A DNA stretch of 64,000 nucleotides. Source: Ptychodera flava (Eukaryota > Hemichordata > Enteropneusta > Ptychoderidae). Shown piece by piece: positions 1 through 64,000 of the stretch (its first letter is position 1; every line of letters begins with the position of its first letter). The notes below the pieces were generated by a model that saw only the letters and a list, made by a program, of their open reading frames with translations, did not search any database and was not told the origin of the DNA. The stretch is taken from NCBI RefSeq assembly GCF_041260155.1, contig NC_091944.1:12899272-12963271 (forward strand), read 5' to 3'. A program made the translations under genes and the position numbers.

Positions 1-1269
1 CCATATCTATTCAAAATTCTTGAGTAATAAATTGCGACTGTCCCTAAAAAAACACCAGCCCTCCCCTCCGTAATTTGTCCCTAACTTACATAGCAATAAA
101 ACCAATTGTTATGTAAATTAGCTGATACTGTTTCAGTTATTCATGGGTAAAATACTGCAGTGGTTGGGAGAGGGTCAAGTTTTAGAATGTCGGACAAGTG
201 GGAGGACCACATTTAGACAGGAGGATAGGGGAGAGTCACATTTTCGGTACAGGTGTGCAGGGAATTCCCCCGCCATCCCCTGTAATTACTATGGGGGCTC
301 CCTAAATTCGTATTGCTATGATGTGTGAAAGTTAGCCATTAGATTGGCTATAGTTGTAGTTGTGAGGAGAGGGTGGGGGAGCAAAGTATGTCTTTGCCCC
401 CCCCCCAAAAAAAAAAACCACTTCAGCATTGGGAAGGCAACTGCCCCCTGCCAACTGGTTCCTACGCCTACGACCTTTCCCTAGGGTTGTGTGATATTTA
501 GTCGTACACGATGCGCTCAATGATCATATCTCGACACATCATTTTAAAATTGAATTCAAAGCCGGCGCTAAGATGGAAATTTACCAAGCAGTCGATTGTT
601 TAGAGTGTCACCTCATATCTGTGGCAACCATTCATCCCCTCTCATGTAATACTCGTTATCCAGTTCGAAATCTCCCAAAAAGAGAAGCACTGATTCAACA
701 CAAATTTTTGCCTCACTCAGTACGCACCCGTCAGTCAAATTACTTACAAGAACGCCCTTAACGTTAATATGAACAATTTTTTTCAGTACGTCTAAGGTAT
801 AGCCTTCTCAGAAAGAGCTGTATGTACCGGGCGAGTGTCTAACAAGTGCTTATCTGACAAAATCGACCCATTTCATTGTAAACCTACTCGTGTCAGTAGA
901 AAATAAACCCCAACATAATTCATGCTCACTACTCTTATGATACAGTGTTCTTTACGAATCAACAAAATAATGAATTATACGTCGTGTCTTGTAGCTGAAA
1001 TACTTTGCTGTCGAAATAAAACGGAGATTAAATGTCCTCGGCCTTCCGAACAGTGTGTTATTAAATGCGCTTTAAAGCAACATTGTGAACTCAAAAGACT
1101 TGAAGACGAAGGAAGAGATACCTTACCGGTAGAGGCAGCGAAAGACGTAGTATATAGGTAGGTACAGAAACAACGGTGAGACAGTCATTTATAGTTCATT
1201 CGTCATATATCAGAGGTGATGCCGGGTGGAAGCAAAATTCAGTACTGTAATAAATTAATGAGTCAATAA

Positions 1270-1281
1270 TAGATAGATAGA

Positions 1282-1355
<74 letters not shown>

Positions 1356-1359
1356 ATAC
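1270..1359. repeat. (AAAT)n microsatellite
   Basis: About 20 copies of AAAT, preceded by a few GATA units and interrupted once near 1310. Confidence 0.95.
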
Positions 1360-1472
1360 ATGAATGAAACTGAGATTTCCATGGATACATGGTAACCGTT
1401 AGAAATGCCTTCTCGGCATTTAATAGAAAGAATCGTTTGGCTTCATTTAGAAAGTTGATACAATTAGTAAAG

Positions 1473-1478
1473 TTTATT
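1473..1478 (-). promoter_or_regulatory. Possible polyadenylation signal of gene B
   Basis: AATAAA on the minus strand, about 365 bases past the gene B stop. It is the nearest canonical hexamer I see before the A-rich microsatellite, where such hexamers are meaningless. Confidence 0.35.
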
Positions 1479-1840
1479 TTGTCATAATCTTTCCCGTAGG
1501 AATTGGGTGGGAAATTGGGTGGGACTAAATACATTTTCATTTGCTAAAGTGCATGCTTTTCCGATGCAATTTTAAAGTCACGATTTTTATAGCATTTATG
1601 TAGTTGAAGATTTTGATTTCGGGTTCCATGTATGTCAGCCAAGACGTCCTCGTCATATATCGACGACAAAATCTACCCTAGAAGTTCAGAAGTTGTCGAC
1701 AAATCCCCGGTTCTTCCGAAGCCAAAAAATTTTTTTAGCAAAAGAGCGCCATCACATCACATCGTCAGAGTAATGGCGGGTTCGAATAGTATGTTCTAAG
1801 CGCAGGTGGAGTCTTTTTGTGGCATTCCAATTTCTTTTGG

Positions 1841-1974
1841 TCAGTAAGTTTCAATACAGCTCTTTCCATCGTCCGCTATTGTGTATCCAGAATGGCAAGA
1901 ACAGTTGAAGAAATCACCGTAACTTCGACATAAATGTTCGCAGCCGCCATTTTGTTTGGCGCATTGGTTTGCTC
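1841..1974 (-). CDS. Gene B exon 3: EGF module and stop
   Basis: Acceptor ttttacag, phase 1. The cysteine pattern is C-x6-C-x3-C-x8-C-x-C-x12-C (NQCAKQNGGCEHLCRSYGDF, then FNCSC and GYTIADDGKSC), closely like the gene A modules. A TGA follows four codons after the last cysteine. No usable donor precedes the stop, so this is read as the terminal exon. Confidence 0.75.
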
Positions 1975-3783
1975 CTGTAAAAATAGAGGGAAAAGATGTC
2001 AGGATCACAACTTATAAAGGCTATCTCAAACCAATTATCATTGAACCATATCGAAAAAGGGACAGAAGCATTTAGAGGGCATGAAAGAATACAAAAGCGG
2101 TAACCTTATAGTGCTTTTTCATAATGAGCGAAAAAAAACATTTGGCAGCTAGCGTCAGGTTTCATTCAAGATGCAAAATTTTATCTCCCGCCTACGAAGA
2201 GATTATTAACCTGGCTCATCGAGTGAGATATTAAACTGCTGAATGCGAAGAAGTGTAGGATTTAAACGGTAAAGTGCTGAAGTGAGTTTTCACGGTAATA
2301 TCATTCTTATGCAATTACAATTATATATTTTGGCTTATCAAAATAATGTAAACCTAGTTTTATTTGAATAACTACACCCCGGGAAAAATGTTGTGGTGAA
2401 ACAGAACTGTTCCGACATCTCGTTGTCAAATTCATTAAAATCTAGCAATGTCATTGCCAACCAGTTTACTTTCTTTCGTATTTCTGATAATGGATGCTGG
2501 ACATTCTAAGTCTCTTGAATGCCATTCCCTTACTATAATTCTCACTTAAAGGGACAAAGTCGGCCATTTTTCATGAATTTTGTTTATGCAAGATACAATT
2601 TATACTGTTTGATATGTTGAAAGATTCTGAATGAATGGGTAACCATGCATATATTCGACCCTGGTTTTAGACACGGTAAATGAAACCATCGCGAACATGA
2701 ATTAATGGTCATGACCATTAATTCATTTTCGCAATGGTTTCATGTATCGTGTCTAAAGCCGGGGTCGAATATATGTATGGTCACCCATTCATTCAGAATA
2801 TTTTATCTTGTCAAACAATATAAATAGTATCTCGTATCAAACAAAATTCATGAAAAATGGCCGACTTTGTCCCTTTAACTACTGACATCAGTCAGCTACA
2901 GCTCCCATAATTGAGACTCACCAGACGATGCTTTTTGGACGTAAACTACAGCAAACACGATCGATCCGAAGACAATCACCATGGCAATAATGGAAACAAA
3001 AACTTTCAGGAAGGTTTGCTGATTCTTTTTCTGACAAAAACAAAGAAAATGTATGGCATTAAAAGCGAGCTGCCACTCAAGTGACAAAGACATTTTATCC
3101 CGCACTGCACACTCTAGTAAACAATATTACTTGTAATTTACATGTATTGCACTACACTACACTACACTACACTACACTACACTACACTACACTACACTAC
3201 ACTACACTACACTACACTACACTACACTACACTACACTACACTACATTACACTACACTACACTACACTACACTACACTACAATACACTACACTACACTAC
3301 ACTACACTACACTGCACTACACTACACTACACTACACAACACAACACAACACTACACTACACTACACTACACTGCACTACACTACACTACACTACACTAC
3401 ACTACACTACACTACACTGCACTGCACTACACTACACTACACTACACTACACTACACTACACTACACCAACCCCGTACATCACTGATGGACAGAACAAAA
3501 GGGAACATATAGCTACGTTGCATTAGAAATTGAGGGCGTCTTTGGAAGTGCGCCACCAAGCGACTGGCTTTTCGTCATCGTACAGACCGAAAGTTGTCTC
3601 AAGCCTTCCGCACTAAAAAAAGAGTAAGCAACAAATAAAACAAAAAAACAATCAAACAAAAAATTAGTAGCCAAGACTTTTTCTCGTTTGTACATGATAT
3701 TCTAAAACAAGTATTATACTTCCTACCTGCCCAGCGCTCCCTGATGACAGCAATGACCCCTCTTCCGTCTTATCTTCTGTCAT
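1841..3783 (-). CDS. Gene B: small type II membrane protein with a single EGF module (3 exons)
   Basis: Exons, in transcript order, are 3727-3783, 2922-3030 and 1841-1974. They join in phases 0 and 1 to give 100 codons including the stop (99 residues). Seen: an N-terminal tail of 19 residues, a basic stretch (KKNQQ), a hydrophobic segment at about residues 29-50 (VFVSIIAMVIVFGSIVFAVV), then one six-cysteine EGF module (about 58-95) and a four-residue tail ETY-stop. There is no signal peptide, and positive charge is heavier before the hydrophobic segment, so I infer N-in/C-out topology. E7-x3-L11-L12 fits the acidic dileucine sorting signal known for AP adaptors. Exon design matches the start of gene A 10 kb upstream in transcript order, so the two look like tandem duplicates. 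The EGF exon runs straight into a stop with no donor, hence the small size. Function unknown. Confidence 0.72.
2546..2878. mobile_element. Palindromic MITE with TTAA ends, in gene B intron 2
   Basis: The whole 333 bp folds back on itself. It starts TTAAAGGGACAAAGTCGGCC and ends with the reverse complement of that string. The dyad centre at about 2712 lies in TAATGGTCATGACCATTA. TTAA at both tips fits the TTAA target preference of piggyBac-like or Kolobok-like transposases (established for those superfamilies); which one moved it is unknown. It ends only 43 bp from the exon 2 donor. Confidence 0.9.
2922..3030 (-). CDS. Gene B exon 2: membrane anchor
   Basis: Acceptor tttttgtcag, donor gtgagt. 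It encodes KKNQQTFLK and then a ~22-residue hydrophobic run ending in VQKASS. It enters in phase 0 and leaves in phase 1. Confidence 0.78.
3147..3465. repeat. (ACACT)n pentanucleotide satellite in gene B intron 1
   Basis: About 63 tandem copies of a 5-bp unit with scattered substitutions (ACATT, GCACT, ACAAC variants). Long frames through it (TTLHY repeats) are artefacts of the repeat. Confidence 0.97.
3727..3783 (-). CDS. Gene B exon 1: cytoplasmic tail
   Basis: The reverse complement reads an ATG and 19 codons, MTEDKTEEGSLLSSGSAGQ, then a donor gtagga. Phase 0 at the end. It has the same length and phase as exon 1 of gene A. Confidence 0.72.
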
Positions 3784-6700
3784 AGTGATGTGCTCTGTAA
3801 TGAAACAAACATCACTATAAATGTGAGTAGTAATTCATTTATACATGAAATACATCGTAAAATGACACTTTCAGGTAAAGTAAGTGACTGAGTTTTCACA
3901 GCAAAATGTATCTTTCAGTTTTTACGACCTAATTATGGCGGAGACAGAGCGCATTTTTGTCATAATCTTGCAGGGCCTTCACGCTTAAGTTTATTGTTAA
4001 TTGAACGAGTTAAAACTTCAGGTTGTAAAGGCTCTGTTCTTATAAAATGATACGATGCAACACTTAAAGAAGGGGAGGATAATTCACGGTAGGTACCTTA
4101 AAACAATAGGGAATTGGACGGTTAAGAACGCTCGATATTTCCATGACGATCAACAGTGTCGAATTACCACCGTGCCTGTCATCCCCTCACACATACACAT
4201 AAATTACTTATTGCATAAACATTTTATATCTTCGTTTGGAAGGCAGAGAAGCTGTTTCATCTCTACGGACAGAGCTTAATCCGGGTACATCAACTTCGGG
4301 AATTAGCCAAACTCCTTTGCTTGTTGTTTAATGTTTTGCTATGACCATCGTTGTGATTTGTATTCAGTTTTGAATCTAATCTGATTTGCATTATGCTAAT
4401 TAGACAGATCATACATGGAATTGCCCTCAGTTTACTTATACACACACTTTATTAATAATTCTTCAGCGATATAAAATAATTTAGATTTTTAGACTGACTT
4501 AAAATATCAAGAAGAACTTCAGAGACAAAATCGTTAGCATTTTCCTCTAGCAGAATATCATTTGTGTGATACGACAAGTCTATCGAATTCTAGCGCGAGG
4601 ACATTTTATGTGTAAATACACTGGCTAAAACGTACATTTGGATAATGTGACCATGCGTTCAGCAGCCTTTTCATAACAAATACAGCCTGGAGAATGTGTT
4701 TCAATTAGACAACATACAATCCATCCGTTTACAAGCTAATGGACAAAGGGAGTTTCCGGGTCCACTCTTCTCCATAGGCTCCGCTGAGAAGGCCAGCTGT
4801 TCAATTAAATTCAATCCAATCATCAGGGGACAAATACCGCTTAAGAGGTTGGCAGATAGAGGACAACTTTATAACGTGATATAAAATACGATAAAAGTAA
4901 TTGTGTCCATTTCCCGTGATAGGGTGGTCCATCCCTTACATCAAATATTAGCTTTAATTATGAAATTGCACATTATATCTATGGTACTCCATCTTTTGTC
5001 GCACTGTCAGTATTACTATCGTATGAAGGCCTCACAGCTGGTTCAGAGGTAATTAGTATGACTTTTAATGAGAACTCGTTATTATTGTGTTATTCGATAT
5101 TTTACCCACATTTGAAACCATTCAACTATACTTTTTTCTCTAAACACAACTGTGTAAATATTATGAATCTAAATAGACTGTGTCGAATCATCGCGTCTTT
5201 GCCATGAGCTTTTACAACTTAAACAACAATTAAGCAACGAATAAAAGGCATACTGTTTCTCTTAAATTTTGCTTCTGTCATTTTAAAACATTTCGTAGCG
5301 ATCTCTGGTTTTTATCATTCTCTGTGAAAGTGATATATTTTCACCTATCATTGCATTTTAACTGAACTCCACTAGCTCTTATACGTCTGGGCTGACCCCT
5401 GCATTTTGTTCATTCAGTAAAACCATATTTCCCCTACAATCAAAATCATGGCAAAACGGGCAGTGTTCTGTTTGTACATGTGGAATGAGCAGAGTTATTT
5501 GTTGACAACTTGTCTGGAACTTATTTGTCAACAATACCATGGAATATAGTCAGTTTTCTCTATATTAGCCCACAGAACACTTGTATAGCTTAACTTACTT
5601 CATGAATGAGAAAAAAGAAAATGTATTTTTGTCATATGGCATGAACAAATGGAATATCATCAATATGTACAGTTTTTGTCATTGTATTTCTGAGGCTGCC
5701 GATGAGTATGTCAATGGAATGGTTGAGAGTCTCGGTATGATCAAACATAACATCATTTGCATTAATTTTTCAAGAATAATACGAATCATCGTTAAAACGC
5801 CACAAAAATGGCATGGCATCAACAGTGTAACCATTCTGGCGTATATACAGCAAACTCCGGGGGTGGGGGTTAGGCGTATGTGAATGAACAGCCATAACAA
5901 TATGTTTCGTTTCGTGACCTATGAATATAATACAATTATGATATTTTACAATCGTGTAAAATCTACCGTAGCTTGCTACTTGAAGTTAATGTGAATCAAA
6001 ACAACTACTGTAGTAATATAACCTTACTTTCCATACCAGAGAGACAGAAAATTATACACTTACATACTCCAAAAATGTTGAATGAATGAAAGAACCGAAG
6101 TCGAATGCGTGGGCCTTCTGTGTTACCGACGCAGCCGGATTTAATGGAGCGGACTATGCGTGCCATTAAATTATAATGACCATAATTATTCGCATATAGT
6201 GTTACGCAATAAAGGCACAACAAAAGGAAATATGACTAACTCGTTTATCCGCTTTTTACAACATCATGCCAGTCAAAATTATGAACCGAATTTATATTAT
6301 GTGATATTTGTTATCACTTTGGTCGCCAGAACAGCTCATCGCCGCGTAATTCTACTGTAAACATACTTGATATCGAGTACAGTTTATTCAGTATATGCAA
6401 GAAACAGTTGGTTTGGATGTGTTTTAAACGCTGTCCGACATTTTGTTTTCATATGGTAGACAACTACTTAAGGTATAAACATATTCTACATAATTTTAGG
6501 AACGGCTATAGCCCTACTGTCTATTATATAAAAACAATGACTTCATTTCCCGCCAGAACACTGGATGTTGAACAGTGCTTTGTCTATTTCACTGATTTCT
6601 GTACTTTCCCCAGTTCGACTTCGTTGTCAACTAACTACAAACTCACGCTATGTACTTTTTGTGTAAGGCAAAACGGCAGGGTCCCGTAAAACATCAGTTA

Positions 6701-9700
6701 TAATGGATATCAAAACGGGAGATCATAAGAGATGATCGTTTTTACTATGTCTGTACGGTAAAGTCATGCTTGAAACAAATGCTGCGAGCAGTTTTCTTAA
6801 TTCGGACAACATATTCTAAGGTGCTCTAACATACAATCATTGTTGCCCGGCGCGTGTACCAGAGAGCTTCCCTCGATCTTCTTCTAATGGACACATAGCT
6901 TAACTTGAACACTGAGGTCTGCCACCTACAAATCAGTCGTCAAGTACACGACAAAATGTGCTAAATTATTATCATTCAAATACTATTTTTGTCATATATT
7001 CAGACTTTGAAGTGGAAACGTCACAGTCTCAAATTGGTTAATTGAAAGTGAGATGTTGTGGCCTTTCGCAATACAGGCAGTGCACCCTTTGGCTCGCCCC
7101 TGTAGAGATTTTGTCTGGAAGCGTCCCTCACGTGGCCATGGCGTGTGAAGGTTGGTTCAAAATCGCACAAGAAGGAAATAGGAGATAGCGTCATACTTTT
7201 AGATCAATTATTGGTAAAGTTTTGAATGAGAGCAATCGAGAACGATATATTCCATGGTGTGATCTTGTTTAATCTTAAGTAACGATCAAAGACTGACGGA
7301 AATTTCCACGTCATAAACATTGTATAATGATGATAATTTTGTAGTTATCTAAGTTTAGAAAAGTATAATAACTTTGTAGTGAATGTACACTGACGACTTA
7401 GAATTTTGAGACGTTGAGTTTCACGTTGCCATCTACAAATAAAGATCTAAAGAGTTGCTACAATCAACATCTCGGTGTGTCAGCTTCAGTTACTGAAAGC
7501 ATTACGACCCAGACTGGTACCTCAACTCGTATTCCTCGTGACAATAATATTATATCCTGATAGTGCGATCGGAAAGGAGATTCCAAAGGGCCAGTTATCA
7601 AATATTTCCACTTTACGCGCTATTGTCTTTAATCGCCAGTGAGAACCTAACTTTAATTCTATTTAGAGCGATCTCAATGAAACCATGATGTCGTTTAACA
7701 TTAGAATTTGGCAATACTGCTTTTAGAATACTATCTGGGCTGGAAGAGCTGTCGCTTGATATTTCTCCTTGAGTTCCCGTACCAAGAAATGGAAAGGTCG
7801 AGCGACCCGTCTTCCACTCGTCTTATCCTGCTACAGATATGGGAGTTGAATTTAAAGTCTGAAATCTCAGAATTTCGCACTCCTGTGTGTATACGCAGAC
7901 AGTATAAAACAGTCGTGGCAACTACAAATCATACGAGACCTTTACTCACACGTCAATCGTAAGTGCATGTTTTGTTTATATACAAACAGAATGAAAAAGT
8001 GTCTTTCACAAGGAAAGGCTGGATTGAGCGTCGAGCCGTATAAGATGGAAGATAGAAATAATCAATAATAAAAAAAACACGACTCTTTCGAAATGAAGCC
8101 AGGAGATGTTGACCCTTTCATACTGCAAAAGACAGATAGACCTGATGTTTAAGGAATAATGTACCCCTAGGGCCTCCCGGCCCATGAAAGCAAACTTTGC
8201 GCGACACAATTTATAACAAGGCACAGCCGAGTGAATTATGGAATGGAAAGTTCGCTTTAGTCCATTACGGGCCAGGGAGGGGTTACATTATTGCCATCAT
8301 TTTATAGTTTTAGTAATGCCAGTGGATTTTCAGATTTAGAAAACATCATGGAGCCATCATGCTGGGTAATCGGATACAGTATCAGTAATAATCTTAGGGT
8401 ATGACGTCACCAAATTCACTGACATTGACAGAGCTATGATATAAGTTTATTAAACGTGAACACCATTCCATTTTCTTTGTCCTCCTCAGTGGCGATGTTA
8501 GGATTCTCGGCAATGTGTCCGCAGAGGGTTTTTAAAAGTAAGACTCCAGATCTTTCCCAGTATATTTACGAACAAGAACCGCTCTTATCGTATTACGACG
8601 GGTTTTCGATACATATATGCTCTCAGCGTTGAAAGTGGACAGTGAAATCAGGTTTGGATTACAATAAGGGTTTAAATTTATACAGTATTTCGTGATGTCT
8701 TTTTTTTTAAATTTTAATGAAGGTAAATATTTCTTCTCTTGAAATGCTGTATATCATTCTCTAGACAGCAGAAGCGAATCTATGTCGATGTGTATAGATT
8801 TGAATGTAATCGGCGATTTCACTGCAAAGTGTTCTAGAAGCACTTGAAATAAGGAGCAACCCGTTTGGCACCGTCTTTCCATTTAATCCGACCGGGTTTT
8901 GTTTATCTGCCACGAAAAGATTGTATATCGCCATCAACGGTGGATTAAAACGCTGATTTCGAATTAGTATAAATTCAAATGTGAAACTCAGTCACTTATC
9001 TGCGCTCCATGAGTTAACGAACGTCACCACCTAACTCTTAGTGTAGCGCTCGCCATGATAAACAATCGCAAGTATGTCAGCTATTTCATAAACTCTGCCA
9101 AGAAAGAGGTTCCAGTATGAGCCGAACACAAACGTATCGTGGTCAGAACAGGCCGACCATTACATTGATTTGTATATGCAACGTGAAATTATGTCAAAGT
9201 ATTTAATTTACTGTTGCCTGAAGTGAGAACACGCTCACAAGACTTCGCTAATTCCGGCAGCTTTTGACAAATATCAGTCATAAATATTACTTGCTTTGTC
9301 AAAAATAAGCCACAAGTATGAGTAACTTGACTGCAACGTCAAGGTCGAGTATTTTGAGAAAGCGAATGAGCTGGCACAAAATACTGTGTGCAAAGACATA
9401 CAGGTGAATGCATGCCAACATGACGTCATAGACATGCACCGAAAGAATATTTCCTGTATCACTAAGCCGTATTCGAAGTGCATTCCATGAATTAAACTTT
9501 ATTTAGTGTTTCCTGATATTTTTACAGTTGGCACAGAGGATGATCTTCATATAAACTGACATAGTAGTTAAGTTTATCCATTAAATAAAATAATACAGTA
9601 TGACCAGATTTCTTGCCATATCTTACACTGGAGGACTTAATATTCGACCATCCACATTCAATATTGGCTTGAAAGAGTGTGTCCTGGCGGAATGGCGCCC

Positions 9701-12700
9701 GAATGTAAAAGGCAAACACAGGCCTATTCTACAGCTTTTCAAATATTTGAACGAACGGGGACAAAAGGAGTTGATAAAACCACCAAACGACAGCAGGTAC
9801 TATGTACAACAGAGTATGTTTGGTCAGTATAAGCATCGGAATTTTTTTAAATCAATTCATGCTATCCATTTTTAAGCGACAATACGATAAAGGTCGTCAG
9901 TAGCATAAAAAAAATTTACAAACTCTGTACGTACCTTATCCTTTCTATCCTGTCCGTGTCGCCATGTCACTCTCTGATATATTCAAATTACCGCGATAAC
10001 GAAGCCAAGCTTCTATTTATAGGGTATTTGAATAAAACCTCCCAACCAAAGCATACTATCGGGTGCGTATTTTTGTCAAAAACAATTATTTTTGATGGTA
10101 GTTTGGGAAAGTCAGCTTATCTCTCCGTTGACTTATTCTGACGACAGTGGATGTTGCGGGTTCACGAATTTACGAATTCAACCACAGTTAATATATTCCT
10201 ACCGAGTCTGCAATTCAGGTATTATGTAAATCCATGGAGCCAAAAAATAAGATGTCTATCGAGTATAGTCATCAAAACTGGGACAAATATACGTATCACA
10301 TGATTTAGATAAACTGAACGGGCTTTTCTCTTCTCAAATTTGATTGATAATAACTCCATTTCAGCATACATGTCGAGCAGACGAACAAACACGTGAGGGT
10401 TTCTGAACGCAGCTACGTTTACGTGTACACTGTACGAAATAAATATTTCAATTTACTCACATGAACGGATTCTGCCACCTTTGAAAGCGTACAGTTTTCA
10501 GGATAAGGCTAAATTTGCATTGTAGGATTCGTCTCTAAATGACACAAAGTTCTTAGCATAAATTTACGAGGGTCAAAATCACAAACAAATGAACGAAAGT
10601 ATGTATCACTCCGCCGCTCAGATGAACTGGCGTATCGCCTAATAAAAACAAAACGTACCATCGTTTAAAAGAAATAAGTTGATATTTCATTGGTTATAAG
10701 ACCTGTTCGTCTTTGAGTGATCTAACGAATTCGATGATAATGTTAAGTCTTTGCAACTTGAAAATGGTCGGCGTGTTTTCACTGAATTGAATATATCTCT
10801 GAGCCGTGAAAATTCATGCGAAAAGCAGATAACTATGGAGTTACTGAGCTGTCCAATGGGAAGACACGGCCTGAAAAGGATTCTTCAGAGCACTAAGCTT
10901 TGATGATTTCACTTCGATAAAGTTCTTAGATTTACAGGAATATCACAGATTATTGCTTCTAGTGTGTCAATAAGTACCCTATTTAAAGGTAGGCAGAAGT
11001 GAGCTATCACTTAACATTATCTACTACGAATGTTACGACATTTGTAGTTTATTTTGTTATATTTACAGCTGTAATAACAAATTTTCAAGAGTCAACAACC
11101 TTTGTCTAAAATTACATCCAGCTATTTCACTTTTAGCAGAACGATATGGATATTTCTATTTCCTGGCACCGTCGATCTCTTCAAATTTCTCAAGTACGAT
11201 TTATTGCCAAATATGAAGAATGAAGATACCAACAACATCGAAATTACCATATTGATTTTTTCACTTCGTTCGCATCAATGAATTATGATAGTAGTGGTCA
11301 CTAGTGGTTCATTGACCTGAAAATTTTAGCACCGTTTCTCGCCGGGAAAACAACCAATCACAGGGGCGTCCTTGCCATTCATCATCGTGACATTAATGAC
11401 ATGGCAATTGCAGCTTGATGTCGATCGCCTCTTCTCAAACACGTGTTGATATCATATTTTCAAGTATGTATGACAGACTACCATTGATATTATTTTGGAC
11501 GCAATTGAAAAATATTCATGCGTCAAAGATGATACGATATGCGTAGTTAATCTGACGTTGGTGGCGCTGCTCAGCACCTACTGTCTCGACAACCAAACTA
11601 AATCGATGTTACCTTTTTCAGATATTCATCGCGCGCAAGTTTAAACTCTAAACGACGCAGCCGTCCTTTTGTAAAAGGCCTTCCATTACAATAGGCTGTC
11701 AGATTTGAAGTATAAATTTCGAAAACAATATCGATAGCGCTATATAGAATAAAGTTACTAAAGAATGGTACTATATTTGTACACGTCATACCAGCCATAT
11801 CTAGTCACCAGCATTGTCCCCGTACATTTCATCATTTTTGTTCAGTCCTGTGCAATTATAAAATGCCATACAATGTTCAAGTCAGAACTTAGTACAGTAT
11901 CCTTGAATTCGCTGTCTTAACGCTTAAATTACCTGCGGTGTGATGTAGGTAGAAACTACAAAGATTAAACAACTGATATCAAGTATTGATATCAATTACA
12001 TTGAAATAAATATTTACTTTCATAATTTGGCCTCCATAAGGTTTGTATACAGCACAAATTATTGTGGTATTTGAATGTAGGCTGGACATCAACCACGAGT
12101 ACATTCTAAATTGACTTGTCAACACGTGCATTCAAGTTAGTTTTGGAGAATGAAGAACGCGCGCGGTTCTTTTTGTTGAAAATAATGAAATTTTTTGAAA
12201 TGACACTGTCATACCCAAGTATCTATTTTATTGTTTATAACGGACATTAATGCCAACGAGTAAACAAACAAATTGAATTATGGAAGTAATACAGTGACTG
12301 GACACATATTTCGTTTCGGATAGGGAATCGCCGATGTAGTTTTAATGTCTCCTTTCTTGCAATCGAAGAAACTTGAATTTATTTCATGAGACAAGTTTGC
12401 GTTCACTTTCAATTAGGAAACAATCTATGTCAATGTCGACATCTCCAGCTCCCCGCAGTGACTTACCAGTATCGACAACATAAGGCAAATTCTTTTCATA
12501 AGGAAGCTCGCGCAACGAAACTGAAGGGCCTAGGCGTTTGCTAAACATTTTCTCAGGGAAACTATAAACAATGATTGTGTTTTATAAACAAGAATAAAAA
12601 ATCAGAAATCAGCATGGAGGTTTTAGTTCGAGAAACAATCAATAAAAATGATATTTGAAATTCAAAATGGCTGCTATACCAAGGTTAACTACTCCATGGG

Positions 12701-14154
12701 AAATTATTAAATTTTCAAGACATGGTGGTGAAAACAGTAACTCTAGAAGCTTCAAAATGAATCCAAATAAGTAACAATGGCATGTTGTATCATAACAGCT
12801 TTGTGAAACAACATTTCTGCTGCAGATTTTGTTTCAGAAATCGTCAATTTATCATGTCGTGTAAATTTTCATGTTCCTGACCTGGTTCGTATTGTTTCAA
12901 TTTTTTAAAAAAAGCCGCCCTTTAGGCCAAGAAAAATAGAAAGTTTGTTTCTCATACTTGCGCGCGTCAATTCAGACCCACCGCGTCAATCTTTTTTCCG
13001 CTCATGAGGAAATAAAATGAAAAAAAAAACCGCAAAAAACGCAACGATGGTGCATATCACAGTGCTGTATAAAACAGAATCGTAAACAAAATAATTGACA
13101 CTAACATTACATTCAGAACTGTACATATGTGTCACTGTTACATTACCCTGTCAAAACTGTGCATTGCTGCACTAAAAGTCAAACCGTAGAAATGTTGCTA
13201 TACAAAGATAATAAAGCAACACTGCTGGGCATTTATCTCTGCGGGCATTCCTGTATTGTTTTCATGTCTTTTCCGCGTTCTTGTTGATTGAAGAATAAAA
13301 CAATTGAGAGTGAAAGAAACATCGCGTTACCGCATCATTGTGAAATATGTCTAGGATGAGAAACAATCTTTTTATTTTTCTTGGCTTTAGCGGTTGGTAT
13401 ATATTTTGGCGCATCCTTTCAGCCATACCTGCATTTTACAGGTATATTAACAGATTAATAAATCTCTTTCAGTCAGTGAAATAACATTACTTCGGCATGA
13501 AACTAAAACAATAATAATACGTGCGAAACAGGTAACGCAAAAGATAAAAGAGTGGACCTATGTAACAGTACTATGAGCTGATAGAAAAAACAATTTGGAA
13601 AAATAAAACAATTATAAAATGAGGGAGAACATCCTTAAAAGGATTTATTATCTAGATAATAAATGCATTGGAATACCTGCGACTTAGTTCAGAGATTCGC
13701 AAGTAATTTCTACATCGAGTCGACAATTTTTGAAGTGATGATTGAAGTAACATAGGTAGGCAGGCATTGTTATAACCTTTTCTCGCTAAAACGAAGTTAC
13801 AGACAAGAATATTAAGTAAATGTTTGCTATAATGATATGCAACTGTCAGAGTAGAGTGAATGTAGTGTATACCATTACTGGGCGAAGCTGTATCGCACTC
13901 ATTACAACGTATAACAATGACAACGTATCTAATTAAACGAAATCATGAGAAACATAGTGTACGTCCTTCTAATTTTATAGAACGTCAAACAAAACCAAAT
14001 AAACCTGCATGTAATTGTATTCATGCTTTGCAAAGTGACTACTCGATTGTGAACTTGGTCGCAATATTTTAAAACTTGCATGCAAATTTTTTTATCTCAT
14101 GTAAGTCCGTCCGTTTGTATTTGTTGACAAACTGATGTATTTAATATACTCCCA
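3784..14154. other. Intergenic region between genes B and A, no gene seen
   Basis: About 10.4 kb. I checked open frames on both strands for known domains, cysteine patterns and phased splice sites and found nothing I can support. No large tandem or inverted repeat stands out by eye. It should hold the gene B promoter (near 3.8 kb) and the 3' end of gene A (near 13.6-14.1 kb). Confidence 0.5.
13644..13649 (-). promoter_or_regulatory. Possible polyadenylation signal of gene A
   Basis: AATAAA on the minus strand about 510 bases past the stop. Other A/T-rich hexamers lie nearby, so the choice is weak. Confidence 0.25.
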
Positions 14155-14287
14155 TTAAAGTGCGACCTGGGTGGCATCAACATCACAGCGCCAACCAGCA
14201 GTGATGCCTCTTGGATTGCCAGCATCAATGTTGAACCTTTGACCTTGGCCACTAGTGTCATCTCTTGGTAATTCCATGATATCATTA
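14155..14287 (-). CDS. Gene A exon 15: propeller closure and stop
   Basis: Acceptor tttcttctag, phase 2, then 43 codons to TAA (NDIMELPRDD ... GNPRGITAGW ... ATQVAL). Phase selects this frame over a longer open frame that overlaps it. The protein ends after the sixth blade with no further module. Confidence 0.75.
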
Positions 14288-14393
14288 CTAGAAGAAAAAT
14301 AAAGACGATAATTGGCGTCAACATAGAACAACAATCCGTGCTTACGTTCACACAAGCACGCAAGCCTGTATACGTATACATAACTATGTAAGC

Positions 14394-14439
<46 letters not shown>

Positions 14440-17400
14440 ATGTATGTATGTATGTATGTATGTATGTATGTATGTATGTATGTATGTATCTATGTATCTA
14501 AGTATCTATGTATCTATGTATCTATGTATTTTTGCATATGTGTTGCGGGGTTGGTTTGAAACTTGGCAGGCAGGTACGATATCAGAAAGTACAAACTTAC
14601 AGCTCAGTACTTATCCAGTATATGCTATCCTCAGTGAAGGCGATGTCAAATGGTCTTCTGCCTTCACTTGTTACAACTTCACGCTCTGACGTAGCTAAGT
14701 CAAGGCATTCAATTGTGGATACTGAAATGCAATTTGAAAGAGAGAAAGTAACTCTATAAATGTTCTTGATATTATGATTTGTGACGAAGTATGGTGTACT
14801 TTGTGGCAAATGATGCCGTCATGATTTATGGTAGTTCTATATGGTCACTCCGACATAGTTTTATTACTGGCAGGTGTCTCTTCAGAACTATCTACTATAC
14901 CCTTCTCGATCTTTTATAAGACGTCTCTTTTCTCTTGTTTATTGTCAACTGTGCAAAATGCACCTTTGGAACGTATGCCGTTTTTCTAGCGTGTCCAGCA
15001 TATTTTTTATAATGTAACAGTGGTACGTCATCGGGCTTCATTGCCGCATGCGGCAGTGCGCACTTTGTAATGAACAGACATATCAAGAAAGTTCTCACTT
15101 GTGAGGAAGTGAGTGTCTGCATTCGATGTATTGTAGTAAAAAGTCACAGCAGTTTGAACAATCTCTAATTATACAAACAAACGTATCATCTCACCTCCAT
15201 CGCACCAGCAAAGTTGGTCAGTATACTGATCATATTTCAAACCCGACAGAGCATCAAGTCCATCTACCAGTATAGTTGAATTCGCACCATCTAAAGTTGC
15301 CCTTTCGATGCCATACTCTGTCGTTGCCAGATCCACTCTGTGCTCATACCCCCAGTACATAAATCTATTGGAAAATATCTTAAAGTAATTAGGGGAAAAC
15401 AATCACGGTATTTCTTGAGTGGAATTTGCGCTGTGTCCTTCTTATCTCAGCAAATATTTTATATCGCCTTTCTTGCAGAATCAATATCACGGTAATACGC
15501 ACCTAGAAACAGAAAGTTTTTAAGCTTTTGCTCAATCCTTCCTCGCGAAAACCTTAAACAACTCGCCTCGTAACCTAATATACAATTAGGTGTCACCGTA
15601 TAGACTATGTATCAAATACTCAAATTATCTCCATTAGGATGGTTAAGTTTTCGATTTCAAAACGTTTTCAAAACAAGAAGATGGTAAAACTTCATTCAGT
15701 CCATTACGGTATTATTAAAAAAATTGTAATTCAAAATATTCATCAATGATGCGCGCATTCCAGATAAAGCACATAAACGTTCAAAATAATGTATATTTTT
15801 GTCGTTCCTTATGAGTTAAATCGAACCATTTTACTTATTACAAGTAGCAACTTACTTGGCTTCTCTATTCAATAACATTTCGTTGTACATTTGTCACGTG
15901 TTTTGCATTTCGAAATGTTAACGTTGTCTGTATGAAAGGTCTTACGATATTAATACTAATTAAATGGTTTTATACTTCCTTTTTATCTACATGCCTCGAC
16001 AGCGTATAAGCCTTTATTTTGGTACTTCTTACGTCATAGGGATGAGTAACTCTAATGGTCTGATGTCAGTAATACTATCTTGCTAGCTTAGAGCTACTCA
16101 AGTCCTGCAGTTGCTGTGCACAAAATGCTTATATGATCAAGCATATATCAAGGACTACCAAACTTGACTCTTGCCTTTGCTGAGATTAACTACAACATTG
16201 ACAACCTGCAGTCGCCAAACAAGCAAATATGGCCTCACCCTGCGTCTGGGTTTACTGCGACAGCTAGGGGGTCACGTCGTTCTGTATCACCCAGCAAGTC
16301 CAAAGTGACCGACGAACCATCCAGTGAGGCAGACGCAATAAGTTCGTGCTCATTATCAGCCCAGTAGACATTGCCATTGACCCAATCAACGGCTACATCT
16401 GTTGGTATCTCCACTCCTAGACAATGGCAAAACACAACATTAATCCTTTTGTAGTGGCTATTCTTTTTAGAATTGAAAGGGGTCTATCTAAAGAGTTTAT
16501 GTCATCTCAAAGACAATCACGGTACTTTTAGTGTTTTGAAGAATACTATTCATCCAATTTATTCTTAAAGAGGCACTCCCACTTTGTAACATTTTTAAAA
16601 CACTTTGTAACATTTTTAAAACACATTTAATGCCAACGGTCGATATTTGACTTGGCGACTGCGCGCGGATCGCGAGATATCGATAAAAACATGTCATTTC
16701 CCGAGCGTTTTTTCACATCCCGAAGTTTTACGATCGTTCTAATTTTGACTCGAAATCCCCCGAAGGTTTGTTGTCGGTGTGTGCTGATTGACGATATTCT
16801 AGGGAGTCTACAATAAGTTCGAACTGACGCAATTAATTTACTTCCCACTGCAAAGACTTTATATACAGCATTATGCCTTTACCTCAGGTAAGTTTTTAAA
16901 AACTACTCCTTAGTTTTTGTCGTTTTCATTATTCTAAATCGGTTGTATTATATTTTTAACCAATACCACATAAAACATCAGTTTTTACATGTCAAATATT
17001 AGCCTCCTCCGATGACTACATTTTGTCGTCTGCCACACAGTACGCCGCGCGCGTGGTATGCGCGCGTGGCATGCGTCTATGCATATCACGCGGCGGCCGC
17101 TATGTATCAACCGCACGTGACTGTGCTAGTCACCTTTGCCAATTCTGGTGGAATCAGCAAAAATTGTTTTTCGTTTACAGGCCAAGTCAGTAAGACTCAG
17201 CTTTCTCCAACAGGCCATGACCGATCACCGACGCCAGTGGTACTGTGGCGTATACAGCAGCGTCAGCGTAGACTCGTACTCCATAGCTTAGTTGACAATG
17301 GCCCCAGTGCCGAACGTTCGATGTTCGGAAGCTGAATTTAGGTGGGCCACCGGAATACAAACTTTTACTTTTTTGAAGACATGTTTTTATCGATATCTCG

Positions 17401-18953
17401 CGATCCGCGCGCAGTCGCCTCGTCAAATATCGACCGTTGGCATTAAAACAATGTGCTTTAAAAATGTACCAAGTGTGAGTGCCTCTTTAATATACGATTG
17501 ATGGTGAAGGAACAGAAGTCATTAAAATAGATGACCAAGCATGAAAGGAACACACTCCTTGACATGGTGACCATATTATCCTATGTGTGTGTCTCTCTCG
17601 GTCCCACATCGCAATTCTTCACTTTCCATTGAATTTTAAATGCATAGAAATGATTCTGTTTCTGTTCAATACAAATATGTTCTCTTTTTGATTAACACAA
17701 GAGAATCTGCAAACTTCCGAACTATAACTACGCTAGAATGCAAGATTGAACTATAACCAATTGTGGACCAATTGTGACTTTTTAAAATTCACTGTATTAA
17801 TCATCAATCACCTGTCTCAACTATGGTTTCCTCTTCTGTAATCTTCCCGTCTTCCAGTTTACCACGAAAAATGGCATTCTGTTCAACACTCGACCAAAAT
17901 AAGTAGCCACTGGTACAATCATAGTCTATCCCATAGGCTCCATCGCTCTGGGATAACATCTGTGGATCACCGCCAGCCACGATGCTATATATTCCACTCA
18001 GTGAATCGCTGTAAAATATCTTAACTAAAAATAGAATGGTCAAGATGGTATTAAAAGATCGTTATGTTAAAACTAATTACAGCGATGTGCCGTCTTCAAA
18101 ATAAAACCGGATCTCGCAACCAATGCAACGACCAAAAATCCATCTTCAGATTGCAACTGCCATTTCACCTTTTCTAGCCATCATGATATCGTCCTATTCA
18201 TGGAAAGGATATTTTCACCGATAAGTATGATATGTTGGAAGATATCTGCATGTTAAATCGAATAACTCATCATGTGCAGAAATGAAAATAATATCACTGA
18301 TAATAATTGAATAGAGAGAACAACTGTCCTTACCAGTACATGTTTTACCATCTGCGTTCAGTGCAAATCCGGTTTCACAGAGACAATTGAATGAAGCCTC
18401 CGTATTTTTGCAGATTTGTTCACAGCCGCCATCATCAGTCATGCATTCGTCAATATCTGTGTGCGGAAGGAAGAACAATTGTCGCTGTTAGAGTTTCCGT
18501 CCTAGTTCGTGTATACGATTTCATTCCGTCTGCGGGAAAAAGAATGCCAATATTGCCCGCTCATTATGATTAACATCCGGGACATATAATAACCTCATTA
18601 CGGTATAACCATCTACGCTGACCCATTGCTTGGCCCGTAAAGGATGAGACCGCACGACAAACTCCTGATGAATTCTTCATTGCAGAGGTATTACCACTTC
18701 TGTTTGGCGTTTGCGTAAAGTCTATAATCCACTTGATGTGAAGGAGCTTGCAGCTGTTGAAAAGTTGCCTTTGGATGTTTGTAATTTTGCATTCCAGAGT
18801 TTTAGTATTCAGAAGGATAAAGATTCCCTTCCGCCGCTAGTATACAATACATGGTCCACAAAGGACATCAAAATGTCCTGTCAACCTTCTAGACCCAGTG
18901 ATGCCTTGGTACCTGGGTCTCTCAAGGGAAACTTTCTGTAAACATCTGATTAG

Positions 18954-19038
<85 letters not shown>

Positions 19039-22000
19039 GGTCCTATTAAATTATAAGAAGAAAGTAATTGTTAGTATCTATAAGAAATATTAATATTTGG
19101 TTATGTGCCACTTCTTGCCATACTTTATACTGTGATTCCTATACATTGGCTTGTTACGGCCAAACATACCATCACATGTTTTAGCATCGTCATTAAGGAG
19201 ATATCCTTCATCGCAAGAGCAATTGAAATATGGCTGTTGGTTGTGACAAATCTGTTCACAGTCATTTGCGTCGGTGGAACACTCGTCTATATCTAAAAAT
19301 TCAAAATCATAAATTTACAAATCGATTCACGCAATTGTTTCACAGAATTGGTGGCCGGCAGATTGTTACGTACAACAGTAGCTATATCAAATAGCTTTAT
19401 TACACAAGGATGTCTGAATAAACGATTGCTGAAGTAACATCTGTACAGTCACGATTTACGCTGTAGACATCGATCCCACCTTGAGAAATTAACAAAATTT
19501 GCTTAACACATAATCAAGTCGAAGTTAGTTGCATTTTACCAGTTTACTTATTGAAAGCGCGTGTTACAGCAGACCTGTTTTAGATTAAACATAACCAAGT
19601 TTTTAGATGTATTAAGACACCACATCTATTGTTAACTCGATATGTCAAAGTTCTTTGTGATGACTAAACATACCATCACAAGTTTTTCCATCGTCATTAA
19701 GGAGATAGCCTTCGATACAAGAACAATTGAAAAACGGTTCTTGGTTATTGCATATCTGTTCACAGTTATTGGTTTCTGTAGTGCACTCGTCAATATCTAG
19801 AAATTAAAAATGATTGATCATATAAATGTGCTAAAAGTCACTCCTATAGTATTGAAGCTAGGCGGGTGGCTCTATATACTAGACGCATGGCCTGACTCTG
19901 AGATGACAAACCATCGAATTAACTGTACTTTTCATTTTTTATCATTCTAGTCGGGGCCAGAATTCACTAGTAAACAATAACAATGCAGTCTACACGTGAA
20001 AAAAACTGCATTGACAAGCTCAACACTGTGTATCTCAACATGTTTGGTGAGTAGAACAAGAAAATGTACAAACTTTGTGAACTAACCTTCAAAAGTTACA
20101 AATTATGACCCTTTAATTGGTATGACTATATATAACATAAAATAACATCGCAAAACTTGTCCCTATGTTAGTTTGTCTAATGGAGGCAAAACCTAGGCAC
20201 AAGGAACATATCTTGGTAAGGGAGCATTCGTTATTTACGGGAGGGGGCAGTGACATCAGTCAAATTTTAGAAATTTCATTTGGACGGGGGGGGGGGTAGC
20301 TTTTTACGTTTCATTTGTCGCTCAAATTCCACCGGCCCCCCTCCCTGTAAATAACGAATGCTCGGTAAATCCAACGTTGAAGCACACATATAAATTTCAA
20401 ATGGCATACAAAGTACAAAGGTTGACATACCACCACATGTTTTACCATCGTCATTAAGCAGATAGCCCTCGAAACAAGAGCAATTGAAAAACGGTTCTTG
20501 GTTAAGGCATATCTGTTCACAGTCATTGGCTTCGGTAGTACACTCGTCAATGTCTAGAAATTAAAAATGATAGGTCATATAAATGCTCGAAAAGTCATTC
20601 CTATTATATCTGAGTAAGGCAGGTCACTCTGTATACCATACAAGACACAAGGCATGACATCGCTACTTGTTTGTATGGGAGCCTTGTAATGACAAGTCAT
20701 CGAATAAACATTACTCTTTATCATTTATCATTCTAGTCCGGACTGGAATTCACTATAGTCAACAATAACAATACAGTCTTCACTTAAACAAGAGCTGAGT
20801 TGATAAGCTCAACACTTATCTCTACATAGTTTGGCGAGCAGAAAAAAAATATCTAAATTAAGAAAATTGTGAAATAAACATCAAAAGTTTCAACTTATGA
20901 CCCTTTAATCGGTATGAGTACATATAATATGAAATCGCAAAACTTGTTCCTATGTTAGTATGTGTAATGGAGGCGAGACCGAGGCGAGAGGAACATATCT
21001 TTGTAAACCCAACACGGTAGCACAGATATAAACTTCAAGTGTACATACGACGTACAAACTTAAAGGTTGACATACCGCCACATGTTTTACCATCGTCATT
21101 AAGCAGATAGCCTTCGAAACAAGAGCAATTGAAAAACGGTTCTTGGTTAAGGCATATCTGTTCACATTTATTGGCTTCGGTAGAACATTCATCTTCATCT
21201 AAAATTAAAAATTATAGTTATGACCCTTTAAACGCGTTTAAAGTCAATCCTACTGTAGCAAGTCGTTCTACATTAATTAGGCGAAGGGCAACATATTGAT
21301 AATAATCACGAACTTTGTAATGACAATTCATTGAGTGAAAAAAACTAAACAAAATGGCTAACAAAACAAACGATAATAACGCATAAAATTTTTCACTATA
21401 TCTGTTTGGATAAATACACATAATACACGTGCTTTGACATGATCTGCCCACTAGTTGGACCAGTTACTTTAGCTATCGTACGGATCACCTTGCGCTGGCA
21501 CACAAGTCTTTGTGAATTGCTATATAGCATATCAAATGATTATACAACCAAGGATGTGTATTTATTAACTTCATGCCTTACAAAATTACAAAATTACAAA
21601 ATTACAAAAAAAACCCTTGGAGACGACAACAAACTAGTTCATTTAAAGGAAAGTTAAGATCAGAAGAAACTTGCGTTATGGCTATATTTACGTACAACAT
21701 TAAAATAAATGGTTCTCACATCATTATTACCGATGGCAGTAACAATTAGGTGAGCCATCGAGTTTTATAGTCTCAAACTTTCCTTCAAGAGAGAAAGCTT
21801 CCACTAAGTGCAAAGGTTGACATACCATCACATGTTTTGCCATCATCGTTAAGCAGGTAACCTTCATAGCAAGAACAATTGAAAAACGGTTCTTGGTTCA
21901 TACATATCTGTCCACAGTCATTAGCTTCGGTAGAACACTCGTCAATATCTAGAAAAATTGAAAATTGAACTTCATAAAATGATTTTTTCTTTCCAATCCT

Positions 22001-25000
22001 TACGTGTTTCCGTTTCTATCCAGCAAATGCCGAAACAGCTGTGAGAAACAACGAGTTTTTTCGCTACCCTTGCCAAGTCTAATATGTGTAATTAAAATCG
22101 AGATTGCCTCTAAATAGGCCAAATTAAGTATACTCTACTTTACCATGCCGTTGAAATAGCAACATTCATATTATATACATGTGGCTGACAACATCTCTTG
22201 AACTTGGCAGAGTTACGATTGTGCATCATATTACCATGCCCTGTCTATCGCATTTTGATCGGTTGAGCTGAACCACGTGACTGACCACAAATACACAGTA
22301 AATGGTTTGTTTACATGACCGTTAATATGAATAATAAGATTAACAACTCAAAGTATCGTAACTTTACAGCTGAAACGTAAATCATAATCAATCACAAAAT
22401 AAAATGGAACTCTTGTGGGCCAAGTTGAGATACTTTTTTCTGAAAACATCTCCAAATTTGCCAAATTGTTACAGCGCGTGTGACAGTGCGTCGTGTATTG
22501 CTCAGTTCTGGGGCCCAGTTGTCGTTATCTTGGGACATTTTTGAAAATTTTGACGGTTTTCTTAGGTTTGTTGATACTATAATGGAAATAACAGACTCCG
22601 CCCTGACCATTAACGTCTATTTATGGGTGCGGGCTAGAAGAAAGCCAAAATTAACGGGCTCGTCAAGCGTCGCCCGTTAAATTTTGGCTTTCCTCTGGCC
22701 CTTGCCCATAAATAAACGTTAATGGTCATCCGTTATTTCTATAATTTGTATTTTACTCGTTAACCATCATACATGTATTGAATGTTTAAATATGTTGTAT
22801 GCCTCACGATCATTGCACCTTCACTTGAACGTGAGCAATTTTTGTCAACTACACCGATTTTCATTACAACCGTCAACTGAAAGATATTGAACACGCTTGT
22901 GATATGATTTGATAACAGTCAGAATCGAACACGAAATTTTGCAAGAACATGAGAACGACTATTTGTTCTTAACTTTTCAACAACCTTTTAACAGTGACTT
23001 AGTTCACAATCGTCACCAAGCCTTTGTCACAGGAAAAATCGAAAAACGGGATAGTGATTAGCTTCGATAGTACGTTCATTTTCATCCTGTAATTAAAAAA
23101 TAATACCATCTGTAAATTCAGTACATTCTCGACCAGACTCAAACTCACAACATACGGCACCTAATCACAAAGTGATGACATCATATGTGTAAATGTGCTG
23201 CAGGTGACTGTCACTTTACCGGATTCGGGCGGGTCGTTCTATCGACATAGTATAGACATACGATAGTAAGTCGATGACTGTCAAGGATATTGTTAATGCA
23301 GGTTTTCGTGAATGAACTGGGATTTTTTTGTTAAACCCACTGTCATTTTTGAAAGCGTATGAATCGTCAATACCGACTCATAATAGAAAAGTGGTATATA
23401 GCGCCGTGTTCTTGCACTCTTACACACACTTGACAGATTGACACATAAACCAAGCGCTGAATCAACCGAATTGAAAGGCCATATGGTATTACACCTTAAA
23501 GTTTTCATCTTTCTCTTGTCTGTAGCAATACCGAACTAAAACTCAGCTGTTTTTTTTAGCACCAAATATTCACAGGAACGTACTGTTATATCATGATAGC
23601 TTTGTTTTCAGAAGAATGTATGAAGCCACTTCCTGCTGCAATATTCTCTAATAACACATCAATAAATGTATTCAAAAACCGAGATAGGAGTGGACTACGT
23701 TGCAACCGATAACTTTGATAAATACACCTTTCAGGACAACCGACCGCGATTTTGCTGATGTGATGTGCTAAACATGAAGTAGTTGTCTGTAGCCCAGACG
23801 TACTGCTGCAGAAACAGAGACCAAATCAAGTGAGCGATCAACAAGGTCTTAAAGATTCCTGTCCGTAAAAGCAGTTTTATCACGTTCATCCCTGGGGTGC
23901 GGGTAAGGAGCGCACATAAGATTCCACTAAGTGCAAAGGTCGACATACCATTGCATGTATTCAGATAGCCTTCATTACAAGAGCAAGTAAAGGACGCCAC
24001 CAGATTGTGACATATCTGCTCGCAATCACCAGCTTCGGTGGTACATTCGTCTATGTCTAAAAATTAAAAAATAATTAAACTGATAAAAGCGTTCGGAGCG
24101 CTCAAATGCGATGCCAAAGTCGAAGCCCTCGGGAAGAAAGATAGGAAAATCAAATTTCACAAAGTTAAATAGACGGAAGTTGACATATGGCTATCGTTGT
24201 AGAACCCAAGTGAGTCAAAATAGATAATATATTTCTCTTTAAGCATATAAAAAAGAATGTCGTACAACCTGTAATCCCTGTCTGTTCTGAAATAAACAAG
24301 AATTTTCGCTCATTTGAATGTTTTATACTTTGATTGATCTAGGCACGCACGATCCCCTTTGCATTGCAATGGCGACTATCAACATTGAGAATGTGAAAAA
24401 TGTACCGATATGAACTGAGAGTCTCAAACATGACATCAGATTCGCTGGCTTACAATAGCAATTACTATGAACATATGAAATGGATCAGAAACGTAAGTAT
24501 ACTTAGCGTTATCTCTGATGTGGACTAGACTAAGTAACCCTTTTTTAACTTTAGCAACTCATAATGCGTTTTGATTTTACGACTACTACCTGTTATGTTA
24601 ACCTCAACTATCAAGGGGGTTGCTTACTTCCTTCGGTCGCACTCACCATTCACTTGTATAAAAATCCTACAACACTTGAGCAACAACTTCTAACGCCATT
24701 ATGTATGGAAACATAAAAATCCAAACGATAATATTGCAGAGCCAAGTTTTTTTCATATATGGCCAGCTTGAAAAATACACGCAAGATAAGTAAGCTTAAT
24801 GAAGCTACTGAATAAAATCCTATCGAATAAGATTTTTAAAGAAAATTCAAGATTTATGGTTATTACAACGAACAGCTGAATACGACTGCTCCTTGATTGC
24901 TTATATATTTATTGTTTTATAAACACTGGCATGAACCTTGCGTCTTAAATGCTTGAAAGAAAAATAAACAAAAAAGGGTATTCTCTTCCCTGTAAACTTC

Positions 25001-28000
25001 TTGCCGAAAAAGACGGTGTCAGAGAAATCAAAATATGTGATTCATAGGAGTCTGTATAGGGTACGATATCATTCATTTCTTATGAGTCCCTTTCCTAAAA
25101 TCTCTGCATGTAACATGTGTTACTTTTTATTTGTACACGTGTTATATGTTATTATTTAAAGGGCCATTATTTATAACTTTTGACCATTTTTTACCTCGGA
25201 AAATTCCATGTTTGAGGCTCATATTTGTTGCAAAATTTTGTTTTACGGAGAAACAAACATGATTAGTGATGTTATAGCCACATAAAACTGCTAATTTTTG
25301 TTCAAACGTGTTGCCCTTCCGAGCTCGTTTGTTGAGGTCTGGCATGCTCAGCGTGCTGGGGAGAACGCAGATATGGTGACGCCGCGAGTCAGCCGGGGCG
25401 ATCACGCGAGATGTACAAGTTCACTTTTATTGCGGGATCAAACAGCATTGCGTCGTGGATTGCCAGACATCTGGCTACGCAAGGTGCTCGGACAATGGAC
25501 TACGACGTAAATACCGGGCATAAGTAATGAATATTATTTTGAAATTGCTGTAAATGGCTCGCGCAGGTGCAGAAGAATGCCTACGTTGCAATCCGCGTGT
25601 CAACAGAGTTTGTATTTCTGTCCGGACAAAAATTGAAATTTTCGTTGTAAAATCACATGTTATTTAGTTGTAGGGCACGTAATGTTTCTGAATAATATGC
25701 GATTCTCTGTTATTTGACAGGCTATTCAACATGAGCCAGTGATCATTTCAATCAAAACTAACGGAAAATCGCCAGAAGATACAGCTAATGGAATTCTTTA
25801 ATATGCATCTGGTCGTGTCCTGGTCAAAAACGGAGATAGGCTCTGAACAGTTACGTTGCTTGGCACCTACTTGTGATTCTCGTTTCAAATACGAACCTCT
25901 TTTGAAGGTTAAAGAAATCAAAACAGCCAATTGTGAATGTCAACATTTTTTCATCCAGTCTGACCTGCATCTTCTTAAATCGATTGGTCTTGGTGTTTGT
26001 CGAAAGAGGGAGTTATCAAATTTAAAATCAAAGGTCTCTAGCATAATTTTTATGAGATGAGTCTCAAATGTAATGTTGTGACAGCTTATTCGAAGTTGAA
26101 GTTGAACAACGTCATGTGGCACATGCGCAAACAACAGGCGAAACTCAAAACCAATTTTAAGTTGACAAAGTACGATAGCATAAGGTAACAAGACAAGACA
26201 TCGTATTTGGATGAATTACAATATAACCGTACATTGAACACAGTACAAGGGAGCAATGGTGAGAAATCATTAACTTAGGGGGACAAAGTTATGTTGAAGG
26301 GTAGAAGCCTCTAGGAGAGCCTCTTTTGTTCACTCGCTGTTTTGATAGTCTATTGTGGACGTACGCCTAAGTTACTGAATGGGCTGGCGTAAGTATTAAC
26401 TAGAGAAATGTAAACCATATTAACGCTTTAATTTCTGAAATTGGATCGCAAGACAATTGATAAAAACTCTCCATAAGTACGTGAAAACTCACCGTCACAA
26501 GATTTGTCATCGTTCGCCAACGAATAACCCTCAAAGCAGGAACATTCCACATTCGTGTCGTTAACCGAAGAACAGTTGTGTTGACAGCCTCCGTTGTTAA
26601 AGGTACAGGGATCTAATCTGGGCAACGGTACTGAAAAGAGAACGCAAAATAGTGCTTCAACAAATTATATCGAATTTGATCAGAAAGTATCCGCGCTCGT
26701 TTGTGGCTTTCTTTTAAATAAAGTGCAATGATTCCACTCGACTTCACAAGAAACGCCCATTAGTTAATGATAGCTTCCATTGACCTACGTATTGTCTATT
26801 TCACTTCGTTATTGACACTCAAATCATTGAATAGCCAGGCGCCCCCTTATTTGACTGAAGTTTTTCATCGAATTACATCAAACACCAGTGATGCCAGTCA
26901 TGGAAATTCGTATTTTCCAAAATCCAAGACTGCTACAGGTCAAAAGTCTTTCTCTTTCCGTGCTGCGAGTACTTGGAATACAATTCCCCCTTCGATCAGA
27001 AACAGTTCAACTTTTTTCACTTTTAAAGTTAAGTTGCGTGATTATCTATTTATGAAGTTTACGAATAAGGGTTCAGATTTAGATCAAAATATTTTCTTCT
27101 GTGATATAATGAAGATGTTTATTCTTATTCATTTTGTACACCAGCTCTACATATATTTTCTATTTATACGCAAGAACTTTTTCGAGGTCTTAGACTACTG
27201 TGATAGAAATTACAATTCATTTGTAACTCAAACTGCCCTCTTTGAATAAAGTCTAATAATAGTAATAATAGGTTACGAAGATATGTTCAAAAACACGCCT
27301 AAATATGTCTGCACCATTACGATGTTTCTTGTGATTTTCACGAGTATTGCCTCCTAATGTAGGCTTCCGATAAAAATATATCGAAGACCTTGGTATGGTG
27401 AATGTGTTCGACATCTGTTAAATTGTCGGGTAGCAGTGTGTTTGTTTACCATATTTAGATCACATTAAAATATTGTTTACGCTAAGTATTGTACAAATTA
27501 TGCCGTTCTGTAATCCGACCAGCGTAGGTAAACTGGCGTCTAGCAGATGGTTGTATTGATAATGCAAATATCATGCTATTTAAAGTTGTTCCTGAATTCA
27601 CTAGACTTAGTACCTTGGAAATGTTTGAATTTTCTTCGATTCAGATATTTTGAAATAGTGCAAATAGAGTTTATCACTAGGGAAATTTGACCTAATTTGA
27701 TAGAGTCCTCGCCATTATTGATTCTTCAAATACAATTTACTTTTGTCATACTGTTCACTTTTAGCAATGATCCCACTCATGTGATAGAAAATTCATTAAC
27801 ATGATTTGCTCGATGTTCGCAAATGAAGTTTTGATCGTCAAATTGTTTATTTACATGCTGAATTTATGGGCGCTTGATTTTTATTAGTATCACTTATATC
27901 TTGTGTGCTGCCTTGTTTTATGAAAACTGCATTTTGATGAAAATATCACTATTTTGAATATTAACATCATGTTTGTTTAACACTAATATCCCGATAATCA

Positions 28001-31000
28001 ATCAAACTGACATGACACGGTCGCAAACACGGCTATTAGGGGTCATCCTGGCCATATTATTATTCACGATAATCCTAGGGGGTTTTCTACTGACTATGTT
28101 TGAAAGCACTCTAATATAAACAAATTTACACCAGATTAATGATTTGTACAGTTAGTGTGCAGGTACACCTAAACAACCGTTCATGTTTAGTTGTACGATT
28201 GGACTGACTTCCTTGTATGTGACATAGTATTTCTTGCCTAGAGTTTATGTTTATTAGACATCTGGCCATCATCGATAGTGTACTGTTATTGTTACTAAGC
28301 AGATGTTTTTCCTCGTCGTATTAATGTTTCGTCTTGTTCTGCCCTCAAAAAATGCCAAGGTACATAAAAAAGATGCACAATGTCTAGTTTCTCCATGTAC
28401 ACCAAACTCAAACAACTGAAAGGGATTTAGTGGACTCCGTTTTTAACGTTTTGTAATCATGAATGCAGTCTTTTGTTAATTAACCACGTGATTGCCAATT
28501 ATGACAAATAAATACCACAGGACAGCCATGACGACACCAAAAACAAAAATACATACATCCTTAAGTCGCGAAATATCTCTATCACCACGATATTTTAAAT
28601 TTGCCTGCGATGCTCAAATATCAAATTAGCAGCTTATTTTGCATGTCATATTTCATAACCAACATATTCTGCAGCTGAAATTGATTCTCCCCGTTCCCTG
28701 AATATTTAAATACTCCTCAAAGCAAAGGGAACGTGACGTTATTTTCTTGACATTATGGTTTATAACTTTGATTTGAATTTGCAAACTTCGGTAATAGTAT
28801 CAACTCATCTGGTAAAGCAATTTCTTCCAAATACATGATGTGGACCAGCGTTAGACACGTAATAACATAACACTTTCTCGTGAAACGTTACCCAGTTTTC
28901 CCACGAAGTACAAATACACAGCTAGAAAACTACAGGCAGATTTCAGGACATGCCTGTAACAGGGTGTGTGCAGTACCTGTAACAGACCCTGAGAAACAAC
29001 CTCTGTTACAGGACCTGAAAAACTGGTCAGATTTCAGGGCTGTGTGGACAGGTCTGATTCAGGTCTGGTAGTACAGGACTGTATACAGTGCGAAAATTTC
29101 TGACTGTATCCAGTACTGTGAACACAGCACTGAAACATGGATGTATGCACATGACTGTGCCCAGTGCTGAGTTCACAGGGCTGTTACAGGACCTGAAAAT
29201 TCGCTAGATTTCAGACATGTATTCACAGGTCTGAATCAGAACCGGTAGAACATGACTGTATACAGAGCGAAAATTTCTGACTGTATCCAGTGCTGACTTT
29301 GACTTTGATAGTGGACATTTCCAGTAGGTTTACATGATTTGTTTATTTGAAAATTACCAAGATATTTATCGAAATTCCAATCAATATGATGTTCGTTTTT
29401 TAAGCATTCTTCGGTTTGCCTGTACAGATAATGCAATCATGTTCAGTACAATGACCAATGTAAAAATAGATCATTTCACAAGGAACTCACAACACTCACA
29501 TTTGCACTCATCACACATTTTCAATGTAAAAAAACATCGACCATCAAAGGTATGGGGAACAATAATAAATATTTATTAAAATGTTGCAAATTACAAACTA
29601 TAATCAAAATTAACATCAGACTGGTAGAACCTTTCCAGCTCAGTGACGCTGGCGGCCAGACGCGTTCTCCAAACACTGTAGGCCTATGACCTGAAAAAAC
29701 CGTGGTGGCGTGGGTTTTCTTCTCTGACGAACTTGAGAATGAAATGGAAAATATTATGCAAACTACCAACAAAGGAAGGTCACATTGCTTCATGCATAAT
29801 TGTAGAGATACCTAAAGGTAATAATCAGTGGTTATTACTATATGAACATGATGCGAAAGTTTATATACATTATTAATCTTATGGAATTTCCTGTTTAAAG
29901 ATGGACAATCGTTGAAATTGAAAGTAATGTCATTTCTCTAAATCGTTGTAATTATTATCAAAATGTGTAATAAAATATAGGGGTTGCCGTGTTTGTGAGA
30001 TTCAAGACTATGAATTTTAACATTTATGAGAAAAAATGCCGAGTCAGCATTTCTTTTACTGATGCATTTTCCATGGACGAAATTCGATGCCGTTTGTCTC
30101 AAAATCAAGCGCGGTGATAGTATCATTTTTATTTGATGACAATTAATCTTTTTTTGACTGAGCTTTGTACAAAATTTCATGAAAATGACAATAGTAGAAG
30201 TTGCTTTTCCAACAATTTTCAATGTAATCCTATGGAAAGGGACAAATTCCATGCGCGCGTAAGGATCATGCATCCTTAGGCCTAATGTCTTTTAAAATAC
30301 ATTTTCTATAAACCCGACCGCAAGTTATGCCTTCATCAACTCCCACTTGGTAACATTTTTTAAACACATTTTTTTAATGCCAACGGTCGATATTTGACGG
30401 CGACTGCGTGCGGATCACGAGATATCAATAAAAACATGTCATTTCCCGAGCGTATTTTTCACATCCCGAAGTTTTACGATCGTTTCTGATTATGATCCGA
30501 AATCCCCCGAAGGTTTGTTGTGGTGCTGATTGACGATATTCTAGGGAGTCCATAATAAGTTCGAACGACGCAATTTTACCTCCCACTGCGAAGACTTTAT
30601 GCTTCACTTCAGGTAAGTTTTTTTTAAAACTTCTCCTTAGTATTGTCGTTTTCATTATTCTCAGTCAGTTCGATTATATTTTTAACCAATACCACATAGA
30701 TATTAGTTTTTACGTGTAAAATATTAGCCACCCCTGATGACTACATTTTGTCGTCTGCCACACAGTTATGCGTGGTTCGATACGCGGCGGCCGCTATGTA
30801 TCAACCGCACCACGGTCCCTCCACGGGACCGTGACCGCACGTATCTGTGCAAGTCACCTATGAGAATTCTGGTGGAATCAGCAAACTTTGTCTTCCGTTT
30901 TTTCTCTGAGTCAGTAAGACTCGGCTTTGCCCACGGGGCATGACCGATCACCGACGCGAGTGGTACTGTGGCGTACAGCAGCGTTAGCATAGACTCTTGC

Positions 31001-34000
31001 TGCGAATCCGTACTACGTAGCCTTTGCCACTTGGGTAGCTTGGTCATTGGAGTGGCTACTCCCCACTCGTACTCCCAAAAGAACATGTCAAGGGGTGGCA
31101 GGGCTCGTTTTCGCAGCAACGTAGACTCGTACTCCATAGCTTATTTGACAATGGCCCCAGTGCCGAACGTTCCATGTTCCATGTTCGGAAGCTGAATTTA
31201 GGTGGGCCAATGGAATTCAAAGTTTTACTTCTTTGAGGACACGTTCTTATCGATTTCTTAGACGTATTTCACACGTGCTTGCTTCATTTTAAGTAATTTT
31301 CACTGAAACTGTAAATGGAATCACTCCCACTGGTCTTGGGTTCATAGTTGTGCTGGTTTGTCCGATTTCCGCGTCTTTGTAGCCTACGTGTACGGTAGAT
31401 TGCGCCACAGGTTATCGTAACGTTGCTTGGATAGTCGTTCGAGGCGGGCGGCCGCAGGTCGCCGTTATACTTGGAAAAAACACAGTCCCTCTATCTATGG
31501 ATAGAGGGACTGTGGAAAAAAGAGACGGCGACCTGCGGCCGCCCGCCTCGAACGACTATCCAAGCAACGTTACGATAACCTAGTACCTAGTACCTGTGGA
31601 TTGCGCTACGTGCCGACAACTTTTCACTATCATTTCAGTTCTCATGTACAAAGCCGCCTACTCAAGACGAGCAAAATAAATTTTTAAAAAAGTAGTATAT
31701 ACTTGTATTTCATGTATCGTATTATGCAACTAAGCTCCGTAAGGAAATTTTATTGCTCTTTTTTTGACATTTTTCTGAAAGAACGATCAATATTCATATG
31801 ATATTGCTGCCTCCTTTGTGATGGCAAATACGTCATATTGCACATGCGCATTCCCGAGCATCCTCAACGATGAAGGATCGACCCATGCAGGACATACCAG
31901 GACATACTACATGTAATTAGTAGTACTTCTCGCTCATGACTGTCAGAGTAATTCCCAAGCGCCCCGCACACACCCGTGGTCTCTGACCAGGAGCAGTGTC
32001 ATTCGCTGGGGAACTAAAGTATGTCGTCAGCGGTCACGACTGCAGTGGCTTATGCTAGCTCCGAGTTAGCGTCCTGCGTCGCGTCATCGTCGTCCAAGCC
32101 GTGGCCCTGCGTGCGCGTACAGGTACCGGTCTGTGTGTTCCGGCAGACAAATAGACATTGATTTTTGACATAGAAATTGATTTTGACTGTGTGATGTGAC
32201 AGTGAAGGGACGAGGTAAGCCTATGCGTGAATCCACAGGGAACACACACGTCTATGTTTTTGTTGATGATATCGATGGTGGCTAACAAAATCAAGCAACA
32301 CATCATTACTTCGGTGTTGTAACTAATAGTATTCAGTGCTTTCTCCCAAATGGCATTGATTTATGTTGTTTGTCTATGTGACCCGGGAAGAGGAGGAGAA
32401 ATGCTACTGTACTGTACCGTACTGGACTAAATTCTTACACCGGCCGGCCACGCCTCGTCCCTCCCACCATGGAAATATAACCCACACCACAGTCCTTTGG
32501 TCGAGGGACTGTGCCCACACATTGTTCCCATGTACACGTGTGGCTTTGAAGTGCTCAGACCGAAGCTTCCTTCTATTTACATAAGTTACATATCCTGCCA
32601 CTGTCTTTGGGATTCATAACTATGGCATTATACTATAATGTTTTCATTTAAATTTTTCTAACACTTAACAGGTAAACATTGATTGTAATGACACCGACCA
32701 TCCATGGGATGCTTTCTGTGAAATTTGCATGAAGAATTTCCCTACCCACAGACATCTAGTCAGACATCTAATCTTTTAAGTGTCACTCATCAGAGGCAAC
32801 TGGAATTGACTGCATTGGATGATGTACCGTCACCTACCAGCTCTAATACTCTTTCCCAGAAGTCATTATCTCCAGATATTTGCACCGATTGCGAGATTTA
32901 TTCTAGCAGTGTGATAAATCCGGTAAGATGATTGTGGTACAGTAATATTTTCCACGTTAGAAGATATCAATCCACTTAAAGATAAATTATTTTGTCTCGC
33001 ATTTTAATTTCATGAAGGAAACCTGCATAGTGAATAGCATACCTCACATGACTCATCAAAAAACACCTCATCAGTCATTTTCTTAGTTGGCCTGGACACA
33101 TTATTTTATTTTTATTACTGAACTCTGTTTATTTGTAAGTTTTGAAATCAATTCCTGCAGTGCATTCTGTTTGGTTAGGCATGTCCCACTGTGCCTGTCA
33201 AACCCCAAAACTTGAACGCATTTCTTTCTGTTCATTGCATGCTCAAAGGGGATGGTGGCAGTGTCAGTGCAGTGCTAGACTCTTACGTCAGTTCCGCCTA
33301 TAATCAATGGTTTTCAAATTTACCAAAATTATACATGTAGAAAATACAAATATACTATTTTATTTTAGGGGCAGTTGATTGTCTTAATTGGGCAATTTTT
33401 TCTTCTAAAAATCACTTTTCATAATAATTATATTGATATGTTGCAATGAGGATATTTATTACTGTATTAGACCTGAAAATTTTGATAAGTAGGTTTGGAG
33501 AAAAAAAATGGACCAAAAATCACAAAAATTGCCCCCAAATGAAATGCATGTAACTGCAAACATTTGTCTTAATTTCAACATATTAGAAAGGTAACACACA
33601 TTTCTGTCAATTTTGATTCAGAAATTTCAATTTTCAAATTTACATGTCGTACATATCTTTTAAAATAACCCGTTTAATGACATGATTTAGATATGATCAA
33701 ATTATCATGTAATCTAAAAGAAATTTTGTATAGAACAAGCCAATCAAGAATGCTATTATTTCAACTATTTTTTCATACAGTTGTTACCTCGTTTTGATTA
33801 GGTACAATGTATATGGGAGCTGACAATGACATCATATTGTCACTATTTTTACTAAATTTGATAGATTTGTACGGAAGTGCAAGGATGTGAGGTCATGAAA
33901 ATGGCTAATTCCAATCTATATTTACCATTCTAACTGGAAAGGCTTTTTTGGGACCCATTTTTTTCTCAGAATTGGATTCAGTTTTCAAACATTTTAGCCA

Positions 34001-37000
34001 TGCTGTTTGCTTCGATTTTCTGGATAGCTTTCTTAGGTATCATGACAAATTTATGATAGCAGGCATGAATTTTAACTTTGACAATAGTAAATATAGTTTT
34101 TTGTATTTTTTTTCAGAATTTCATGCAGTATACTACATCATTAGTTTGTTATCAATTTCATGATACTTTAAATTGTAAATACTAGAAATTTACCAAAAAG
34201 TGCATTCCATAGTTATCATGATTTGATAAGGGGCTTAAATGTTGAAATAATAATGAAAAAATGTAGTGTCCAGACGTACTAGTTTTCCACATTCGCTCCC
34301 AACTACCCATCTAGCCAAGATCACTTGGTTGCCACTGATATCATGCTGAGATTATGCAACTGTTTTAATAAACCAGGCAATCATATATAATCATACTGCT
34401 AATAAACATAAGATCATATTCTTTGACTGCAGACTTCCATGCTATATCAGTTGCAAAGTCTCCTCCGTAGCCAGGATATCTCTGGTATCACAGATGCTTC
34501 CAGTGTTGCATAGATAGTAAGTCTGAGGCCAAAGGCTGAGGGTGCACTCTGACACTGAAGGCGGAACCTCGGTTGTAGTACTAGTAGGAAGGTCAGACTC
34601 GAAAATCGCAGATGCTTCGAAAACCAAAAAAAAAACATCCACCCACCCAAAAAGGACAGGCTGTTGGAAATATCATTGATACCTCAAATCTTTACTTTGG
34701 TTGCTACATTTAATTTGTAAATGCCTCAACTGAGCGATAATTCACTGACATCAGATTCTCTGCATTCATGTTGTCAATCTGCTGTGGTTGTCAAGCGTTG
34801 ATGCCCAAAGGATTGTTTGTGTAGAGGGAAAAAATATTGGAACTGATAAAATTTAATGATGTTGATCAATATTGTTCAAAATATTAAACAAAATTTGCCC
34901 CTTTCTCGTGTATTATGAGATTGACAGTTTGTACTGTGTTAACTGTTAACATCAACATTTTGCTTGTACATATATGTAGAAATTGATGGCTGAGTAATTT
35001 GTTTCACTTGTTTTTAATTCCGTGAGTTTACAAATGACAAATAATCTCAGAATGATCTTATCTTCTGCTAGACTCCTCAAGAGGATGACTATGTTGAAGA
35101 GAGAGACGTAAACCAAGAAGGATGCTCAAGAGATCAATGTGGTTAGTGTGATTTTGTGGTTTATGGTATATAACAAATACTCCAGTACATTTGTGAAAGT
35201 AATGTTACAAATTATGATGTACACTCCATCATCATGTACATCAGCATACTGATTTGACTCAAACCATGGTGGTGAAAGGGTTATTTGCCACTCTTGTGAA
35301 AGGATGGCTGCTGAACTCACTGCCAGCACATTGTGCACACTGTTCCATGTATGCTACCAACTGCTCCGATATTTCTATCACACATACATGCATTTTTTAA
35401 CAGCATACATGTACAAAGACATTAGTTAATACAAATTTATACATAAATTTGCGAACTTTTTCCAATGTTTTATTTTAATCCATTATCCAATGCGAGTATA
35501 GCCCAATCACAGGGTGAGATATCCACCACTCCTGGGTTAAGGTTTGGTAGGTTAAAGCTCCATGAGCTGCAACTTTTGGGATATTTTTCATGAAATGTAT
35601 TTTCAAAATAACATTAGCCTATACAGATGTACTCACTGAATGATGATAATGCAAGTATTATCAGCCACTAAATATGACTGCAAATGTAAGTTTTAAGTAG
35701 TGCTGGACCCAAATATGGCCACCACCAAATGATAAACAAATAAGATGAAAACAGTGCATTTACCTTTGATTCTCTTATCCCATCCCCTATAACACATGGA
35801 ACTTAATATATACTTCTGAAACATTTCATTTTCTATTTTCATTGCAATATTTCACATTTTTTTAAATGGTGGGAAATTTCAAATGTACCGATATTTCCTT
35901 TTTAGCGTTTTGTCTCAAATAAGTGTTAACTTGATATAATATCATGCTATATAGGTATAATATCATGTAATAAGTGGAGTCAAAAGCATACCCTAAATTA
36001 TTATAGATATTTGAAGCTTCACAAATTTTATCGACTTACAGCTCATGGGGCTTTAAAATTAGGGTTAGTTGGGTTATTGGAACCACATAATTTTTTTGGT
36101 TTTTATTACTGCCAGAGTGTTTTTGCACTTGTATTTGTGGTGACAGATACCACATTCACATTTATAATTTGGGAATGTTTAAGTGGTAATGGTTGTGTTC
36201 TTTCAATTCTAAGGTTAACTAAGCCAACTTGTTGGCAAAATGAAATGTTTTATGATTAGTACTGACAGAATTATTCTTTAATTAAATTGTAAGCTTGTCT
36301 GATTTTAGGCACGGTTACTCTAACAAACGTTTTGTAGAGTAACCGTGTTTTGGGTTATCTGCTACAGCCTTTCACTCTACATTTGAAAGCGACATGTTTG
36401 AACTGATACATTCAAGACAGTTATTGTTAGAATTTTTGTACACATTGTAGGGTGAAAGTTTACAGAAGTATGTGTGGTACTTATTGAAAAAGAGAGACCC
36501 ATCTGTTCCACCAAGGTATAAGATAAAAAATATTATTGATAGTTTACCAGGCTTTGAGAAACCTTACAAGGTAATGATATTAAAGGGACAAAGTCACCCA
36601 TTTTTGACATAATTTTGGTTATTTTAGTTTCTTTTGAAATATTTGTAGCGTTCTTCTCACTGAAGTTGGCTCAATCTCTGGTAAAAACAGCTCAACTCAC
36701 ACCCTGTACATGAACATAATGCATGAATATTGCCATCATTTAATTTTTGGTATGTACCAAAAAATGTATTGTAGAAGAATTCATGTATTATTATCATGTG
36801 CAGGGTGAGAGTTGACTTGTCACATCTGGTGATGGAGATATGTGAGAGGTCTGAAATCGGCAGTCTGCGCCCCCAAACTGCGCTAGCGCATTTCAATTTG
36901 CGCTATCAATCTGCGCTCCCATTCTGTGCTATCGATCTGCGCCCCTGTTTTGCGCTCTCTATTTCTCCAAACCATATGTGCTGTGAAAACGACCCAACTA

Positions 37001-40000
37001 GCACAAGAACGTACTACGTCGATCATGATTTTACTATTTCCATCATTTGACTTTTTGATATGACATTGGATCGAGATATGGTGCTGCAGGCCGTTAGGGA
37101 GCTGCATTTAGGACCCTTGTAGCGAGTCCTGTATCATCGATGGCTGCCAGACCTACGTGGAGATAGAGTTGACCTTTCAAAATTCTGCCTTCTCGGCATA
37201 CACCTACGTACTTTTTTGACTTTCCAAACATGTAAACTACATGTATGAGTGTGATAGAAACGACACATGTGCAACCACTTAACTTAACCAAGTATCCGCG
37301 GTTTGAAACAGTCCCGACATTTACGTCCCTCGGACTGGCACTGTCACTCTACAAACCCTCGCCCCGTCCGGCTCATTCTTTGACTCGGATGTGATACATT
37401 GTGAATGAAAATTCAATTTTATGAAATATAAATATTGTAGAATCAGTAGACAGTCCCCTGTAAATCAAATAGGTGTGTACATACAGATTCAGTAAGGTTG
37501 TACTTTCACTCGGCCGCTAGTTGGCAGGTTCACAATCGATATGATTGTGAGTGCACTGAACAGCTAGGACGTAAGCTTATGTGTTGTCATGCTGAACTGT
37601 GGCCCACGGTTAGTGGTTTTCAATGTTAAAACTCGTTGAAGTGCAAATATGTGCATAAAACTACCCGTTAAAGGATGACCGGTCGATGAAAATACGAAAA
37701 CTTTCCATGCAATATGCATTATTCACACCGACACGGCTTCATCAACTGTCCCCGTACTAAAGGAAGATGACACGCGTATTTTATTCAACATATTCGGTCA
37801 CCTATTCGGTAATGACGTAGCGCACGATCTCCTTCAAATGTTTTACTAGCCAAGCCTTTTTAATGAGCTTACTGTTCTGACTGAGAATTTAAAATAAGTT
37901 CGAACTAAATTTAACTTATTCCAACTTAAAGTCGACCGTACATCGGTAGATCCTGCACGTAACGCTTGGCTGACGGATATAGATCGGAGCGCGGAGGGAG
38001 GGGGGTGTGGCCCTATACCGGAAGGAAGGAAGTAAACCAGTTCAAGTGACCTGAAAATGTACTTCCAGATGATTACAAGAAGCTTGCGACGCTTGATCTC
38101 GACCAACATGCCACGATTTTCGTTGCTCGATAATCCGGTCCTACATTCTCTCCAAAACAAAACGAAAACTGCCAGGACTTTCTTTTGGGGAAAAGTGTTG
38201 GGTCATATCGTACCGGGAAATTCCTGAAATATTACTAAAATGGCAAACTATCAGCTAAATCGGTACTACAAGAACACATATAAATAAAGTTTAAAAAATA
38301 ATACGAGTCAATCTCTCCCGTTGTAGGAAAGGGCGACAGGTTTGCAGCGCGGTGCAAAAGCTATTAAGGGAGCGTTCAGTTTTTACGGCTGGGGGGGGGC
38401 CGGCAAAATCTTGTCGCCGGTGTTCAAAAAAATATAGACCCCCCCTGCATTTTTCGTGAAAAAAAGATGACCCCCCCTTTGTCAGACGAAAAAAATTGAT
38501 GACCCCCCCCCCCCCCCCCCCCCGCTTAAAATAACTAAAACCCATACGTCAAATTTACCCGCATGGTTTGGATTTGAACTCCGGTACGCCGCGCACTTTA
38601 TTTGTGTAGCAGAGATGCCAGTGCACAAACTTCTCAGCCACATCTATTGAAACGTCTGTTAATTAGGACGACTGTAAGGCAATTTTTAACTTCATTTCAA
38701 TAGACAACTCATGTCCATGGACATTGTATAAAGTAAACCTTATTGGAGTGGTTCGCCAAAGGCAGCCCTCCGGTTAAGAGGGTCATGGGCCATTACGTAA
38801 AGTCAACTTTATTCTAGTGGGCCACCGGTACCACCGGTAAAGAGGGTCGATCATGGCTATTGCATAAAGTAGACTTTACTGGACAGGGCTGCTGAAGGCG
38901 CACGGCCATTAAGATTGCCGTGGGGTATTACATAAAGTCAATTTATTGGAGTGGGCCGCCGCAGGCGGCCCGCCGGTAAAGAGGGTGATCATGGCCATTG
39001 CATGAAGTAAACCTAATTGGAGTGGGCCGCCAAAGGCGTCTGCCTGTTAAGAGGGTCATGGGTAATACATAATGTATATTTATTGTAGTGGGCGCCGAAG
39101 GTGGCCCGCCGGTAAAGAGGGTCGATCATGGCAATGGCATAAAGTGAACTTTATTGTTGGTATTATGTTTATGAAAATTTGGTGACCCCCCCTTTCTTAC
39201 CAGTGAAAAAGCGATGACCCCCCCTTTGCGGATTCCAAAATTTGATGACCCCCCCCCTGGATTTTGCCGGCCCCCCCCCGGCCGTAAAAACTGAACGGTA
39301 CCTAATTATAAGAAAATACAACAAACATTTTATGTTGTCAAGAGTTAGATGTGTTCGTTTCATCTTGAGGTAGGAAAACTACAACCGATGTCGGCGCTGA
39401 CATGAACTTGACAGTCATTTTTCACAAAGAACATGCATAAATTGCCGCGCGAGACAGGAAGTAGACAACGTGAGTCAAGAACAAGTGAATGTCCAACGCG
39501 ATCGCGCGACGACAGCACAGTACACAGGTCTCGATCGGATAGCCTTTTTTACACAAGTTTCGACATCTTCATCTTGACTGTGAACTCTGGTAACCAGATT
39601 GTAACTGTTGAGACAACAGTATACGGTTAATCTACTAGTTAAACATTCGAAAATTGGATTTAAACCAGGTTTAGCAAAGATGTGGTTGCGGTTTCAAATT
39701 GCCGTCTCCGTATAGAAATAAATACATGCACCACGGTGTTTGGGTCAAGTATGGGTAACTTTATTACTACTAGTCAAAAGTCTATATTCTACAGAGTGCC
39801 GTGACCACCCCCAGAAATGCTAGCAAGTGGCGAGATTACAGAGTTGTGGCTGCCGGGGTGGCCACTGGCACTACCACTATGTATTAAATGTTTCTAATAA
39901 CTATATTGCTGAAAACGTCACGGTTATCTTCCATTCCGACGTCTTGTGCCCCACTTGCCAAAAACTTTGAAAACGGTTGTTCACTCGAATTTAGGCTATC

Positions 40001-43000
40001 GCCGGGCAGATCGTCCATGTAGCCGACACGAACACAAAGTGTCTGTTTAGCGGCTACCAAAAACTATTAAGAATGAGCTTACAAAATCACTATCAGTTTC
40101 GCTGGGAACATATTCGATGGCTTGTTACACAACTGTTACCAGATTTCAGGTAACACTGTTTACCACACGATGGATCTTTATTTAATACAGTAACCTATAG
40201 AGATAGCTGATTGATATCGTATATAAGACAGGTGCCTCTACGGCGGTAAAACTAATAGTTTATCCCTATGTAAATCCGGTCCCCCGAGAGTTGAAATGTC
40301 CGACTTCTGCATGGTCACCGCGCCGTGCAGTGTAGCGACAATGATATGATTGCAATTTCGTTTGAAGTTCGTTTACATGTATGTTAACGCAAATAAGGTG
40401 AAAAATATCAATGTTTGCCAGTATCTTGTTATACGGGACGAGATTGTGCTGCTCTTGTACTGCGTGAACTTTGATCGAAGTGCGTTGGCCGTCTTTTGAT
40501 TTTGAATGTCGAAAATTGCATATGTAACCTCTCCTAAAGCCTTGTGAACTGCGATTTGTTTGCATTTTTTCACGATTTTACTTTCTAACAAAAATAAGTT
40601 CACGTAAAATGTACTGATAGATGCGTAGGGAAGTTTTATTACTCACAAAATTTGTACTGTGTGTACAAGTTTGAACAATTATTATAAATAATGAACGGTT
40701 GCTGCTCTCATAAAATTGCCGCTGCTTGGACGTGCATCTATGTGTCATAACCTTCCAAGAAACAAACATGATGTAATTTACTGATATGAGTAACACTGGA
40801 TTCCCTTGTAGTTGATTTCCTTGATGTTCTGGTTGTAAGCTTACTCTCTCCCTTACATGGCGATGTAAAAACTGCTCAATTCACTTGCTCATTCCGACAT
40901 AAACAACAGTGTACTAGTTTATCAACATATCATGTAGTGAGTAGAATTCAAAGAATATCCATATGTCAGAAACATTAAAATGAACACAATATGAGAAGAT
41001 TCCTTTCACAAAAAGATCAACTTCAAGTGATACTTTTGAAGATTTGAAACGAGTACGTATACCCTACTTCACACTCGTCAGTCTTACGTCATCGACAAGT
41101 CACCCACTGCGTCGGCAGGCTTGACGTCATGGACGTAGACTTGTCAATCATCACGGAAGTCGCGAACATGTATGATCTGTCGGGTTCAAACGTTTCTGTG
41201 AACATGAACAGAAATTCTCAGTATCGACAAAGAAATCGTCAAAAAAGAAGTTGAAAATCGTGATGCTAACGTAAACATAATTTTGTATCCACTTGTGCCA
41301 TTCCATGTTACAGGGTTGCGTCGCCAGCCCTGCCACTCACTCTGCTGTGCATTGTTGTCGCCGTCGACTAACAGCAACGTCTAACCATGGGGATACTAAC
41401 ATAATTTAGTCGGAACTTGACTTTGAGCTTTAAACTACTTGATCACTTCCCGACCTCCTTATACGAGAAAGAAAATCATCTAATTTTTACTACTTCACAT
41501 ATCTTTTGTGTCGGATCCACTGTCCACAGAATGTATGTATGTCGTGATTGTACCGGAAATATATTTGATCTTACATTACTCATAACCAGTCGTCCTGACA
41601 ATCCTGACATACGTCAAAGTTTTTAAAAAAATTACGAAAATACTGAAAAGTTTTCTAATATTATGAAAAATAGTGTTGCAAAGTGTTGGCAATGGCGTGA
41701 TGGTGGGAGGCAACCGACAGCTATAAAGTTACAAGTAAATACAAATATATTTCGACACTGATATGTCCTACGATCTGGCTGGCAGCTTATCAATCTGTGC
41801 GATCTGTGGCAAAGTGCCACGGATTTATATCGCGTTAGTTTCGTAAATGTCGCAGCTACAAACTAAACTTACAACATTCCATAGATAGCGCAGAATGTGG
41901 GCGCAGATCGATAGCGCAGAATGAGAGCGCAGTTTGATAGCGCAAATTGAAATGCGCTAGCGCAGTTTAGGGGCGCAGACTGCCGATTTCAGACCTCTCA
42001 CATACCTGGGTGATGGGGCAAATTTTCGTCATTACAGTAGAATGAATAACAAGAGAAACAAAAAATCAAAATTAAAGCTGCAAGCAGCGTTGTAGGGGCC
42101 GAGCAGCTCGCATAGTTGATGAGAAACATAATGCGTCACCTTGAGATCTGCAATTATACCAAACATGAAGGTTTTTGTACTAATTGTTACTCAAGTTTAG
42201 GTTTATACGTATATTTGAGGTCAAAGGGTATAGCTCTGTTGGTTACTGAGTTATGGACAAATATGTATATTTGAGGTCAAAGGTCACCGAGGTCACGTGA
42301 CATTTTGTCAAAAAATTGTATTGCTAAGTTATCCCTATATACCAAAAATCAGACCTCTAGCTCTATTGGCTCGCTCAAAATTAGATATGCGCATAATTAA
42401 TGAGGTACAATATGTGGCGTCATAAGGTGTCCCATCATACTATACATGAAGGCTGTAGCACTTGTGGTTACTGAGTTATGGACAAATATGTATATTTGAG
42501 GTCAAAGGTCACAGAGGTCACGTGACATTTTGTCAAAAAAATTGTATTGCTAAGTTATCCCTATATACCAAAAATCAGACCTCTAGCTCTATTGGCTCGC
42601 TCAAAATTAGATATGCGCATAAGTAATGAGGTACAATATGTGGCGTCATAAGCTGTCCCATCATACCATATATGAAGGGTGGTAGCACTTGTGGGTACTG
42701 AGTTATGGACAAATATGAATATTTGATGTCAAAGGTCACCGAGGTCACGTGACATTTTGTCAAAAAAATTGTTTTGCTAAGTTATCCCTATATACCAAAT
42801 ATCAGACCTCTAGCTCTATTGGCTCGCTCAGAATGAGATATGCGCATAATTATTGAGGTACAATATGTGGCGTCATAAGCTGTCCCATCATACCATACAT
42901 GAAGGCTGTAGCACTTGTGGTTACTGAGTTATCGACAAATATGTATATTTGAGGTCAAAGGTCACCGAGGTCACGTGACATTTTGTCAAAAAAATTGTTT

Positions 43001-46000
43001 TGCTAAGTTATCCATATATACCAAAAATCAGACCTCTAGCTCTATTGGCTTGCTCAAAATTAGATATGTGCATAATTAATGAGGTACAATATGTGGCGTC
43101 ATAAGCTGTCCCATCATACCATATATGAAGGGTGGTAGCACTTGTGGTTACTGAGTTATGGACAAATATGTATATTTGAGATCAAAGGTCATCAAGGTCA
43201 CATGACATTTTGTCAAAATATCCGAGATATCTGCGTGAACGGATGGACTCACGGATGGACGAACAGACGGACATGACCCAATCTATAAGCTCACTGGACT
43301 TCATCCGTGGGGACTAAAAATTGTGTCACTGCATCCTTTTTGCAATATGAATACGATGAGAAACTAAATTTTTATTTTTGTGGCCTTATACATGGCAGTC
43401 TATGGAGATCTGCCGTATACATTGGAGTCTATGGACGTGTAAACTAAAAATATGCAAATTTCACCACGATTTGCCCAACTTTGGGAAAGGTCACTCCTAT
43501 GCACTTCCATACCAAGTTTCAAATCAATCGGACTGGTGGTTTCAGAGCAGGAGATTTTTTGACCAAAAATGGGAGAAAATTACAAAAAATTCATGAAAAA
43601 TAGCAAGTCCAAGATACTGACCCAAGATGCGCACAATCATTTCATGTCAGCCCAAAGTACTTACATGCTAATTTTTCATGTAATCTGCTCAGTGGTTATT
43701 GAGTTTTTTCAATTTTGACTGTTTTTACATTTTTTCACTTAATTTGCATATTTTTGGCAATGACAACTTCATTTGAACAAAATCTCATCTACAGCCCATC
43801 ATCCATGTACACACCAAATATCAAGATGAATGTACAGCGGTTTTGGAGTTTTTGATGTTGACGGACAGACATACAGACATACAGACATACAGACACACAG
43901 ACATACAGACATACATACATACAGACATTTCCTAGCCTATAAGAATAGCTTCCATTGCCATATATACATATGGCTATGGGAGCTAAAAATCAGTGAAACA
44001 CAAATGGTAAATAGTACTATCACCAGCTGCAAATATTTAGAGGGGCGGCTCAGTAGAGTACATGGATAATAATAGGTCGTGCAATAGGCTTCAAAGGCAA
44101 ATATTTTTTTGAAACAATCATACTTGTGCCATTACTATCCCTATGGGCATTATAGGGCATGGCATAGTCTTTCTCCAGGCACAGTTCTTCATGCTTGCTT
44201 CCGATAATAGAGCATGCAACAGGAAACTCCAAGCCTGGCTAACAGGGCCAGCCCAAACATCAATATTTCCTTTCTTTTAATGTTTTAAGCTTAAAATTAA
44301 AAGCTCAAAATATTGACCTATATCAGCTTTGCAGTAGAAACCATAACCTCATTCCATAGCAGCCATAATACCTTATGTTGAGTGTTGCTGTACGTATGTA
44401 AAGCACACCGGAGTAAAGTTCAACCCTCTAATAATGATGTATATGGTGAGAGGATATTACACTTGTAGCAATCTGCTCATTTAAATACTTAATTGTGTCT
44501 GCACAACATTTCATCCCCAAAAGTAGGATTTCTTGGGTGCTACAGAGCAAACATTTTCAATGCAGAGTTATAATTAAGCAATGAAGCACACCCAGCGATG
44601 GTATACCACGAGATTTTGACCAGTTCTCGACATATATGCACGAGCGATAGCGAGTGCATATATGAAGTGAACTGGTCAAAATCGAGTGGTATACTGTCGC
44701 GGGGTGTGATTTATTGCTATTATATCATAACAGTATATTGAAATTCTGGCGTGGAACGTCAAAAATGGATTTTTGCTCAAGCTGAGAGCTCACACGTATG
44801 CCAGCCGTGGTATATCACCAATATACCACGGTTCTTTTCGCGTCTCGACCAATCAGATCGCTGTATTTGCGCCATCAATATACTGGTATGATATAATTGT
44901 ATTTATCACATGATAAGTAACGTGTCTGAGTATGTGGAACTTGTGGTGGTTACCCCTATAGTTTGTTGCATGCACTGGGAAATCATAAGATCTCCTGATG
45001 ATTTTACCAGTGCAAGAAACAGACTGTATAGGTAGCACCACAGGTTCCACACCCAAATATATCTCTACCCTACAGAAACATATTGAGCACTATGCATTGC
45101 CTGAATTAACACCTAACTACCGTTTGTTAACTATTGCTAAATTTGGTTAACATTTTTGTTCAGTTTGTCAACTGCACTTTCTACAGAAACATATTGAGCA
45201 CTATGCATTGCCTGAATAAACACCTAACTACCGTTTGTTAACTGCTAAATTGGTTAACATTTTTGTTCAGTTTGTCAACTGCACTTTCTAGTTCTAGTGA
45301 CTGAATAGATGTCCTTTTCAGTACAGCTCATATATGTCTGAGATGCATTGTTATTGTTCACTTATGAATTTTACTAGACTAAAATTCATTTGTCAATTCA
45401 TGTGATATACATACATTATACAGGCTGTGTTTATAAGATGAATATTTTGACTGGCTTTGGGCAACAGAACAAGCAACACCACTTGATACAAAAATAAAAC
45501 TACTATAAACACACCAAAAGTTACATCTACTGCCCTTTAATCCTTTCACCACCGTGGTTTGTCCCAAATCCATTGTTTTCTATGATAAAGTGGGACCTCT
45601 ATACAGGGAACTGCATGGGGGTGGAAGGGTTAAGGCCATTTGATTGTCATACTGATGTAACAGGAATTTTGTGTACTTTCATTTCAGGATCTGTATGGAA
45701 TACTTCTAAGTCTTCAAGATAGAAGATGACAGCTGGTGTCTCTTGAAAACCTTTCACCCAATACACAAATATGACAAATTTGGTTGCTCTATATTTAGAT
45801 TGTGTGGTTGCAAACTGGTAGCAGCATCCACATTTCTGGAGGGTGCTTCATTTCACCACTGTTGTGAAAAGACAATTTGGAAAATGGACAGTTTATTTTC
45901 CAATATGACACAAGTTATCCGTACTATCGCTTGAATAATTTCATATTGTAGTGACACATTGGAATGCCTTGACTGCATATTGCAGAAGATAACTGATACA

Positions 46001-48421
46001 GACTCTTTTGGACAGTTGATGAAAGGTGTATTTGATGAGGTTAGAATGACCAGTGTTTAAAAAGACTGACAATATGATGCAATCCAGAAAGTTTATACAA
46101 GTAAACATAGCACCAGTTTCATGTAAATACTTGTAAGTGTATTTCTGTCTGAATAAAATTTCTACTGGGAATATATCTGTGTCGTTTGGTTTTTGGCTGA
46201 TTAAAAGTATTCAGGCTTTTTTCGACATCTTTAGTGAAAACATGTTAATTCCTGTTCAAAAACAATAAGAACATTAAGCATTCTGTGTACAACTCAAGTC
46301 ATAATAACCACAGCATTTTCAGACTCTGTTATACCACTGTGCAAACAACACCGTATACAGTCCTGTGGATACAGATGCTGTGATGGGCAAAAATTTCAGA
46401 CCCTGCCACAGAGCTGTGTACACAGCACTGTATACAGTCCTGTGGGTACAGGTGCTGTGACAGGCAGAAATTTCAGGCCCTGTTACACTACTGTGCACAC
46501 AGCACTGTATACAGTCCTGTGGGTACAGGTACTGTGACAGGCAAAAATTTCAGCACCTGTTACACTACTGTGCATACAGCACTGTATACAGTCCTGTGGG
46601 TACAGGTGCTGTGACAGGCAGAAATTTCAGGCCCTGTTACACTACTGTGCACACAGCACTGTATACAGTCCTGTGGGTACAGGTACTGTGACATGCAGAA
46701 ATTTCAGGTCCTGTTACACCACTGTGCACACAACACTGTATACAGTCCTGTTTATCAGATACTGTGACAGGCAGAAATTTCAGACCCTGCCACAGCACTG
46801 TGTACACAGCACTGTATACAGACCTGTACATCAGCCCCTGACACAGCAATGGGACGTCTTTGCTGACACAGTCCTGTGCCACAGGGTTGTGTCAGGGCCT
46901 GTGCAGGGCCTGTCACAGGGGCGAAATTTTTTTTGCTGTGTACCCCTCAAAGCCTTAGCAGGTTTATAATACATGACTATTTAAAATCCGAAAAGATGTC
47001 AATCATCAAAGGCTTGAATCTTAATAAAGGTAAGTACGACACATCTATTAAAATTGGGGAGAAATCTGGCCACCATCACCTGTCAAATACAATGTCCGTG
47101 TATACCATCAAAATAAACATATATGATTGGCTTAAATCTAGATAGCGCGTAGAAAATCAAGTAAATGATAGTACCTTAAAGGGAAACCTTCGTGGGAACT
47201 GCGCCTGTGCGAGTTTCTTGTTTACAAACAATGTATTTTGTGCATGCTATCCAGATGCGCCTCATCATCGTAGCAGTAACATTTAGATTATACGATGTAG
47301 ATTATGATAGATATGTTTTAACTTTATTACATCAATCACCATCGTACCTTGGATACAGTGTCTGAATTGGTCGTATGGGTCCCATACGACCTTTGAGCGC
47401 AGTTCCGACGACTGTATCCCTTTAAAGGCTTCTTTTTATATTTGAAAACTCAAAACAGCAAAAAGGTCGGGACTATATGCCGTACCATTTCGCAATAAAT
47501 ACCATATCAGGTCTTTCATGATCAGTGCCGGCGAAGCACTGTTTTTCGACGTACAGTACTATTGGTGACCCTAGCCTTGTGTACACATCTGTAATATGCT
47601 GGAAACCCTAATTTGCCCGGCAATTCTTGCGGTCTTTGTTGATGCAGGAGGATACTCATACCTGATCGAGACTTACCTATAGAGCCTTTCCTTCCTGGTA
47701 TAAATAGCACCATTAGGACAATGGCTGCCATGGCTACGAGGAGGATCAAAACCCAACACACAACTCGGCCTTTAGATCGTCCTTTATCCTGATGATAAAA
47801 AGAATCACGGAGTGCCATCCTTAAATAAAGTGTCGTCATTTCATAAACACCGTACTTGTACTAAAGTAGCAGCTTTTTGTTCCCAGAATTGAAGATGACA
47901 AAACGCGAATGCATTCGATCCAAAGCAAGCTTTGTTCTTATCTTGATTTTCTGACTTGGATAATGCATCATTATCATCACTACCACCAACACATCATCAT
48001 CATCATCATCATCATCATTATCATCATCATCATCATCATCATCATTAGTTTTCTCCCCGTCGACCTTACCTTCTCTCTTTCCCAATGCTTACACCGATTA
48101 CTGAACTTGCATGCTGAGACCCGAAACAAACCTTTACAAGTAACCTGTGAAACTTCACTATCACCAGTTTGGTTAAATGTTTGTCTGATACTCTCATTTC
48201 GGACACGCAGATGCATGTATGACTGAAATTGCCATGTTTTACGGCTAAAATCGGGCCATTGTCTAAATTGAGCATGCTAAGATATCAAAATATTGAAAAA
48301 CTGAATGAAAATACCTTAATAAGCTAAACAAACGAACAAAAAACCAAGCGATCATGCAGCTTACCTCCAGACTTCCATCCTGATCAAGCAAGCCATTCTG
48401 TTCGGCGTTCGGATTCGCCAT
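14155..48421 (-). CDS. Gene A: type II membrane protein with eight EGF modules and a YWTD beta-propeller (15 exons)
   Basis: Exons in transcript order: 48365-48421, 47677-47788, 26493-26630, 23949-24056, 21826-21948, 21076-21198, 20431-20553, 19674-19796, 19170-19292, 18334-18456, 17812-18024, 16239-16416, 15195-15364, 14601-14721, 14155-14287. All phases agree and give 656 codons including TAA. Order: 19-residue tail; basic flank and anchor (about 28-50); EGF 1-8 (about 57-384, most calcium-binding DIDEC type); six-bladed LDL-receptor class B propeller (about 385-650). YWTD-strand equivalents are FYSD, FWSS, YWAD, YWGY, CWCD and YWIS. No signal peptide, no LDL-A module and no second membrane segment are seen. 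In LDLR/LRP/EGF-precursor proteins the propeller sits N-terminal to a type I anchor; here the order is reversed. I infer an extracellular ligand-binding role. The weakest link is the 21-kb intron 2, which could hide exons or separate two genes. Confidence 0.82.
14392..14528. repeat. Compound (TCTG)n(TATG)n microsatellite
   Basis: About 11 TCTG units, then about 12 TATG units, then TATC variants. It lies in the intron between gene A exons 14 and 15. Confidence 0.95.
14601..14721 (-). CDS. Gene A exon 14: propeller strand YWIS
   Basis: 121 bp, phase 1 in and 2 out. It contains STIECLDLATSEREVV, then RPFDIAFTEDSIYWIS. Donor gtaagt. Confidence 0.82.
15195..15364 (-). CDS. Gene A exon 13: propeller strands YWGY and CWCD
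   Basis: 170 bp, phase 2 in and 1 out. It contains FMYWGYEHR, then IERATLDGANSTILVDGL, LSGLKYDQYTDQLCWCD: a full class B repeat. Confidence 0.87.
16239..16416 (-). CDS. Gene A exon 12: propeller strand YWAD
   Basis: 178 bp, phase 1 in and 2 out. It contains IPTDVAVDWVNGNVYWAD, the most typical YWTD repeat of the gene, then ASLDGSSVTL and LAVAVNP. Confidence 0.88.
16565..17490. mobile_element. R1 element, copy a, with ~120-bp terminal inverted repeats
   Basis: It starts TTAAAGAGGCACTC and ends with the exact reverse complement of that string. The inverted similarity runs about 120 bp, through ATGCCAACGGTCGATATTTG and GCGCGCGGATCGCGAGATAT. TTAA is at both tips. The left repeat carries an extra ~21-bp internal duplication. 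No transposase is seen, so it is non-autonomous. It sits in gene A intron 11. Confidence 0.88.
17812..18024 (-). CDS. Gene A exon 11: propeller strands FYSD and FWSS
   Basis: 213 bp, phases 1-1. It contains VKIFYSDSLSGIYSI and, about 40 residues on, YLFWSSVEQNAIFRG. The ~40-residue spacing matches LDL-receptor class B repeats. Confidence 0.83.
18334..18456 (-). CDS. Gene A exon 10: calcium-binding EGF module 8
   Basis: 123 bp, acceptor gcacacag, donor gtaagg. DIDECMTDDGGCEQIC, then NTEASFNCLC and ETGFALNADGKTC. It is the most diverged of the set and sits directly before the propeller, as EGF modules do in LDLR/LRP proteins. Confidence 0.88.
18958..19036. repeat. (AT)n microsatellite
   Basis: About 38 AT units between gene A exons 9 and 10. 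Confidence 0.97.
19170..19292 (-). CDS. Gene A exon 9: calcium-binding EGF module 7
   Basis: 123 bp. DIDECSTDANDCEQIC, then HNQQPYFNCSC and DEGYLLNDDAKTC. Confidence 0.87.
19674..19796 (-). CDS. Gene A exon 8: calcium-binding EGF module 6
   Basis: 123 bp. DIDECTTETNNCEQIC, then NNQEPFFNCSC and IEGYLLNDDGKTC. Confidence 0.88.
20220..20363. mobile_element. Short MITE, GGTAA-flanked, in a gene A EGF intron
   Basis: Inverted ends GAGCATTCGTTATTTAC and its complement, G-rich inside, GGTAA directly repeated on both sides (20215-20219 and 20364-20368). The homologous intron at about 20.99-21.01 kb lacks it and shows a single TGTAA at the matching place. Confidence 0.82.
20431..20553 (-). CDS. Gene A exon 7: calcium-binding EGF module 5
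   Basis: 123 bp. DIDECTTEANDCEQIC, then LNQEPFFNCSC. It shares a long stretch of downstream and upstream intron with the exon 6 and exon 8 neighbourhoods. Confidence 0.88.
21076..21198 (-). CDS. Gene A exon 6: calcium-binding EGF module 4
   Basis: 123 bp. DEDECSTEANKCEQIC, then LNQEPFFNCSC. It is nearly identical to exon 7, including flanking intron sequence. Confidence 0.88.
21826..21948 (-). CDS. Gene A exon 5: calcium-binding EGF module 3
   Basis: 123 bp, phases 1-1. DIDECSTEANDCGQIC, then NQEPFFNCSC and a GYLLNDDGKTC tail. The aromatic before C4 and the Asn after C3 complete the calcium-binding EGF consensus. Confidence 0.88.
22230..22741 (+). mobile_element. R2 element, copy a, with terminal hairpin
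   Basis: About 510 bp, matching 55400-55905 in opposite orientation. One end is a ~60-bp-arm hairpin around 22620-22730 with arms such as GAAAGCCAAAATTAACGGGC. No coding content. Confidence 0.85.
23949..24056 (-). CDS. Gene A exon 4: EGF module 2, shortened last loop
   Basis: Starts DIDECTTEAGDCEQIC. The exon is 108 bp against 123 bp in its neighbours, and the C5-C6 spacing is 7 residues (CNEGYLNTC) instead of 12. Splice sites and frame are intact. Confidence 0.82.
26493..26630 (-). CDS. Gene A exon 3: EGF module 1
   Basis: Acceptor ttttcag, donor gtgagt, phases 1-1. Pattern C-x6-C-x3-C-x9-C-x-C-x12-C (DPCTFNNGGCQHNC, then VECSCFEGY). It lacks the DxDEC calcium motif of later modules and resembles the first EGF of LDL-receptor-type pairs. 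Confidence 0.85.
26767..27249 (+). pseudogene. LINE reverse-transcriptase C-terminal fragment
   Basis: A 160-codon open frame containing APPYLTEVFHRIT, then FSFRAASTWNTIPPSIRNSS and FFTFKVKLRDYLF. This is the tail typical of animal non-LTR retrotransposon ORF2 proteins (established pattern: PxYL ... FSxRxAxxWNxLPxxIR ... FKxxLKxxLF). It is followed by a simple AATAAAG/TAATAATAG tail at 27246-27275, and no RT core lies upstream, so it is a 5'-truncated copy. Confidence 0.8.
28910..29300. repeat. ACAG/CTGT-rich degenerate repeat
   Basis: Two similar ~85-bp blocks at about 29030-29112 and 29210-29297 share the string GCGAAAATTTCTGACTGTAT. The style and words (GTATACAG, ACAGG, CCTGT) match the 77-bp array at 46.3-46.9 kb. 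Confidence 0.7.
30342..31260. mobile_element. R1 element, copy b, right end truncated
   Basis: Same orientation and order of blocks as copy a (shared strings include ATGCCAACGGTCGATATTTG, CACATCCCGAAGTTTTACGA and TGACTACATTTTGTCGTCTG). The right inverted repeat stops at about 31260, and there is about 120 bp of extra internal sequence near 31000-31120. It hosts the tiny palindrome at 30811. Confidence 0.85.
30811..30833. mobile_element. Tiny palindromic insertion 1 (23 bp)
   Basis: Arms CACGGTCCC and GGGACCGTG around TCCAC, flanked by a perfect 7-bp repeat ACCGCAC at 30804-30810 and 30834-30840. R1 copy a has one ACCGCAC (17110-17116) and no palindrome at the same place. Confidence 0.88.
31410..31580. 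repeat. 171-bp hairpin with perfect 56-bp arms
   Basis: Left arm 31410-31465 and right arm 31525-31580 are exact reverse complements (outer end GGTTATCGTAACGTTGCTTG; inner end GCAGGTCGCCGT). The 59-bp centre contains tiny palindrome 2. Arms are GC-rich with a NotI-type GCGGCCGC. Confidence 0.95.
31481..31514. mobile_element. Tiny palindromic insertion 2 (34 bp)
   Basis: 15-bp arms, CACAGTCCCTCTATC and its complement, around TATG. Flanked by perfect 7-bp repeats GAAAAAA (31474-31480, 31515-31521). It sits in the loop of the 171-bp hairpin. Confidence 0.86.
32021..32122 (+). CDS. Gene C exon 1
   Basis: Reads MSSAVTTAVAYASSELASC and on to CVRVQ, 34 codons, then donor gtaccg. Upstream 31.3-32.0 kb is CpG-rich, consistent with a promoter. 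Confidence 0.42.
32021..45729 (+). CDS. Gene C (tentative): unknown protein nested in gene A intron 2
   Basis: Proposed exons 32021-32122, 32752-32922, 35072-35107, 36451-36570 and 45688-45729 all join in phase 0 (157 codons including TGA). Support: an ATG in a CpG-rich stretch, GT/AG at every junction, coding-like composition in exons 2 and 4 (YVWYLLKKRDPSVPPRYKIK), and an AATAAA at 46152. I recognise no domain. Exon 1 is low-complexity (Ala/Ser-rich). An alternative second exon from 32672 reads a C2H2-like finger, and an alternative terminal exon may lie at 34435-34515. The 9.1-kb last intron is full of repeats and may hide exons. It is transcribed against gene A. Confidence 0.42.
32488..32513. 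mobile_element. Tiny palindromic insertion 3 (26 bp)
   Basis: Arms CACAGTCC and GGACTGTG around a ~10-nt centre. Flanked by perfect 7-bp repeats CCCACAC (32481-32487, 32514-32520). Confidence 0.86.
32672..32781 (+). CDS. Alternative gene C exon with C2H2-like finger, ends in stop
   Basis: From an acceptor ending at 32671 the phase-0 frame reads DAFCEICMKNFPTHRHLVRH, matching C-x2-C-x3-F-x5-L-x2-H, and then LIF-stop. The fourth metal ligand is missing because of the TAA. It overlaps exon 2 in another frame. Confidence 0.35.
32752..32922 (+). CDS. Gene C exon 2
   Basis: Acceptor tttccctacccacag, donor gtaaga. 57 codons, Ser/Thr/Leu-rich (VTHQRQLELTALDDVPSPTS, then SPDICTDCEIYSSS). Phase 0 at both ends. 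Confidence 0.48.
32923..35071. other. Gene C intron 2, AT-rich
   Basis: Unusually AT-rich from about 33.3 to 34.3 kb. Apart from the possible exon at 34435, I see no genes or obvious repeats. Confidence 0.45.
34435..34515 (+). CDS. Possible alternative terminal exon of gene C
   Basis: Acceptor ttgactgcag followed in phase 0 by TSMLYQLQSLLRSQDISGIT, then DASSVA and TAG. It could end a short isoform after exon 2. Nothing else supports it. Confidence 0.25.
35072..35107 (+). CDS. Gene C exon 3
   Basis: Acceptor ttctgctag, 12 codons TPQEDDYVEERD, donor gtaaac. A second donor at 35142 would leave phase 1 and hit a stop in exon 4, so the earlier one is chosen. Confidence 0.38.
35251..35283. repeat. 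Solo end of the TTAACCCTTTCACC MITE family
   Basis: Contains AAACCATGGTGGTGAAAGGG, the same terminal string as the full copy at 58088-58180. The other end is absent. Confidence 0.6.
36310..36347. mobile_element. Tiny palindromic insertion 4 (38 bp, diverged)
   Basis: Arms CACGGTTACTCTA and TAGAGTAACCGTG around a 12-nt centre. Flanks TTTTAGG (36303-36309) and TTTTGGG (36348-36354) match at 6 of 7 bases. It shares the CACGGT tip with copy 1 but a different interior. Confidence 0.7.
36451..36570 (+). CDS. Gene C exon 4
   Basis: Acceptor cattgtag, donor gtaatg, 40 codons (GESLQKYVWYLLKKRDPS, then IIDSLPGFEKPYK). Both splice sites are clean and the frame is open. This is the most convincing exon of the gene. 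Confidence 0.5.
36841..42002. mobile_element. 5.16-kb region bounded by ~120-bp inverted repeats
   Basis: Left end 36841-36965 and right end 41882-42002 are inverted copies at roughly 90% identity by eye. They start TGTGAGAGGTCTGAAATCGG and carry GCGC words about every 10-13 bp. TA lies outside both tips. I see no transposase inside. It contains a nested element at 38368-39297; otherwise 37.0-38.3 and 39.3-41.8 kb hold nothing I recognise. Confidence 0.72.
38368..39297. mobile_element. Non-autonomous TIR element with internal tandem repeats
   Basis: Ends are inverted: GTTCAGTTTTTACGGC then G-rich at the left, C-rich then GCCGTAAAAACTGAAC at the right. The arms continue as C-runs with the phrase GATGACCCCCC. 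Inside, 38.72-39.15 kb, are about seven copies of a ~70-bp unit with words ATAAAGTCAACTTTATT and GGGCCGCC. Confidence 0.82.
42250..43220. repeat. Five-copy ~226-bp tandem array
   Basis: The anchor word TTATGGACAAATATG recurs at 42251, 42476, 42703, 42929 (one mismatch) and 43156, spacing 225-227 bp. Copies are about 95% alike by eye. A diverged half unit precedes them from about 42090. Each unit carries AGGTCA-A-AGGTCA, three bases, another AGGTCA and CACGTG. Confidence 0.93.
43220..43995. repeat. Interspersed repeat tails with (ACAGACAT)n
   Basis: Two adjacent segments each end in a GACGGACAGAC-type stretch followed by a GGGGACTAAAAA or GGGAGCTAAAAA tail (43310 and 43978). The microsatellite runs 43862-43926. 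It looks like the 3' ends of non-autonomous elements. Family unknown. Confidence 0.6.
44600..44694. repeat. Hairpin with ~26-bp arms
   Basis: Arms 44600-44626 and 44669-44694 (GAGATTTTGACCAGTTC against GAACTGGTCAAAATC). A second inner dyad pairs TATATGCAC with GTGCATATA. Probable MITE. Confidence 0.8.
44719..44897. mobile_element. MITE-like hairpin, ~22-bp outer arms
   Basis: Outer arms 44719-44740 and 44876-44897 (ATTATATCAT ... CAGTATATTG) are complementary with small mismatches. An inner hairpin at 44805-44831 pairs CCGTGGTATAT with ATATACCACGG. Confidence 0.75.
45071..45291. repeat. Tandem duplication, ~111-bp unit
   Basis: Two head-to-tail copies beginning ACAGAAACATATTGAGCACT and ending TTGTCAACTGCACTTTCTA, differing by a few bases. 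Confidence 0.93.
45537..45633 (-). mobile_element. ~97-bp TTAA-ended MITE
   Basis: TTAA at both ends, inverted ends CCTTTCACCACC and GGGGGTGGAAGG. Similar to 58088-58180 in opposite orientation. Confidence 0.75.
45688..45729 (+). CDS. Gene C terminal exon
   Basis: Acceptor tttcatttcag, then DLYGILLSLQDRR and TGA. The 3' UTR would run to the AATAAA at 46152-46157. Confidence 0.38.
   Translation, partial: DLYGILLSLQDRR
46152..46157 (+). promoter_or_regulatory. Polyadenylation signal, gene C
   Basis: AATAAA about 420 bases past the proposed stop, followed by a GT-rich stretch (TGTGTCGTTTGG). Confidence 0.4.
46317..46925. repeat. 77-bp tandem array rich in ACAG/CTGT dyads
   Basis: GTATACAG recurs at 46353, 46430, 46507, 46584, 46661, 46738 and 46814: period 76-77 bp, about seven units. 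Each contains several short inverted words (ACAG, CTGT, GTATAC). Confidence 0.93.
47176..47425. mobile_element. 250-bp TTAA-ended MITE in gene A intron 2
   Basis: Starts TTAAAGGGA and ends TCCCTTTAA, with GGAACTGCGC inverted just inside both ends. An inner perfect dyad GGTCGTATGGG-T-CCCATACGACC is at about 47374-47396. Confidence 0.78.
47677..47788 (-). CDS. Gene A exon 2: membrane anchor
   Basis: Acceptor atcatcag, donor gtaagt, phase 0 in and phase 1 out. It encodes DKGRSKGR and then a strongly hydrophobic run, VVCWVLILLVAMAAIVLM, extending through VLFIPG. Four basic residues lie before it and three after it (RKGS). Confidence 0.83.
47990..48048. repeat. (ATC)n microsatellite
   Basis: About 19 trinucleotide units in gene A intron 1. 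The poly-Asp and poly-Met frames across it are artefacts. Confidence 0.95.
48365..48421 (-). CDS. Gene A exon 1: start codon and cytoplasmic tail
   Basis: Reads MANPNAEQNGLLDQDGSLE and then donor gtaagc. The start is the only ATG that leads in frame to this good donor, and length and phase match exon 1 of gene B. E7-QNG-LL12 is an acidic dileucine-type signal. Confidence 0.78.
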
Positions 48422-50580
48422 TAGAGTGAAACAAGTCTATAATAGAAGATCTCGACACTGTAATGGGTAAATCCTTTTGAAGCTACAAGCTTGGCGCTTG
48501 ACCCGGAGAAAATTATCTATGGCACAGCACTCACGAAAAGCTTCTTCAGAGAACAGATGTATAGAGAGTTGTCGTTTTTGCTGCAGGTTGTTTTATCAAA
48601 CACAAATATCTTACACGAAGTGAATGAGATTGACTTGCTCTCAGAAACAGACACGTTTACAAAGTAAACATATACGACACCACAATGAGGCACATAACAA
48701 TGGTCTGTGTTGTGAATATCCAATTATAGTATCAATTACCCGGATGTTGAAATTCAGTATTCATGGTAGAGAGAGTGTGTCACTGGTTTGTCTCATTAAT
48801 TTAATTTGATACACAAAATTGAACCTTTTATTCTTTCAGAGCGTCTACAATTTTGTGCTTTATCTAAAGGTTCATTATAATGTCTTCCCTGCTTTTGGTC
48901 AGTGAAGATCTGTTCCTCATTACGTCTGGGTAATCTATCATCTGCGCAATGTTATATATGTTAAACAAGTTCATAAAAAACAGAACTGTCTGCTCGCGAC
49001 CTTGACCGTCACGGTTAGGAGTCATGTTGCATGTACAAAGGTGGATAAGTTATTTTTTCAACTACCACGTTTCCTATTCAAACAGTTTTAAATGTATACT
49101 TCTATATAGATGACTAGTACCTTGAGAAGTAGCAACCTGCGCTGAAAATATTTTTAAGCTGTACTAGATTTTTCAAAATTTTAACTAAATGTGAACATTC
49201 ATCACATCAAAACGCTAACTAACAACTTTATATTTGCCTTTTGAATAAGTAAACACATAATTTGAAAACTGATATGAATGAGGGGTCATTGTCGTCAAGG
49301 ATAATCTGCTTTGGACCAGGCATGTTGTTTAATCACGATGGATGGAATTCTAAAAGAATACCGATCGAGAAATAAAAGCTAGGAAATACTCAGTGTCAAT
49401 ATTAATTCACTTACTTTAACATTTGTTCATTTTAAAATAAATATTAATCAAGTTTTCAACATTTTTAAAACCGTTTAACGTAGTTAAGATGAGGGTCGGT
49501 GTCTGCTAATTGTTCCTCAGTAGGATCCAGTTGCGAAAGTAAAATATTGAATATTCCATATTAGAGTCAGTTATTTTGTATATAGGTCATCACAGACAAC
49601 ATTGAATTTGTTGTTTTTGCTTTTAGTTATAGTTCATGTTGAAGTCGAATATTTTTTGTACCAGTTCACAAACTTACAGGTTACGCCTCAGCATGCTCTA
49701 TCTCATAACGTCTTTTTAAAACAAGTGGTGTACATTATTTTCTGAAACTAATATCGCCTTCAAGAACGACTAATATGTATATATTGTTTGTGCGCTGAAT
49801 GATAGATCCAAGTCAAGTTTTTCCCCCGTATTTATGTCACAGAATATTTATTTCACTCTCCATCGTGACATTTAAAGGCCTAATCGACTGACAAAAAGAC
49901 GCCATTTTGCGTCGGAAATATCTGAACAAATAACTACAGCACTACCGTTACAAAAATAAACGACCTCTATTATAATAACAATGGTCGACGCTAGTTTTTC
50001 ATTAGGGGGTCTGTCATAAATCGTGCCACTGTTGTACAGGTACCAGGGCCGTTATTCATTTGTGAGAAACCCCAAACAGACGACAACAGCCAAGTGATGA
50101 CCCTAAAATTGATATTTTCAGATCGTTTATGTACCAAATGCACTAAAAGTTGAACAAAAACGGTCCCGTGTTCCAGTCCTGTCCCTATTTAGAGTCTCTT
50201 CAACTTGTTTAAAAAACTAAAACGAGACAGTTAAATAAAAATGTGAGACATGCGTCAGAAATACGGGTAGGAGAAACAGCAACACATTTTAGTTTTTCGT
50301 CAACTCTCTTGTACATTAGCGGCTGGCAACTCCACTGCATATTCATGGAGTTGAGTGAAACAGAGACTAATGCAACTTAACCATAAAAATTATACAACCG
50401 AGAATGACATTGAGGGTCACTTTGAACATAAGTTACAAATTCGAATAGGTAGACGATTGGAAAAAAACCGTAAAATATCATAAAGCGATTCTATGGACAA
50501 ATTTATGACTTTTCACGGCATTAAACTCCAGCTCTCCTTCTTCTTTCGACATTAACAAAAATAATTGTTCACATCAGCGC

Positions 50581-50716
50581 AGGTTTCGTCAAGATTTTCA
50601 ACTACTTCTGGCACCAATATAGCTACTCAACTATCGACAAGTGTCGGAGAGTGTTCGGAGTGGACAGAATGGACGGATGGTGATAATGGTGGAACACTTA
50701 AACGTTTGAGTGTCAA
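50581..50716 (+). pseudogene. Isolated mucin-type WxxW-domain fragment
   Basis: After a possible acceptor (acatcagcgcag) the frame reads VSSRFSTTSGTNIATQLSTS then VGECSEWTEWTDGDNGGTL. C-x2-WTxW-x2-D is the opening of the Mucin2_WxxW domain. The rest of the domain and flanking exons are not visible, so it is either a lone exon of an unseen gene or a relic. Confidence 0.35.
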
Positions 50717-53700
50717 AGTCAATTTTTGTCACCTTATAAAATATGACGCAGATAATTTTTTTAGGCCAAACATTTTTCTCAGATTTTTCCCAAAATTTTG
50801 GTTTTAAACTGTAGCGCATGAAAATTGCCGTCCATTTGGTCCAAAATTATCAAAAGAATTACAGAAACATTCATAAAAAATGCTTAAATGTTTCACTAAA
50901 ATTTTGCTGGGAAAAATTACAGCACTCAAGGGTTAACTCCTCTTCATCGTAGAGCTTGAAATCATCAATCAGTGGAGAGGTCCTAATGCTTTCATGTACT
51001 TCAGCTTGTATGTATACGATCATTTAACGGAAAATGTGATCTCTTATTTATCGTATTATTTGGAACCTTGAATAAGGAATTTTTTGTAAGGGTTAAAAAT
51101 ATATTCTTTGAAAGGTCAAAGGTCCAATACATGCTATGGTCGGTTAGATATTATTTATATTGCAGGAGGGTCGCTGTTCTGTGCATTAAAATAGGGGAGA
51201 TTTACTAGTGTTCAACCAAGAGTTAGAAGAGTTTCCTGTGCTTGTCCTGATTTTAGTCAGATGTAGCTCTGCACATGAAATACATTTAACACCTTAATAA
51301 ACCCCGTTAATTTTGCCTGGTGCATGCACACAAATAGTTTTATTGTAATCTGACAATCATGTCATCAGTTTTTGGTGAGGTCTTTTTTTTTCAAAGTGTG
51401 ACGATGATTCCTATTTATTTTCCTTAGTAGCACGGCCTTATTAATGAAATTGCCGTGGTTGGCACCCGGAGTGAGTAAATTCGTAATGCCTCTCTTGTAT
51501 GGATGGTAGAGCTTTATGCTTATCATGTCAGTCATTTTCCCTCCTATCTCCATCAATAGTTCGCTGATGAGACTTCAGGAAACGCCAAAGTAAAGCATTT
51601 GGATGTTGACCACTCTCAGACCGAAGGCACAGATATGTTGTTGGTGAAAACGATGTGGGCAAAACACCCAAGCAAAGATTAGGCTGTTCTAATTAGTCGC
51701 GTTTGTGTTGTGTACCTATAATACAGTTGAACCTTCTTGTCATCTGTTTCTCCATTGTAGTTTTGGGAATATTCAGTGGAGCAGTGCACTTGCAGGCCCT
51801 TTCAAGAGTTCAAAGGGCGGACAATCCACAGGCCTGTCTCCATAGCATGGGGTATTGCTAGAGTGATTTGCGCCTTTCTAGTTCAACATAGAGCTAGAGT
51901 CATATCGGCCACCAATATATCATCCCTGACACTATTGACGTAGAGGTCGCTTTTGCGACTGGCGACAGTTATGGTAGTTTTGTTGTTGTAAGCCTTGTCA
52001 TGGTAATAGAATCTGGAGTCTTCCTCTGTATATGTCCTTTTTACACAAGAGAACACATTGATACAAACAATCTGAATATCGGTGTTGGAATTCTGATGTT
52101 TCCATCCGGGCTTGGTGTGTACTTTCAGGAGTGCTACAAGCAGTTTGGAACCCAATTCTAATACTTATTGAACATGGGAACTTCATTTCAGTGTAGGGTT
52201 GTGGACCCAGTTACCGGGAGCTGGTAATCACAAAAACTCTTGGGGTGGCGTAAAAGTTAAAGGGTGGTAGAATAATGTGCGTCTGTGGGCGGTATTGTTG
52301 AGAGCCTGTCTTTAAGAGAACAGTGGATGTCTTTAAACGATAAGTTTTGACAATCTTTTAGTACCTTTGACTGTTTGCGTTTTGGTCAACTAGACGCGGA
52401 ATATTGCAATGCCGAGTACATGCACTAGTATCTCGTTTGTGAAGAACTATATATATGGTATGTAGTGATACAGTTCGCGGTAACGACGTCTGTTATAGCA
52501 ATTAGTGTACGGATCATGTAAACTGACTATTTGGGGTATTTCTTTTTTCAAAGGATCATTACCTTTGTCAACATATTGGTCATACGACAAACACACCCTT
52601 ATCAATCTACTCTAGCACATGCTCTTCAAGTAACTGTCGTTTCCTTGTCTTCATGATACTGTTCCGAGTCCATTTAAGAAACTAAACTGTGAAATGTTGG
52701 CTTCATGCAGTTTGTGTTGACCGAGAAAGGCAAACGACATTTTGTACCACGAGTGATCTCGTAGCTCCGCCTGGCATATCATATTTTGGCTAAATTAAAC
52801 GTTTCATAATGCTCACAGATGTTGCGCACTGACCTATGATTTGTGACGAACAACAAAATTTAATAGTTCATCCGAAAGGCAGGCATGATATGCTTGTTGC
52901 GTGGTAATTCAGAAACCAGCTAAAGGCAAAATCAGCCTTTATGTTTACTACTCTTTCATCGACTCTGAAGTGAGAGTCTTTATGCTCCAATTAGGCTTGT
53001 CGAGAATCAGACTGGATCCCTTCTACAAGCACTCGTAGAATCTCTAGCCTAGCAGTAGGCTAGCTCTTCTAAAACAACCACTGAGATACCTGTTGCCAAA
53101 CATTTAGCAATTAAATCGTACGCTGAAGCCTGAAGGACTAGGGTTCCTATTTGGTATATGAAATGAAATACGGCACACTGACTCCACCTCTGACGAGTTT
53201 TTAAAATAAGGCAGGGTAAAGCTCAATCACGATAAGACACGGCTTTTACCTGTAAGATTCTAGAGGAAAAGTATCAAGTGGTGTCATTTCATCTGATCCA
53301 CCTTTTGTGTTTTTGGCAAACGACTAACTGATTAGACAATAAGGATCAAGTTTTGACCCACAGCTTATGGCACAAGGAAACACAGGGCTAAACAAAGAAT
53401 CACCCTCAATGTGAAAAGAATAAAACAAGCTCTATCAAACATAGAGTCCGACACGCATCCCTAAAAATAGAAGCTGAGTCAAGACGTGGGAACATTTTGA
53501 CCTAAAAGTTAGAAGCTAACCATACCTTTTTAGGAATCTTACCGGCAACAGTGTTATATATATAAATGTGCTTTCTATGATAGCAACCTTCGCATGCATG
53601 TTTGATGATGAATTTGAAATAAAACTTATCAATAAAATTATTTTTTCTTGCAAAGGTGACTTTACGATACATTTCTGCAGAGCATCTCCAACTAACTATT

Positions 53701-54750
53701 CTATGCCTTTTTTCTCTACACAATATTGATATATAACGTTACTGGTAATTATGACTATTCGTTTTAAGCACTGGGCGAGGTCAAGTCACTGACTGGCTTT
53801 ATTTGTATCTTTCGACAGAGTATCACCGGGGACAGGACTGAACAGGAAGTTGACAGGAAAGTTTTAACGATCTTTCCACAAGTCAGCCGCATGGACTCGC
53901 AATAGAAAATCTAGGGTAAGATGATGATTTTGTAATGAAAGATGCTACGAGTTATAATGGTAGTTTTTTAACAACAAACCACATTTTTGAATTCAGATTG
54001 TTTTAAGGCAAAGGGCATTCTTAAAGTAAGATCAAATATTTAGGAAGGGCTTGTAATTTGGAAATTGGAATTTCTGTGTGTTGTTCACAATTATTCAGAA
54101 TAAATATAACCCCTTCTTGTCAAAATATAACAGGTAAAGCGCAGATTTGACATTCATAAGAAATAAAAATAGAGGAAAACCTGTAGGCGAGCTCATCCTC
54201 AGAGTCAATGAGATTTTCTTTTTGATCGAAAATTGCAAAGTTGATCGAGACCTTGATAAACCCGATGAATTTTGCCCTGTCCACGCTGGCGACTAGTGGA
54301 TGTACAACATACTTAACATTATTGAACGTTGACAAATAACTTCAGTACATTCTCATAAAGAAAACACTCAGATCACAGTTTTACAAATGCCTGACTAGGA
54401 AGCATTAGTTTTGAGAGGACAGTTATCAGGTAAGTATTAATAGGATTCCTAAATCATTTTATCATGTTTCCCCTTGGTAGGTGGATAAAATACCAAGTAC
54501 AATAGACATAGTCCCAAGGTTCCTATATATGAACATTTTAGCACGCATGCACACACACACACATACACACACCGAATAGCTTTCCAGAATTGCCATTACT
54601 AATATTTATTGGTATAACGACTCATACAGCCACAGGCAAAATGTTGAACGACATGTATTACCATAACAATATTATGACCCACAAATTAAGGTTTGAATTA
54701 AAACGCATATGAATAGGCACATTATGATACACATTTAACAGAAAGTACAA

Positions 54751-54756
54751 TTTATT
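54751..54756 (-). promoter_or_regulatory. Possible polyadenylation signal, sulfotransferase
   Basis: AATAAA on the minus strand about 480 bases past the stop codon. Confidence 0.3.
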
Positions 54757-55232
54757 TTAGTGTGATTCAAAACTGAGATTTGCGAAATCTTTAGGTAGAC
54801 TACTTTTCCAACTTAAAGTAAGGGAATTTCGTCATACCAAAATGCAGCTATTGACTACCAACTTCAATCTCGTGTACGTTAATTGGCCAACATTGGTCAC
54901 AAAATTGCCAAGTTTATAAACAGTTAATGTCTGGCATAAAGGTATATCTGTCACAGAGGCTTTAAGAGGTAAATTTAGAATGGAATGGTAACTTAGCAAT
55001 CAATAGAGAACACTTCTGCCAGTACAGTACAGATGTGTTCATATAAGAGTGATAAAAGTGGCTTATAAATATTTCTTATTTCTTTCTTGGTATCCGGTAA
55101 AGTTAAAATCATCCTTTAAAAGTAACATTTAAAAGTAAATGGTGCATCATCCCATGGTATGGTTTATCTGGACAGATTTCCATTGAATTAGGTTTCGCTG
55201 TTTCTTTTCCATGTAAAAAGACCACTTAAAAA

Positions 55233-64000
<8,768 letters not shown>

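Follow-up and report, generated by a model that had tools for sequence, protein, structure and literature searches.

Short palindromes between 7-bp duplications in Ptychodera flava: likely excision footprints of a P-like transposon

The window analysed here is a stretch of 64 kb (64,000 nucleotides) from the hemichordate Ptychodera flava, and all positions refer to it. EGF and LDL-receptor domains among its open reading frames point to an animal gene. No transposase family was detected in the 80 of 110 window reading frames that were scanned (frames of at least 75 aa), the 30 left out being mostly simple-repeat or overlapping frames. An RNA gene was set aside since the window has no Rfam match at the gathering score, and prokaryotic REP-like repeats were set aside given the animal-type EGF and LDL-receptor domains. 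The window also contains two related repeat copies, a foldback insertion and three short palindromes flanked by perfect 7-bp direct repeats. The palindromes had been picked out in a first-pass annotation of the sequence and are all present (see table). All three are located within 1.7 kb, which has a probability of about 0.002 for three uniform points in 64 kb if computed post hoc. Either hopping over short distances or a target region that is open might account for such clustering.

Coordinates of the palindromes, their target-site duplications and associated repeats. Positions are those of the window except for the bacterial copies in the last line.
Feature	Position	Strand	Remarks
Target-site duplication ACCGCAC, left copy, palindrome 1	30804..30810	.	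Present once at the empty paralog (17110-17116)
Palindrome 1, 23 bp, end stem 9	30811..30833	.	CACGGTCCCTCCACGGGACCGTG
Target-site duplication ACCGCAC, right copy, palindrome 1	30834..30840	.	
Target-site duplication GAAAAAA, left copy, palindrome 2	31474..31480	.	
Palindrome 2, 34 bp, end stem 15	31481..31514	.	CACAGTCCCTCTATCTATGGATAGAGGGACTGTG; divides 17+17
Target-site duplication GAAAAAA, right copy, palindrome 2	31515..31521	.	
Target-site duplication CCCACAC, left copy, palindrome 3	32481..32487	.	
Palindrome 3, 26 bp, end stem 8	32488..32513	.	CACAGTCCTTTGGTCGAGGGACTGTG; readable as 8 + 1 + 17
Target-site duplication CCCACAC, right copy, palindrome 3	32514..32520	.	
Foldback insertion, palindrome 2 in its loop	31406..31598	.	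Tips CACAGG/CCTGTG; 8-bp duplication GATTGCGC at 31398-31405 and 31599-31606
Repeat copy carrying palindrome 1	30344..31258	+	
Related repeat copy, empty at the palindrome 1 site	16601..17480	+	ACCGCAC once, at 17110-17116
Bacterial copies of the 24-bp palindrome CACAGTCCCTCATGAGGGACTGTG	L091 4626-4649 and L092 3787-3810		Abutted by CATG

The tip common to the three palindromes is CACRGTCCCTC, which is longer than the version described initially. All 11 bases are found in four of the six arms, while the right arm of the palindrome at 30811 has nine and the left arm of the palindrome at 32488 has eight. The tips are the only common part. The interiors are unlike at all three loci, as are tip bases 12-17. 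The target duplication flanks the residue on both sides at each locus, and 7 bp is the longest exact abutting repeat in all three cases (lengths of 6-12 were tried). No shared palindrome was seen by eye around the three target sites. When the window is searched for exact CACAG or CACGG tips that span at most 5 kb and are bordered by exact repeats of 6-10 bp, only the three palindromes and the foldback are recovered. Hence, the window shows no element from which they could have been copied.

The two related repeat copies provide an empty site for palindrome 1. Positions 30344-30996 and 16601-17275 are 81% identical in an alignment with 8% gaps, and positions 31117-31258 and 17264-17398 are 87% identical. 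At the site of palindrome 1, the copy at 16601-17480 has a single ACCGCAC and lacks the palindrome. Removing 30 nt, corresponding to the palindrome and one duplication, yields the best match to this copy at eight of 120 offsets, namely those starting at 30804-30811, and these eight starts are equivalent across the 7-bp repeat. An insertion at the site of palindrome 1 is directly evident from this empty site, which is paralogous and not orthologous. The earlier proposal that the palindromes stem from transposition events that duplicated 7 bp of the target is supported, with an empty paralogous site for one of the three. For palindromes 2 and 3, the window offers no empty paralog, hence the case for insertion at these loci comes from the repeats.

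Short palindromes between target duplications are known from the excision of the Drosophila P element. The P transposase leaves 17-nt 3' tails consisting of the element's own tips (PMC2895639), and excerpts of two further papers likewise describe 17-nt 3' tails following P element excision (PMC5466332; PMC11368186). Once end-joined, such tails read, between the two target duplications, as the left tip, then microhomology or filler, then the right tip (PMC2895639). Our counts cover only Table 1 of PMC2895639, where 66 isolates are tabulated while the text mentions 68 sequenced. In 37 of these 66 junctions, a palindrome of 25-44 bp with an end stem of at least 8 is located between intact duplications, and the remaining 29 junctions are not such palindromes. 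Both duplications are kept with at least 8 bases between them in 43/66, and palindromes of this kind with a length of 23-34 make up 23/66. An exact 17+17 join is absent from Table 1 and is found once in Table 3 of the same paper. Palindromes 2 and 3 fall within the published range of 25-44 bp, and palindrome 1 is 2 bp below the shortest.

We suggest that the three palindromes are likely excision footprints of a cut-and-paste transposon resembling the P superfamily. A full element with CACRGTCCCTC tips would have been present once at each of the three sites. To release it, the transposase would have cut in a staggered fashion, some 17 nt into each end, so that the tips were left behind as tails. 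End joining of these tails by the host would have followed, with trimming, microhomology or a little filler, and the residue would consist of a duplication, a tip, an inverted tip and a second duplication. Scar lengths of 23, 26 and 34 bp do not exceed 2 x 17, although the palindrome lengths were already known when the 17-nt idea was brought in. Palindrome 2 would represent the full 17+17 join, and its two 17-nt halves agree at 16/17 positions. The corresponding figure for palindromes 1 and 3 is only 12/17, and these two loci require the assumption of trimming or filler. Palindrome 3 can be read as 8 nt, 1 nt of filler and 17 nt, and palindrome 1 as a trimmed join over GGG, neither reading being unique. 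The differences in bases 12-17 of the tips among loci require either subfamilies or filler. Like tips combined with unlike interiors at 3/3 loci would be expected if the joins had formed locally, whereas copied units would share interiors. Across this small sample of only three scars in 64 kb, two inverted tips with at most 17 nt each surround a junction that varies from locus to locus, and the split of palindromes 1 and 3 is not unique.

The likeness to Drosophila P junctions includes the duplication on both sides, at most 17 nt per tip, and a join by microhomology, blunt ends or filler. The tips of the P element also begin with CA (PMC2895639), as do the window tips. The sequences are different though, with an 8-bp duplication and the tip CATGATGAAATAACATA in Drosophila P compared to a 7-bp duplication and CACRGTCCCTC in the window. 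The fly junctions are experimental and stem from Rad51-deficient males (PMC2895639), whereas the window scars are natural. The palindromes are probably natural scars from the excision of a P-like transposon with 7-bp duplications.

P-type transposases combine a THAP domain with an RNase H-like core. The superfamily is associated with target duplications of 7 or 8 bp, and the duplication is 7 bp at 3/3 loci in the window. Excerpts of PMC4168063 and PMC2775673 describe the Drosophila element Galileo, a cut-and-paste member of the P superfamily, with target duplications of 7 or 8 bp that are mostly 7 bp, as next to the window palindromes. Galileo copies are either full or two-TIR, their inverted repeats are long and their preferred target is GTANTAC, whereas the window contains bare tips at three unlike targets with no coding part seen. 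Judged by mechanism, a P-like origin is our best guess and membership in the superfamily is putative. The tentative link to P-like elements made in the first-pass annotation comes close to this reading.

Duplications of 7 bp are also produced by hAT7 and Kyakuja elements, as stated in excerpts of PMC12730594. Either an element from a different superfamily that duplicates 7 bp, for instance a hAT7-like one, or gap repair after excision that broke off within the tips might therefore have made the scars or extreme deletions. Unique interiors would fit this explanation, as they would any local repair, and we nevertheless consider it unlikely. Excision of hAT elements leaves little or no tip. Had gap repair been interrupted, the pieces left should vary in size and mostly be larger, instead of keeping within 17 nt per tip in three of three cases. 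The Kyakuja families have no inverted repeats, again according to excerpts of PMC12730594. Dada elements, which generate 6-7 bp duplications and insert in small RNA genes, were considered as well, and Dada-U6 is described without terminal inverted repeats (excerpts of PMC3706591). Dada was set aside given the presence of inverted tips and the lack of Rfam matches at the gathering score in the window.

Alternatively, a transposase working in trans could have inserted the palindromes themselves as units of 23-34 bp. The presence at each palindrome of the two tips and of a perfect 7-bp duplication, the empty site of one palindrome and the post hoc clustering of the three are all compatible with such mobile units. 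Yet no interior is common to any two palindromes. P-type transposases need internal binding sites as well, for which a 23-bp unit has little room. The same anatomy is also shared by published excision scars (PMC2895639). We therefore regard the insertion of such units as improbable, and give slightly less credence still to a transposase inserting bare tip pairs of 23-34 bp with interiors changing at each move. Miniature elements (MITEs) resemble the window palindromes in having two inverted tips and a target duplication. MITEs are, however, described as many copies of one sequence in excerpts of PMC3573991, while the window palindromes have unlike interiors and lengths of 23-34 bp. Copies of the same sequence are absent among the three in the window, where the tips alone are shared. 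The suggestion that the palindromes represent the smallest moving unit of a transposon is hence unsupported. The related suggestion of two tips left by internal deletion holds for the two tips, and is refined here to excision at the donor site followed by end joining instead of a deleted element that then moved. Within the open-licence library searched, no paper on such 23-34 bp palindromes was found by title or abstract start, and among 15 papers that contain CACAGTCCCTC, no title concerns DNA transposons.

Chance or an assembly artefact is a most improbable explanation, having nothing in its favour beyond the few cases and being opposed by a Markov control, a same-tip control and the empty paralogous site. 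A scan of the window for hairpins outside low-complexity sequence, with exact stems of 8 and spans no larger than 80, returned 228 hairpins, four of which have an abutting repeat of at least 6 bp. Besides the three palindromes, the fourth is a self-palindromic artefact located at 31456-31534, GCGGCCGC. A set of 100 second-order Markov sequences yielded a mean of 0.03 and a maximum of 1 hairpin next to a 7-bp abutting repeat, compared to 3 real cases, the Markov sequences being poorer in hairpins (mean of 109 versus 228 in the window). This agrees with the initial view that three abutting 7-bp matches have a very low chance of arising at random. For an outside control, viral contigs were searched for same-tip palindromes in which both arms carry CACAGTCC (73 cases) or both carry CACGGTCCC (15 cases), and 69 of these 88 are distinct when flanks are included. 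An abutting repeat of at least 4 bp is found in 0/88 of these viral palindromes, with 3 bp in one and at most 2 bp in the other 87. The 17-nt tip CACAGTCCCTCTATCYA is present in two viral contigs that share the sequence around it, and neither locus carries the inverted second tip GGGACTGTG (0/2). The 11-bp tips form a palindrome at two places with near-identical flanks in one bacterial bin (see table). The abutting 4-bp CATG is itself palindromic and thus simply lengthens the stem. The bacterial palindrome was set aside as a relative of the window palindromes and is probably an unrelated bacterial repeat.

If the palindromes are indeed excision footprints, they would constitute natural fossils of transposon excision and host end-joining repair. 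The pattern of a tip, an inverted tip and a flanking 7-bp repeat could then serve to count past excisions genome-wide, and might reveal the cut stagger of a transposase without an experiment. Such an origin would also call for caution, in that short palindromes with target duplications should not be annotated as new tiny elements. Should the palindromes instead be mobile units, hardly anything smaller could be imagined to transpose in an animal.

The surroundings of the palindromes contain additional insertions. The foldback at 31406-31598 has perfect 57-bp arms and a DNA fold z-score of -23. The foldback was set aside as parent of palindrome 2 given its differing CACAGG tips and 8-bp duplication. 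Its right end shows an extra ACCTAGT-type repeat that is missing from the left arm (31398-31606). Of the two repeat copies, the copy at 16601-17480 carries inverted ends that are some 100 bp long, and a right-hand inverted end was not found for the copy at 30344-31258. The latter copy, which carries palindrome 1, also contains a 123-bp insertion at 30997-31119 with inverted ends TTGCTGCGAA/TTCGCAGCAA that is missing in 16601-17480. This insertion is flanked by a 9-bp duplication CATAGACTC/CGTAGACTC with an 8/9 match, a length that we take to be Mutator-like. Together, palindrome 1, palindrome 2, the foldback and the 123-bp insertion indicate that the stretch has taken several insertions. Elsewhere in the window, a tandem array at 42240-43218 comprises 4.3 copies of 226-bp units with 94% matches. 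A second tandem array at 46317-46827 is built of 77-bp units rich in CACAG/CTGTG-like motifs, and a lone CACAGTCC is located just past this array at 46867.
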